A stretch of DNA of 50,355 nucleotides from Bacteroidia bacterium (GTDB lineage Bacteria > Bacteroidota > Bacteroidia > Cytophagales > Cyclobacteriaceae). This document shows, one piece after another, positions 1 through 50,355 of this stretch (position 1 is the stretch's first letter; each line of letters starts with the position of its first letter). The position numbers were made by a program, and so were the translations under genes. The DNA lies in the NCBI GenBank assembly GCA_030425425.1, contig JAUIAO010000046.1, positions 1-50,355 on the forward strand, read 5' to 3'. A model generated the notes under the pieces. The model was given only the letters and a program-made list of their open reading frames with translations, did no database searches and was not told the origin of the DNA.

Positions 1-117
1 ACCCACTGACTACTATCGACATGTCTTTAGAGAAACCGCCCAGTACGAGAGTACGCTGGGTGGTGTGAGAGGACAACAAAGATAGGTTTGATCACCTATC
101 TTTGTTTCCTACTCGAT
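1..117 (+). mobile_element. 3' end of a group II intron (domains V and VI)
   Basis: Seen directly: bases 36-63 fold as a domain V hairpin. The lower stem 36-42/57-63 contains a CGC triad with a G.U pair at 38/61, followed by a two-base bulge at 55-56, an upper stem 43-46/51-54 and a GAGA (GNRA) tetraloop at 47-50. Bases 67-114 fold as domain VI: GAG 67-69 pairs with CTC 112-114, AGGA 70-73 with TCCT 107-110, and a 12-bp stem follows. A single unpaired A at 111 lies seven bases from a 3' end at AT 116-117. A bulged branch-point A at -7 or -8 and a terminal AY are group II hallmarks. A CGC triad is known from class IIC, but the class cannot be fixed from this fragment. The intron-encoded protein and 5' end lie left of the window. 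Confidence 0.8.
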
Positions 118-326
118 TGGATTTCTACGTTATTGTCACCAAATGTTACCTTGTCGCCCTTATGTAATTTTCTGCGTATTCTCATTTCAGGGTTGCCATT
201 GACAAACACTTCTTCATTCAAAATCATTTGTTTGGCTTCTCCTCCTGATGCCACCCAATTGAGAACTTTCATCAGGTCATTGAGTTGAATATATTCGTCA
301 TCAGGTCTGAGTGTGAATGCTTCCAT
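96..326 (-). CDS. S4-domain RNA-binding protein, C-terminus altered by intron
   Basis: A 76-residue protein that is almost entirely one S4 RNA-binding domain, of the small YaaA/YbcJ type. The 'VASGGEAKQMI' helix and the 'VFVNGNPEMRIRRKL' loop are the family signature, so an RNA or ribosome-related role is likely. The start at 326 fits the usual domain start. The last codons lie inside the intron: the 3' intron junction falls at 117/118, within the Gln codon after residues VEI, so the final SSRKQR and the stop are encoded by the complement of domain VI. The native tail, probably only a few residues, is displaced to the far side of the intron. The intron is antisense to this gene and cannot splice out of its mRNA. 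The S4 fold itself appears complete, so the protein may still function. Confidence 0.85.
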   Translation of the reverse strand: MEAFTLRPDDEYIQLNDLMKVLNWVASGGEAKQMILNEEVFVNGNPEMRIRRKLHKGDKVTFGDNNVEIQSSRKQR

Positions 327-527
327 GTGTGATTATTTTCTTTAAATATAAATAGCTTGCTGTAATCGTACGCCCGTCAAACTAATAAGTTGAGGATAAA
401 CCCTGATAATTCATTAGAAATGGAGGTTATTTAATGTTAATGATAGTTTTTCATACTCACATAAAAGCTTTGTCTAAAAGTGACTGCTCAAATTTGGGTT
501 ATTTGATGAATGAGAGTTTCTCAATAT
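327..527. other. Intergenic region, no gene seen
   Basis: About 200 bases between the start of the S4 gene and the stop of the flavoprotein gene, A+T-rich. It should carry the S4 promoter on the minus strand. I see no convincing hairpin or ORF. Confidence 0.4.
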
Positions 528-1730
528 CTATGACGATAGACTCTCGGAAATCAGCCACCCTGCACTCCAACATGCTTGAAAATTAAAACCTCCCGTAAGA
601 CCATCTATATCTATTACCTCACCTGCCAAATACAAGCCGGGGTAGTTTTTACTTTCAAATGATTTAAGGTTGATCTCCGAGAGAGCTACTCCACCGCAAG
701 TAACGAATTCTTCCTTAAATGTACTTTTACCATTTACTTCGTACAGGCCCTGAGAGAGTTCCTCTGACAGTTTATTGATATGTTTTTTGGAGAGTTCTTC
801 ACAAGTTTGATTTTCATAGATGCCAACTATTTCGCATAACCTCTTCCAAAAACGTTTCGGTAAGTTAAAAGGGCAGTAACTATGAATTTTGCGGTTGGGA
901 TGCGTCCTCAATTCAGACAATCCCAACGATATGTCTTCTGTAGAGATCTCTGGAAGAAAATTGATCAGAATCTTGAATTGATAATTTAGTTTCTTCAGGT
1001 CTTGCGCTCCCCATGATGAGAGCTTAAGTACAGCAGGACCACTAAGTCCCCAATGAGTGATTAATAAAGGACCTTCCTCTAAGAGTTTTGATTTGACCAC
1101 TCTGATTTTTACTTTTTCAAAACTCAATCCGGGTAAGTCGGCTATCCTTGCATCTTTTATATTGAATGTAAATAGGGAAGGGACTTGAGGGTTGATTTTG
1201 AGTGAAAGTGGTTTTAACAGTTCTAAACTGGCAGGAGAGGAGCCGGGTGAGTAAATAACTTTATCAGCTGTGTATGTGGTAGCTGTTGTGGTTAATTTCC
1301 AACCATTATCTGATTGATCAAACGATGTGACGGCCTCATTAAGCTTTACAGTAATGCCGAGTTTTTTAGCCTCGGATAGGAAGCAATTAATAATAGATTG
1401 TGAAGAGTTAGAGTAAGGAAAAACGCGAAGATCTTCCTCCGTTTTTGTTGGCACCTGATGATTTGCCAGCCATTGGATCATTTCTGCTGATCCGAATTGC
1501 TTGAAAGCATCGAATAGTTTTTTCCCTCCACGAGGATAGAATTTAACAAGTTCAGCAGGGTTGCTCCGACCATTAGTGACATTGCATCTGCCTCCACCTG
1601 AGATTTTCACTTTAGATAACAGCTTTCCAGATTTCTCCAGTATTGTGATCTGGGCGTGAGGGTTTTTTGTAGCAATATTGATTGCAGCAAAAAAACCTGC
1701 TGCACCTCCTCCTACAACGATGATTTTCAC
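528..1730 (-). CDS. BaiN/HI0933-family FAD-dependent oxidoreductase
   Basis: A 400-residue flavoprotein of the HI0933/BaiN family (often annotated aminoacetone oxidase or NAD(P)/FAD-dependent oxidoreductase). The N-terminus has the dinucleotide-binding GGGAAG loop at residues 7-12. The family signature 'KVKISGGGRCNVTN' follows near residues 40-53, and the C-terminal FAD motif 'GLYLAGEVIDIDGLTGGFN' is near residue 370. Length matches the family. The true substrate of most members is unknown; the BaiN bile-acid role applies only to gut clostridia and should not be transferred. It overlaps the thiamine-binding gene upstream by four bases, so the two are probably co-transcribed, though no functional link is evident. 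Confidence 0.9.
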   Translation of the reverse strand: MKIIVVGGGAAGFFAAINIATKNPHAQITILEKSGKLLSKVKISGGGRCNVTNGRSNPAELVKFYPRGGKKLFDAFKQFGSAEMIQWLANHQVPTKTEEDLRVFPYSNSSQSIINCFLSEAKKLGITVKLNEAVTSFDQSDNGWKLTTTATTYTADKVIYSPGSSPASLELLKPLSLKINPQVPSLFTFNIKDARIADLPGLSFEKVKIRVVKSKLLEEGPLLITHWGLSGPAVLKLSSWGAQDLKKLNYQFKILINFLPEISTEDISLGLSELRTHPNRKIHSYCPFNLPKRFWKRLCEIVGIYENQTCEELSKKHINKLSEELSQGLYEVNGKSTFKEEFVTCGGVALSEINLKSFESKNYPGLYLAGEVIDIDGLTGGFNFQACWSAGWLISESLSS

Positions 1731-2020
1731 CGGTCTAGTTTTTTTTCTTCGAAAGTCACATCAGCACCCTTACGATAGTGAATTCTAAAATAAACGAGAC
1801 ATTCATCTGCTCCAGCTTTTAAAACGGCTTCTTGTGCTTGCTTAGCTACTTGCATTACCTCATCATATTTGCCTACCATTACAGTTTCGAAAGGTGTGAT
1901 TCGGTAAGGTAAGCCTGAATTCTGAATGATTGCTATAGCCTCATCCACCAGTGCGTAGGTGTCAAGGGATTTGCTTTTTGGAACGATCTGTATTCCAAGA
2001 GTGATTAAATGATCTGTCAT
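1727..2020 (-). CDS. MTH1187-family thiamine-binding protein
   Basis: A 97-residue single-domain protein of the MTH1187/YkoF-like family (Pfam thiamine_BP), a ferredoxin-like fold that forms tetramers and in some members binds thiamine or HMP. Seen in the sequence: an opening strand 'LGIQIVPKS', the central 'TPFETVMVGKYDEVM' segment and a second strand-helix unit ending near 'YRKGADVTFEEK'. Length is typical. Its stop overlaps the start of the flavoprotein gene and its start abuts the pth stop at 2020, so pth, this gene and the flavoprotein gene form a tight minus-strand operon. The ligand is inferred from family only. Confidence 0.85.
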   Translation of the reverse strand: MTDHLITLGIQIVPKSKSLDTYALVDEAIAIIQNSGLPYRITPFETVMVGKYDEVMQVAKQAQEAVLKAGADECLVYFRIHYRKGADVTFEEKKLDR

Positions 2021-2577
2021 CAGTTATATTGATTCATGGTTCTTGGCAAACCAATTGTACAAAAAGATAAAATTGCTTCAATCGCGCGATCCATGTTAAG
2101 AACCAGTTCGTCCATTTCCTGTTTTGAGAATGGACTCAGTACATAATCAACCTGCCGACCTTTGGAGAAGTCATCTCCAACACCAAACTTGAGGCGGACA
2201 TAGTTCTGTCCTCCTGTCATTTGTTCAATGTTCTTCAGTCCATTGTGTCCTCCGGCAGAGCCTTTTCCTTTTAGCCGGATCTTGCCAAAAGGCAAGGCGA
2301 TATCATCCGTAACAACCAACAGGTTGTCTTTTGGAACCTTCAGCTCATTCATCCAGTAATTGACAGCTTTACCACTTAGGTTCATGTACGTGGTGGGCTT
2401 GATGAGGTGAATGATCCTGCCTTTATATTTCAATGTGGCATAAAACGCGTGTCTTCCATGCTCAAAAGTCAGATTTTTCTCATCGGCTAGTCTGTCCAAA
2501 ACCAAAAATCCAATGTTATGCCTTGTGAGCTCATATTCTGCTCCGATGTTTCCCAGTCCTGCAATCAGGTATTTCAT
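2020..2577 (-). CDS. pth: Peptidyl-tRNA hydrolase
   Basis: A 185-residue cytoplasmic esterase that frees tRNA from peptidyl-tRNA dropped off the ribosome. The sequence shows the Pth pattern: 'GLGNIGAEYELTRHNIGF' with catalytic His20, the 'KPTTYMNLSG' motif near residue 60, the 'VVTDDIALP' segment with the conserved Asp near 90, and 'SAGGHNGLKNI' near residue 108. Length is that of the family. It lies downstream of rplY and prs, a common translation-related neighbourhood in Bacteroidota, but a strong hairpin at 2671-2703 separates it from rplY, so it probably has its own promoter at the head of the pth/thiamine-binding/flavoprotein operon. Confidence 0.97.
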   Translation of the reverse strand: MKYLIAGLGNIGAEYELTRHNIGFLVLDRLADEKNLTFEHGRHAFYATLKYKGRIIHLIKPTTYMNLSGKAVNYWMNELKVPKDNLLVVTDDIALPFGKIRLKGKGSAGGHNGLKNIEQMTGGQNYVRLKFGVGDDFSKGRQVDYVLSPFSKQEMDELVLNMDRAIEAILSFCTIGLPRTMNQYN

Positions 2578-2670
2578 GATGATTTGATTCTTTCAGTAAG
2601 GATGTGAATGATGTTTGAGAGCCTAATCAGGTTGATTTTAAAAAGGTAGTTATTGATTTGATAAAACAAA

Positions 2671-2703
2671 AAATCCTACTCTTTATTTCAAAGAGCAGGA
2701 TTT
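2671..2703 (-). terminator. Rho-independent terminator after rplY
   Basis: Bases 2671-2684 and 2690-2703 pair over 14 positions (one G.U) around a 5-base loop. On the minus strand the stem is followed by a T-rich run. It lies 24 bases past the rplY stop and closes the prs-rplY unit. Confidence 0.75.
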
Positions 2704-2727
2704 CAATATTCAATTCAGGAAATGCGA

Positions 2728-3333
2728 TTATTCTTCGCCTCCTTCTTCTCCTTCTTCTCCTTCTTCCTCGTCAGTAGCCTTACCTCTTAGTGCTCTTGGG
2801 ATTTCGATACCCATGATCGTTACTAGTGGGCTATTCAGAATTTCGTAATTTTCAGCAGTTAGCTCGCCGACTTTTACAGACTTACCAAGTCCTAGTTTAG
2901 AAACATCTACCTCGATGTATTCTGGCATATCCTTTGGCAAAGCTTTCACAGTAATAAATCTCAATTTCTTGATCAACTTACCACCTTGCTGAATACCTGG
3001 AGGTACACCAATAGGTTGTACCGGAATATCCATTTTAATATGCTTTCCTTTGAATAGCTGAAGAAAATCAACGTGAATGATTGCCTCACTAACCGGATGG
3101 AACTGAATGTCCTGAAGGATCGCATCATACTCTGTTCCTTCAATGTTTATTTTCGCGAAATGCGCTTTGTCAGTATAAACAAGTTCACGGAACAAAATCG
3201 CTGGTGCGTAAAAATGTACCTGTTCTTCACCTCCGTAAAGTACTCCCGGTATCATTCCTTCTTCTCTCAGTCTTTTTGATTCGGACTTGCCAAGATTCGC
3301 TCTTTTATACCCTACAATCTCAACAGTTTTCAT
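2728..3333 (-). CDS. rplY: 50S ribosomal protein L25 (Ctc/TL5 long form)
   Basis: A 201-residue long-form L25, which binds 5S rRNA in the large subunit. The N-terminal L25 domain (residues 1-95) opens with 'KTVEIVGYKRANLGKSESK', and the TL5-type beta domain (about 100-185) includes 'KALPKDMPEYIEVDV'. The C-terminus is a run of Glu/Gly, an acidic tail common in Bacteroidota L25. The start at 3333 was chosen over an upstream in-frame ATG at 3426 because L25 homology begins here and the extra 31 residues would run back over the end of prs. It lies 19 bases after prs on the same strand, so both are likely transcribed together. Confidence 0.95.
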   Translation of the reverse strand: MKTVEIVGYKRANLGKSESKRLREEGMIPGVLYGGEEQVHFYAPAILFRELVYTDKAHFAKINIEGTEYDAILQDIQFHPVSEAIIHVDFLQLFKGKHIKMDIPVQPIGVPPGIQQGGKLIKKLRFITVKALPKDMPEYIEVDVSKLGLGKSVKVGELTAENYEILNSPLVTIMGIEIPRALRGKATDEEEGEEGEEGGEE

Positions 3334-3352
3334 AATATAAAAATTTAATTGT

Positions 3353-4285
3353 TTACTTAATAAATAACGTACTAATAGATCCGTGTGAGTGAATGTTTCG
3401 AATCCCGGCAGCAAATAAATCTGCAACTGTCAGTACGGTAATTTTTTCACTTTTTTGTTTCAATGGAAGTGTGTCAGTCACTATGAGTTCTTCCAATTCT
3501 GAATTTTCCAGGTTTTCATAAGCTTTTCCAGAGAGAATCGCGTGTGTACACAATGCCCTCACAGATTTAGCCCCTTTTGTCTTTAATAGGTTTGCAGCTT
3601 TGCTTATCGTTCCGGCCGTATCGATCAAGTCATCAACAAGGATCACGTCTTTGCCCGTCACATCACCGATAACCTGCATAGAAGCTACTTCATTGGCTCT
3701 TTTCCTGTGCTTGTCACATACTACCATTTCAGCCTCGAAAAACTTTGCAAAAGCACGTGTTCTTGCTGTGCCTCCAACGTCAGGAGAGGCAAAAATCAGG
3801 TTACCCAATTCCAGACTCTTGATATAAGGTACAAAAATGGCTGTCCCGTTCAAGTGATCTACCGGGATATCAAAAAAGCCTTGAATCTGACCTGCATGTA
3901 GATCCATAGTCATGATTCTGTTCGCACCAGCTGCCATCAAAAGGTTAGCGACCAGTTTTGCGGCTATTGCTACTCTTGGCTGATCTTTTCTGTCCTGGCG
4001 TGCATATCCGAAATAAGGTACTACTACGGTCACATATTTTGCACTTGCCCTTCTCGCAGCATCAATCATCAACAATAGCTCCATGATGTTGTCAGTAGGA
4101 GGGTTGGTAGATTGTATGATGAAAAGGTCGCTACCTCTTACAGACTCATTGTACCCAAAATGGAGTTCCCCATCACTGAATTTTTGGGAAGTACATTTAC
4201 CCAAAGGCTGACCATAAGCATCTGCAATCTTATTAGCTAGATCGATGGAACCTTTGCCGCTGTAAATGTTTACTGTAGAGGACAT
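3353..4285 (-). CDS. prs: Ribose-phosphate pyrophosphokinase (PRPP synthetase)
   Basis: A 310-residue enzyme making PRPP from ribose 5-phosphate and ATP, feeding purine, pyrimidine, His, Trp and NAD synthesis. Seen: the 'SDGELHFGYNESVRG' segment near residue 37, the flexible loop region 'YFGYARQDRKDQPR' near 95, the metal-binding 'MDLHAGQIQGFF' near 128, and the ribose-phosphate loop 'VILVDDLIDTAGT' near residue 215. This is a class I bacterial enzyme of usual length. It is followed by rplY and preceded by tRNA-Gln on the same strand; a hairpin between tRNA and prs suggests separate transcripts or processing. Confidence 0.97.
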   Translation of the reverse strand: MSSTVNIYSGKGSIDLANKIADAYGQPLGKCTSQKFSDGELHFGYNESVRGSDLFIIQSTNPPTDNIMELLLMIDAARRASAKYVTVVVPYFGYARQDRKDQPRVAIAAKLVANLLMAAGANRIMTMDLHAGQIQGFFDIPVDHLNGTAIFVPYIKSLELGNLIFASPDVGGTARTRAFAKFFEAEMVVCDKHRKRANEVASMQVIGDVTGKDVILVDDLIDTAGTISKAANLLKTKGAKSVRALCTHAILSGKAYENLENSELEELIVTDTLPLKQKSEKITVLTVADLFAAGIRNIHSHGSISTLFIK

Positions 4286-4307
4286 GAAGTTGTGGCTTTA
4301 AATAATT

Positions 4308-4340
4308 AATCCCGGATTCCGATTATTTCGGGCCGGGATT
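4308..4340 (-). terminator. Hairpin between tRNA-Gln and prs
   Basis: Perfect 8-bp arms AATCCCGG (4308-4315) and CCGGGATT (4333-4340), with a smaller hairpin possible inside the loop. On the minus strand it lies just past the tRNA 3' end and is followed by an A/T-rich stretch. It may be a terminator or a tRNA-processing landmark. Confidence 0.5.
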
Positions 4341-4345
4341 TATTG

Positions 4346-4418
4346 TTGGCCTACTAGGGCTCGAACCTAGACTCTTCTGAACCAAAATCAGACGTGTTGC
4401 CAGTTACACCATAGGCCA
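4346..4418 (-). tRNA. tRNA-Gln (anticodon TTG)
   Basis: Minus-strand cloverleaf of 73 bases. The acceptor arms TGGCCTA and TAGGCCA are fully complementary with discriminator A. The anticodon stem TCTGA/TCAGA encloses loop TTTTGGT, giving anticodon TTG (Gln). The T arm is CTAGG-TTCGAGC-CCTAG. The CCA end is not encoded. Confidence 0.96.
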
Positions 4419-4586
4419 TTGTTTTCTGTTTGGATATGTCATCCTGAAAACGGAATGCAAAACTAGGAATATTTCAGTTAAATAGACAAGAAGGGGACTG
4501 AAAAATCTTAGAAAAAAATCATCAGGATACGTCTGTATTTTTTCATGGTGCAAATTAAAGAGTTAAGTTGTAATTTTATTAACAAC

Positions 4587-6368
4587 ATGAATTACTCCGA
4601 ACAACAACTTTCAATAATCAATAGTGAAGGTGATTTGGTAGTGAATGCCATAGCAGGGTCTGGAAAAACTTCCACGTTATTGGGTTTTGCAGAAAAGCGA
4701 AGCAAAGAACGCATGCTTTATCTAGCTTTCAATAAGTCAGTTAAAGATGAGGCAATTACCATGTTTGATCACAAGGGACTTTCTAAGGTTCAAGTAGAAA
4801 CTGCTCATTCACTGGCTTTTAAAAACCAGAGAGGACATCTACTCAAAATAAATAAGGGAAATTATCAAGCGTATGATGTTAAGCAGATACTAGGGTTGAA
4901 ACTCAAGGATGCTGTGGAGGATATGAGATATGGCCGGCACGTCATTCAGCTGGTCAATGCATTTTGTAATAGTGCCGTCACAACGGTATCCGAAATGGAT
5001 TATTTATCTCTACAAAGTGGTGAGGATAAAAATTTCGTAGCAAATCATATGGATCAGTTAACTACTGATGCCAGGCGTTTTTTAGGAAAAATGAAGAATG
5101 GTGAAATAGAGATAACCCACGATTTCTATTTGAAAATGTATCAGCTTTCGAACCCTGATCTCTCTGGATATGATTACATTCTTTTCGATGAAGGTCAGGA
5201 TGCTTCACCAGTAATGTTGGATGTCTTTATGAAGCAGAATGCCACCAAGGTGATCGTGGGAGATGAGCACCAGCAAATTTACGGCTGGAGACATGCCGTC
5301 AATGCATTGAAAAGCTCAGAATACAAGCGGTTATTTCTGAACACGAGTTATAGGTTTGATGACCATATTGGTAAGTTGGCTAAATCTATATTGGGTACAA
5401 AACAGATGCTTGAAGATCTGAGTATTCCTAATATTAGAGGTGCCGGACTGACTTCTGATATTTCTTCCAAAGCTACATTGGGGAGAACTAATAGTGCCAT
5501 ATTAGTAGATGCTATTGAAAATCTCGTAGATTATGAATTGATTGATAAAGTCTATTTTGAAGGAAATTTCAATACCTATACCTATGCAGATGAAAGCGGT
5601 TCGGTTTACGACGTGCTCAATCTGTACCTTGGCAATTGGTCGTATATCAAAAATCCAATGATCAAGGGGTTTCAGGATTTTGTACAATTGGAAGAGTATG
5701 TAGAGAAAACCAATGATGCATCATTATCTGGTATTATCAATATAGTGAAGCAATACAAAAGGGATTTGCCAAGTATCATCAAAACCATCAAAGAGAAACA
5801 CGTAGAACACGATCAGAAAAATGAAGCAGATATGATTTACTCTACTGTTCATAAAGCGAAAGGAATGGAGTACGGGGAAGTTACCCTGTTGGAAGATTTC
5901 TTAGGTGAGCAGAAGCTGAAGGAATTGATTTCACGAAATGAAATTGAATTAGATATGGATAGGGTATTGGAAGATATAAATATCCTATATGTAGCTGTGA
6001 CCCGTGCTAAAAACAAGTTGATAATTCCTGAGTCATTAGTACCGGCTGAATACAATCATGATCATAAATGTAATTCTATAGAAATTATTCCATCTGAGCG
6101 GAATGATTTTGAATTTGAAGATAATGAGTTCTATGACTTCTCCCTTGATTCTTTCGAAGCAGAAATAACTGAATTGGAGAAGAGCTATTCTGTAAGCGAA
6201 GTGCGCAAGAAGCATCAGCATGCCTACAAAGGCTGGACAGATGAAGATGATCAAGCTTTGAAAAAACTATTTGCTGAAGGTAAAAAGGTGAAGGAACTGG
6301 CTGAGCATTTTGGCCGAACAAGGGGAGCCATAAGGTCTAGACTTAAGAAATTGGAAGTTTATTATTAA
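4587..6368 (+). CDS. UvrD/FBH1-like SF1 helicase with C-terminal SANT/HTH-like domain
   Basis: A 593-residue superfamily 1 DNA helicase. With the start at 4587, Walker A 'AIAGSGKT' is at residues 21-28. The DExx-box reads DEGQD near 195, and motif III 'VGDEHQQIYGWR' follows. Motif V 'HKAKGMEYGEV' and motif VI 'LYVAVTRAK' are in the last third. The domain order resembles short UvrD-like helicases related to FBH1, without a nuclease domain. The last 45 residues, from WTDEDDQALKKLF to RSRLKKLE, look like a Myb/SANT-type helix-turn-helix as found in 'GRTRGAIRSRL' tails, suggesting duplex DNA binding. An upstream ATG at 4545 would add 14 residues without homology. It is monocistronic by spacing; a role in DNA repair or recombination is inferred. 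Confidence 0.85.
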   Translation: MNYSEQQLSIINSEGDLVVNAIAGSGKTSTLLGFAEKRSKERMLYLAFNKSVKDEAITMFDHKGLSKVQVETAHSLAFKNQRGHLLKINKGNYQAYDVKQILGLKLKDAVEDMRYGRHVIQLVNAFCNSAVTTVSEMDYLSLQSGEDKNFVANHMDQLTTDARRFLGKMKNGEIEITHDFYLKMYQLSNPDLSGYDYILFDEGQDASPVMLDVFMKQNATKVIVGDEHQQIYGWRHAVNALKSSEYKRLFLNTSYRFDDHIGKLAKSILGTKQMLEDLSIPNIRGAGLTSDISSKATLGRTNSAILVDAIENLVDYELIDKVYFEGNFNTYTYADESGSVYDVLNLYLGNWSYIKNPMIKGFQDFVQLEEYVEKTNDASLSGIINIVKQYKRDLPSIIKTIKEKHVEHDQKNEADMIYSTVHKAKGMEYGEVTLLEDFLGEQKLKELISRNEIELDMDRVLEDINILYVAVTRAKNKLIIPESLVPAEYNHDHKCNSIEIIPSERNDFEFEDNEFYDFSLDSFEAEITELEKSYSVSEVRKKHQHAYKGWTDEDDQALKKLFAEGKKVKELAEHFGRTRGAIRSRLKKLEVYY

Positions 6369-6520
6369 CCCGTCGGTAATTAACCCAGTAAATTCATTGA
6401 AAATGCTCTAACAATATCTTCCATTCTAATAAATGAAGAAGGGATAGAAATTGTAAATCAAGTGATAGTGTGGTGAATTATCGGGGTAAAACCAAACATT
6501 AGTTGGCTGTATGCCACTGG

Positions 6521-6577
6521 TTATTAGCAGGTTGAGACTGTGGGTTCTCCCAATCAAACTCAACCAGTTGATAATAA
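6521..6577. repeat. Imperfect inverted repeat in the traB leader
   Basis: GGTTGAG (6530-6536) pairs with CTCAACC (6559-6565). Outside it, after a 3-base bulge, TTATTAGCA (6521-6529) pairs with TGATAATAA (6569-6577) at 8 of 9 positions. It ends about 20 bases before the ATG at 6599. Function is unknown: a leader-RNA hairpin or an operator. Confidence 0.4.
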
Positions 6578-6598
6578 TGGAATTTAAATCAAGATAAT

Positions 6599-7450
6599 AT
6601 GCAACGAAAAGTCATTTTATGTGCAATCATGATCATTTTAATGAACCTTTCTGAGGCTCAGCTACTCTATCAGGTGAGTGGAAATGGTCTGGATAAGTCC
6701 TCATATATCTTTGGGACTATTCACTTTGTGTGTGATGAAGATCAGCTGGACGAAATAGCAGCTGCCGCACTCAAGAATTCTAAAAAAGTATTTCTGGAGC
6801 TGGATATGGATGATCCTTCACTGTCTTCAAAGATGCAAAAGTTAATGCTCGATCTATCTGCAAAAGAAGATTATGCTGAATTGGATGAGCTTGATTATCA
6901 GCGTCTGAATCAATTTCTTCTTGACAATTATGGTACAGGGTTGGACCAAATGAGTGCCATGAAGCCATTTGCATTGATGAGCATGGTCATGCTCAAGAGT
7001 ATTGAATGTGAGCAGTTTACTTCTGTAGAAGAGCTGGTGATGAAAGAGGCAAAGCGAAATCATTTAGGAATATATGGTTTGGAAACCATCGAATTTCAGA
7101 TGGGTTTGTTCGATGATATTCCTTTTGAAGATCAGATGGATTGGATATGGGAGACACTAGATTCGGATTTTCAATATGAATATGGTAGAATGTTGGACGC
7201 TTACAATGATGGCGACCTAGAAGAGCTCTATGATTTGATTTTGGATAGTCCTGGTTTTGCCAATTATATAGATAAGCTACTAAATGATCGCAACCTCAAC
7301 TGGATGCCGATTATTCAAAAGGAGATGTCTAAACAACCGACATTTTTTGCCGTAGGAGCGGGACATTTGGCTGGAAATATGGGTGTCTTGGAACTTCTTC
7401 GTGAAGAAGGTTATCAGGTGCAGCCGGTGGTGGGAGGCAAGTATAGGTAA
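6599..7450 (+). CDS. TraB/GumN family protein, exported
   Basis: A 283-residue protein of the TraB/GumN (PrgY-like) family. A signal peptide covers about residues 1-20, then mature protein begins near 'QLLYQVSG'. The family landmark GTIH is at residues 39-42, a conserved Glu-rich 'VFLELDMDD' follows near 64, and the C-terminal 'FAVGAGHLAGNMGVLELL' carries the second conserved GH motif. These motifs are thought to form a metallopeptidase-like site (Tiki/TraB superfamily), but the activity of bacterial members is mostly undetermined. Here it should be periplasmic. It stands alone, convergent with purL. Confidence 0.88.
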   Translation: MQRKVILCAIMIILMNLSEAQLLYQVSGNGLDKSSYIFGTIHFVCDEDQLDEIAAAALKNSKKVFLELDMDDPSLSSKMQKLMLDLSAKEDYAELDELDYQRLNQFLLDNYGTGLDQMSAMKPFALMSMVMLKSIECEQFTSVEELVMKEAKRNHLGIYGLETIEFQMGLFDDIPFEDQMDWIWETLDSDFQYEYGRMLDAYNDGDLEELYDLILDSPGFANYIDKLLNDRNLNWMPIIQKEMSKQPTFFAVGAGHLAGNMGVLELLREEGYQVQPVVGGKYR

Positions 7451-7485
7451 TCGGTCAACCTAATTTCTACTGCTAACCGATTACC
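7446..7485. terminator. Inverted repeat between convergent traB-like gene and purL
   Basis: Perfect 10-bp arms GGTAATCGGT (7446-7455) and ACCGATTACC (7476-7485). The left arm includes the traB stop codon. It sits between convergent genes, where a bidirectional terminator is expected, but neither side has a strong T run. Confidence 0.4.
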
Positions 7486-7515
7486 GATAAATACCTTTTC
7501 ATAAATGATCGTCTT

Positions 7516-10500
7516 TTACTGATTCTCCACCCACTTTCGTGCATTCACGAATGGCTCAATCCATATAGACACTTCATCATTCTTAATTGGCTCTTTGTGT
7601 GCCCAGTTCCAAGGGAAAATCGTACGCTCCAGGTGAGGCATTATAGCCACGTGACGTCCATTTTGCGAGGCAACAGCTGCACAGGCAAAATCACTTCCGT
7701 TCGGGTTGCCAGGGAAAGCCTCATAGCTGTATTTCACTGGAATGTTGTAATCTTCTGGTTTCCCGGGCAGTACAAACTTACCTTCTCCATGCGCTAGCCA
7801 GATACCAAGTCTACTGTCAGCAAGTGATCCAAACATTACAGTGTCATTCTTTTCAATATCCACATTGACAAATGCTGATTCAAACTTTTCGGAGATGTTG
7901 TGGTGCATTCTCGGGTGAGCTTCTCCCATTTCTGGGTAAATCAGTCCCAATTCCATCATTACCTGGCAGCCGTTACAGACACCAAGACTCAAAGTATCTG
8001 CTCGATTGTAGAAATTATCGAGTGCTCTTTTAGCTTTTTCATTGAAAATGAATGAACCGGCCCATCCTTTCGCAGAGCCAAGAACGTCAGAGTTGGAGAA
8101 TCCTCCTACAAACACGATCATGTTGACATCTGAAAGATCTTCTCTGCCGTATACCAAGTCTGTCATGTGAACATCCTTTACATCAAAACCTGCCAGATAA
8201 AGTGAATAAGCCATTTCACGGTCTCCGTTCACTCCTTTTTCACGGATAATCGCTGCCTTGATGCCTGATGGTGTTCTGCGCTTCGGATCAATTCCATAAT
8301 GTGCAAAAGTCCCTTCAAAGCCTTCTGGGAATTTATATTGAAGGGGTTGGTTTTTAAAATTATTAAACCTCATCTCGGCAACTTCCGGAACAGTTTGTTC
8401 TCTATCTAATTGGTAAGATGTGCTCATCCAGATATCCCGGAGATAGTCGATGGATAATTCTAAATTCCAGGTATCTTTTGAAAGTTTTAGTGATCTTGAC
8501 TCACTCATTTCACCAAGTTCTAGTGCTTTGACCGAATATTTATCCAAAACCCTCTTTACGGCAGGCTCATTTTCTACTTGAATTACAGCAGCTGGATTTT
8601 CGGCAAATAAGATTTTTACCACATCATCCTCTGCAAAGCCATCAAGGGAAACCTTCAACCCACCAATAACATTCGGAAAGTTCATTTCTAACAGAGTCGT
8701 CAATAAACCTCCGGCCGAAACATCATGACCTGCTAAGATCAATCCTTCGCTGATCAATTCTTGAATAGCCTTGAAACCACCGGAAACGCTTTCAATATCA
8801 GCGTCTGGAGCTTTACTCCCGATGATCGAAATGGCTTGACCAAAACTACTTCCTCCTAATTCTAACTCACTGACAGAGAATGGTATATATAAAATTTTAG
8901 ATACTTCTGAAGGTTTGATATTCGGGGTGACTACCTTCCTGATATCACTCACTTCTCCTACCGAACTCACGATCACGGTTCCTGGAGACAATACTTTCTT
9001 TCCATTCGGATATTTCTGCGCCATTGACAGGGAATCCTTACCTGTCGGTATGTTGATTCCTAGTCCTGATGCAAACTCACTGATTTCTTTCACCGCTTCA
9101 TACAGGCGAGCATTTTCACCATCATTTTTCGCTGGCCACATCCAGTTGGCACTCAGCGAGATACCTGGCATTCCGTGAGTTAAAGGTGCCCAAACTAAGT
9201 TAGTCAATGCTTCAGTTAACGAAAGTCTTGATCCAGCGCCTGGGTTGATCAAGGCAGGGATAGGAGAGTGGCCAAGACTTGTTGCGATTCCTTTATTGCT
9301 GTTGAAATCAAGAGCCATCACGGCTACATTATTCAGAGGAACCTGAATTTCACCAACAGTTTGCTGCAAAGCTACTTTTCCTGTTACAGATCGATCCACT
9401 TTGTTGGTCAACCAATCTTTACTTGCTACACCTTCAAGCTGTAGCACTCTTTCGAGATATTCTTCTATTCGGTCAACATCATACTCCTTATCCTTATAAA
9501 TTTTTTGCTGTTTGGTATCTTCCAGAATTGTAACCGGTGAAGATCCGAACATGTGCATCATTTTCAAATCAAATGGAGCTTTTTCGGCACCTTCACGCTT
9601 GAATTTTAATTCAAGATCACCAGTCGTTTTACCTACCTCGTAATAAGGTGCTCGCTCACGTGCAGATACATCTTTGAGGTATTTGGCATTTTTTGGATCT
9701 ATAACAAGACCCATGCGCTCCTGAGATTCATTTCCGATGATTTCTTTCTCAGAAAGAGTAGGATCACCAACTGGGAATTTTTCCAGATGAAATTCTCCGC
9801 CTGTTTCTTCTACCAGCTCCGACAGACAGTTGAGGTGTCCTCCAGCTCCGTGATCATGTATGGAAACTATTGGATTTTCATCCAATTCAGCCATTGCTCT
9901 TACAGCATTCGCAGCACGCTTTTGCATTTCAGGGTTGGATCGCTGGACAGCATTGAGCTCCAATGCACTACTGAATGCACCCGTATCTACAGATGATACA
10001 GCTCCACCGCCCATTCCAATTCGATAGTTGTCACCACCCAGTAAAACGACAGTTTGATCTTTCTCTACTTTCTTTTTTAGTCCGTCTTTTAGCTTTGCAA
10101 AACCAATTCCTCCGGCAAGCATGATCACTTTATCAAAAGCTATAGTCTCTTCATTTTCTTCATGCTCGAAAGTGAGCAAACTCCCACAAATCAATGGTTG
10201 ACCGAATTTATTACCGTAATCACTGGCCCCATTCGAGGCTTTGATTAGAATATCTTTTGGCGATTGATAAAGCCATTTTCGAGGAGTGACTTTTTGCTCC
10301 CACTTTTTAGAATCATTCAGGCGGGAATATGAAGTCATATAAACTGCCGTTCCTGCCAAAGGGAAACTGCCTGTTCCGCCGGCCATTCTGTCCCTGATTT
10401 CACCACCTGACCCTGTTGCAGCTCCATTGAAAGGCTCTACAGTCGTTGGGAAGTTGTGCGTTTCGGCCTTAAGAGATATGATTGATTCATAATCCTTTAT

Positions 10501-11196
10501 CTCAAAAAAGTCGGGTTTATCCTGTGTTTTTGGAGCGAATTGCTCCACTACTGGTCCTTTGATAAAAGCTACATTGTCTTTGTATGCAGAGACGATCTGT
10601 CCCGGATGGTCTTTAGAAGTTTTCTTGATCCACTGGAATAGCGTCATTGGCATGTTGTCCCCATCAATGATAAACTGGCCATTGAATATCTTGTGTCGGC
10701 AATGCTCAGAGTTGATTTGAGAAAAACCAAAAACCTCAGAATCAGTGAGATCACGACCAATTTGAGTAGAAACTTCTTTCAAGAAATCTATTTCGTCTGA
10801 GCTAAGTGCCAACCCTTCTTTTTGATTGTAGGTCTCCAAGTCACTGATGTACTGAATAGGGGCAGGCTTAATTTTGAGAGTAAAAATATCCTGATCAATT
10901 AAATCGTATTTCTGCTGAAGCATCGGGTCAAAAAGCTGACCATTATCTGCATGAAATGCCTCAATTCTGTTGATATTATCTATTCCTGCATTCTGAGCAA
11001 TTTCCACGGCATTGGTACTCCATGGAGTGATCATTTCTTTGCGAGGACCGATGAATTTGCCAGTAAGTGAACTGCTTTCTATTTTTTGTGCACCCGAAAA
11101 CAACCATTCTAATTTTTTTTCTGTGTCTGGTGCCAATTCGGCTTTGCTGCCCACCACGTAATAGAGCTCCGTGGATTTTTTGAAAATGTAAATCAT
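7516..11196 (-). CDS. purL: Phosphoribosylformylglycinamidine synthase (single-chain FGAM synthase)
   Basis: A 1226-residue ATP- and glutamine-dependent enzyme converting FGAR to FGAM in de novo purine synthesis; this is the long form with synthase and glutaminase in one chain. Seen: the FGAM-synthase linker 'FGFSQINSEHCRHKIFNGQF' near residue 170, the catalytic region 'SLKAETHNFPTTVEPFNGAATGSGG' near 250, and a second AIRS-like half with 'AGHDVSAGGLLTTLLEMNF'. The C-terminal class I glutaminase has nucleophile Cys in 'LGVCNGCQVM' near residue 1070 and the terminal 'MPHLERTIFPW' with conserved His and Glu. The start at 11196 (MIYIFKKS) was chosen over in-frame ATGs at 11211 and 11247, because homology begins here and it leaves a leader after the upstream hydrolase gene. 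Confidence 0.96.
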   Translation of the reverse strand: MIYIFKKSTELYYVVGSKAELAPDTEKKLEWLFSGAQKIESSSLTGKFIGPRKEMITPWSTNAVEIAQNAGIDNINRIEAFHADNGQLFDPMLQQKYDLIDQDIFTLKIKPAPIQYISDLETYNQKEGLALSSDEIDFLKEVSTQIGRDLTDSEVFGFSQINSEHCRHKIFNGQFIIDGDNMPMTLFQWIKKTSKDHPGQIVSAYKDNVAFIKGPVVEQFAPKTQDKPDFFEIKDYESIISLKAETHNFPTTVEPFNGAATGSGGEIRDRMAGGTGSFPLAGTAVYMTSYSRLNDSKKWEQKVTPRKWLYQSPKDILIKASNGASDYGNKFGQPLICGSLLTFEHEENEETIAFDKVIMLAGGIGFAKLKDGLKKKVEKDQTVVLLGGDNYRIGMGGGAVSSVDTGAFSSALELNAVQRSNPEMQKRAANAVRAMAELDENPIVSIHDHGAGGHLNCLSELVEETGGEFHLEKFPVGDPTLSEKEIIGNESQERMGLVIDPKNAKYLKDVSARERAPYYEVGKTTGDLELKFKREGAEKAPFDLKMMHMFGSSPVTILEDTKQQKIYKDKEYDVDRIEEYLERVLQLEGVASKDWLTNKVDRSVTGKVALQQTVGEIQVPLNNVAVMALDFNSNKGIATSLGHSPIPALINPGAGSRLSLTEALTNLVWAPLTHGMPGISLSANWMWPAKNDGENARLYEAVKEISEFASGLGINIPTGKDSLSMAQKYPNGKKVLSPGTVIVSSVGEVSDIRKVVTPNIKPSEVSKILYIPFSVSELELGGSSFGQAISIIGSKAPDADIESVSGGFKAIQELISEGLILAGHDVSAGGLLTTLLEMNFPNVIGGLKVSLDGFAEDDVVKILFAENPAAVIQVENEPAVKRVLDKYSVKALELGEMSESRSLKLSKDTWNLELSIDYLRDIWMSTSYQLDREQTVPEVAEMRFNNFKNQPLQYKFPEGFEGTFAHYGIDPKRRTPSGIKAAIIREKGVNGDREMAYSLYLAGFDVKDVHMTDLVYGREDLSDVNMIVFVGGFSNSDVLGSAKGWAGSFIFNEKAKRALDNFYNRADTLSLGVCNGCQVMMELGLIYPEMGEAHPRMHHNISEKFESAFVNVDIEKNDTVMFGSLADSRLGIWLAHGEGKFVLPGKPEDYNIPVKYSYEAFPGNPNGSDFACAAVASQNGRHVAIMPHLERTIFPWNWAHKEPIKNDEVSIWIEPFVNARKWVENQ

Positions 11197-11243
11197 ATAG
11201 AGAAGGGACATTCGATTTGTCAGCGCAAAAATAGAAGATTTGC

Positions 11244-12026
11244 TCAAAGATTATCCTCTGAAAGTAACGAAGAGACAAGAGATTTACTTCCTTCTATCAT
11301 TTGGTGATGTTTCAGCGGTAATAAATGAGTGTTTGAATACTTGAACAACTGTTCTTTCTCTTGGATTTTTTCAGGAATGATAATAGAGTCTTGCTCACCC
11401 AGAATGAAATCTATCTGACATTGGATTTCAGAGAATTGAGTTTTTTTCAAAAAAAGACATTTAAAATACATCCAGGAACGATAGACCCTTATTCTGTTTT
11501 CAATGATTGAAAGTTCTTTTTCGGCAAATCGGATCATAGAATAACTGGCTAATGAAAATTGACGGGCCAGCTTCACCAAGCTATTGAATTGATCAGGGTG
11601 ATACATCAGATAGCGGAAAATCCAATTGGTTGCAGGATGAACTGCAACTTTATACCAGGGGTTTTGATAAACACCGTCTGGAGCTACAAGAATCATCTTT
11701 TTAACTGATTTTGGAAACATTTTGGCGGTAGCTAATGCAAATCTTCCACCTAAACTGAAGGCTCCAATATCGAAATCATTGATTTCATTTTGTTGAAGGA
11801 ACTGATCAAAATCAACTTTCCAATTTTTGAGTGTAAGAGGGTTTTCTGCTCTCATACTTTTGCCATGATAGTATAAGTCAAAGCTATAAATGGTGTAGGA
11901 GTTTTGTATCAAGTCAATCCAAGGTTCAAAGATTTCATGTGTTTGACCAAATCCATGAAACAAAACGATGGTTTTGTTTCCATTGCCGAATTTCTTGTAA
12001 AAGAGCTGATTTCCTTCCATGACCAT
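11244..12026 (-). CDS. Alpha/beta-fold hydrolase
   Basis: A hydrolase of about 260 residues. Seen: the oxyanion motif 'VLFHGFGQTHEIF' near the N-terminus, the nucleophile elbow 'GAFSLGGR' with Ser, an Asp in 'LGEQDSIIIPE', and a C-terminal His in 'LPLKHHQMIEG', giving a plausible Ser-Asp-His triad. The substrate cannot be inferred. The start is uncertain: 12026 or 12020 fits the domain, whereas the longest frame (12071) adds a hydrophobic stretch of doubtful meaning. It lies upstream of purL on the same strand and divergent from the tetR/RND operon. Confidence 0.82.
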   Translation of the reverse strand: MVMEGNQLFYKKFGNGNKTIVLFHGFGQTHEIFEPWIDLIQNSYTIYSFDLYYHGKSMRAENPLTLKNWKVDFDQFLQQNEINDFDIGAFSLGGRFALATAKMFPKSVKKMILVAPDGVYQNPWYKVAVHPATNWIFRYLMYHPDQFNSLVKLARQFSLASYSMIRFAEKELSIIENRIRVYRSWMYFKCLFLKKTQFSEIQCQIDFILGEQDSIIIPEKIQEKEQLFKYSNTHLLPLKHHQMIEGSKSLVSSLLSEDNL

Positions 12027-12109
12027 TATCTGAAGGTTAAGAAATAGAAAAAATTTTAAAAAATCAGACAATTCTTTAAACCTTATTGATTTAGGGTCGT
12101 TGACACGAT

Positions 12110-12149
12110 GGAAACTTTTGGAATAACCAAAGTTTCCTGCGTATTTTCG
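12110..12149 (+). promoter_or_regulatory. Promoter with overlapping palindromic operator, tetR/RND operon
   Basis: The inverted repeat GGAAACTTTTGG (12110-12121) / CCAAAGTTTCC (12127-12137) is complementary apart from one extra T. It overlaps a TTTTG element (12116-12120) that stands 21 bases before TATTTTCG (12142-12149), which resembles the Bacteroidota -33/-7 pattern. This position suits autorepression by the TetR protein that starts at 12169. Confidence 0.5.
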
Positions 12150-12168
12150 CGGCTTTAAAAATCAAACA

Positions 12169-12786
12169 GTGAAAGACAAAATATTAGAAGGAGCGCATTC
12201 ATTATTCATACAATACGGAGTGAGATCTGTATCGATGGATGACGTGGCGAGGGCTTTGTCTATGTCCAAAAAGACATTATACCAGCATTTTTCCAATAAA
12301 GATGATTTGGTAACGGAGGCTGTAAGGTTACACATGGAGCGTGAGGCAAAAGAATTTGATGATATTCATGAAGAAGCAGACAATGCCATAGCAGAACTAT
12401 TTCTGATTTCGCGATGCATGAGAGAGCATGTTCTGAATCTTAATCCATCATTGCTCTATGACCTGCAGAAATATCATGCGAATGCCTGGGAACTCTTTCA
12501 GCAATTCAAGAAGGAATATCTGATGGGGCAAATCAGCCGGAATCTCGATAGAGGTATCCAGGAAGGATTCTACAGAAAAGAAATCAATGCCAAAGTACTG
12601 GCGATGTATCGAGTAGAGTCTGTTCAGCTAATATTCAATGATCAGCTCTTCCCACGTCCCGAATTTGATTTTGCGGATGTACAGATGCAGGTATTTGATC
12701 ACTTTGTGCATGGGCTTTTGTCTGATTTGGGTAGAGAGCTTTATCGCACACATTTAGAAATGAATTCAGAAAATCACTCAAAATAA
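12169..12786 (+). CDS. TetR/AcrR-family transcriptional regulator of the RND operon
   Basis: A 205-residue TetR-type repressor. The N-terminal helix-turn-helix spans about residues 8-52, with 'VSMDDVARALSMSKKTLYQHF' as the recognition unit. The remainder is an all-helical ligand-binding domain with no recognisable ligand signature. It starts with GTG, and no upstream in-frame ATG fits. Its stop lies four bases before the TolC-like gene, so it heads a tetR-tolC-adaptor-pump operon and is the likely local repressor. A palindrome at 12110-12137 overlaps the predicted promoter. Confidence 0.92.
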   Translation: MKDKILEGAHSLFIQYGVRSVSMDDVARALSMSKKTLYQHFSNKDDLVTEAVRLHMEREAKEFDDIHEEADNAIAELFLISRCMREHVLNLNPSLLYDLQKYHANAWELFQQFKKEYLMGQISRNLDRGIQEGFYRKEINAKVLAMYRVESVQLIFNDQLFPRPEFDFADVQMQVFDHFVHGLLSDLGRELYRTHLEMNSENHSK

Positions 12787-12790
12787 ATAC

Positions 12791-14230
12791 ATGAGAAATA
12801 GCACTCATATGAAACTCAAACTACTATTTATAATGACACTTTTGGGCTATTCGGGGATGGCTCAGAAAACAGGTAATTCCTACACGCTGGAGGAGTGTAT
12901 TGATTATGGCCTGAAGAATAATATTCAGGTACAGAATGCACAACTGGATGAGGAAATTGCAAAAGCTAAGGTAAAAGAAACCGTAGGAATAGGTTTGCCT
13001 CAGGTCAGTGGCTCTGTGGCGTTGCAGCACAGTCCTGATCTTCAACGTTTTTTCAGTCGGTATGATACTACAGGGGGATTTTCCTTCGTAGATCCTGCTG
13101 CAGCCAATGCAATCGGATTGGATCAGGGGGAGGTTTTTGCTGCTCAGAACTTTTTCCAACTGAAAAGTGTAGGTACTGCAGAATTGAATATCAATCAGTT
13201 GATTTTCAACGGATCGTATATTGTGGGATTACAAGCATCCAACGCTTATAAGGATCTTTCAGTAAAGCAGGCAAATCAAACTAAAGAGGAAAATATCAAA
13301 AATATTTCAATGGCCTTTTACAACCTGCTCATCATGCAGGAGCGGTTAGAACTGGTAGAATCTAACCTCAAGCGCATAAAGGAACTATATGAAACCACAG
13401 CGGCTATGCAAGAGAATGGTTTTGCTGAAAAGATTGATGTGGATCGTCTTAAAGTGAATTTGAACAATCTGAATGTAGCCGTTAGGAATACAGCTAATGG
13501 TCTCGACTTGGCTCAAATGCTATTGAAGTTCCAAATGAATTATCCCATGAATCAGGAATTGGATATAGAAGGGTCACTGGAAAATGTGGTATTACAGCAG
13601 GTTGAGGGGCCTGATAGTGAATGGAATTATTCCAAAAGAACAGACTATCAGGTTTTGGAAGCGAATAAAAAACTTCAGGAGTTGAATATAAAAAACAAAT
13701 ATGCAGAGGCACTTCCAAGCATTGGGGCTTTTGCAAATATTGGTTATATGACTCAGGCTCCTTCTTTTGGTGGGTTGTTTAAAACCGAATCAGATTTTAC
13801 TGAATCGGATCAAATAGGTACCGATGGATGGTACAATTATACTTCGGTTGGGTTGGCGTTGAACTGGAACTTTTTTACGGGATTGCAAAGAAGCTATCAG
13901 ATACAGCAAGAAAAACTTAATCTACAGAAGATTGATAATAGCTTCAAAATGTTGGAAAATAATATAGAGATGGAAGTCACTCGGAATCAGGACGCATTGG
14001 ATGTGGCGCTGGAGACACTGGATGTTCAGTCCGAAAATCTGGATTTGGCAACCAATATTTATGAGATTTCTCAAATCAAATATGAAGAGGGAGTAGGCAG
14101 TAGCCTGGAAGTCACCGAAGCAGATGCAGCCCTCAAGGAAGCTCAAACTAATTACTATAGCGCACTATATGACGCCATAGTAGCACAAATTGAACTCAAG
14201 AAATCATTAGGAACACTTTACAACAAATAG
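12791..14230 (+). CDS. TolC-family outer membrane efflux protein
   Basis: A 479-residue outer-membrane channel of the TolC/OEP family that would form the exit duct of the tripartite pump. A signal peptide ends near 'GYSGMAQ'. The two repeated OEP halves are visible: 'YTLEECIDYGLKNNIQVQNAQLD' opens the first, and the second ends with 'SLEVTEADAALKEAQTNYYSALYDAI', with long alpha-helical hairpins between. The start at 12791 follows directly on tetR; a second ATG at 12809 (MKLKLLF) gives a more conventional signal peptide and may be the true one. It is followed closely by the adaptor gene. Confidence 0.92.
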   Translation: MRNSTHMKLKLLFIMTLLGYSGMAQKTGNSYTLEECIDYGLKNNIQVQNAQLDEEIAKAKVKETVGIGLPQVSGSVALQHSPDLQRFFSRYDTTGGFSFVDPAAANAIGLDQGEVFAAQNFFQLKSVGTAELNINQLIFNGSYIVGLQASNAYKDLSVKQANQTKEENIKNISMAFYNLLIMQERLELVESNLKRIKELYETTAAMQENGFAEKIDVDRLKVNLNNLNVAVRNTANGLDLAQMLLKFQMNYPMNQELDIEGSLENVVLQQVEGPDSEWNYSKRTDYQVLEANKKLQELNIKNKYAEALPSIGAFANIGYMTQAPSFGGLFKTESDFTESDQIGTDGWYNYTSVGLALNWNFFTGLQRSYQIQQEKLNLQKIDNSFKMLENNIEMEVTRNQDALDVALETLDVQSENLDLATNIYEISQIKYEEGVGSSLEVTEADAALKEAQTNYYSALYDAIVAQIELKKSLGTLYNK

Positions 14231-14277
14231 TCATGTTGATCACTAAAATCAAAGACTCAAAATATCTACATAAAAAT

Positions 14278-15417
14278 ATGAAACGACTCAATCATACCTT
14301 AATCCTGACTCTGATCGCTGTGGTCTTTTATGCATGCGGTGGAGGAGAAGCGTCCAATGATAAATTGGCCGAACTTGACGCATTGAAACAAGAAAGAAAA
14401 GAACTAGACAGCAAAATCAAATCACTTGAAGAGGAGCTTATTGAAAGCGGACAAATCAAACCTGCTGAAGTGAGAAAGGTGCTTGTGACTGCTTTTGATC
14501 TGAATCCAAAGGCTTTTGAGCATCGTGTGGAGATCAGAGGAGGAGTAGCTTCCAAAAGAGATGTGATGCTTTCCGCAGAGACCATGGGTAAAATAGAGTC
14601 AATCAAGGTGAAAGAAGGGCAGCGGGTAAAAAAAGGTCAGCTTTTGATTGCACTGGAAGCAGATATTTTGAAAAACAGCATTTCAGAAGTTAAAACACAG
14701 CTGGAATTGGCGGCTACAATCTATGAGCGTCAGTCTAAGCTTTGGAAGCAGAACATCGGTACTGAGGTGCAATACTTACAGGCTAAAAACAACAAGGAAT
14801 CATTAGAGAAAAAATTGGAAACACTCAATGCTCAGTTGAGCCGGGCGAGAGTGGTGGCTCCTTATAGCGGAGTGGTAGATAATATACCGGTGAAGGTAGG
14901 AGAAATGGCTCAGCCAGGTTTGCCGCTGTTGAGAATCGTGAACCCTGAAGATATGTACATCACTGCAGACGTTTCTGAATCATATCTCGGTAGATTTGAT
15001 GAAGGTCAGTCGGTGAATATTTATTTTCCATCTCAGGACAAATCAATCACTTCTAAAATCTCTAGTGTAGGACAGGTGATCAAAAATGAAAACCGAACTT
15101 TTGAGATTGAAATTAATCTGCCGGCAACCAATTTTCCTGTTAGACCAAATCAGGTGGTGGTGATCGATATGGCAGATTACCAAACGGAGAATGCATTGGT
15201 AGTGCCTACAAAAATCATCCAAACGGATAGTAAGGGTAGCTATGTATATGAGTTAGTCAATGAAGGAGAGAACATTGTAGCGAAAAAAGTATACGTAGAG
15301 CCGGGAGTAAGCTATGATCTGAAAACTGAAATCCTCGATGGGTTGAATAAAGGACAGGTCATTGCAAATGATGGATTCAGAGAGCTTGCTCAGGGTATGG
15401 CTGTGTCTATTCAGTAA
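14278..15417 (+). CDS. RND efflux periplasmic adaptor (membrane fusion lipoprotein)
   Basis: A 379-residue membrane fusion protein linking the inner-membrane pump to the outer channel. With the start at 14278 a lipoprotein signal is clear: hydrophobic stretch, then 'VVFYAC' with Cys20 followed by GGG, so it should be lipid-anchored. After a short coiled coil (residues 25-50), the biotinyl-lipoyl-like half 'IKVKEGQRVKKGQLLIAL' appears near residue 105, then a helical hairpin, then 'VVAPYSGVVDNIPVKVGE', then beta-barrel and membrane-proximal domains. An upstream in-frame ATG at 14233 would bury the signal peptide behind 15 residues and is unlikely. It sits between the TolC-like and pump genes. 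Confidence 0.92.
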   Translation: MKRLNHTLILTLIAVVFYACGGGEASNDKLAELDALKQERKELDSKIKSLEEELIESGQIKPAEVRKVLVTAFDLNPKAFEHRVEIRGGVASKRDVMLSAETMGKIESIKVKEGQRVKKGQLLIALEADILKNSISEVKTQLELAATIYERQSKLWKQNIGTEVQYLQAKNNKESLEKKLETLNAQLSRARVVAPYSGVVDNIPVKVGEMAQPGLPLLRIVNPEDMYITADVSESYLGRFDEGQSVNIYFPSQDKSITSKISSVGQVIKNENRTFEIEINLPATNFPVRPNQVVVIDMADYQTENALVVPTKIIQTDSKGSYVYELVNEGENIVAKKVYVEPGVSYDLKTEILDGLNKGQVIANDGFRELAQGMAVSIQ

Positions 15418-15447
15418 TCTTTTCACTCACAGTTTAAACATTGAAAA

Positions 15448-18400
15448 ATGACTGACGATCCGAATTATTTCGAAACTAATAAACAGTTTGGACTAACTAC
15501 TCTTTCGCTTAAAAATAAGACGACTGTGTATGTGATCACCATTCTGATAGTGGTAATGGGGATATTGACCTATCTCACATTGCCGAAGGAAAGCTTTCCG
15601 GAGATTTCACAGCCTATCGTGTATGTGGGTACGCCACATCCGGGTAACTCTCCGGTAGATATGGAAAACCTGGTTACCAGGCCATTAGAGAAAGAAATCA
15701 ATGCCATTGCGGAAGTTGATAATATCAAATCTACTTCCGTTCAGGATTATTCTACCATCATCGTAGAGTTTACATCAGATACTGATATAGAAGATGCATT
15801 GACTAAGGTGAAAGATGCAGTGGATAGAGCAAAACCCGATCTTCCGGAATTGCAAACAGATCCATCTGTATTCGAAATGGATGTGTCTGAGTTTCCGATT
15901 TTGAATATCAACCTCTCTGGAAACTACAGCATGGAAGAACTGAACGAATATGCTGAATATCTGGAAGAAGAAATCGAAAAAGTCCCGCAGATTTCGAAAG
16001 TAGAGATCAGGGGAATTAACGAAAAAGAGCTTAAAATCAATGTGGACCCGTTCCAGATGGAAGCTCGTGAGGTGAACTTCATGGATATTGAAAATGCGAT
16101 CAGAGCCGAGAATATCACCCTCTCTGGAGGTAGTGTGAAACAAGGTGACATCCGTAGATCCGTGCGCGTGGTTGGTGAGTTTACCAATCCCGATCAAGTT
16201 CTGGATGTGGTGGTGAAAGCAGAGAAAGGAAATATCGTCTATCTGAAGGATATCGCTGAAGTTGATTTTGATTATAAAGAAGCTAAGGATTATGCTCGCT
16301 TAAGAGGAAATCCTGTGGTGATGGTGGACGTGATCAAGCGTAGTGGAGAAAACCTTCTCACCGCCACTGATCAAATCAATGAGATCATAGAAAAAGCGAA
16401 AACTGAAGTATTTCCGAAAGATTTAGTTGTTACCAAGACTAACGATCAATCGGAGCAAACGCGTGAACAAGTAAGCTCACTTGAGAATAATATTATCTCT
16501 GGGGTGATACTTGTAGTATTGGTATTGCTGTTCTTCCTTGGATCGCGAAATGCACTATTCGTAGGGGTAGCGATTCCTTTGTCTATGTTCATGTCGTTTA
16601 TGATTCTGGGAATTTTTGGAATCAGTATCAACATGATGGTTCTGTTCTCCCTGATCATGGCTTTGGGTATGTTGGTAGATAATGGAATTGTGGTTGTGGA
16701 GAATGTTTATCGCTTGAGAGAAGAAGGTTACAGTGCTTTTGAAGCTTCCAAGCAAGGGGTAGGAGAGGTTGCATGGCCGATTATCGCATCCACGGCCACT
16801 ACTTTAGCGGCATTCCTTCCATTGGCATTTTGGCCTGGGATCATGGGAGAATTCATGAAATATTTGCCGATTACTCTGATGGTGACTTTGGGATCTTCAT
16901 TGTTTGTAGCCCTGGTGATCAACCCTGTTTTGATCACTTCATTCATGAAGCTAGACACAGGTGAAGTACGCAAAGGAAGAATATTGATTTTTTCAGCAAT
17001 AGCAATTGTAGTAGGAATTCTTTTGTATTTCGCAGGAGCAGCGATCCTAAGTAACTTATTGCTGATTGCAGCGATTATCACTTTGCTCAATGTTTACGTG
17101 TTAACTCCATTATCAAGATCTTTTCAGAGTAGTTTCTTACCATGGCTGGAAGGTTTTTACAAGAAAACACTGAATTTTGCTTTGGCCGGATGGAGACCAA
17201 TCGTCTTCTTCTGGGGTACGGTTTTACTTTTTATAGTCTCTATTGGGCTCATGATGGTTTTTCCACCGGATGTTGAGTATTTTCCTAAAACCCCACCAAA
17301 GTATATCAATGTCTTTGTAGAATATCCGGTGGGTACTGATATTGAGCATACCAATGAATTTACTAATTCATTAGAAAGCAAGGTGTTCAAAATAGTAGAG
17401 CCTTATGAGGGAATCGTAGAATCTATCATTGCCAACGTAGGTCAGGGTACATCTGACCCGAATGACCCGTCAGCATTCGGACAGCAAGACACTCCGAATA
17501 AGGCGAGGATTACAGTGAATTTCAAGGAGTTTAAATATCGAAATGGTGTGGATACTTATGAGATATTGGCTGAGGTGAGAGAAGGATTGGGTGACTATCC
17601 GGGAGTAGCGGTGACTGTAGACCAAAACTCTGATGGACCTCCAGCTGGGAAACCAATTAGTATTGAAATATCTGGTGAAAAGTATGCCAAGCTGATTGAT
17701 ATTACTGAGTCTATGAAAAAACTGATCAATGAATCAGGCATCGAAGGGATAGAACACCTAAAGGCTGATTTGGAAACAGGTAAACCTGAATTGGTTGTGA
17801 ATATAGACCGTGAAAAGGCCAGAAGGTTTGGTTTATCTACCAATTCCATTGCCATGGAAATGAGAACTGCATTGTTTGGGAAAGAGATTTCCAAATACAA
17901 GCAGGGTGAGGATGATTATGAAATTCAGCTTCGACTGATGGAGAAATATAGAAATGATCCGGATGCTTTGATGAATAAAAGCATCATTTTCCGAGATCAA
18001 TCCAGTGGCCGAATCAAAAATGTACCTATTTCATCTGTAGCTACTACGGAGCTGAGCAGTACTTACGGTTCGGTGAAGAGAAAGGATCTGAATCGTGTGA
18101 TTACACTTAGCTCTAACGTAGAGCAAGGATACAACGCCACACTGATCAATAACGAAATCAAAGAATTATTGACAGATTTCAAAATGCCGGAAGGCTATGA
18201 ATACAAGTTTGGTGGTGAGCAGGAAAAGCAAGCCGAGGAAATGGCTTTCTTAACTAAGGCACTCGGTATTGCAGTAAGTTTGATCTTCCTCATCATTGTA
18301 GCACAATTCAATAAAGTAACTACTCCATTCATCATCATGATGTCAGTGGTGCTGAGTACCATTGGGGTATTTCTTGGTTTGGTTATTTTCCAGATGAACT

Positions 18401-18840
18401 TTGTGGTGATCATGACCATGATTGGGATTATATCTCTTGCCGGAATTGTCGTGAACAATGCCATAGTGCTCATTGACTTTATTGAGCTCAGTAGAGAGCG
18501 TAAGCGCCAGGAAATGGGTGTGGATAAGCTTCCGTTCGAGGAGATCATTAAGTCTATTGCCGAAGCAGGAGCTACGAGATTAAGACCCGTGATCCTTACA
18601 GCCGTGACTACTGTTCTTGGTCTGATTCCATTGGCTATAGGATTCAATGTGGACTTCATCAAGTTTATGAGCGTATATAATGCGGATTTCTACCTTGGAG
18701 GGGATAATGTAGCTTTCTGGGGACCAATGTCCTGGACGATCATTTTCGGACTCACCTTTGCGACTTTCCTTACTTTGGTGATTGTGCCAGTGATGTATTT
18801 GTTCTTTGCCAGAATCAATAGAAAGTTAGGCATTAGTTAA
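15448..18840 (+). CDS. RND-family efflux pump (HAE-1-like permease)
   Basis: A 1130-residue inner-membrane resistance-nodulation-division transporter. It shows the duplicated RND plan: TM1 near residues 27-47, a large periplasmic loop, a TM bundle at about 345-545, a second periplasmic loop, and a final bundle from about 945. The TM4 motif reads 'GMLVDNGIVVVENV': the first of the two usual Asp residues is kept and the second is Asn, as in a number of non-AcrB HAE-type pumps. The second half has 'GIVVNNAIVLIDFIE'. Substrate is unknown; drugs, detergents or lipids are typical. It is the last gene of the tetR-led operon, and a terminator follows at 18848-18877. Confidence 0.93.
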   Translation: MTDDPNYFETNKQFGLTTLSLKNKTTVYVITILIVVMGILTYLTLPKESFPEISQPIVYVGTPHPGNSPVDMENLVTRPLEKEINAIAEVDNIKSTSVQDYSTIIVEFTSDTDIEDALTKVKDAVDRAKPDLPELQTDPSVFEMDVSEFPILNINLSGNYSMEELNEYAEYLEEEIEKVPQISKVEIRGINEKELKINVDPFQMEAREVNFMDIENAIRAENITLSGGSVKQGDIRRSVRVVGEFTNPDQVLDVVVKAEKGNIVYLKDIAEVDFDYKEAKDYARLRGNPVVMVDVIKRSGENLLTATDQINEIIEKAKTEVFPKDLVVTKTNDQSEQTREQVSSLENNIISGVILVVLVLLFFLGSRNALFVGVAIPLSMFMSFMILGIFGISINMMVLFSLIMALGMLVDNGIVVVENVYRLREEGYSAFEASKQGVGEVAWPIIASTATTLAAFLPLAFWPGIMGEFMKYLPITLMVTLGSSLFVALVINPVLITSFMKLDTGEVRKGRILIFSAIAIVVGILLYFAGAAILSNLLLIAAIITLLNVYVLTPLSRSFQSSFLPWLEGFYKKTLNFALAGWRPIVFFWGTVLLFIVSIGLMMVFPPDVEYFPKTPPKYINVFVEYPVGTDIEHTNEFTNSLESKVFKIVEPYEGIVESIIANVGQGTSDPNDPSAFGQQDTPNKARITVNFKEFKYRNGVDTYEILAEVREGLGDYPGVAVTVDQNSDGPPAGKPISIEISGEKYAKLIDITESMKKLINESGIEGIEHLKADLETGKPELVVNIDREKARRFGLSTNSIAMEMRTALFGKEISKYKQGEDDYEIQLRLMEKYRNDPDALMNKSIIFRDQSSGRIKNVPISSVATTELSSTYGSVKRKDLNRVITLSSNVEQGYNATLINNEIKELLTDFKMPEGYEYKFGGEQEKQAEEMAFLTKALGIAVSLIFLIIVAQFNKVTTPFIIMMSVVLSTIGVFLGLVIFQMNFVVIMTMIGIISLAGIVVNNAIVLIDFIELSRERKRQEMGVDKLPFEEIIKSIAEAGATRLRPVILTAVTTVLGLIPLAIGFNVDFIKFMSVYNADFYLGGDNVAFWGPMSWTIIFGLTFATFLTLVIVPVMYLFFARINRKLGIS

Positions 18841-18847
18841 AAATCCA

Positions 18848-18877
18848 CGGCTGTCCTGCATAATGACTGGGCAGCCG
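18848..18877 (+). terminator. Terminator after the first RND operon
   Basis: CGGCTGTCC (18848-18856) pairs with GGGCAGCCG (18869-18877) over nine positions including one T.G, with a 12-base loop, followed by TTTATCATTTT. It ends 13 bases before the next start codon, so it also sets the leader of the metallophosphoesterase gene. Confidence 0.65.
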
Positions 18878-18890
18878 TTTATCATTTTCT

Positions 18891-20126
18891 ATGAATAGAC
18901 TATTGTTTTTATTGATTGCCGGGAGTATTTATCTGGCTTTTGATATTTATGTATTTCAGTCAGTTCGGGTCATTATTGCTGATTACAGCCCCAATTACAG
19001 AAGATTCATTACAGCTGGATATTTCTTATTCTCGGCGCTGCTTTTTGTCGGGATATCACTTTACCGGGAGCTTGACCCCAAGCAATTCAGCAATCTGAGG
19101 CTGTTTATTACCACCTCATTTTTTGTGGTTCTCACAGGCAAAATAGTCATTTTTCTGTTTGTACTTATTGATGATGTCAGGAGGTTAATTACGTACATAT
19201 CTGGATTGTTTCCAGGTAAGGAAGTCGAAACTGTAAATACATCCAGATCAGAATTTATGGCCAAGTCTGCTGTAATTGCTGGTACTTTGCCAGTAGCAGC
19301 TTTGGGGTTTGGGATTATTTCTGGTGCACATGACTATCGAATCAGAAAAAGAATCATTCATTCAAAAAACCTTCCAAAGGCTTTTGATGGTATTCGAATT
19401 GTCCAGATTTCTGATATTCATACAGGGAGCTTTTTTAATAAGACTGCTGTTGCAGGCGGAGTGGACTTAATCAATCAGCAAAAAGGAGATATTGTGTTTT
19501 TTACAGGTGATCTGGTGAATAATCAATCCGATGAAGCCAAACCGTATCTTGATATTTTTAAGAAAGTAGAAGCTCCAATGGGTGTGTATTCCACTATGGG
19601 AAATCATGATTATGGTGATTATCGATCTTGGTCGAGCGCTGATGCAAAAAAGGCGGATATCCTTCAACTTCATGAAATGCACAGATATATGGGCTGGGAT
19701 ATTTTGTTGAATGAAAATAGGATCATTAGGGAATCCGGAGATGAGCTTGCGATATTAGGATTGGAAAACTGGGGAGCGGGCCGGTTTTCTAAATATGGTG
19801 ATATGTCCAAAACCTACCGCGGAACGGAAGATGCATCTTTCAAAATACTTCTTTCTCATGATCCGAGTCATTGGGATGCACAGGTAAGGCCGGAATATGG
19901 GGATGTAGATCTGATGCTGGCAGGTCATACACATGGAATGCAGTTTGGTATAGAAATAGGAGATTTCCGGTGGAGCCCTTCTCAATATATCTATAAACAA
20001 TGGGCTGATTTGTATCAGGAAGGAGATCAATATTTGTATGTCAATAGAGGTTTTGGTTTTCTCGGTTATCCAGGACGTGTCGGTATTTTGCCAGAGATTA
20101 CCGTCATAGAGCTCAAGTCTGTCTAA
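18891..20126 (+). CDS. Membrane-anchored metallophosphoesterase (YkuE/YaeI-like)
   Basis: A 411-residue protein with about four N-terminal membrane segments within residues 1-145 and a calcineurin-like phosphoesterase domain from about 165. Metal-ligand motifs are all present: 'QISDIHTGSF' (DxH), 'FFTGDLVNN' (GD), 'MGNHDYGDY' (GNHD) and 'LAGHTHGMQFG' (GHTH). YaeI/YkuE relatives act on membrane phospholipids such as UDP-diacylglucosamine or on wall polymers; the substrate here is not known. By topology the catalytic domain could face either side. Downstream of the RND terminator it appears to be its own unit, perhaps with the small PspC-like gene. Confidence 0.9.
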   Translation: MNRLLFLLIAGSIYLAFDIYVFQSVRVIIADYSPNYRRFITAGYFLFSALLFVGISLYRELDPKQFSNLRLFITTSFFVVLTGKIVIFLFVLIDDVRRLITYISGLFPGKEVETVNTSRSEFMAKSAVIAGTLPVAALGFGIISGAHDYRIRKRIIHSKNLPKAFDGIRIVQISDIHTGSFFNKTAVAGGVDLINQQKGDIVFFTGDLVNNQSDEAKPYLDIFKKVEAPMGVYSTMGNHDYGDYRSWSSADAKKADILQLHEMHRYMGWDILLNENRIIRESGDELAILGLENWGAGRFSKYGDMSKTYRGTEDASFKILLSHDPSHWDAQVRPEYGDVDLMLAGHTHGMQFGIEIGDFRWSPSQYIYKQWADLYQEGDQYLYVNRGFGFLGYPGRVGILPEITVIELKSV

Positions 20127-20194
20127 TATTTCTTGCCATTTATCCAAAATTTAGATTTCTTCAAATCTTAATTTTAACCAATAACCAAACTATT

Positions 20195-20344
20195 ATGATT
20201 TTAGGAGTATCAGGCTGGCTAGGCAAGAAAATCGGAATGAAAGAACAAACTGTAAGAATATTATTCGTTGTTGGAATACTTTTCTTTGGTGTAGGACTTG
20301 GGCTTTATCTTATCCTTTGGATTATAAAGCTACTGACTAAATAG
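20195..20344 (+). CDS. Small PspC-like membrane protein (49 aa)
   Basis: A short ORF reading MILGVSGWLGKKIGMKEQ, then a hydrophobic run, ending WIIKLLTK. The pattern G-V-x-G-W-L-G-x-x-x-G, then 'VRILFVVG', a Gly-rich turn and 'GLYLILWII', matches the core of the PspC domain (phage-shock protein C), with one or two membrane passes. PspC proteins sense or buffer envelope stress. It begins 68 bases after the metallophosphoesterase stop and ends six bases from the stop of the convergent response regulator gene. The ATG at 20195 is the only sensible start. Function by family only. Confidence 0.75.
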   Translation: MILGVSGWLGKKIGMKEQTVRILFVVGILFFGVGLGLYLILWIIKLLTK

Positions 20345-20350
20345 AGTACA

Positions 20351-20992
20351 CTATTTCTCAAAATTCTGAGCAAATTCAATTAGTTCTTGGTCTGTCCTGG
20401 TCTTCGTTTTTTCACGGATTCTCAGGATGGCGAGGCTAATAACATTATATGGAAGAGACAGCAAAGAAGCTATTTCATTCACAGGTATGCCATTCGCTAT
20501 CATTTCCATCACTTCCTTTTCAGTATTAGATAGGTTATGAATCTGCGTCAAGAGGACTCTTTTTACTGGAGGGGTTTTCGGTAGATTGTCGATAGCTTTT
20601 TCGGTTACCTTAGGCGGAAAGTACTTTTTCCCTGCCATTATCCGCTCAATTGCGGTCAAAATTTCTACTTCGGCACTGTTTTTTATCAAATATCCGTCAA
20701 CCCCAATGGCCAGCATTTTCTTAAGAGGTTCTTCAGAATCCATCATGGTTAGAACCAGTACTTTCTGAGTAATCCATAGATTCCTGATTTCCTTGAGCAA
20801 CTCTATACCGTCCATTTTTGGCATAGAAATATCAGTCACTACCAGGTCAAATTTTTGATCTTTCATTTGCTCAATGGCCTCTTCGCCGTTTTGAGCTTCG
20901 CTGATCTTGCAATTGTCGATTGTGCTTTGGAGAAGATACACTATACCCTTTCGAGTGACTTTCTCATCTTCGACGATTAAAAATGATTTCAT
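20351..20992 (-). CDS. NarL/FixJ-family response regulator
   Basis: A 213-residue two-component regulator. Receiver domain residues 1-120: acidic pocket E8/D9, phospho-acceptor Asp54 in 'LVVTDISMPKMDG', switch Thr/Ser in 'VLVLTMMDSEE', and the conserved Lys in 'GYLIKNSAE'. The C-terminal LuxR-type helix-turn-helix covers about residues 145-205, with 'LSNTEKEVMEMIANGIPVNEIA' as its first half; it is somewhat divergent ('LPYNVISLAILRIREK') but recognisable. No cognate histidine kinase is adjacent, so this is an orphan in this window. Target genes are unknown; the nearby PspC-like and metallophosphoesterase genes are convergent, not co-transcribed. Confidence 0.9.
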   Translation of the reverse strand: MKSFLIVEDEKVTRKGIVYLLQSTIDNCKISEAQNGEEAIEQMKDQKFDLVVTDISMPKMDGIELLKEIRNLWITQKVLVLTMMDSEEPLKKMLAIGVDGYLIKNSAEVEILTAIERIMAGKKYFPPKVTEKAIDNLPKTPPVKRVLLTQIHNLSNTEKEVMEMIANGIPVNEIASLLSLPYNVISLAILRIREKTKTRTDQELIEFAQNFEK

Positions 20993-21400
20993 ATAGCTGT
21001 TCTTGTAAGTTGAATCTTATGGCAAGGCAAAGTTGAATAAAATAATTGTCATAAATAGGTATCGCTCGTCAGTGAGCAGCATTTGATGATGAACAGGGTT
21101 TTTTAATCATTGTTTGCGATTATAGAAATAATGATATGACTACAGCTGACGTCACTAACATCTTTTGTTATCATTTCAATTTAGAACATTGTGATGCACG
21201 GGTATTCCTTTTTGTTTCGTTTTCCGATCCAAATGGTAGTTATTTGTTAATTCCGAAGAGTATTGAATGATATTCATGACACCTCCCAAATGCAATACAG
21301 GAAGAATTCATTTTTAAAGAATCAATTGATTTTTTAAGTACAATATTGGTATCGCAAAAATTACTGTAACTTTATAATTGACCAACCGTTCAGTCAATAT
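20993..21400. promoter_or_regulatory. 408-base intergenic region; tetR promoter at its right end
   Basis: A divergent region between the response regulator gene and the second tetR gene. I see no ORF of credible quality and no RNA structure I can name. At its right end TTG (21346-21348), an 18-base spacer and TAACTTTA (21367-21374) form a good Bacteroidota-type promoter for tetR. The left part should hold the response-regulator promoter but nothing decisive stands out. Confidence 0.5.
21377..21398. promoter_or_regulatory. TetR-type operator over the tetR transcription start
   Basis: ATTGAC (21377-21382), a 10-base spacer and GTCAAT (21393-21398) form a 22-base inverted repeat with further symmetry inside. 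It sits just after the -7 element TAACTTTA and ends two bases before the tetR ATG, so a bound repressor would cover the start site. This predicts autorepression of the whole operon. Confidence 0.65.
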
Positions 21401-21991
21401 ATGAGTCCAAGATCAAAAGCCCAATTTGAAGAGATTAGAGAAGCAAGCACGAAAAAGATTCTGGAAGCTGCATTGGAGCTATTCGGTACCAGAGGGTATG
21501 AAGCCACATCAATTGCTCAGATTGCCAAAAGTGCTGAGGTAAGCAAAGGATTGGTTTATAACTATTTTGAAAGCAAAGAACATTTGTTGGAGGCTGTGGT
21601 GATGGATCTGATGAATATTGGTGATGAAATGGTAGAACAAATGCTCGATCCTGATCCTGCGAAAACGTTGGAAAACCTTATTAAAACAGTTTTTCAATGG
21701 CTAGCCGAAAATGATCGCTTAAATAGATTGTTGGTGTCGCTTTCCACACAGTTGGATAGGTTTCAATTCGTGAGAGATCTGGCTAGTAAAAAAATGGATG
21801 GATATCTGATGATGTTGGAGGAGCTACTACAGAAGCTGGATTTTGAGGACGCTAAAACTGAGGCCAGGATTTTGGCCACCTTCTTTGATGGTATTGCTCT
21901 ACATGTGATGATGATGAAAGAAGAATATCCTCTGCTTGAAGTTCAGGAAATGCTTATCAATAAATATTGTAAAAATTCAACAGTCAATTAA
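21401..21991 (+). CDS. TetR/AcrR-family regulator of the envelope ABC operon
   Basis: A 196-residue TetR-type repressor. The helix-turn-helix spans residues about 18-60, with 'ATSIAQIAKSAEVSKGLVYNYF' as the core; the C-terminal part is helical with Met-rich stretches and no known ligand signature. The start ATG lies two bases past the 22-base palindrome, so the leader is very short. One base separates its stop from the next start (21993), making it the first gene of a six-gene operon. It likely controls the LolA-like protein, ABC transporter and beta-barrel in response to a small hydrophobic ligand or envelope state (inference). Confidence 0.93.
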   Translation: MSPRSKAQFEEIREASTKKILEAALELFGTRGYEATSIAQIAKSAEVSKGLVYNYFESKEHLLEAVVMDLMNIGDEMVEQMLDPDPAKTLENLIKTVFQWLAENDRLNRLLVSLSTQLDRFQFVRDLASKKMDGYLMMLEELLQKLDFEDAKTEARILATFFDGIALHVMMMKEEYPLLEVQEMLINKYCKNSTVN

Positions 21992-21992
21992 T

Positions 21993-22736
21993 ATGAAACC
22001 ATTAATTACTTCAATGATTTTTTTATGGATAGCCTCTGGCAGCATGGCTCAGACAGCAAGAGAGATCATTGATCGGGCAAATGATAAAATGCAAGGAGAA
22101 TCCAATGCTGCAGAAATGGTGATGAAAATCGTTCGTCCTACCTGGACCCGAGAAATCACCATGAAAAGCTGGGCAAGAGGCACAGAGTATAGCTTGGTTT
22201 TGGTGACGGCTCCAGCCCGGGACAAGGGTTCAGCATTTCTCAAACGAAAAAATGAACTCTGGAATTGGCAACCTACTATTGATCGGGTGATCAAAATGCC
22301 ACCATCTATGATGATGCAAAGCTGGATGGGCTCAGACTTTACAAATGATGACTTGGTGAAAGAATCATCTGTTGTGGATGATTATAATCATCGCATTGTT
22401 GAAGACACTACGATTGGAGAATATCAGGTGTGGAAAATTGAATTGATCCCAAAAGAAGATGCAGCAGTAGTGTGGGGCAGGATAGAGGCCTATATAGATA
22501 AAAGTGATTACTTACAATTGTTATTCAAATACTATGATGAAGACGATTATTTGATTAACACTATGGTGCTTTCTGATGTGAAAAACCTTGGAGGCAGAAT
22601 GATCCCTTCCAAATTGGAAATGATCCCGGCTAAGAACCCCGATCAGAAGACAGTAATTATTTACAAGTCTATGGAGTTTGACAACAATCTGCCAGAATCA
22701 TTCTTCTCCATTCAAAACATGAAACGTGTAAGATGA
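21993..22736 (+). CDS. LolA-fold periplasmic protein (outer membrane lipoprotein-sorting family)
   Basis: A 247-residue exported protein. The signal peptide ends at 'ASGSMAQ'. The mature part has the pattern annotated as outer membrane lipoprotein-sorting protein (LolA-like half-barrel): 'AREIIDRANDKMQGES', then 'EMVMKIVRPTWTREITMKSWARG', 'FLKRKNELWNWQPTIDRVIKMPPSMM', then the strand-rich end 'GRMIPSKLEMIPAKNPDQKTVIIYK'. Such proteins bind acyl chains in a hydrophobic cavity. The ATG at 21993 was chosen over an in-frame ATG at 21936 inside tetR. It overlaps the next gene by four bases (ATGA), implying coupled translation. It is a plausible periplasmic carrier for cargo released by the ABC transporter encoded downstream. 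Confidence 0.88.
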   Translation: MKPLITSMIFLWIASGSMAQTAREIIDRANDKMQGESNAAEMVMKIVRPTWTREITMKSWARGTEYSLVLVTAPARDKGSAFLKRKNELWNWQPTIDRVIKMPPSMMMQSWMGSDFTNDDLVKESSVVDDYNHRIVEDTTIGEYQVWKIELIPKEDAAVVWGRIEAYIDKSDYLQLLFKYYDEDDYLINTMVLSDVKNLGGRMIPSKLEMIPAKNPDQKTVIIYKSMEFDNNLPESFFSIQNMKRVR

Positions 22737-23959
22737 TGTATTTCAAACTAGCCTGGAGGAATATCTGGAGGAATAAACGCAGGAGCCTGATTACCATAGC
22801 CTCCATCACATTTGCTGTTTTGCTGGCTTGCTTCATGCGTTCTATGCAGCTCGGTTCTTATGATCGCATGATCGAAAGCGCAGTGCGTTTTTATACTGGT
22901 TACATTCAAATACATCAGAAAGGGTATTGGGATGACAAAACCATCGACAATAGTATGGCTTTTGATATTGCCCTAATGGACAAAGTAGCTAATACAGAAG
23001 GAGTAGAAGCCGTGGTGCCACGAGTTGAATCGTTTGCTTTGGCGTCTTATGGCTTGAAAACAAAAGGAGGGTTGGTTGTTGGTATTGATCCTCAGACAGA
23101 AAATACGCTCACCAGATATGAAGAGAAAATCATTGATGGAGAAAATCTTACTGCTGAAGATCGTGCCGTTTTGATTTCGGAAGGTTTTGCAAAATATTTG
23201 AAAGTAAGTGTTGGGGATACATTGGTGTTAATTAGTCAGGGATATCATGGAGCGAATGCCGCAGGTTTGTATCCTATTAATGGGATTATCAAATTTCCAT
23301 CTCCAGCTCAAAATGATCAAACCATCTTTCTTCCAATCAAAGAAGCTCAATGGTTTTATGCATTGAATGACCAGATTACCAGCTTCTCTTTGGTGATTGA
23401 TAAAGCCAATAATACGGAAAGAATCCTCTCGGATCTTCATGCTAAAATCATGGATGAGAATTTGGAGATTATGGGCTGGAAAGAGTTAATGCCTGATTTG
23501 CTTCAGGGAATCGAAATAGATAATATCAGTGGGAAGATCATGATTTGGATCCTTTATGCGGTAATCGGATTTGGGATGTTTGGTACTTTCCTCATGATGA
23601 CTGCTGAGCGTATGTATGAATTCGGAGTAATGATGTCCATAGGTATGAAGCGAAGAGTCATGCAGTTCATCATTTTTCTGGAGATGTTATTGATGTCTTC
23701 CATTGGTGTGCTGTCCGGAGTGGGTATTTCTTTGCCTTTCCTCATTTACTACTATCACAATCCTATTTATTTCAGCGGAGAATCAGCCGAAGCGATTGAG
23801 AAATTCGGAGTGGAAGCGGCGTACTTTTTTAGTGTTCAACCGTCACTTTTTTACAATCAGGCTTGGGCTATATTCCTTATGGCATTGATTCTCGGTTTTT
23901 ATCCTTTGTACGTCATTAGTCGTCTGAAGCCTGTAGAGGCCATGAGAACTGCTGTTTAA
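22733..23959 (+). CDS. FtsX/MacB-type ABC transporter permease (first)
   Basis: A 408-residue inner-membrane permease of the LolC/E-FtsX-MacB superfamily. It has the characteristic layout: an N-terminal 'AWRNIWRNKRRSLITIASI' amphipathic entry, TM1 at about 18-35, a large periplasmic MacB-core-like domain, then three C-terminal TM segments around residues 270-400 with 'AERMYEFGVMMSIGMKRR' coupling helix and the closing 'ISRLKPVEAMRTAV'. It is paired with a second, different permease, suggesting a heterodimer as in LolCE. The start overlaps the LolA-like stop. Confidence 0.9.
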   Translation: MMYFKLAWRNIWRNKRRSLITIASITFAVLLACFMRSMQLGSYDRMIESAVRFYTGYIQIHQKGYWDDKTIDNSMAFDIALMDKVANTEGVEAVVPRVESFALASYGLKTKGGLVVGIDPQTENTLTRYEEKIIDGENLTAEDRAVLISEGFAKYLKVSVGDTLVLISQGYHGANAAGLYPINGIIKFPSPAQNDQTIFLPIKEAQWFYALNDQITSFSLVIDKANNTERILSDLHAKIMDENLEIMGWKELMPDLLQGIEIDNISGKIMIWILYAVIGFGMFGTFLMMTAERMYEFGVMMSIGMKRRVMQFIIFLEMLLMSSIGVLSGVGISLPFLIYYYHNPIYFSGESAEAIEKFGVEAAYFFSVQPSLFYNQAWAIFLMALILGFYPLYVISRLKPVEAMRTAV

Positions 23960-23977
23960 CCCTTAAACTAGAATAAA

Positions 23978-25189
23978 ATGTTAATCAAAATAGCTTGGAG
24001 AAATATCTGGAGAAGTAAGGGACGCAGTATGGTAGTGATGGGCTCGATAATAGTGGGCATTTGGGCACTGATCTCAGCTGTAGGTTTCATGAATGGTTTT
24101 ATGGTAGGCTATATGGCTGATATCATCAATCATGATATTTCCAATATCCAGATTCATAATCCAGAGTTTAAAAGTGATCAGGAAGTGAAATATGTGATTC
24201 CTGATGGAAAGAAAAAAGTCAATGAAATACGGAAGTGGACAGAAGTAGAGGGTGCTACTTCCAGGATTATTGTCAGCGGAATGATTGCCTCAGCGCGTAA
24301 AGGATCTGCAGTTCAGATCAGAGGTGTAGATAAATCCAATGAGGCAAAAGTCACTGAATTGGACTCCTTGGTGAATGAAGGGACATATTTTGACGGGATT
24401 AAGAGGAATCCAATCTTATTGGGTAAAAAATTGGCAGAGGAGTTGAAGGTGAAAGTCAAATCGAAAGTGATTCTCACATTTATGGATGAGTCCGGCACAC
24501 CAATTTCTGCTCGTTTTCGGGTAGCTGGAATAATCAATACTTCCTCAGTAAACCTCAATGAAATGACGGCCTTTGTGCTTAATGAAGATATTGGTCGCTT
24601 GCTTGGCTCTTATGAAATTCATGAAATCGCCATACTCACCATGCCGCGTATTGAAGAGGAAGTGGTTCTGAACAAATACAATGATCTTTTTAAGGGTGAC
24701 CTTGTTGAGACCTGGACTCAAGTAGCACCTGAGTTAGAATTGCTAAACGAGATGTATGGTTCTATGATGTATGTGCTGGTGTTCATAGTGATGATGGCTT
24801 TGGTTTTTGGTATTGTCAATACCATGCTTATGGCAGTACTTGAGCGTATAAGAGAACTTGGAATGCTCATGGCTGTGGGAATGACACGCATCAAAGTGTT
24901 CTTGATGGTCCTATTAGAGACCATATTTCTGGGAATTTTAGGTTCGCCAATTGGGCTTTTTTTTGGGTGGCTAATGATGTACTATTATACCACGAATGGC
25001 ATTGATTTGAGTGCTTATTCTGAAGGATTGGAGTCTTTTGGCTATTCGTCTATTTTGTACCCATACGTAGATAGTAGTACCTATTTGATTGTGACAGTTT
25101 CTGTTATTATCACTGCTTTTATAGGAGCAGTATACCCAGCCTGGAAGGCAATCAAACTAAAGCCTGTAGAGGCACTTCATGCCATTTAA
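23978..25189 (+). CDS. FtsX/MacB-type ABC transporter permease (second)
   Basis: A 403-residue permease with the same plan as its upstream neighbour: 'IAWRNIWRSKGRSMVVMGSI' at the N-terminus, one TM, a periplasmic domain of about 220 residues, then three TM segments and the coupling helix 'LERIRELGMLMAVGMTRIK', closing with 'AIKLKPVEALHAI'. The shared N- and C-terminal signatures suggest the two arose by duplication and form a heterodimer. It follows the first permease by 18 bases and precedes the ATPase by 21. Confidence 0.9.
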   Translation: MLIKIAWRNIWRSKGRSMVVMGSIIVGIWALISAVGFMNGFMVGYMADIINHDISNIQIHNPEFKSDQEVKYVIPDGKKKVNEIRKWTEVEGATSRIIVSGMIASARKGSAVQIRGVDKSNEAKVTELDSLVNEGTYFDGIKRNPILLGKKLAEELKVKVKSKVILTFMDESGTPISARFRVAGIINTSSVNLNEMTAFVLNEDIGRLLGSYEIHEIAILTMPRIEEEVVLNKYNDLFKGDLVETWTQVAPELELLNEMYGSMMYVLVFIVMMALVFGIVNTMLMAVLERIRELGMLMAVGMTRIKVFLMVLLETIFLGILGSPIGLFFGWLMMYYYTTNGIDLSAYSEGLESFGYSSILYPYVDSSTYLIVTVSVIITAFIGAVYPAWKAIKLKPVEALHAI

Positions 25190-25210
25190 TCACTTCAAAA
25201 TTTAATAATC

Positions 25211-25894
25211 ATGAGCATTATAAAAGCTGAAAATATCAACAAAACATATAACGAAAATACCATTCCTGTTCATGCCTTGAATCATGTAAATCTTGAGATT
25301 GACCGGGGTGAATTCACTGCTATTGTTGGTCCATCTGGTTGTGGTAAAACCACACTTCTCAATATACTAGGTGGACTTGATCAACCAACAACTGGTAAGG
25401 TGACTATTTCTGATACTGAGATCACCAGCATGAAGGATAGTGAACTGATTGATTTCCGATTGAAGAATATTGGATTTGTTTTTCAAGCTTATAATTTGAT
25501 ACCTGTGTTGACCACTGCTGAAAATGTAGAATTCATTATGCTGTTGCAGAAGCGGCCTAAAGAGGAGAGAGATCAAAGGGGAATGGAGCTGCTGAGAGAA
25601 ATGGGAATAGAGGAGAAAGCTAGGCAGCGACCATCTCAGCTGTCTGGTGGTCAGCAACAAAGAGTAGCTGTGGCCAGAGCATTGGCTTCAAAACCTCAAT
25701 TTGTACTGGCAGATGAACCTACGGCCAATCTGGATTCCACCTCTACCACACAGTTATTGGATATTATGGCCAAAATGAATGAAGAGGAGGGGGCTACGTT
25801 TGTGTTTTCTACGCACGACCAGCGTGTTATCGATAAAGCCAGACGTGTAGTGACTTTGGAAGATGGCAAAATCGTAAGTGACGAAAAGAGATGA
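25211..25894 (+). CDS. LolD/MacB-like ABC transporter ATP-binding protein
   Basis: A 227-residue ATPase of the LolD/MacB/FtsE group. Walker A 'GPSGCGKTT' lies near residues 39-47, the Q-loop in 'FVFQAYNLIPVLTTAEN' near 90, the ABC signature 'LSGGQQQRVAVARAL' near 140, Walker B 'FVLADEPTANLD' near 160 and the H-loop 'FSTHDQRV' near 197. The length is that of a stand-alone subunit. It should energise the two permeases encoded just upstream. Its stop overlaps the start of the beta-barrel gene by four bases, tying the barrel to the transporter. Confidence 0.95.
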   Translation: MSIIKAENINKTYNENTIPVHALNHVNLEIDRGEFTAIVGPSGCGKTTLLNILGGLDQPTTGKVTISDTEITSMKDSELIDFRLKNIGFVFQAYNLIPVLTTAENVEFIMLLQKRPKEERDQRGMELLREMGIEEKARQRPSQLSGGQQQRVAVARALASKPQFVLADEPTANLDSTSTTQLLDIMAKMNEEEGATFVFSTHDQRVIDKARRVVTLEDGKIVSDEKR

Positions 25895-27021
25895 GAAGCA
25901 TTTTGTGCTTATTGATATTACTCCCATCATTGGCAATCGGCCAATCAGAACCATCCAAATTTGAAATCAAAGGTTACGTCAAAGAAATGGTGTCACTGGG
26001 TAGGTTTAAAAGTGATCTTTTTTCAGCGGATTCTTTAGATAATCTCATTCATAATCGATTGAATTTTGCCTGGTATCCAAACGAGAACTGGACTGCCAAA
26101 CTAGAAATCCGGACCCGATTGATCAATGGAGATACCTATCAGAACGTCCCCGGATATGAAAAATTGATAGATAATAACAACGACTACTTTGACTTGTCGT
26201 GGATTCCGGTGAGTTCCAATAAAACTCTTTTACACACTATGGTGGATCGAGTTTTTGTGCAATACAATAAAAATGACTGGGAGGTAACGCTGGGTCGACA
26301 AAGGCTCAACTGGGGAGTAAACCTTGCATGGAACCCCAATGATTTGTTTAATAGCTACAATTTTGTGGATTTTGATTACGAAGAAAGACAAGGAAGTGAT
26401 GCATTTCGGGTGCGTAAATATACTGGCTATGCATCTGAAGTTGAATTTGCTATCAAAGCAGCGGATTCGTTTGAGGAACTGACAGGTGCATTCAAATACC
26501 AGATCAATAAATGGAACTATGATATTCAGTTCATTGGAGGTGTGATGAAAAACAACCTGGCAATAGGAACCGGCTGGGCAGGAAATATCAAAGGACTCGG
26601 TTTCAAAGGAGAGTTTACTTACCTCAATGAATTTGCCTCTACTAACAGCGGAGCTATTGGAAGTATTTCATTGGATTATTTATTTCCCAATTCATTTTAT
26701 CTGAATGGATCAGCTATGTACAGCTCCTATGGTGCTGCAAATCCATCTTCAGGTTTTGTCGGGAGCAATGTCAATCTTGATATCAGAAATCTTAGCCCGT
26801 ACAACTGGTCCACTTTTCTACAATTGGCGTATCCCATTCATCCATTATTGAATGCGGGTTTTTCCACGATGTTATTTCCATCGGACGGATCTACTTTGCT
26901 GATCCCATCTCTTACTTATTCAATAGTTGAAAACCTCGATCTTGATTTGATTAGCCAAATGTATTTTGGTGATTTGTATGATTACAATTCAGTATTTCTC
27001 AGGATAAAATTCAGCTATTAA
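25891..27021 (+). CDS. Predicted outer-membrane beta-barrel protein of the ABC operon
   Basis: A 376-residue exported protein I do not recognise by name. A signal peptide ends near 'PSLAIGQ'. The mature chain is rich in alternating strands with aromatic girdles ('NRLNFAWYPNENWTAKLEIRTR', 'NDWEVTLGRQRLNWGVNLAWNP') and ends with an aromatic residue ('LRIKFSY'), as beta-barrels assembled by BAM do. The 'LGRQRLNWG' segment recalls DUF1302/alginate-export-like porins. It is coupled to the ATPase gene by an ATGA overlap. Inference: it is the outer-membrane end of the transport route. Confidence 0.75.
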   Translation: MRSILCLLILLPSLAIGQSEPSKFEIKGYVKEMVSLGRFKSDLFSADSLDNLIHNRLNFAWYPNENWTAKLEIRTRLINGDTYQNVPGYEKLIDNNNDYFDLSWIPVSSNKTLLHTMVDRVFVQYNKNDWEVTLGRQRLNWGVNLAWNPNDLFNSYNFVDFDYEERQGSDAFRVRKYTGYASEVEFAIKAADSFEELTGAFKYQINKWNYDIQFIGGVMKNNLAIGTGWAGNIKGLGFKGEFTYLNEFASTNSGAIGSISLDYLFPNSFYLNGSAMYSSYGAANPSSGFVGSNVNLDIRNLSPYNWSTFLQLAYPIHPLLNAGFSTMLFPSDGSTLLIPSLTYSIVENLDLDLISQMYFGDLYDYNSVFLRIKFSY

Positions 27022-27133
27022 AATTACTTGAAATAGAGATATTTGTTTGAGGATTTTCAAAATCTGGAGTGAAAATTGGTTTCTTTTTCATTTTTGAAGT
27101 CATCGTGCTATCTTGACTTCAAATACGCAACTT

Positions 27134-28480
27134 ATGATAGCGAATTTGGTCGCCAGGTCAAGAATATTTTTGCAAGAGGATCTTTGGAAAGTAAGGATTC
27201 ACACGCTCCCTCGTAAAAAAGCCATCTTATATAAGCAACTGAGAATTTGGATGATTGCCATCTCGGAATTCATCAATGATAAATGCGGTGAGAAAGCCTC
27301 AGCATTAACTTATTTTTCACTCCTATCGATCGTTCCCGTGCTGGCAATGGCATTTGGCATAGCCCAGATGTTTGGCTTAAAGGACTATGTGCAGAGGGAG
27401 TTGGCCAGATATCTGGAAGGTCAGAAGGATATATTGGATATGGTCAGCGGTTTTGCCAATAACATGTTGTCTGAAGCTGGAGGAGGAGTCATATCGGGGT
27501 TTAGTGCGGTTTTTTTGATTTATGCCGTGGCTCGACTACTGAATAATATCGAGATCTCATTCAATCATATTTGGGATACCCCCAAAGGAAGATCTATTAA
27601 AAGGATGATTACAGATTATATGTCTATTATTCTTTTAGGACCTATAATACTTATTCTTTCTAGTTCATTCACAGTTTTTATCACCACTAAGCTGGCAGAA
27701 ATAACTGGTAGTATAGAACTGCTAGGTTATTTTAGACCAGTCATATTGTTTTTGATTCGTTTAATCCCATATTCTCTGATTTGGTTTTTACTTTTTCTGG
27801 TATATGTGATTTTCCCAAATACCACGGTTAAAATAAGGCCAGCGCTTATTGCAGGAATTCTGGCAGGAACCGCTTATCAGCTCACGCAGTTCGGTTGGAT
27901 CAAAGGACAGGTTTTCCTGACCAAATACAGTGATATTTATGGGATTTTTGCAGCCTTGCCATTATTCATGATATGGCTCCAACTCAGCTGGATGATTTTG
28001 CTTTTTGGGGCAGAATACGCTTTCGCGATTCAAAATGTAGATAGTTGGGCTTATGATAATGAAAAACTCAGGCTCAATGCGAAATCTAGACGTTCTCTGA
28101 ACTTACTCATACTTACTAGAATTGTTAAAAAGTTCGAAGAAAATGACGAGCACACCACCTATCAGGGAATTCGCCAGCATCTTGATATGCCGAGTAGGCT
28201 GATAAGAGATGCATTGGGTGAATTGGAAGCGGCTGGTTTGATTAGTGAAATAGCTGGTACAGAAGAAAAGACTTATCAGCCAGCAGTAGATATCCATAAG
28301 CTGGATATTCACTATGTTATTGAGAAGTTGGACAAGGTTGGAGAAAGTAATTCTTTTAAACTTTCTTCGATCGATCAGTTCGAGCAATTTGACTCTCTGG
28401 TTGACGATATTTTGAAAGAAGTTAAAGTATCTGAAAAGAACAAGAAAATTCTTGACCTACCTACTCCTTTGCTTAAATGA
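27134..28480 (+). CDS. YihY/BrkB-family membrane protein with C-terminal extension
   Basis: A 448-residue integral membrane protein of the YihY/virulence factor BrkB family (UPF0761), once misnamed RNase BN. Seen: the family opening 'KCGEKASALTYFSLLSIVPVLAMAFG' near residue 55, about six membrane segments over residues 60-295, and 'IYGIFAALPLFMIWLQLSWMILLFGAEYAF' near 275. Beyond it lies a cytoplasmic tail of about 140 residues containing 'HTTYQGIRQHLDMPSRLIRDAL', which resembles a winged helix and is common in Bacteroidota members. The start at 27134 is preferred to an in-frame TTG at 27113. Function is unresolved. Its 3' end overlaps the convergent DUF4442 gene by 24 bases. Confidence 0.9.
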   Translation: MIANLVARSRIFLQEDLWKVRIHTLPRKKAILYKQLRIWMIAISEFINDKCGEKASALTYFSLLSIVPVLAMAFGIAQMFGLKDYVQRELARYLEGQKDILDMVSGFANNMLSEAGGGVISGFSAVFLIYAVARLLNNIEISFNHIWDTPKGRSIKRMITDYMSIILLGPIILILSSSFTVFITTKLAEITGSIELLGYFRPVILFLIRLIPYSLIWFLLFLVYVIFPNTTVKIRPALIAGILAGTAYQLTQFGWIKGQVFLTKYSDIYGIFAALPLFMIWLQLSWMILLFGAEYAFAIQNVDSWAYDNEKLRLNAKSRRSLNLLILTRIVKKFEENDEHTTYQGIRQHLDMPSRLIRDALGELEAAGLISEIAGTEEKTYQPAVDIHKLDIHYVIEKLDKVGESNSFKLSSIDQFEQFDSLVDDILKEVKVSEKNKKILDLPTPLLK

Positions 28481-28951
28481 CCAGGTAAATTCAAATTCTG
28501 ATACGATGGTCCCATCCTTCATTTTCCCAATCGTTTTGAAAGTAGCTGTTTGAGCTTCACCAGTTTTAAGAGTTTTAGTCACCGCATCAAATGCATGGAG
28601 CCCATCTTCACAGTTAAAAAACACTTTATCTGTAGCTTTTTTATGAAAAGATGCTTTCATATCAACTATGATAAAGGCAACTGAAGGTTTGTGGCCAGTG
28701 ACAGCCAGTAAGCAGGGAGATGCTGTAGAAAGCTCTGCAGCCATACTTTGCACGGCGAAATAGGTGCTTTTGAAGGGGTTTTTATTGATATGTTTAAACG
28801 GAACGGTTGTGATACATTTAGTAGGCGTGAGTTCCATTATCCTCAGACCAGCTAAAAGTCCCATAGGTAGATTGAACAGCATGTAAAGACCAAACTTGAA
28901 GCTACTGGTAACTTGCTGCTTAAGTTGCTGTTGTTTTTCAGATAATTGCAT
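28457..28951 (-). CDS. DUF4442 hotdog-fold protein
   Basis: A 164-residue protein of the DUF4442 family, a hotdog fold related to acyl-CoA thioesterases. Visible family segments: 'RIMELTPTKCITTVPFKHINKNPFKSTYFAV' near residues 37-67 and 'MAAELSTASPCLLA' after it. Thioesterase activity is suggested by fold but not shown for the family. The end overlaps the convergent yihY-like gene. It lies 33 bases after the Sia-associated coiled-coil gene on the same strand, so it may be transcribed with the siaBC unit. Confidence 0.85.
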   Translation of the reverse strand: MQLSEKQQQLKQQVTSSFKFGLYMLFNLPMGLLAGLRIMELTPTKCITTVPFKHINKNPFKSTYFAVQSMAAELSTASPCLLAVTGHKPSVAFIIVDMKASFHKKATDKVFFNCEDGLHAFDAVTKTLKTGEAQTATFKTIGKMKDGTIVSEFEFTWSFKQRSR

Positions 28952-28984
28952 GTGATAGGGGTGTTAAATGAATCGCTGGCCAAA

Positions 28985-29542
28985 CTAGGTCATGGAGGCT
29001 GCTGCAGCTTTTTTTTGCTCTTGTTTCATGATTTTCTTCTTTTCCTGATTGAGGAAGAATGATTCCAATCCTCCTTCGAAGAATTTCAAGGCGATTGCCA
29101 GTATGAGTTTAATGAATAAGCCGACGTAATTTTTTAAGCTATTTAAAAAATTACCAAGATCTATAGATTGTAAGTAATTTGAGATCGCATCTTCTACGAA
29201 TAACTCTTCAAGTAAAAACAAAGCAATTGCTAGAAAGAATAGGGCGGTACTTGCTCGTCTTCCTACTTTAGCTTCTGCTAATTCTGAAATGGTGTTGCCT
29301 AATTGGATATTTTTATCCTTGATCTCATCATTCTGTTCACGAATCTGAATATTGGCAGTATCCAGTTTTTTCTGGAGACGATCAGATACCCGGGTAATAA
29401 CTTTGGCTTGTGCTACCAGGTCTTCATAATCATTAGAAAAATTGTCAAGATCGTTTTTATAAATGGCGTGAGTATCCAGTCTCTGCCTGAAGTCCTTTAG
29501 TTTTTTGATTTCCTCATGATAAAGCTCCTTGGATGCTTCCAT
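28985..29542 (-). CDS. Unknown coiled-coil, two-TM protein in the siaBC operon
   Basis: A 185-residue protein I cannot name. Residues about 5-92 form a charged helical coiled coil with heptad-like spacing ('RLQKKLDTANIQIREQNDE'). Residues 97-113 are a membrane segment, 118-135 a short amphipathic link, 138-154 a second membrane segment, and the tail is Lys-rich then Ala-rich. With two segments both coil and tail should be cytoplasmic. It begins 10 bases after the siaC stop, so it is the third gene of siaB-siaC-this. A membrane platform or effector for SiaC is an attractive guess given that no SiaD is nearby. Confidence 0.8.
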   Translation of the reverse strand: MEASKELYHEEIKKLKDFRQRLDTHAIYKNDLDNFSNDYEDLVAQAKVITRVSDRLQKKLDTANIQIREQNDEIKDKNIQLGNTISELAEAKVGRRASTALFFLAIALFLLEELFVEDAISNYLQSIDLGNFLNSLKNYVGLFIKLILAIALKFFEGGLESFFLNQEKKKIMKQEQKKAAAASMT

Positions 29543-29552
29543 AAAACCCTGA

Positions 29553-29936
29553 TCAGAATTCTTCTATTTCCATAAAGTTAAACTCCAGGTCAAGTAGGTC
29601 CGCATAGTCTTCACCCGCTTCCATCATATCTTCATCATCCTCCTCGTAGTACCAATTGATAGTTAGATTTTTACCAGATTCTTCAATTTTACCTAATCGT
29701 TTGAATACGTCGAAAAGGCACTTCGAAGAACTGGTGTTGAAGTATTCGTAAGAAAAGTTTGCCTGAAATGAATCCAGATCACTATCTGCAATCTCGTCCA
29801 GACCATCAATAATCTTCTGGTAGAAGAGAATAGAGTTCTCTGGGCTAGATCGTCCTTTGATTTCTAGCAATCCCTCATCAGGGTCAAAGTTAACCAATGG
29901 TGTTACCCGTGTCGGCTCAATAAAAATCTTTTCCAT
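29553..29936 (-). CDS. siaC: SiaC-family regulatory phosphoprotein (DUF1987)
   Basis: A 127-residue single-domain protein of the SiaC/DUF1987 family, the phospho-switch partner of the SiaA phosphatase and SiaB kinase. The start at 29936 (MEKIFIEPTRVTP) matches the family; the longer frame from 30020 lies in the siaB end. With this start the conserved 'YEYFNTSSSK' motif places Thr at position 68, the same number as the phospho-acceptor described for Pseudomonas aeruginosa SiaC. The C-terminus is strongly acidic ('YYEEDDEDMMEAGEDY'). In Pseudomonas, unphosphorylated SiaC activates the diguanylate cyclase SiaD; no such enzyme is encoded in this window, so the target differs or lies elsewhere. 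Confidence 0.92.
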   Translation of the reverse strand: MEKIFIEPTRVTPLVNFDPDEGLLEIKGRSSPENSILFYQKIIDGLDEIADSDLDSFQANFSYEYFNTSSSKCLFDVFKRLGKIEESGKNLTINWYYEEDDEDMMEAGEDYADLLDLEFNFMEIEEF

Positions 29937-29973
29937 AAAGTTGTTTTCGAGCTTAATCTGTTGTTTTACCTCA

Positions 29974-30534
29974 TCAAATATCTCTAGGCAATCGAACCTG
30001 TAATGTAAAGTAACTAACATTCTCCGTTACAGGTTGGAATTTATATCTTAATTTCTGACCTCCAGTTTTTCTGGCAATGTCGATGAACCCCAATCCACCT
30101 GTGCCTTTGTCAGAAAACTCTTGTTCGTTCAGCGCTTTTTTGTAAAGAGCCCTCAGTCCATCTGCTTCTACCGAATTGATATCATCGAGTCTCTTCTGTA
30201 CTTCTTCCGTTTTGTCTGCAGGAATATAGTTTCCTGTCTGCAAACTATAAAACCTTTTTCGAGCCGCAATCATAATGAGAGCTGATCGGGAATCATAGCT
30301 GTTGATCTTGATTTCATCAGTATTGACTTCATCCAGGTGATAGTACAAGTTTTGAATGCACTCAGTGGCTACATTATAAAACTTCTTTTTCACCTTCCTG
30401 TTTTCTTCCAACTCCTCCAGACGTTCCTCCAACGTGGCGATCATAGAAGTAACCAGATCAAAAGTCAGTTCCCCTTTGTACATCAAAATAATGTTCTGAT
30501 CATAAATGTTTTTATAACTTCTTAAGTAGTCCAT
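29974..30534 (-). CDS. siaB: SiaB-family protein kinase
   Basis: A 186-residue GHKL-type kinase of the SiaB family (DUF6272), expected to phosphorylate SiaC. The N-box-like 'ATECIQNLYYH' is at residues 56-66, and the ATP-lid glycine motif 'DKGTGGLGFIDIARK' is at 142-156. There is no receiver, sensor or membrane segment, as usual for SiaB. It heads a minus-strand unit with siaC 37 bases downstream, and is divergent from the histidine kinase gene across 393 bases. The opposing phosphatase is probably the Cache-HAMP-PP2C protein at 34452-36392. Confidence 0.92.
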   Translation of the reverse strand: MDYLRSYKNIYDQNIILMYKGELTFDLVTSMIATLEERLEELEENRKVKKKFYNVATECIQNLYYHLDEVNTDEIKINSYDSRSALIMIAARKRFYSLQTGNYIPADKTEEVQKRLDDINSVEADGLRALYKKALNEQEFSDKGTGGLGFIDIARKTGGQKLRYKFQPVTENVSYFTLQVRLPRDI

Positions 30535-30927
30535 ATTACCTACCTCAAATTCTTCACACGTTGGTCAATCATTAAAATCAGGAGCCAAAGTTAACCATAT
30601 CAACAATATATCGAGTGACAAATGTGCTTTTAGAATTTTAAGCTTTTAGTACGTTTTCTATCTAATTATTGACTGCAATATAATGCTGATTGAAACGAAT
30701 TTTATACCAAATAACCTCAAATTCATCAATTAGGGATTGTTAAGGTCAAAATAATTGAATAATATGCAAAGCAAAATTGGATGGCTAAAACTGTTTAAAT
30801 GGGTAATATCCGCATCAAAGCAGTTTGTATCTATAGAATGACAGCACATTTATTGAATGAGTTGTCGAAAACATGGGTTAAATTTAGCCATACTGAATAA
30901 AGATTATTCAACCAACCCACAACCGAA
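30535..30927. promoter_or_regulatory. 393-base divergent region between siaB and the histidine kinase gene
   Basis: A+T-rich region that must hold promoters for both directions. No palindrome or RNA structure stands out. The only ATG frame of note is 25 codons long (from 30764, MQSKIGWLKLF) and has no supporting signal; I do not call it a gene. No terminator is seen. Confidence 0.45.
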
Positions 30928-32829
30928 ATGTTAAAAAAGGATTTATACGCGATTGCTTATGCTGTTACAGCTATTCTTATAGCAGCTTCAGTGGCATATT
31001 ATGTATTCGTAGTACAAAAGGATGTAGTTTCTAATCTTAATGAAGATCCTACTGTTGTTAGGATTGCATCAAAGCAAAGTACCCTGGGTCAGACCATCGT
31101 CAAGGCGGCTGTAGGTATGGGGTATTCCAAACAAGAAAGAAACTTTACAATTTTTCAGGCTGAATTAGCCAGAATTCTTCCAGAATGGAGAAAGGCACAT
31201 GAAGCTTTGATCTCAGGGGATGAAGAACTCGGTGTTAACAATGTGCCGGTAACATCCGAATATAAGCAGTTACAGGAAAATTTGAAGTTCTATTATGAAC
31301 AGATGAACACCAATGCCACTAACTTGCTTGATGTAGTATACACCGAAAATAAAACGGACATCAACGCATTGGCTTTAAGGAGTTCGATTGAAACCTTGAT
31401 CAATACGGTTAGAAAATACCAGACGGCTACTGATGAAATCGCAGATTATTTCGTAGCAGAGGCAAAATCTTATAAAGAAGGTTTGTCGCTCATAGAAATG
31501 ATCGTATTTGCTTCGTTCGTAGTATTCCTGGTAGCTCAGGCATTTTTGATCTTTAGGCCTTTGGTGAAATTGGCTGGTGAAAATTACCTCTCTGCAAACA
31601 AAGCATACCAAAAAGTAAAAGCATCGGAGGAAGAACTGAAAATCAACTTTAAGAAGCAGAAACTCATAAACAAAAAGCTTTACGAATCTCGTAAGGAAAT
31701 AGAGTTGAATAACCAGAAGTTGAAAGAATCAGAGTCCAAGTTGCTCAAATCCTCTGAAGAGCAGATTAGAATTAACGAAAAGTTGATTGGTGCTCAGGAT
31801 GAGTTGAAAGAAGCATATAAAAAATTACAGGATTCTGAGGTGGAAATCAGGGAATTGGCCGACAAGCAATTGCAGGATAACGAAAAATTATTCCTTGCTG
31901 AGAAGAAACTGAAAGAGACCTTGAAGAAAGAGCAGAAATCCAAGGAAGAGCTCAACAATGCAATACAGTCCTTGAAAGAAGCTCAGTCACAGCTGGTTCA
32001 CTCAGAAAAAATGGCATCATTAGGTCAGTTGACAGCAGGTATTGCACATGAGATTAATAATCCGATTAACTTCATTTCGAGTGGTATGGTGTCCATTAAA
32101 ATGTCAATTGATTCCATGAGAGAGATCTCTGAAGAGTATTCAAGACTGGAAGAAGGAGCACCATTAGAGGAGGTGATCGAAAATGTGAAAGAATTGAAAG
32201 AAGAGCATGAATATGAAGAAATACTCGAAGAGCTCGATGAATTGATCAAAGATGTAAACTACGGGGTGTCCAGAACGATTGAAATTGTGAAAGGACTTAG
32301 AGTATTCTCCCGTCTTGATGAAGAGGAATCTAAAAATGCGAACGTCAATGAAAACATTGATGCTACGCTCACACTACTTAGAAACAAAACCAAAAACACC
32401 ATTAAAGTTTCTAAATACTATGATGAAAACATGAAGGATATAGAGTGTTATCCGGGTCAGTTGAATCAGGTATTTATGAATATCTTGAACAATGGTATTC
32501 AGGCTATTCCGAAGGATCGGAAAGATGGTGAGATAACCATTTATACTGAAGAAATGGAGAATGAAGTTGTGGTGAGATTAAAGGATAATGGAGTCGGTAT
32601 TCCTGAGAAGATAAAAAGTAGAATCTGGGAACCTTTCTTCACTACCAAAGCTGTGGGTGTAGGTACTGGATTAGGTATGTCTATAACCTACGGTATCATT
32701 GAAAAACACAATGGTAAAATTGAATTTACGAGTGAAGAAAACCAGGGAACAGAATTCGTAATTACATTGCCAAAGAAATTGAGCAAGGTAAAAAAAGATC
32801 CGGACGAAAAAGTAACTGAAAATAAATAG
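30928..32829 (+). CDS. Membrane sensor histidine kinase
   Basis: A 633-residue hybrid-free sensor kinase. TM1 is at about 8-28 and TM2 at 189-208, flanking a helical periplasmic sensor of about 160 residues. A very long coiled coil, about 225-355, follows. The dimerisation box 'LTAGIAHEINNPINFIS' has phospho-acceptor His374, and the ATPase domain carries the N box 'FMNILNNGIQAIP', G1 'DNGVGIPEK', F box 'PFFTTK' and G2 'GVGTGLGMSI'. About 60 Glu-rich residues are inserted after the H box. The response regulator gene follows after 33 bases, so the pair is one two-component system. Divergent from siaB, it probably feeds the Sia switch. Confidence 0.93.
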   Translation: MLKKDLYAIAYAVTAILIAASVAYYVFVVQKDVVSNLNEDPTVVRIASKQSTLGQTIVKAAVGMGYSKQERNFTIFQAELARILPEWRKAHEALISGDEELGVNNVPVTSEYKQLQENLKFYYEQMNTNATNLLDVVYTENKTDINALALRSSIETLINTVRKYQTATDEIADYFVAEAKSYKEGLSLIEMIVFASFVVFLVAQAFLIFRPLVKLAGENYLSANKAYQKVKASEEELKINFKKQKLINKKLYESRKEIELNNQKLKESESKLLKSSEEQIRINEKLIGAQDELKEAYKKLQDSEVEIRELADKQLQDNEKLFLAEKKLKETLKKEQKSKEELNNAIQSLKEAQSQLVHSEKMASLGQLTAGIAHEINNPINFISSGMVSIKMSIDSMREISEEYSRLEEGAPLEEVIENVKELKEEHEYEEILEELDELIKDVNYGVSRTIEIVKGLRVFSRLDEEESKNANVNENIDATLTLLRNKTKNTIKVSKYYDENMKDIECYPGQLNQVFMNILNNGIQAIPKDRKDGEITIYTEEMENEVVVRLKDNGVGIPEKIKSRIWEPFFTTKAVGVGTGLGMSITYGIIEKHNGKIEFTSEENQGTEFVITLPKKLSKVKKDPDEKVTENK

Positions 32830-32862
32830 TAAGGAAGAAGGAGGATATATCATTAAAGATAA

Positions 32863-34110
32863 ATGGAAGAGATTCAGGGTTCAATAGCAACAAAAGACCG
32901 AAAGGCCAACAAGAAATATTCCTTGTTGTACGTAGATGATGAGGCAACCAACTTACGTGTCTTTAAATCCAATTTTAGAAAATTTTATAAGGTATTTACC
33001 TGTACCTCTCCCTTTGAAGCCATTGATCTTCTCAAAGAGGAGGATATTCAAGTGATTATAACTGACCAGCGCATGCCAGACATGACTGGGACAGAATTTT
33101 TAGAGAAAATATTGCCTGATTATCCGGATGTAGTAAAGATTATTTTAACGGGATTTACGGATATTGAAGCCATTAAAGATGGTATCAATAGGTGTGGAAT
33201 TTATAAGTATATCACCAAGCCGTGGAACTTTGATGAAATGAAGGCTGTGCTCGAAAGGGCAATGGAGACTTATCAACAGTCCATAGACAGTGAAGAGCAT
33301 GTAAAGGAACTTGAGGATACTAATGTAGAACTTGAGAAAAAGGTAAAAGAGCGTACAGAAGAACTTAACAATATCAACAAAAGACTCATTGATAGCATTA
33401 GATATGCAGGGTTGCTTCAGCAATCAATGTTGCCTAATGATCGTTATTTGAGTCGTATTTTCTCAGATCATTTTGTGCTATACAGAACTAAGTATTTGTT
33501 TAGTGAAGAATTTGTCTGGACTACCAGTCTCAATTTCAGATCGGAGGATTACACGGTAGTTGCTGTTATTGAGTTTGATGGAAAAGGAATCGTTGGAGCA
33601 TTAAAGACGTTGATAGCAGACTCTATCCTTAATGATCTGATTCAGGATAGAAAAATTTTCCATTCAGGCGATATTATTAAAGAACTCACAAGCGAACTGG
33701 ATGCTGCCGGATCTAAAGAATTGCAATGCGGCATAAAAGTGTCTGTAGCCCTGTTTGATAATAATGCGCAGACTTTACAGTTCAGTGCGATAAATCAAGA
33801 TATGATCATCTTTGATGGTAAGGAGATGGTAGTATTGGAAGGGGAAACGGAAGATAATATTGATGATCTGATGGCTGACCGTATTGAAATTCAGCCAGAT
33901 TCTACTTATTATATGTTTACCAATGGCTATTACAATCAGGAGAATCAGGATGGGGTGAAGTTCTCTCAGGAGAAGTTTGAGGAAATGCTGAAATCTGTTC
34001 AGAATAAGTCATTGGAGGAACAGAATAAGTTTTTAAGTCAGACCATAGATGACTGGATAGGAGAGGGAGGATTAACTGACGATGTTTCGATTATTGGATT
34101 TAAGCTGTAA
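32863..34110 (+). CDS. Response regulator with degenerate SpoIIE/PP2C output domain
   Basis: A 415-residue protein. The receiver covers residues 18-135, with acidic pair D25/D26, phospho-Asp68 in 'VIITDQRMPDMTG', Thr96 and Lys119. A coiled coil follows at 140-185. The output domain (about 190-415) aligns by eye with the PP2C domain of the neighbouring SiaA-like protein but has lost most metal-binding Asp residues. GDFYWFE becomes EEFVWTT (215-221), ADCTGHG becomes IEFDGKG (236-242), and SDG becomes TNG (353-355). Only the final TDD (405-407) is kept. It is therefore probably a pseudophosphatase that acts by binding, perhaps competing with the active phosphatase for SiaC. It is co-transcribed with the kinase gene. 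Confidence 0.88.
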   Translation: MEEIQGSIATKDRKANKKYSLLYVDDEATNLRVFKSNFRKFYKVFTCTSPFEAIDLLKEEDIQVIITDQRMPDMTGTEFLEKILPDYPDVVKIILTGFTDIEAIKDGINRCGIYKYITKPWNFDEMKAVLERAMETYQQSIDSEEHVKELEDTNVELEKKVKERTEELNNINKRLIDSIRYAGLLQQSMLPNDRYLSRIFSDHFVLYRTKYLFSEEFVWTTSLNFRSEDYTVVAVIEFDGKGIVGALKTLIADSILNDLIQDRKIFHSGDIIKELTSELDAAGSKELQCGIKVSVALFDNNAQTLQFSAINQDMIIFDGKEMVVLEGETEDNIDDLMADRIEIQPDSTYYMFTNGYYNQENQDGVKFSQEKFEEMLKSVQNKSLEEQNKFLSQTIDDWIGEGGLTDDVSIIGFKL

Positions 34111-34118
34111 GACCTATT

Positions 34119-34358
34119 ATGCAAATAAAAGCAAGTAATTTTAAGAATTGGTGTACAGATAATATCAGTCCACAGTCCTGGACGAGGATATGTTTGAAAT
34201 GTGTAGACTCGATACGAGCAAAAGGTTATACTTTGAAGCAAATGGAGGATTTAGAGCCAGATGCTGAATTGGATGCGGAGCTTCTAGCCGACTTGAGTAA
34301 AGCATTAGAAGCACTTTATGAAATGTCTGTTGATGAAAACCTACTGATCAGATACTAA
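34119..34358 (+). CDS. Unknown 79-residue acidic protein after the response regulator
   Basis: A small protein I do not recognise. It starts eight bases after the response regulator stop and ends 20 bases before a strong terminator, so it is the third gene of this operon. Predicted soluble and helical: 'NFKNWCTDNISPQSWTRICL' at the N-terminus, an acidic middle 'DLEPDAELDAELLADL', and no signal peptide or membrane segment. Codon use looks like its neighbours. It could be an accessory partner of the kinase or of the degenerate PP2C domain. Confidence 0.7.
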   Translation: MQIKASNFKNWCTDNISPQSWTRICLKCVDSIRAKGYTLKQMEDLEPDAELDAELLADLSKALEALYEMSVDENLLIRY

Positions 34359-34378
34359 ACTCAATGTGATAGTACATT

Positions 34379-34417
34379 AAAAAGGCTCATTCTAACTAAG
34401 TTTGAATGGGCCTTTTT
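34379..34417. terminator. Bidirectional terminator between convergent operons
   Basis: AAAAAGGCTCATTC (34379-34392) and GAATGGGCCTTTTT (34404-34417) pair over 14 positions with one T.G, around an 11-base loop. A T-rich run follows on the plus strand and the stem starts with five A, giving a T run on the minus strand too. It serves the histidine kinase operon and the SiaA-like gene. Confidence 0.85.
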
Positions 34418-34451
34418 GTTTTTGTCTTTTTAGATCAGATTAAGTCAAATT

Positions 34452-36392
34452 TTAAATCTCAACACCTAAAACTACAACATCGTCTGTTTGTTCCTTTCCT
34501 TTTTTCCAAGCTTCGAAAGTTCCTTTTAGTTTCACTGCTTGTTCACTCATCGGAAGGTCACTCACCTGTTCTATTAACGATTTGAAATTCTTAGACATGA
34601 ATTTCTTATCTTTTTCTCCTCCAAACTGATCCTGGAACCCATCACTAGCGAGGTAAAGTTTATCACCTTCTTCCAATTGGATGTCCTCCTTGTTTAGTTT
34701 TCCTGCCACTTCTTTTTCATCACCTTCTATACCTCCAATCATATATTTGGGGCTCTTATAGGTAATCAGTTCTTTTGTGCCTTTTTTCACTAGATAGAGT
34801 GGGATTCCTGCACCGGCAAACTCCATGCTCAAATCATCTAGGTTGATCACGCATAGGCCAATTTCTAGTCCATCACGATTTTCATTTTCATCACGTTTCA
34901 GCTCGAACTTGATTACTTTATCCAGACGGGTAAGGATCTTGTTTGGATCGATGTAATTTTGATAGTAAACAATATTGGTGAGTTGGTTACTGCCCATAAT
35001 TGACATAATCGCGCCAGGCACTCCGTGTCCTGTACAATCCGCACAGGCTATGATCAAATATTCATTTCTTCCTTGTCTTACTCTCTCAAACCAGTAAAAG
35101 TCACCGCTTACCACGTCTTTTGGTTCGTAGATCACAAATGAATCTTTTACAATTCGAGACATTACTTTTAGTTCTGGGAGAATAGATCTTTGGATTCTCT
35201 GGGCATACATGATCGAATCAGAAATCTGTACGTTCACATGTTCCAGCTGTAGTTTCTGATCGTGTATTTCGTCTTTCTGGCTTTCTAGTTGATCATTGAG
35301 ATCTTTCTGTTCTTGAATTCTTTTGATCAGTACCTCAGATGCACTTTGGAGCTGCTGGGCCAGCTTGCCTACTTCGTCTTTTGAATGAACCGGAATTTTT
35401 ACACTAAGATCTCCTTTACCCATTTCTTCTGCCGCTTTGCTCAGCTTCACAATAGGTCTAACCAGAATATTGGCAAAAATTAAAGCAAATATGATAGCCA
35501 CCACCAGAATCGTGATCACTACAATGATTAGCTTGTTTTGTATCTTATACAAAGGTAAAAATGCATCATCTTTAGAAATATTAACAATTAGGAACCAGTC
35601 CTCCCCGGCAAAATTTACGTTGGTATTCGATCGTGAAATAAAATAGAGCATGTCATCAGTTTCACTAAGAATTACTGACTCCTGACCATCTGAGGAGGAT
35701 TTTTTGATGCTATCGAAATTTTCATATTTGTCCTGCAGGGCTTTTTTCTGATCGTCTTGCGAATAAAGAATGATCCCATCTTTGTCTACCAATGTGGTAT
35801 TGAGCTTGCGTTCATCGTTATTGGAGTTTAGTGAAATTGATTTCAGTACATTGAAAAGTTCGTCTACTAAGATCCTTCCCACAAGCACACCTTTAGACTC
35901 GGTAGCATTTTCTTCATAAACCAAGGTGGCGAAATGCATGACATTTTTATCTACAGACTCTGATCTCGAAACATCAACAACCGTAGGGTTTTCAGGAGAA
36001 ATTAATGTCCAGTAAGAATTAAACGAATGCTCTTCACCAACTGAAAGGTCTTTACTGTCAGCAATACGCAATCTGTCTAAATTGAAATAAGAAAAACTAT
36101 AATAAAGGTCATTAAGCTCGTCCAGGTTTTTGAGCTGCGCGTTTAATTCTTCGGGAGAGGATTCATTATTTCGAAACACTGGATTTTGAGAGATAATTTT
36201 GATGTCATTAAGTCTTGATTCGACAAAACTCTCAATATTGGTAATGGCATGCGTCGATAGATTGGTGACGTTGGATAAAAGCTCCTCTCTTAGTGTCTTT
36301 TCTAATTCCCGATTCAAACTAACGTATAAGGATGCAGAAGTAAAAAATACCAGGCCTACTCCAAGTAAGATGATTTTAGCGTAATAATTCAT
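34452..36392 (-). CDS. SiaA-like membrane PP2C phosphatase (Cache-HAMP-SpoIIE)
   Basis: A 646-residue protein with the architecture of SiaA. TM1 is at about 5-25, a periplasmic dCache-like sensor at 36-280, TM2 at 287-309, HAMP at about 308-360 and a coiled coil at 355-390. The SpoIIE-type PP2C serine/threonine phosphatase domain covers 415-646. The metal-binding residues are intact: Asp431 in 'VSGDFYWFE', Asp452 in 'ADCTGHGVPGA', 'LASDGFQDQFGG', and 'TDDVVVLG' near the end. It should dephosphorylate SiaC in response to an extracellular ligand. It is a single gene convergent with the histidine kinase operon. Confidence 0.92.
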   Translation of the reverse strand: MNYYAKIILLGVGLVFFTSASLYVSLNRELEKTLREELLSNVTNLSTHAITNIESFVESRLNDIKIISQNPVFRNNESSPEELNAQLKNLDELNDLYYSFSYFNLDRLRIADSKDLSVGEEHSFNSYWTLISPENPTVVDVSRSESVDKNVMHFATLVYEENATESKGVLVGRILVDELFNVLKSISLNSNNDERKLNTTLVDKDGIILYSQDDQKKALQDKYENFDSIKKSSSDGQESVILSETDDMLYFISRSNTNVNFAGEDWFLIVNISKDDAFLPLYKIQNKLIIVVITILVVAIIFALIFANILVRPIVKLSKAAEEMGKGDLSVKIPVHSKDEVGKLAQQLQSASEVLIKRIQEQKDLNDQLESQKDEIHDQKLQLEHVNVQISDSIMYAQRIQRSILPELKVMSRIVKDSFVIYEPKDVVSGDFYWFERVRQGRNEYLIIACADCTGHGVPGAIMSIMGSNQLTNIVYYQNYIDPNKILTRLDKVIKFELKRDENENRDGLEIGLCVINLDDLSMEFAGAGIPLYLVKKGTKELITYKSPKYMIGGIEGDEKEVAGKLNKEDIQLEEGDKLYLASDGFQDQFGGEKDKKFMSKNFKSLIEQVSDLPMSEQAVKLKGTFEAWKKGKEQTDDVVVLGVEI

Positions 36393-36553
36393 TTTTGACC
36401 AGTGTTTTAATGGTTAGTTACAGTCCTGAGGAATGTTGATCAAAATTAATAGATTTCCTTGTCTTGATAATTTCATACTAACTTTGTTTTTTGATTGGAA
36501 TGCTCTTTTTCCGTTTTATCCACAATCGGCCTTACTTATTAGAAGAAAAGTAC

Positions 36554-37006
36554 ATGTTAAGAATAACTATTTTGTTTTTAGGGTTGTTAATTGCCTCTAG
36601 CGCATTTGGACAAACGCTCACGATTTATAGAAGTACTGAATCTGTTGATAAAACAGTAGAAAAAATTGTAAATGAGATACAATCCAATGCTAGTCTCATT
36701 TATTTCGAAACGGTATATCATGACTCCATTGCCAATAAAAGGGGGATGAAATTGGCTCCAACAAGAAGCATCTTATTTGAAGATCCAAATTTGACGACTC
36801 AGTTACTTAGTTGTAGGCAAACAGCGGCTCTTGATTTACCATTAGAAATAATCGTATGGGAAGAGTTGGGAGATGTTTATATCGGTTTTATCGATCCGAA
36901 ATTTATGACTCGCAGATTTATGATTACGGATTGTAATGATGTCATACAGCAGCTCACGAGGCTGATGATTAAAATTTCGATGAATGCAATAAGAGAGATG
37001 AAGTAA
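36554..37006 (+). CDS. DUF302 protein, exported
   Basis: A 150-residue protein. The start at 36554 gives a clean signal peptide ending 'LLIASSAFGQ'; an upstream in-frame ATG at 36491 would bury it. The mature part fits the DUF302 family: 'SVDKTVEKIVNEIQSNASLIYFETVYHD', then 'KLAPTRSILFEDPNLTTQLL', 'TAALDLPLEIIVWEELGDVYIGFIDP'. DUF302 domains are small alpha/beta folds of unknown function, often in periplasmic or redox contexts. It is convergent with the DUF2911 lipoprotein gene, the stops being six bases apart. Monocistronic by position. Confidence 0.85.
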   Translation: MLRITILFLGLLIASSAFGQTLTIYRSTESVDKTVEKIVNEIQSNASLIYFETVYHDSIANKRGMKLAPTRSILFEDPNLTTQLLSCRQTAALDLPLEIIVWEELGDVYIGFIDPKFMTRRFMITDCNDVIQQLTRLMIKISMNAIREMK

Positions 37007-37012
37007 TCCTAT

Positions 37013-37528
37013 TCAGTTTTTAGAGATTGATAATGAATATCCTAAATTCTCCCATCTGAAATATATCGAATCCTGATCAAGTTTGAATTTCATTTGTTCC
37101 GTGAAACTCTTTTTGACCGGAATTACCTTTTGTCTCAGAATGTCGAGCGTGCTATCATAATTATAAGATCCCCATTGATTCCATTCTTTGTTTAAAATTA
37201 CCGTCCAGGTGCTATCCGTTGGGATAGTGAAAATGGCGTACTCTCCTTTTGGAATATCTTGATTATTGATCTTTATGTCAGTTTCTGTTTTTAGATAAGT
37301 GGCTTCATTAGCGCCTGTTCTCCATACTTCCCCATAAGGAACCAAATCGCCCCATATTTTTCTTTTGCGGACAGATGGGCTACTGTAAGTTATTTTCACT
37401 TTGTTCCCATTCAGCATTACAGAATCCATCGTCAGAGGTGATGGACGCTTGTCAGGTTTTGGGCTACAGCTCAAGATAGTGGCGATGAAGCTAATATATA
37501 CCAAATGATATGTAGTGATTTTGAACAT
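37013..37528 (-). CDS. DUF2911 lipoprotein
   Basis: A 171-residue predicted lipoprotein: hydrophobic signal with lipobox ending at Cys21 ('ATILSC'). The rest is DUF2911, recognised by 'VKITYSSPSVRKRKIWGDLVPYGEVWRTGANEATYLKT', the 'DIPKGEYAIFTIPTDSTWTVILNKEWNQWG' segment and a final strand pair. DUF2911 is widespread in Bacteroidota and its function is not known. It should sit on the periplasmic face of a membrane. Confidence 0.9.
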   Translation of the reverse strand: MFKITTYHLVYISFIATILSCSPKPDKRPSPLTMDSVMLNGNKVKITYSSPSVRKRKIWGDLVPYGEVWRTGANEATYLKTETDIKINNQDIPKGEYAIFTIPTDSTWTVILNKEWNQWGSYNYDSTLDILRQKVIPVKKSFTEQMKFKLDQDSIYFRWENLGYSLSISKN

Positions 37529-37650
37529 TATAATGTACTTATACGATCAGTTTTTTTATTAGTTAGGGATTATAACTTATTGAATATTAAAATGTTAGTC
37601 ATATAGGTATGTTTTTTGTTATTGATCGATCGAACAAACCGAAACTAAAC

Positions 37651-37911
37651 ATGGGAATTATTGGAATTGATATACCCGAACTCAACGAAGACCAGGACAT
37701 AGAAGTTGAAGTAAAGGTGAATGGTATTAAAAAACAATACAACTATCGTGTTGAGATTTTCTATTGGGAGGAATGTCCTTATCCCACAGATGACAGGGTA
37801 GAGTGTATACGTCAGCTAGTAAAAAACTATGATCAAAATTGGGACCTGGCCCATATTGGGCTACCAACTGACGAATACATTGCTATTACATTCCGGAAAA
37901 AACGAGTCTAG
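37651..37911 (+). CDS. Unknown small cytoplasmic protein
   Basis: An 86-residue protein without a family I can name (100 residues if the upstream ATG at 37609 is used; 37651 follows an A-rich stretch typical of Bacteroidota starts). It opens 'MGIIGIDIPELNEDQDIEVEV' and contains 'VEIFYWEECPYPTDDRVECIRQLVKNYD', with two Cys. The sequence looks like a beta-rich start followed by a helix; no signal peptide or membrane segment. Its last four bases overlap the convergent DUF3127 gene. Confidence 0.65.
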   Translation: MGIIGIDIPELNEDQDIEVEVKVNGIKKQYNYRVEIFYWEECPYPTDDRVECIRQLVKNYDQNWDLAHIGLPTDEYIAITFRKKRV

Positions 37912-38285
37912 AAAGGTAAATCATCATCTGATGAAAAATCCTCCTTCATCCATTCGTCAGAACTAGATGGGGGAGGTGGATTGTCTGATGGGGTAGGAAC
38001 TGATGCCCCTTTTTTCTCTAATCTCCACGCTTGCAAACTATTAAAATATTTCACCTCACCTTTAGGGTCTGTCCACTTTCGCCCTTTTAAATTGAAAGAT
38101 ATGGTAAGCTCATCCCCGGGATTGAAGCCATCTAACTGCTGACAGTTGCTTTGTATTAGTTCAAATTTCAGATACTCCGGATATTGCGGATTTTCCGCAT
38201 ATTCTACCACAAACTCACGCTTTTGGAAAGATGAAGAGATCTCCTGAGTCTCATATTTTTCAATTATTTTTCCGTCTATTGTCAT
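37908..38285 (-). CDS. DUF3127 protein with SSB-like acidic C-terminal tip
   Basis: A 125-residue protein. Residues 1-92 are the DUF3127 domain ('YETQEISSSFQKREFVVEY', 'FELIQSNCQQLDGFNPGDELTISFNLKGRKW', 'YFNSLQAWRLEKK'), which looks like an OB-type beta-barrel. Residues 93-125 form a disordered Pro/Ser linker and the acidic end 'EDFSSDDDLPF'. That plan (OB fold, linker, DDDLPF) is the plan of single-stranded DNA-binding protein, whose DDDIPF tip docks DNA-processing partners. DUF3127 has no established function; a role in nucleic-acid metabolism is inferred from this resemblance. Confidence 0.85.
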   Translation of the reverse strand: MTIDGKIIEKYETQEISSSFQKREFVVEYAENPQYPEYLKFELIQSNCQQLDGFNPGDELTISFNLKGRKWTDPKGEVKYFNSLQAWRLEKKGASVPTPSDNPPPPSSSDEWMKEDFSSDDDLPF

Positions 38286-38332
38286 AATTACTTTTTAAAA
38301 CTATTTCTCAAATTTGCAGTTCATCCATTGAT

Positions 38333-38467
38333 ATGAAAAAGTCCAAGATCATTTTTTTTATTTTATCTGCTATTTTTTTAATAATCATGATATTGATAGG
38401 TATAGATATGAGCAGAAGAACTACATGGCCAGGGCAAAAAGAAACGCCCAAAGAAATAAACAATTAG
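38333..38467 (+). CDS. Small single-pass membrane protein (44 aa)
   Basis: A short ORF: MKKSKIIFF start, one hydrophobic helix over residues 6-24, then a cytoplasmic or periplasmic tail 'MSRRTTWPGQKETPKEINN'. The basic N-terminus and helix fit a membrane anchor with the tail outside. It ends four bases before the GTG start of the DUF2452 gene, so the two are likely translated from one mRNA. The family is unknown to me. Confidence 0.6.
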   Translation: MKKSKIIFFILSAIFLIIMILIGIDMSRRTTWPGQKETPKEINN

Positions 38468-38471
38468 CGAG

Positions 38472-38942
38472 GTGACAGGAAAAAAAGTAGATATTTCTAA
38501 GATTGATCTGGAACGGGAAAAGGAGAAAATCACTGATATTCCTGGATTACTCTCATTTGCTCACAATGTTGGCAGTGCTTTGATCAAGCCAGAAGATCAG
38601 GGAAAGATCAAAGGACTCGCCATGACAGCAATGTATGAGCAGACTGATAATCAATATCAACAGGTTTTTGATCAGATGAAAGTGCTTTTGGAGCAAGCTA
38701 ACGAGATCAAAACCAGAGTAGATCTCTCTGAAAGAATTTATAAAGCAGAAATGAGCTTCCAACCTGTGATCCACCAATTGTATTATTTGTATCAAAAAGA
38801 AAATGGAAATGATTTTCTCTCATTAATTGGTCCAAATGAATGGGGAAAAAGCAAAACAAAACTATCTTATCTCGGCACGGTCAAACTCTTGGCAGATCAC
38901 ACTTGGGAAGTGATTGAATCGGGTGCTGAAAGTTTCAATTAA
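38472..38942 (+). CDS. DUF2452 protein
   Basis: A 156-residue protein of the DUF2452 family, recognised by 'LLSFAHNVGSALIKPEDQGKIKGLAMTAMYEQTD', 'TRVDLSERIYKAEMSFQPVIHQLYYLYQKENG' and the ending 'YLGTVKLLADHTWEVIE'. Predicted soluble and mostly helical; no biochemical role is established. It starts with GTG, four bases after the small membrane protein gene. A DUF2452 gene is also found in eukaryotes, which marks it as an old conserved domain. Confidence 0.85.
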   Translation: MTGKKVDISKIDLEREKEKITDIPGLLSFAHNVGSALIKPEDQGKIKGLAMTAMYEQTDNQYQQVFDQMKVLLEQANEIKTRVDLSERIYKAEMSFQPVIHQLYYLYQKENGNDFLSLIGPNEWGKSKTKLSYLGTVKLLADHTWEVIESGAESFN

Positions 38943-39002
38943 ATTCTTATTTATTGACTTTTTACCTTCTCGAAGGTATTCAGAAAACATCGTATTTCAT
39001 CC

Positions 39003-39959
39003 ATGCCCATAATTCCATCAGAATACAGTAATCGACCATGGTATATGATCAATGGCCATTTTGAAACCGTAATACCTTCTGCTTTTTTCAAAATGGACGG
39101 TGTTGATTACACCCGAGAGCGATTAGAACTTTCAGATGGGGATTTTCTAGATATTGACTGGTTAAAAAGAGAGAGCAACCAGTGTATGGTGATTACGCAT
39201 GGATTGGAAGGTGGTACAGATAGATTTTATGTAAAGCGTACCGCCACATATTTTCATAATCAAGGGTGGGATATTGCAGCTTGGAACTGCAGAAGCTGCA
39301 GTGGAGAAATGAATCGTCTGCCGAGGTTTTATCATCACGGAGATACGATAGATTTAGATGAAGTGGTCAGTAAGGTGTTGTCAAGTGGTTATGAGAAAGT
39401 AGTGCTATTCGGTTATTCGATGGGCGGCAGCATGAGTCTGAAATATCTGGGTGAGGCATCTTGTGATAAACGAATATTAGGTGCAACAGTGTTTTCGGTT
39501 CCTTGCAATCTGAGGGATAGTGCCGTCCAATTGACATTAAAAGGAAACCGGTTTTATGAAAGGCGTTTTTTAAAAAAGCTGAAGGACAAAATTGTAATTA
39601 AAGGAAAGGTTCATCCGGAGTTGAAAGTTGATCAATTGGAAGCGATGACTACTTTCGATGAATTTCATGATTGCTACACTGCACCACTTCACGGATTTAA
39701 GGACAAAGAAGAATTTTTTCAGCTTGCTACATGTGACCGGTACTTTGATGGAATTTCTGTGCCTGTATTAATAGTCAACGCTCTCAACGATCCTATGCTA
39801 GGACCAAAATGCTATCCTAAAGAATTTGCAAGTACTAACCCAAATTTTTATCTGGAAACTCCAAAATTAGGCGGGCATTGTGGCTTCACCGTTTCGGGTG
39901 AGACATTTAGTTATATGGAGTATCGAGCCAGATGGTTTATTGATCGGTATCTACTTTAG
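39003..39959 (+). CDS. YheT-family alpha/beta hydrolase
   Basis: A 318-residue hydrolase of the YheT/embryogenesis-associated EMB8 group. Family landmarks: '[18 protein letters not shown]' at the N-terminus, '[16 protein letters not shown]' near residue 65, '[22 protein letters not shown]', nucleophile Ser in '[16 protein letters not shown]' near 142, Asp in 'NALNDPMLG' and His in 'GGHCGFTV' near 297, completing the triad. Probably an esterase; substrate unknown. The 3' end overlaps the convergent msrB lipoprotein gene by 23 bases. Confidence 0.9.
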
Positions 39960-40452
39960 TATTCTCTTTTGGCTCGAAATCAAGAGAAGCGGAATTCACA
40001 CAATATCGCAGACCTGTAGGTTTAGGCCCATCATTGAATACGTGTCCCAGATGGCCTCCACATCTCGAGCAATGGATTTCTTCTCTCATCATACCAAGAG
40101 AGTTGTCAATATTGCTTTCTACGTTAGTTTTATTGATTGGCTGATAAAATGAAGGCCATCCAGAACCTGATGCATATTTGGTTTCCGATTTGAACAATTC
40201 TAATCCACATCCGGCACAAGTGTAAATGCCTTGTTTCTTGAAATTCCAATACTCTCCGGTAAAAGCCAGTTCCGTTCCTTGTTCTCGAAGAACATGGTAC
40301 TGCATATCCGTGAGTTTCTCCTTCCATTCGGCTTCAGAGAGCTCAATTTTTTTCTTCTCTACCGATTTTTTGGATTCCTGAGCGCAGGACACTGAGAGGT
40401 TGATCAATATGACAGATGCAATTAAATACTTAAGTCCAGTTTTGATTTTCAT
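39937..40452 (-). CDS. msrB: Peptide-methionine (R)-S-oxide reductase, lipoprotein form
   Basis: A 171-residue MsrB that reduces methionine-R-sulfoxide in proteins. The N-terminus is a lipoprotein signal with Cys23 ('INLSVSC'), so the enzyme should act outside the cytoplasm. The MsrB domain runs from about residue 37: zinc-binding pairs '[11 protein letters not shown]' and '[13 protein letters not shown]', substrate motif 'SGSGWPSFY', catalytic Cys in '[12 protein letters not shown]'. It needs an electron source on that side, not seen here. A palindrome lies 13-32 bases upstream of the start. Confidence 0.93.
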
Positions 40453-40464
40453 ATAAGTGTTAAT

Positions 40465-40484
40465 GTAGTTTGATATTAAACTAC
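40465..40484. promoter_or_regulatory. Palindrome GTAGTTT-N6-AAACTAC upstream of msrB lipoprotein gene
   Basis: Perfect 7-bp arms (40465-40471, 40478-40484) around GATATT, 13 bases upstream of the msrB ATG. Its centre TTTGATATTAAA matches the centre of the palindrome at 42333-42346 at 11 of 12 positions. It is likely an operator for a dimeric regulator. Confidence 0.5.
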
Positions 40485-40554
40485 CTATGAAAATCTTTGT
40501 TTCTTACTTTAAGCCATAACAACTGAAATTGTCGTCTTAGCGTCAATCATTCAT

Positions 40555-41754
40555 TTAATTGAATCTATTCAAAGCCAATCCCGCCACATGTTCGCCAATG
40601 GCTAAGCTGGAAGTAGCCGCTGGGGATGGCGCATTGCCTACATTGATTACTTTGTCTGTTTCCAGAATCAGAAAATCATCAATCAAGCCACCATCTTTGT
40701 CACATGCCTGAGCACGCACTCCTGATCCACCAGGCTCCAAATCTTCTTTTTGAATATCCGGAAGCAATTCTTGTAAAGCTTTAGTAAATGCTGATTTAGA
40801 ATAAGATCTATAGAATTCTCCAAGCCCGGTTTTCCAGTATTTAGAAGCAACTTTTCTGAAACCTTTCCAGCCGAAAGTTCCAGCCAGATCACTCATGCTG
40901 ATGTTTGATTTAGAATATCCTTCGCGTTTGTAAGCCAGGACTGCATTGGGACCAGCTTCTATTCCTCCGTTGATCATTCTGGTAAAATGCACACCTAAGA
41001 ACGGGAAGTTCGGATCTGGAACAGGATAAATCAAGTTTTTTACCAAATGCTCTTTTTCTTTCTTGATTTTAAAATACTCCCCTCTGAAGGGAATAATTCT
41101 ATAGTTAACCGGTACTTTGGTCAATTTAGCAACCACATCAGAATGTAATCCAGTGCAGTTAATTACAAGTCTTGTAGTGAGTGATTGTCGATTAGTCACC
41201 ACATTGATAAATCCTTCTTTGCCTTCCTTGATATCAATCACCTTGTTATCAGCGAATATATCACCTCCAAAATGACGAATCTTTTCGGCATATTTTTCAG
41301 CAACCGCCGTATAATCGATGATTCCTGTTTGTGGAACATAGATGCCTTGTATACCATTTACATAAGGTTCGTGTTCCTTGAGCTCATCACGCACCAATCT
41401 TTTTAATCCCGTCAGCCCATTTTGTTCACCCCGTTCATAGAGCATATTGAGTGTGGAAATTTGAGATTCATTCGTGGCAACTACGATTTTACCGCAGAGG
41501 TCATACTCAATCTCTTCTTCATCACAGAATTTGATCAGTTTGTTGTAGCCATCCACACAATTTTTGGCCTTCAGACTTCCAGGCTTGTAATATAGTCCGG
41601 AATGGATCACTCCACTATTATGACCAGTTTGGTGAGCAGCAAGTGTTTTCTCTTTCTCCACTACTGCTACTCTCAATTTTGGGTTAGCTTCTTTGATTTT
41701 TAATGCTGAAGCCAATCCTACAATTCCACCGCCGATAACAATTACATTATACAT
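40555..41754 (-). CDS. lhgO: L-2-hydroxyglutarate oxidase
   Basis: A 399-residue FAD enzyme of the LhgO/DAO family that oxidises L-2-hydroxyglutarate to 2-oxoglutarate. Seen: FAD-binding 'NVIVIGGGIVGLASAL' at the N-terminus, 'KEKTLAAHQTGHNSGVIHSGLYYKPGSLKA' near residue 35 (the LhgO signature), 'FRGEYFKI' near 225, and the C-terminal FAD contact 'VINVGNAPSPAATSSLAIGEHV'. Length is typical. The ATG at 41754 is preferred to a GTG at 41760. It lies between two msrB genes on the same strand with intergenic gaps of about 100 and 60 bases. Confidence 0.93.
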   Translation of the reverse strand: MYNVIVIGGGIVGLASALKIKEANPKLRVAVVEKEKTLAAHQTGHNSGVIHSGLYYKPGSLKAKNCVDGYNKLIKFCDEEEIEYDLCGKIVVATNESQISTLNMLYERGEQNGLTGLKRLVRDELKEHEPYVNGIQGIYVPQTGIIDYTAVAEKYAEKIRHFGGDIFADNKVIDIKEGKEGFINVVTNRQSLTTRLVINCTGLHSDVVAKLTKVPVNYRIIPFRGEYFKIKKEKEHLVKNLIYPVPDPNFPFLGVHFTRMINGGIEAGPNAVLAYKREGYSKSNISMSDLAGTFGWKGFRKVASKYWKTGLGEFYRSYSKSAFTKALQELLPDIQKEDLEPGGSGVRAQACDKDGGLIDDFLILETDKVINVGNAPSPAATSSLAIGEHVAGLALNRFN

Positions 41755-41814
41755 ATTCACAAAGTCCTGTTAACAGTGGCAAATATGGACAATTTCATTA
41801 TGCTAATTACTGAC

Positions 41815-42213
41815 CTAATCTGATGTTTTGTGAAATTTTAGGGATACACTGTTCATACAATAGCGATCTCCTGTTGGTGGTGGACCATCATGAAAGACAT
41901 GTCCTAAGTGTCCACCACAAGCGCCGCATGTAACCTCTGTTCTGGTCATTCCAAAGGATTTATCCAGGTGATATTTTACTGAGTCTTTTTTGATTGGCTC
42001 AAAGAAACTAGGCCATCCACATGCAGAATCAAATTTTGTGTCAGACTTGAACAGCTCATTACCACATCCGGCACAAGTATATAGACCAGTTTCGTAGTTG
42101 TTTAATAGTTCGCCCGTCCAGGCTCTTTCTGTTCCTTTTTGTCTTAAAACCCGAAATTCCTCTTCAGTCAATTTTTCTTTCCATTCTTCCTCGCTGTATT
42201 CTATTTTACTCAT
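41815..42213 (-). CDS. msrB: Peptide-methionine (R)-S-oxide reductase, cytoplasmic form
   Basis: A 132-residue MsrB without a signal peptide. Zinc pairs 'YTCAGCGNELF' and '[12 protein letters not shown]', 'SACGWPSFFEP', and catalytic Cys in 'DRYCMNSVSLKF' are all present. The start at 42213 (MSKIEYSEEEWK) matches the family start; an in-frame ATG at 42237 adds eight residues. It is clearly a paralogue of the lipoprotein MsrB at 39937-40452, sharing the 'EWKEKLT..' opening and the three motifs, so the cell repairs Met-R-sulfoxide in two compartments. Confidence 0.95.
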   Translation of the reverse strand: MSKIEYSEEEWKEKLTEEEFRVLRQKGTERAWTGELLNNYETGLYTCAGCGNELFKSDTKFDSACGWPSFFEPIKKDSVKYHLDKSFGMTRTEVTCGACGGHLGHVFHDGPPPTGDRYCMNSVSLKFHKTSD

Positions 42214-42300
42214 ATCCAAATTACTTTTGCCTTTCAATTTGATAGGGTGCTACTAAAAACATTAAAAACTCCGTTCATCAAGATAAATGTAACAAAAATC

Positions 42301-42346
42301 AAGTGTTAGCACTTTAACTACACATTGAACACATTTGATATCAAAT
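42301..42346 (+). promoter_or_regulatory. Regulatory region of the second RND operon with two inverted repeats
   Basis: AAGTG-TTAG-CACTT (42301-42314) is a perfect inverted repeat with 5-bp arms. ATTTGATATCAAAT (42333-42346) is a perfect 14-base palindrome, 22 bases before the adaptor ATG. The latter shares its core with the palindrome upstream of the msrB lipoprotein gene. No regulator gene accompanies this operon. Confidence 0.5.
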
Positions 42347-42368
42347 AGTTAATTAATAGCCTACTTAA

Positions 42369-43568
42369 ATGAAAAAAAGACAATGGATTATACTGGGATC
42401 CACTTTAGGAATCCTTGTATTTGCAGTTGCACTCAATAAATTCTTTGGCAGTCAAAAGGAGGAAAAGCAAATGAAAAAGCCTCCGGTAGCCAAAAAATAT
42501 GTGACGACTGTCCCAGTCAAATATGAGAATGTAAAAACGCATGTTACGGCGTACGGTAGGGTGCAAACTGCACAGTCTTTGGACCTGCTGTCTGAAGTTG
42601 CGGGAAGAATGTATGAGGGCAGCGTCAGACTGAAAGAAGGACAAGCATTCAAAAAAGGAACATTACTTTTTAAAATTGACGATCAAGAAGCTTCGCTTAA
42701 CCTAAAAGCCTCTAAAAGTAATTTTTTGAGAGACTTAGCGGCTATTTTACCAGATGTTAAAATAGACTATTCTGAAAGTTATAAGAAATGGGAAGCATAC
42801 TTCAATATTATTGATATCGATACCCAATTGCCTGATCTACCAGAAATTACAGCAGACAAGGAGAAGACCTTCTTTGCGACTAAAGGAATTTTCTCTACTT
42901 ATTATTCTATAAAAAGTGCTGAGGAAAGACTGAGAAAGTATCGCTATTATGCACCATTTAACGGGAGTATAACAGAGGTAAATCAAGAATCCGGAGCATT
43001 CATCAATCCCGGGACGAAAATAGGAACGATTATCAGGACCGGGCTACATGAACTGAAAGTCTCTGTAGAAACTAAGGATATTCCATGGGTACAACTTGGC
43101 TCGGATGTAGAGATTTATTCTGAGGAAACTCAGCAATCATGGACTGGCGAAGTGGCTAGGATCAGTGATTTCGTAAATCCAAATACACAATCTGTAGACG
43201 TGTTTATTTCTATTAAACCAGGCGAGCAAAAAATTTATGACGGTCAGTTTATTCAGGCGGCCATTCCGGCAAGAACTGTTCAGGACGGGCTCATCATGCC
43301 TCGGAACGCACTTTATAATACCAATGAAGTATATGTAGTAGAAGATACTCTGCTGAAAGTGAAACAAGTATTTGTTCATAGAACTATGAATGAGAAGGTA
43401 GTAGTAAGTGGATTAAAATCTGGAGAGAACCTTGTGATTGAGCCGCTAATCAATGCTCACAATAACATGGTGGTAGAAATGTCTGAATACAAAGACATTG
43501 ATCTGGAAACCACTACTGATGGCACAGCTGCCATCGGAAATCCAAATAAAGCTTCAGGAACTAACTAA
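42369..43568 (+). CDS. RND efflux periplasmic adaptor, second operon
   Basis: A 399-residue membrane fusion protein with an N-terminal membrane anchor ('WIILGSTLGILVFAVALNKFF', residues about 5-25) rather than a lipobox. The domains follow the usual order: 'VKTHVTAYGRVQTAQSLDLLSEVAGRM' opens the barrel, 'VRLKEGQAFKKGTLLFKIDDQEA' is the lipoyl-like half, an unusual central segment replaces the normal long hairpin, 'YYAPFNGSITEVNQESGAFINPG' closes the lipoyl unit, and the C-terminal barrel contains 'DVEIYSEETQQSWTGEVARI'. It starts an operon with the pump, an unknown gene and a TolC-like gene; the pump begins 11 bases downstream. Confidence 0.9.
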   Translation: MKKRQWIILGSTLGILVFAVALNKFFGSQKEEKQMKKPPVAKKYVTTVPVKYENVKTHVTAYGRVQTAQSLDLLSEVAGRMYEGSVRLKEGQAFKKGTLLFKIDDQEASLNLKASKSNFLRDLAAILPDVKIDYSESYKKWEAYFNIIDIDTQLPDLPEITADKEKTFFATKGIFSTYYSIKSAEERLRKYRYYAPFNGSITEVNQESGAFINPGTKIGTIIRTGLHELKVSVETKDIPWVQLGSDVEIYSEETQQSWTGEVARISDFVNPNTQSVDVFISIKPGEQKIYDGQFIQAAIPARTVQDGLIMPRNALYNTNEVYVVEDTLLKVKQVFVHRTMNEKVVVSGLKSGENLVIEPLINAHNNMVVEMSEYKDIDLETTTDGTAAIGNPNKASGTN

Positions 43569-43579
43569 GCCAAATATCT

Positions 43580-46500
43580 ATGAATAGTATAAAAGGATTG
43601 GTTTCGTACTTTGTAAAGTACCCTATTCTGGCCAATATTTTGATCGCTTTGACGATTTTGGGTGGAGTAGTTAGCTTTCTCAATACCAAAAAATCTTTCT
43701 TCCCAATTGCGAAGGATCGGATCATTAACATTTCAGTGGCTTACCCGGGAGCCTCTCCGGAAGAAATGGAAGAAGGAGTGACCACCAAAATAGAGGAGGC
43801 CCTGAAGTCAACAGCTGGAATTGATGAGATCAATTCTACTTCGTCAGAGAACGTGGCGAGTATTTCCATTTTGACGCTCGATAGTTATGATATAGATGAA
43901 ATCTATACGGAGGTTAAAAATGCTGTGGACGGAATTTCATCATTTCCTGCGGGTGCAGAAAAGCCGATTATTTTCAAGCAGCGTCAGCGATCCACGGCTC
44001 AGTGGCTCGGATTGAGGGGAGATGTAAGTCTCAAGACATTAAAGGAATATGCAGAATCCATAGAGGATGATCTGATGGCTACTGGCGTAATCAGTCAGAT
44101 CAATATCTCAGGATTTCCGCCTTTGGAAATTTCAATTGAGGTGACTGAAGAAACACTCAGAAGGTACAATCTTACCTTTGATCAGGTAGCATCTGCCGTG
44201 AGACTAAATAACCGGGATATCTCTGCTGGCTCGGTGAAGTCACCGAACGAAGAAATTCTTATTAGATCTAAAGCCAAGCAAACGGATGCCGCGGAGATAG
44301 CAGATATTGTTGTGAGAAGTAACACGGATGGTACTAAGGTATTGCTAAGAGATGTGGCTACCATCAGAGAGCAATTTGCAGATCAGCCAAATAAGGGCAT
44401 GCTCAATGGAGAGCAAGCAGTGTTTTTAGAGGTAAGAAAATTGGAAACGGAAGATCTGACAGATATTTCCAATGCCGTAGAAGCTTATGTAAAGGAATTC
44501 AACGAATCGAACGATGCGGTAGAATTAGTCACCACTTGGGACTTCAACAACATGTTGACCCAGCGACTGGATTTACTAACCTCTAATGGCATGACTGGTT
44601 TACTGTTGGTGTTGATAGCTCTGGGATTATTTTTGAGTTTGAGATTATCTTTTTGGGTGGCTTGGGGGATTCCTTCCTCATTTTTGGGAATGTTTATACT
44701 GGGAAGCTTCGTAGGACTTACCGTCAATATGATTTCCCTTTTTGGTATGATCCTGGTCATTGGTATTCTGGTTGATGATGGAATCGTAATAGCTGAAAAT
44801 ATCTATTCTCATTTTGAGAAAAGTAAAAATCCAATCCAAGCAGCGGTGAGGGGTACATTAGAAGTGGTTCCGGCAGTCTTTACATCTGTACTGACCACCA
44901 TCGTTGCGTTTTTACCATTATTGTTTCTTACGGGTGGATTCGAGTTTTTGAAGGATATGGCCTATGTGGTCATCTTTAGCTTAAGCTTTTCACTTTTGGA
45001 AGCGTTTTTTATCCTACCGGCTCACCTTGCAAGTAAGAAGGTACTTAGTGTGAAAAAAGAAGATACACGTAGCTACAAAATCAGGAAAAAGGTCAATGGA
45101 TTCATCGATTGGATGAGATCTGAGATTTATGGAAAAATGCTAAGTCTTGCAATGGAATACCGAGCTATTTCCATGGCAGTTTTGGTTGGATTTTTAATCG
45201 TTATTGCTGGATTGCTGAGTGGAGGTCAAATCAAAACGACTTTCTTTCCACAGATTCCTTTCAATAGTTTCAATATCAATATTTCCTTCAAACCAGGAGA
45301 ACGAGAGCAGAAGGTAGAGGCTTTTCTCAAACGTTTTGATGACGCTGTTTGGAAAGTCAATGATGACCTGAAGAAAGAGCTAGAAACTGATCTGGATATA
45401 GTGAATTACACATTTACCAATGTTGGTTTTTCTGGAGATGGTGAGTCTGGTTCACACGCAGGAAATGTGAATGTGATGTATGATGAATTAGATCCATTCG
45501 GAATTAACCAATTTGACTTAATCAATAAAATCAGAAAGGAAATAGGGCCTGTGAATGATGCTGAAAAATTCAGTATTGGAGGGCGAACCAGATGGGGTAA
45601 GCCTGTAAGCATCATGCTATTGGGTAAAAATTACGAACAACTGGGAGCAGCTAAAGGTTTTCTAAAAGCCGAGCTCGAGAAACTTCCTGATCTGAAAGAA
45701 ATTCAAGACAATGTGCCAATAGGAAGAAGAGAAATGTTGTTTGATCTTCGGCCGGAAGCTTATTTTCTTGGACTGACTCATAATGACATTACTAAGCAAA
45801 TGCGACAGGGATTTTTTGGTGAGGAAGTCCAGCGGTTTATGAAAGGCGATGATGAACTCCGTGTATGGGTTCGATATCCAAATAGCGGACGTCAGAGTAT
45901 ATCACAGCTTGAAGATATTAAGATCAAAACAGCTTCTGGTCAGGAGTTTCCTCTTACACAGGTGGCAGATTATAAAATCGAACGAGGAGTATCGGGCATT
46001 AAGCATTTCAATTCTTCACGTGCGGTTACTGTGGAAGCTGACACCCAAGATCCTTTTGCAGAGGTGCCGCCAATCCTTGCCAGCATCCAAAATAATATTA
46101 TACCAGAACTCAAAGCTCTCTATCCGTCTGTGAACATTGACTATGGTGGACAGTCTAAAGAAAGCAATAGAGCAGGGCAAGAGATTGGAGTCTTTTTCGG
46201 GGGTGCATTCTTGCTAATCTTCTTTATTTTGATGATCACCTTCCGTTCTTCTTATCAGGCCTTATTGATTGTGCTCATGATTCCAATTGGTTGGTTTGGT
46301 GCCATGTTTGGTCACGGAATTGAGTCGTGGATCAGCGGTCGGGAATTGCCAGTGTCATTACTAAGTGTGTGGGGAATGGTGGCACTTTCCGGAGTAATCA
46401 TCAATGATGCCGTGGTGTTTTTGTCCAAATTTAATTCACTGATTAAGGATGATGGATTGACAGTTTACAATGCCGCTTTTGAAGCTGGAATGGCTCGTTT

Positions 46501-46789
46501 TCGGGCAATCATTCTTACATCATTGACAACAGTTGTTGGTTTATATCCTCTGATAAAAGAAACAAGCTTCCAGGCACAGTTCCTCATTCCTATGGCCATT
46601 TCTGTGGCCTATGGTGTCTTGATCGGAACTTTTGTGATCCTCATGTTTTTCCCTGTATTGATTCTCATTTTCAATGATGTGAGAAGATTTGTAAAATGGA
46701 TGTGGACAGGGGAAAGGCCTATTAGAGAGGAAGTTGAAAGAGTTATTTTGGATGAAGAAAGATTAGGTGAAGTTCACGAAGCAGCTTAA
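43580..46789 (+). CDS. RND-family efflux pump, second operon
   Basis: A 1069-residue RND permease. TM1 lies near residues 15-32 and 'VAYPGASPEEMEEGVTTKIEEAL' begins the first porter domain. The TM4 motif 'GILVDDGIVIAENIY' keeps both Asp residues of the proton relay, unlike the pump at 15448-18840. The second half has 'SGVIINDAVVFLSKF' and the final membrane bundle at about 870-1035, followed by an acidic tail. It is about 30% diverged in layout from the first pump, so the two operons are not a recent duplication (judged by eye). Substrate unknown. Confidence 0.92.
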   Translation: MNSIKGLVSYFVKYPILANILIALTILGGVVSFLNTKKSFFPIAKDRIINISVAYPGASPEEMEEGVTTKIEEALKSTAGIDEINSTSSENVASISILTLDSYDIDEIYTEVKNAVDGISSFPAGAEKPIIFKQRQRSTAQWLGLRGDVSLKTLKEYAESIEDDLMATGVISQINISGFPPLEISIEVTEETLRRYNLTFDQVASAVRLNNRDISAGSVKSPNEEILIRSKAKQTDAAEIADIVVRSNTDGTKVLLRDVATIREQFADQPNKGMLNGEQAVFLEVRKLETEDLTDISNAVEAYVKEFNESNDAVELVTTWDFNNMLTQRLDLLTSNGMTGLLLVLIALGLFLSLRLSFWVAWGIPSSFLGMFILGSFVGLTVNMISLFGMILVIGILVDDGIVIAENIYSHFEKSKNPIQAAVRGTLEVVPAVFTSVLTTIVAFLPLLFLTGGFEFLKDMAYVVIFSLSFSLLEAFFILPAHLASKKVLSVKKEDTRSYKIRKKVNGFIDWMRSEIYGKMLSLAMEYRAISMAVLVGFLIVIAGLLSGGQIKTTFFPQIPFNSFNINISFKPGEREQKVEAFLKRFDDAVWKVNDDLKKELETDLDIVNYTFTNVGFSGDGESGSHAGNVNVMYDELDPFGINQFDLINKIRKEIGPVNDAEKFSIGGRTRWGKPVSIMLLGKNYEQLGAAKGFLKAELEKLPDLKEIQDNVPIGRREMLFDLRPEAYFLGLTHNDITKQMRQGFFGEEVQRFMKGDDELRVWVRYPNSGRQSISQLEDIKIKTASGQEFPLTQVADYKIERGVSGIKHFNSSRAVTVEADTQDPFAEVPPILASIQNNIIPELKALYPSVNIDYGGQSKESNRAGQEIGVFFGGAFLLIFFILMITFRSSYQALLIVLMIPIGWFGAMFGHGIESWISGRELPVSLLSVWGMVALSGVIINDAVVFLSKFNSLIKDDGLTVYNAAFEAGMARFRAIILTSLTTVVGLYPLIKETSFQAQFLIPMAISVAYGVLIGTFVILMFFPVLILIFNDVRRFVKWMWTGERPIREEVERVILDEERLGEVHEAA

Positions 46790-46791
46790 AA

Positions 46792-47478
46792 ATGAAATAT
46801 CAAAAATTTAATCAAATGAGCAAGCAGCAACTGGTCCAATTAATGGAATCAGTGGAGTCGCTTAATTATCAGGCTCTTATTGCTATTCACAAAAGGTCGG
46901 AAGAGTTGGGGGTTCAGCCATCTGAAAGCTTTATAAAAAGTCTAGAATTTGAAAAAGGAAAGATTGATAATTTGATTTATTTAAAAAATCTTGGATTCAA
47001 ATTGAAAGGTTCAATTGAGTTAGGATTATTTGAAATAGTGAGATCTACATCTGCCAAGTTGATAGATTTATTGACAATGCTTGTAGGAGTGTGTTTTATA
47101 TTTTTTCTTCCTCTTACTTGGAACAGTATTACTCTTATTATTAATGATGGTTTAAGTTTTTCCACACTAGTTTCATTAATAGCCACTTTGACAATTGGAA
47201 TTCTTGGAATAACGCTTTTCTCCAAAGCAGTGAATAGAATAGCAGAATATTGGAATATAGGGATTATCAAAGATTCAAATGGATTGATAATTCGGAAGTC
47301 AGGAAAAGAATATGTCGAAAGTCGGCTTGGAAGCGATTTCTTGGATGTTTCATACGGGGAGAATAAAACAGTTTTGAATTATATTGTAAATGAAGAGAAA
47401 GTTTCATTAATCAATTCTGTTGGAGGCGTTAAGCAAAAGCTGACTATAGAAAGATTACAGAAATTATTAAGTACTTGA
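46792..47478 (+). CDS. Unknown two-TM protein inserted in the RND operon
   Basis: A 228-residue protein I cannot assign. Residues 1-85 are soluble and helical, opening 'MKYQKFNQMSKQQLVQLMES'. Two membrane segments follow at about 92-109 and 122-143, then a C-terminal domain with 'KDSNGLIIRKSGKEYVESRLG' and 'YIVNEEKVSLINSVGGVKQKLTI', likely beta-rich and cytoplasmic. It begins two bases after the pump stop and ends three bases before the TolC-like start, so it is within the transcript. By eye its codon use is more A+T-rich than the pump gene, which may mark a later insertion. Confidence 0.75.
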   Translation: MKYQKFNQMSKQQLVQLMESVESLNYQALIAIHKRSEELGVQPSESFIKSLEFEKGKIDNLIYLKNLGFKLKGSIELGLFEIVRSTSAKLIDLLTMLVGVCFIFFLPLTWNSITLIINDGLSFSTLVSLIATLTIGILGITLFSKAVNRIAEYWNIGIIKDSNGLIIRKSGKEYVESRLGSDFLDVSYGENKTVLNYIVNEEKVSLINSVGGVKQKLTIERLQKLLST

Positions 47479-47481
47479 TTA

Positions 47482-48840
47482 ATGAAACATATATTTTCAA
47501 TATTGGCTCTTTTAGGGGTATTGCTATCCATTGCACAAGAGCCTCTTTCACTCTCTGACGCAATATCTTTAGGTCTGGAGAGAAATTTCGATATCAGGAT
47601 AGAGCAGAAGAATGTATTAGTTGCTGAGACTAATAATAACTGGGGTGAGGCTGGAAGATATCCGACTATCACTCTAAATCTGAATCAGAACAACAGTATC
47701 AATGATAATGTGAAAACTGCCAGCCCATTTCAGCTGCAGGACATTACGGTATCTAATTCGGTGAACCCAGGTGCAAATATTAACTGGACGATCTTCGATG
47801 GCTTTAAGGTAAATATGACCAAAAGGCGATTAGAACAACTGCAAGCTGAATCAGAAGGGAATGCTTCCATAGTCATTGCCAATAACCTTCAAGGAATTGT
47901 GCTGGGTTATTATCTGGCCACATTGGAGCAGGAAAGACTTAGAGAATTCAAAAAACAACTCATTTTGAGTCGTGATAAATATGCGTATGTCAAAGCTGGC
48001 TATGATATAGGTACTTCTGTGACTTCAGACTTGTTGCTGGAAGAAGGAAATTTTCTGACGGATTCTGTGAATTTTATCAATCAGCAATTAGCATTTAGAA
48101 ATGCCGTAAGGAATCTGAATGTACTGATTGGTGAGACTGAGGTGGACAAATCATATGTGTTTACAGATGATTTGAATGTTGTTTTTCCAGATTATCAATA
48201 CGAAGATTTGGAAGCGAAGCTATTCAATAACAATGTGGATTTGCAAAAGCAATACATTTCTCAGAGTTTACTTGGAACTGGGATTCAGTTGGCCAAAGCA
48301 GAGCGATACCCAACACTATCACTTTCTTCCGGACTTTCTCAAAATAGGAGTAGGGTGGACCTGAGTAACGCACAGTTTCCTGGTCAAGACGGAACTAGTT
48401 CTCCGGGACCTGCAGATCCACTCACAGCTCGTACAGATAGTTATTTTGCCAATTTCACTCTGTCATTCACTTTGTTCAACGGGGGTAAAATCAATCGTGC
48501 GATTAAAAATGTGATTGTTCAGGAAGATATTGGCAACATCAGGATCGAGAAAATGGAAAATTCGCTACAGAGAGATCTAATGGAGGCTTATGATCGATAT
48601 CAAGTTAGAAAGCAACTTTATGGAATCAATGTAAAAAGAGAGGATGCTGCAAAAACCAATCTGGAGATTACCTCAGAAAAATTCAAAAATGGAAGTATCA
48701 ACTCTTTCGATTATAGAATTGTCCAAAATAACTATTTGTCAGCATCAATATTGAAGTTACAATCTCTATTTAATCTCCTGGATTCTAAAATAGAGTTGAT
48801 GAGATTAACAGGAGGTTTAATAGCTGAATACAATCAATAA
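47482..48840 (+). CDS. TolC-family outer membrane efflux protein, second operon
   Basis: A 452-residue outer-membrane channel. A signal peptide ends near 'LLSIAQ'. The first OEP repeat begins 'PLSLSDAISLGLERNFDIRIEQKN'; the second ends with 'SEKFKNGSINSFDYRIVQNNYLSASILKLQSLFNLLDSKIELMRL'. It should form the exit duct for the pump encoded upstream. Its 3' end overlaps the convergent dacB gene by seven bases. Confidence 0.92.
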   Translation: MKHIFSILALLGVLLSIAQEPLSLSDAISLGLERNFDIRIEQKNVLVAETNNNWGEAGRYPTITLNLNQNNSINDNVKTASPFQLQDITVSNSVNPGANINWTIFDGFKVNMTKRRLEQLQAESEGNASIVIANNLQGIVLGYYLATLEQERLREFKKQLILSRDKYAYVKAGYDIGTSVTSDLLLEEGNFLTDSVNFINQQLAFRNAVRNLNVLIGETEVDKSYVFTDDLNVVFPDYQYEDLEAKLFNNNVDLQKQYISQSLLGTGIQLAKAERYPTLSLSSGLSQNRSRVDLSNAQFPGQDGTSSPGPADPLTARTDSYFANFTLSFTLFNGGKINRAIKNVIVQEDIGNIRIEKMENSLQRDLMEAYDRYQVRKQLYGINVKREDAAKTNLEITSEKFKNGSINSFDYRIVQNNYLSASILKLQSLFNLLDSKIELMRLTGGLIAEYNQ

Positions 48841-50132
48841 CCATCACGGATTAACTCCAGTAGGGTTTGCATTTCTAGCTTTACTTCGTTTACTGGTCTG
48901 ATATAGTGATTATTCATGATTGAAAAGATAAGAATGCGTCCTGAGCGGGTTTTAATGAATCCACTTAGGGCGTGATTGTTACTGAGTGTACCTGTCTTAG
49001 CAAAAACATAAGGCTCACTCCAGCCATACCATTTTCTGATTGTTCCTGACACACCTCCATTAGGAAAAATGGAGGTGATTTCTTCCCAAGAAGCCATTTG
49101 ATAGATTTCCTCCAATACCTTCACCATACTTATTGGAGAGATCAAATTATACCTTGATAATCCAGAACCGTCCACCCATCTAATCTTTGTAGGAAGGTTC
49201 AATTCCGACAATGTTTGATTTCTAAATTGATCCAAGTTTTGATTGCCTACACTTTGTGAAGAGACGATGAGCAGCTGTTCTGCAAGAAAATTATCGCTGC
49301 GCTGCATCATGGTGGCTAGCACCGGGAGGAGATGATAGTTGTAGATGGTATCACCATCTAGTAATTGAATCTTCGATAGGGAGACCGAATTTTTCAAGGT
49401 GTCCTCTAGTAATACGCCTGGTAATTCTTCACTCGTTTTAAAAGGAATAGTTCTGGTAAACTGAGAAGTGTCATCCTCTACAGGCACATTGAAAATGTTT
49501 GAGTGTTCAGATCGGTAGGGTAATGGTCTAATTTCTTCAGGTTGATTTAAGCTCACAAAATTTCTAAAGAATGGAGGGAAAATTTGTAAAGAGTCCTCTT
49601 TGCGAGTTATTCTGACTTCATTTCCATATACAGGAAATAGGCTTCTTTCTTGCTGAAAATCATATTGATAGTCATCCCATGCCCAGCCAGTTCCAAAGTG
49701 CTCAAATTGCTTATCAGGCATAGAAACTTTCAATGGATGATTTAGCAACTTGCTCCATGCCTGCTGTTCCTTAAAATCTGGATGTAAAAATGTGGGGTCT
49801 CCAAGTGGTTGAATGAAAATAGTGTCATTTTCTAATTTGGAGATGAAGGTAGGAATAGAGTCTTTGAGCGTTTTAAGTACGGTATATGCTGTCAGGATTT
49901 TTGTGTTGCTGGCAGGTGTGAAAAGTAGCTGACCATTTCTTTCTTTTACTACTTTTTTGGTCGATGGATCATAAAGTACAAATCCTGTGAATTGGTTTTT
50001 GAAAACCACCGATTTCCGCAAAAGAATATTGATATCTCTGGAGGTGGCTTTTTGTCTGAGACCACTACAACTACTCAGAGATATGAATATTAAAAGAAAT
50101 ATCGTTAAAAAATGGAATTGCTTTATTTTCAT
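48834..50132 (-). CDS. dacB: D-Ala-D-Ala carboxypeptidase/endopeptidase, S13 (PBP4-like) lipoprotein
   Basis: A 432-residue penicillin-binding protein of peptidase family S13. The N-terminus is a lipoprotein signal with Cys22 ('ISLSSC'). Active-site motifs: SxxK at Ser75-Lys78 ('PASNTKILT'), SxN in 'MQRSDNFLAEQL', and KTG in 'YVFAKTGTLSNNHALSG' near residue 385. It trims or cleaves peptidoglycan cross-links in the periplasm. The ATG at 50132 is preferred over 50141, which adds three residues. It is shorter than E. coli DacB and close to other Bacteroidota forms. Divergent from the antiporter gene to its right. Confidence 0.92.
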   Translation of the reverse strand: MKIKQFHFLTIFLLIFISLSSCSGLRQKATSRDINILLRKSVVFKNQFTGFVLYDPSTKKVVKERNGQLLFTPASNTKILTAYTVLKTLKDSIPTFISKLENDTIFIQPLGDPTFLHPDFKEQQAWSKLLNHPLKVSMPDKQFEHFGTGWAWDDYQYDFQQERSLFPVYGNEVRITRKEDSLQIFPPFFRNFVSLNQPEEIRPLPYRSEHSNIFNVPVEDDTSQFTRTIPFKTSEELPGVLLEDTLKNSVSLSKIQLLDGDTIYNYHLLPVLATMMQRSDNFLAEQLLIVSSQSVGNQNLDQFRNQTLSELNLPTKIRWVDGSGLSRYNLISPISMVKVLEEIYQMASWEEITSIFPNGGVSGTIRKWYGWSEPYVFAKTGTLSNNHALSGFIKTRSGRILIFSIMNNHYIRPVNEVKLEMQTLLELIRDGY

Positions 50133-50287
50133 AATCGACATAAAAATCGCCTTTTATTTAATTTTATTAAACGTTTTGGCCACTTTTATTGGAATAATAA
50201 AAGCAGTTGGAGTTTTTTTAGATGCTTTTTTGTTTTTATTTTGCCGAAACCAACATAGACTTATTTTAAGCTTTATTTTATCGTCTG
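50133..50287. promoter_or_regulatory. Divergent promoter region, dacB and antiporter gene
   Basis: 155 bases, very T-rich on the plus strand, between divergent starts at 50132 and 50288. It must hold both promoters. TATTTTGC-like and TTATTTTAAG elements occur, but several registers are possible and I do not choose one. Confidence 0.35.
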
Positions 50288-50355
50288 ATGAGTATACTTG
50301 ACCTAATTACCTTATTGATTTTCCTGGCTGCAGTTTTTACGCTGATTAACATCAC
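50288..50355 (+). CDS. Probable cation/proton antiporter, N-terminal fragment
   Basis: The ATG at 50288 opens a frame that runs off the window after 22 full codons: MSILDLITLLIFLAAVFTLI and on. The hydrophobic first helix with 'LDLITLL...LAAVF..IN' resembles the start of NhaP/KefB-type (CPA1/CPA2) sodium/proton antiporters of Bacteroidota. The assignment rests on this one helix. Confidence 0.45.
   Translation, partial: MSILDLITLLIFLAAVFTLINI

Follow-up and report, generated by a model that had tools for sequence, protein, structure and literature searches.

The closest described system is SiaABCD of Pseudomonas aeruginosa, which, in the portions of its two accounts used here (PMC8457831, PMC7647112), shares with the locus described below a SiaB-family kinase, a SiaC with N67-T68-S69, a HAMP-PP2C phosphatase in the membrane and, following siaC, a gene for a protein with a helical stalk that bears a RISDRYQ-type motif. 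According to the same published excerpts, RISDRYQ in the stalk of SiaD contacts Thr68 of SiaC in structure 7e6g; the contacts given there join Thr68 to S82 and Q86 of SiaD, and Y65, N67 and S69 to D83 and Q86. SiaC (DUF1987) proteins outside P. aeruginosa were, in the part of the eLife 2021 article drawn upon, only suggested by its authors to modulate adjacent proteins. A second relevant system is the RsbU regulatory module, which the excerpted text of PMC12143880 presents as common to PP2C, histidine kinase and GGDEF outputs, an "exchangeable toolkit".

Here, we analyzed a 50,355-nt stretch of DNA (contig JAUIAO010000046.1; "the window") from a Marinoscillum-type genome. We consider it likely that the window encodes a SiaABC branch that lacks SiaD and has a different output, a coiled-coil protein (CC) being the target of SiaC. 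SiaC seems to recognise a docking stalk that is portable, and the output in this case would be a membrane protein.

Gene content of the island

The features of the island are the following.

28457..28951, minus strand: DUF4442-like gene downstream of CC (weak DUF4442 match and synteny)
28985..29542, minus strand: CC, a 185-aa coiled-coil protein with a predicted membrane hairpin, the proposed SiaC target
29078..29257, minus strand: two hydrophobic segments, the predicted membrane hairpin, CC residues 96-155 (hydropathy and AF2 helix breaks)
29372..29392, minus strand: RVSDRLQ, the proposed SiaC-docking motif, CC residues 51-57, equivalent to SiaD R80-Q86
29553..29936, minus strand: SiaC-family phosphoprotein, 127 aa from its likely start (PF09345, E 7.7e-38)
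29974..30534, minus strand: SiaB-family kinase, 186 aa (NF038262, 130.5 bits, cut-off 85)
30535..30927, no strand: divergent intergenic region between siaB and the histidine kinase gene, 393 nt (from coordinates)
30928..32829, plus strand: membrane histidine kinase (HK), gene 1 of a lineage-specific cassette (HATPase_c, E 3.6e-23)
32863..34110, plus strand: response regulator (RR) whose SpoIIE/PP2C domain has lost its active-site motifs, cassette gene 2 (Response_reg and SpoIIE)
34119..34358, plus strand: 79-aa protein, cassette gene 3 (position after HK-RR)
34452..36392, minus strand: SiaA-like dCache-HAMP-PP2C phosphatase with intact active-site motifs (dCache_1, HAMP and SpoIIE)

An earlier note on positions 29553-36392 had described a SiaB-type kinase, a SiaC with Thr68 in NTSSSK and a Cache-HAMP-PP2C protein, interleaved with an HK/RR operon and small genes. 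All are present, by Pfam and NCBIfam matches for the Sia-type proteins and by HATPase_c, Response_reg plus SpoIIE and the 79-aa gene for the remainder, and the observation as a whole is confirmed. The CC gene falls just beyond that range, and the DUF4442-like gene, whose match of 18.8 bits is below the cut-off of 25, is linked to CC in Marinoscillum-type relatives. siaB, siaC and CC form a contiguous run and the HK cassette separates them from the SiaA-like gene, so there is no single siaA-B-C-D operon; a unidirectional siaA-siaB-siaC-CC order is seen in some relatives, e.g., L127, L130, and L132. Promoter-like sites in the siaB/HK intergenic region were not above shuffled sequence, and promoter- and terminator-like sites were no commoner than in shuffles.

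The SiaC reading frame reaches back to 30020, but its start is probably 29936, which gives 127 aa as in relatives and therefore places NTS at residues 67-69, as in the P. aeruginosa numbering, with NTSSSK at residues 67-72 and the Thr68 codon at 29733-29735. The protein thus carries a putative phospho-acceptor, Thr68, within NTS, and its phmmer matches include P. aeruginosa SiaC (6k4f and 6kko/7e6g, E about 2e-12). SiaB exceeds the NF038262 cut-off of the SiaB-family kinases and also matches DUF6272 (E 2.2e-32), and the SiaA-like protein keeps SGDF, DCTGHG, SDG, and TDD, as a membrane HAMP-PP2C protein with intact catalytic aspartates. Since all three score below the NCBIfam equivalog cut-offs (SiaA, 216 against 700 bits; SiaB, 56.4 against 225 with NF038264; SiaC, 74 against 150), they are relatives and not orthologues by that standard.

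The missing member is SiaD. The earlier note had seen no GGDEF gene in 50 kb, and this absence extends to the whole genome (99.36% complete), which gave 0 matches to GGDEF and 0 to PilZ while control genomes do give matches; a SiaD-type cyclase elsewhere in the genome, named as the competing partner of SiaC, did not turn up either. The same holds among relatives, with 124 of the 130 sampled SiaC-bearing genomes of the family lacking a GGDEF match (6 have one).

The stalk of CC and its likeness to SiaD

CC matched no Pfam family. Its AF2 model (pLDDT 83, pTM 0.48) has helices at residues 9-23, 29-126, and 132-184, and the charge pattern predicts both termini in the cytoplasm. RVSDRLQ, its most conserved stretch, resembles RISDRYQ of SiaD, and CC has S, D, and Q at the positions of SiaD S82, D83, and Q86; judged by sequence, the gene next to siaC appears to encode a SiaC-docking stalk. 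Among 35 proteins picked without use of the motif (set A1), L56 is kept in 35, S53 and D54 in 33 each, R55 in 32 (K in 3), and Q57 in 26 (H in 7). The motif, written as a degenerate DNA pattern, matched the genome 5 times, one of these being the CC motif, against once for the backward control.

CC lies at most 400 nt from siaC in 54 of 63 named loci and from siaB or siaC in 57, loci that came from a motif-pattern search, so that the presence of the motif in them is by construction. Of 35 family members recovered by tblastn, 32 are no more than 500 nt from siaB or siaC, and the other 3 have no such neighbour. In the same-genus genome G161, CC was only weakly matched in the genome search and is missing at the siaB locus because the contig ends there.

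Against the PDB, a stalk profile that included GGDEF rows ranked SiaD first (E 1.1e-6) with both SiaC sites matched, and a GGDEF-free stalk profile run on 177,635 PDB sequences also ranked it first (E 0.0051; next match, 0.035), with the known SiaC binding site aligned. CC-only profiles placed SiaD third, not significantly (E 0.92 and 1.3) and below another coiled coil; the single CC sequence gave chance matches only and a 31-residue CC piece nothing relevant, and SiaD was found with neither. Of the 105 matches of the CC profile, 89 lay 500 nt or less from SiaB or SiaC; reversed ORFs gave 0 matches. Outside the family, the CC-only profile matched partner proteins in 18 of 29 SiaC loci, and ten scanned partners carried the Pfam outputs GGDEF (3), HK (3), SpoIIE (2), and Guanylate_cyc (2). 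In some other SiaC loci, then, the neighbouring gene joins the stalk to a GGDEF, histidine kinase, PP2C, or class III cyclase domain, and a few loci outside the family have stalk-only proteins of 77-99 aa after siaC. Within the family, a strong stalk match occurs in 34 genomes, all with SiaC (34/34; overall, SiaC is in 130/196). Since a strong stalk match is missing from 96 of the 130 family genomes with SiaC and 8/29 outside loci lack the stalk even at the weak level, SiaC must have further targets. The genome studied here holds three further NTSSSK paralogues of SiaC; a stalk-profile search of it gave, besides CC, one 75-aa protein (E 0.0014) that has neither the S nor the Q of the motif, so these three have no known stalk partner.

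SiaC and the stalk also covary. Over 81 pairs, with interface columns set in advance from the crystal paper, the score was 0.050, and 0.039 for the 65 CC-type pairs alone (shuffled partners, 0.005 to 0.009), a level reached by 0 of 5000 random column sets in either case and one that kinship of the sequences may inflate. The signal is regional only: shifting the stalk set by -1 or +2 raises the score slightly (0.0544 and 0.0541 against 0.0496), as does a shift of -4 in the CC-only set. N67 and S69 are invariant in the 81 pairs, and residue 68 is T in 79 and S in 2.

Proposed switch and alternative outputs

Gene content, GGDEF absence, adjacency, the motif and profile match and co-variation are computed results, from which we infer phosphorylation, binding, the direction of the switch, the effect on CC and the cellular role. 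We propose that SiaB phosphorylates Thr68 of SiaC and that the SiaA-like phosphatase takes the phosphate off. Unphosphorylated SiaC would dock on the cytoplasmic helical stalk of CC via R-[VI]-S-D-R-x-Q, in the way SiaC sits on the SiaD stalk in P. aeruginosa, and phosphorylation of Thr68 would block this docking. Docking would pair or straighten the stalk helices and, because the stalk continues into the first membrane helix, alter the membrane assembly of CC, making CC the output in place of a diguanylate cyclase. The docking stalk would be a portable module, carried in other bacteria with GGDEF, histidine kinase, PP2C, or class III cyclase domains, which suggests that the docking site works as an interchangeable plug serving many outputs. 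The earlier note had proposed a SiaABC branch with a new output and two candidate targets, the coiled-coil protein and the pseudophosphatase RR. Its interpretation is partly supported: conserved adjacency, the SiaD-like motif and interface co-variation favor CC and, with the absence of SiaD and GGDEF, support the new branch.

CC could instead serve as an anchor or scaffold in the membrane by which SiaB and SiaC reach the membrane phosphatase, the real output being some other protein. It has no recognisable effector domain, the Reichenbachiella order is siaB-CC-HK-RR-79aa with siaC not adjoining, and the short stalk-only proteins after siaC would fit an adaptor. However, in SiaD-type, kinase, phosphatase, and cyclase loci the stalk is fused to the effector, and CC holds that same post-siaC position; we therefore consider an anchor possible but rather unlikely.

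The second candidate fared less well. At the positions of SGDF, DCTGHG, and SDG in the SiaA-like protein, the RR reads SEEF, EFDGKG, and SNG, and it lacks the metal-binding aspartates of an active PP2C phosphatase. Such a dead domain might hold phospho-SiaC, with the HK setting its release; it is SiaA-like (NF038263, 121.8 bits) and 69-76% identical across genera, against 43-55% for SiaA. Of the neighbours whose conservation was at stake, however, CC is retained whereas the HK-RR-79-aa cassette occurs in only 13/63 loci (a few were too short to judge), with none beside siaABC-CC in L086 and L088, and RR relatives with an intact PP2C domain look like SiaC phosphatases, i.e., an input. We thus regard the RR as a lineage-specific addition and an improbable SiaC target. 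Under the CC model, the cassette would be a second input, the intact PP2C of relatives probably being the SiaC phosphatase and the decayed domain here now regulating SiaA or SiaC. A SiaA-like gene was seen in 0/6 intact-domain loci (L071, L090, L091, L093, L094, and L230) and in 12/12 related loci with a dead RR domain. A strict pairing of the dead domain with SiaA was rejected, since L228 and L229, both short contigs, have a dead domain and no SiaA in the available stretch; the domain of L231 fits neither pattern. The 79-aa gene follows HK-RR in the 13 cassette loci and in 4/4 loci of a further set. Its product, with an AF2 model of pLDDT 93, had no match above Pfam cut-offs and no Foldseek match at E <=0.001 (best, acyl carrier protein at 2.1 and H-NOX at 4.3).

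That the stalk likeness is a coiled-coil coincidence, CC being unrelated to SiaD and unbound by SiaC, would agree with the poor rank of SiaD in the CC-only searches, but is very improbable given its first rank and aligned site with the GGDEF-free profile, the SiaC neighbours picked by the CC profile and the co-variation at the known interface. Finally, an unrecognised diguanylate cyclase acting at a distance in the same genome, for which a gap in the assembly, 99.36% complete, would leave room, has a negligible chance with 0 GGDEF, 0 PilZ, and GGDEF in only 8/196 family genomes.

Comparison with described switches

A docking stalk provides a testable rule: look for the motif after siaC, and its output domain names the pathway. 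If correct, our model extends a c-di-GMP regulator to c-di-GMP-free bacteria and connects a single phospho-switch with cyclases of the cAMP/cGMP type, kinases of two-component systems, and phosphatases. More tentatively, and with somewhat less than even confidence, we suggest that the SiaC family are general phospho-switched binders of one portable stalk to which five or more outputs (GGDEF, histidine kinase, PP2C, class III cyclase, and membrane hairpin) have become joined in evolution, and that the hairpin CC of c-di-GMP-free Bacteroidota is a new membrane output, such as a regulated channel, a curvature element or an envelope-assembly element.

Compared with SiaABCD, as far as the cited excerpts describe it, the present locus has no GGDEF domain or gene, and its stalk leads into what is predicted to be a membrane hairpin; the SiaA-like gene stands outside the siaBC operon, the HK/dead-PP2C RR/79-aa cassette is interleaved, and the proteins score under the equivalog cut-offs. 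The plasmid-borne siaABC-HK-DGC operon of Azospirillum sp. B510 (NC_013857, L172) has a kinase with ISDRLQ and a cyclase with ISDRMQ after siaC, two soluble effectors with no membrane hairpin, unlike the CC locus. Rsb-type partner switching shares a GHKL-type kinase, a STAS-like phosphoprotein, and a PP2C phosphatase, whereas the island has no sigma factor and SiaC, STAS-like in structure, belongs to its own family, PF09345. The RsbT-RsbU linker switch, in the portion of PMC12143880 used, is alike in that a partner protein rigidifies a helical linker. There, the kinase-like RsbT binds the N-terminal domain of RsbU; here, the phosphoprotein SiaC would bind a short motif, and the stalk outputs include class III cyclases and the membrane hairpin. 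If our proposal holds, the SiaC stalk would be a second exchangeable helical-linker toolkit besides RsbT/RsbU.

The conserved neighbour of siaB and siaC

The island lies in a genome of 5.85 Mb (99.36% complete) and is laid out as follows:

DUF4442-like gene, minus strand; ends the siaB-siaC-CC run
28985-29542, minus strand: CC, a 185-aa coiled-coil protein with a predicted membrane hairpin
Probable start 29936, minus strand: siaC
29974-30534, minus strand: siaB
Histidine kinase (HK), plus strand
Response regulator (RR) with a SpoIIE/PP2C domain, plus strand; PP2C motifs lost
34119-34358, plus strand: 79-aa gene
34452-36392, minus strand: dCache-HAMP-PP2C (SiaA-like) gene, PP2C motifs present; closes the island

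The gene order DUF2911-DUF302-SiaA / 79aa-RR-HK / SiaB-SiaC-CC-DUF4442-YihY is conserved among relatives that belong to several genera. When a CC alignment was used to scan a single genome of each species, 63 loci emerged, nearly all titled Bacteroidota, and SiaC lay within 400 nt of CC in 54 of them (SiaC or SiaB in 57). Similarly, SiaB or SiaC was found within 500 nt of 32 of 35 CC genes that came from plain tblastn or were read from the scan loci. The HK, RR, and 79-aa genes accompanied CC in 13 of the 63 loci, a few of which are short, in records of Marinoscillum, Ekhidna, and Reichenbachiella type. Since SiaC or SiaB adjoins CC in 57 loci and the cassette is present in 13, CC is the core partner, and the two-component cassette was added in particular lineages. 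Thus, the neighbour survey proposed in the earlier note, which had envisaged a SiaABC branch with a new output, upholds CC as the conserved partner of siaB and siaC but not the RR cassette.

Other genes recur in this neighbourhood. A transporter-like gene (537-561 aa), absent from the window, lies downstream of CC in relatives (L075-L080 and L083), the L075 copy being a sodium:solute symporter. Upstream of siaB-siaC in other family members (L097-L101 and others) is a POT-type transporter, typed from L098, often with a GroEL-like gene in the vicinity. CC genes also occur in two metagenome bins (L110 and L151) titled Rickettsiales and Thalassovita, titles that look wrong.

The SiaD docking stalk and its putative counterpart in CC

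In the SiaC-SiaD structure (PMC8457831), Thr68 of SiaC touches the SiaD stalk at S82 and Q86, while SiaC residues Y65, N67, and S69 touch Q86 and D83. SiaD reads RISDRYQ at the Thr68-contact site and RISDGFQ at the first site, and CC has RVSDRLQ. This region is the most conserved stretch of CC among 35 proteins not chosen by motif (S53 33/35, D54 33/35, R55 32/35, and Q57 26/35, with H in 7); the 63 scan loci are uninformative on this point because the search pattern contained the motif. Against 177,635 PDB sequences, CC-only profiles placed SiaD (7e6g) third, at nonsignificant E values of 0.92 and 1.3. A profile of 25 stalks, from which all GGDEF rows and both Azospirillum rows were excluded, ranked SiaD first (E 0.0051; next match, 0.035), and with those rows included SiaD reached 1.1e-6, both SiaC sites being matched.

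Co-variation was examined in an alignment of 99 SiaC-stalk pairs (81 distinct), with interface columns set in advance from the published contacts. Their mean corrected mutual information was 0.053 (null 0.000, sd 0.006), and none of 5000 random column sets scored as high. With a looser column filter, the full set of pairs scored 0.050 and the 65 CC-type pairs 0.039, again with 0/5000 random sets as high in each; with shuffled partners, the values did not exceed 0.015 and 0.017, respectively. When the SiaC columns were slid, the score peaked at register 0 for the full set and at +1 for the CC-type pairs. Since slid stalk columns scored slightly higher at -1 and +2 (all pairs) and at -4 (CC-type), the co-variation points to a region and not to single residues, and the relatedness of the pairs is only partly controlled. 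Across the 81 pairs, SiaC N67 and S69 never vary, and position 68 holds Thr (79 pairs) or Ser (2 pairs).

The model of CC, built from 65 sequences (pLDDT 83, pTM 0.48), starts with a short helix, continues in a 98-residue helix that contains both the stalk and the first of the hydrophobic segments, and ends in another long helix. Docking on the stalk would then be passed straight to the membrane segment.

Output domains and the absence of GGDEF

Among 4457 distinct ORFs from the collected loci, the CC-only profile gave 105 matches at E < 0.01, of which 89 had a SiaB or SiaC ORF less than 500 nt away; reversed versions of these ORFs gave none at E up to 1. The phylum sample contained 29 SiaC loci from outside the family, Cyclobacteriaceae. 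A stalk match was present in 18 of these (19 counting L200, whose CC was left out as a duplicate of L155). A further two, L191 and L208, have small proteins with weak stalk matches, and no stalk was found in 8. One gene separates SiaC from its stalk partner in L204 and L205. Pfam domains of ten stalk partners, three from plasmid records, were GGDEF (3), HisKA plus HATPase (3), SpoIIE (2), and Guanylate_cyc (2). Azospirillum B510 has both a kinase and a cyclase after siaC, each carrying the motif. Proteins of 77-99 aa that comprise only the stalk lie immediately 3' of siaC in L190, L191, L201, and L208, and a 75-aa protein elsewhere in the window's genome (L223, contig C69) has a weak stalk likeness (E 0.0014), with no SiaC gene seen nearby.

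The earlier note had remarked that 50 kb contained no GGDEF gene, an absence that extends to the entire genome (0 matches), as it does for PilZ (0 matches). GGDEF was present in 8 of 196 family genomes sampled and SiaC in 130, 6 of which had GGDEF, whereas in the phylum sample (395 genomes) GGDEF occurred in 203 and SiaC in 22, 16 of them with GGDEF too. From this contrast, SiaC without GGDEF is a trait of the family, not of the phylum. Strong stalk matches in the family number 37 in 34 genomes, all on ORFs of CC size (166-206 aa); SiaC is present in 34/34 of these genomes and GGDEF in 2/34. Further SiaC targets must exist, since 96 of the 130 SiaC-bearing family genomes lack a strong stalk match. 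A possible one, without a stalk, is a ~1025-aa protein encoded after siaA-siaB-siaC in L212, L213, L214, L216, and L220, with a similar one near siaBC in L189; the L212 protein, the one scanned, combines TerB and an ABC transporter.

The two-component cassette and known systems

The RR PP2C domain is intact in Reichenbachiella (L090, L091, L093, and L094), in L071, and in L230 (siaB-siaC-HK-RR-79aa), and no SiaA-like gene was found in the stretches examined of these loci. The relatives with a dead domain in the synteny comparison have a SiaA-like gene in 12/12 cases; two short contigs (L228 and L229) have a dead domain and no SiaA-like gene in view. We infer that the RR was formerly an HK-controlled SiaC phosphatase that became a pseudo-enzyme once the membrane protein SiaA took over. 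The dead RR is strongly conserved (69-76% identity across genera), which argues that it is still functional, perhaps by pairing with SiaA or by holding phospho-SiaC. The model of the 79-aa protein (pLDDT 93) had no significant fold match, the top ones being acyl carrier proteins and H-NOX domains (E 2 to 6); its gene reaches seven copies in a single family genome.

The window's genome holds ten SiaC-family genes, the others in L069-L074 (contigs C57, C10, C70, C44, C24, and C77). At L071 (C70), a second cassette with intact PP2C motifs stands beside another SiaC. NTSSSK is kept in four of the ten; the six without it form three tandem or near-tandem pairs, two of which alternate with small signal-peptide proteins. 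The sensor part of SiaA is variable, since of the four same-genus relatives that were compared, three (L075, L076, and L078) have a homologue of 423-425 aa without the dCache region.

Together, these sequence comparisons suggest a SiaABC switch in which a membrane protein whose putative docking stalk is of the SiaD kind fills the SiaD slot, and a general, testable rule would lie behind this variant. Among open-licence full texts, we found no study of this stalk family and none of a SiaC partner besides SiaD. The authors of an eLife 2021 article propose that DUF1987 proteins modulate proteins adjacent to them. A paper on RsbT and RsbU (PMC12143880), which does not mention SiaC or SiaD, describes a comparable exchangeable linker.
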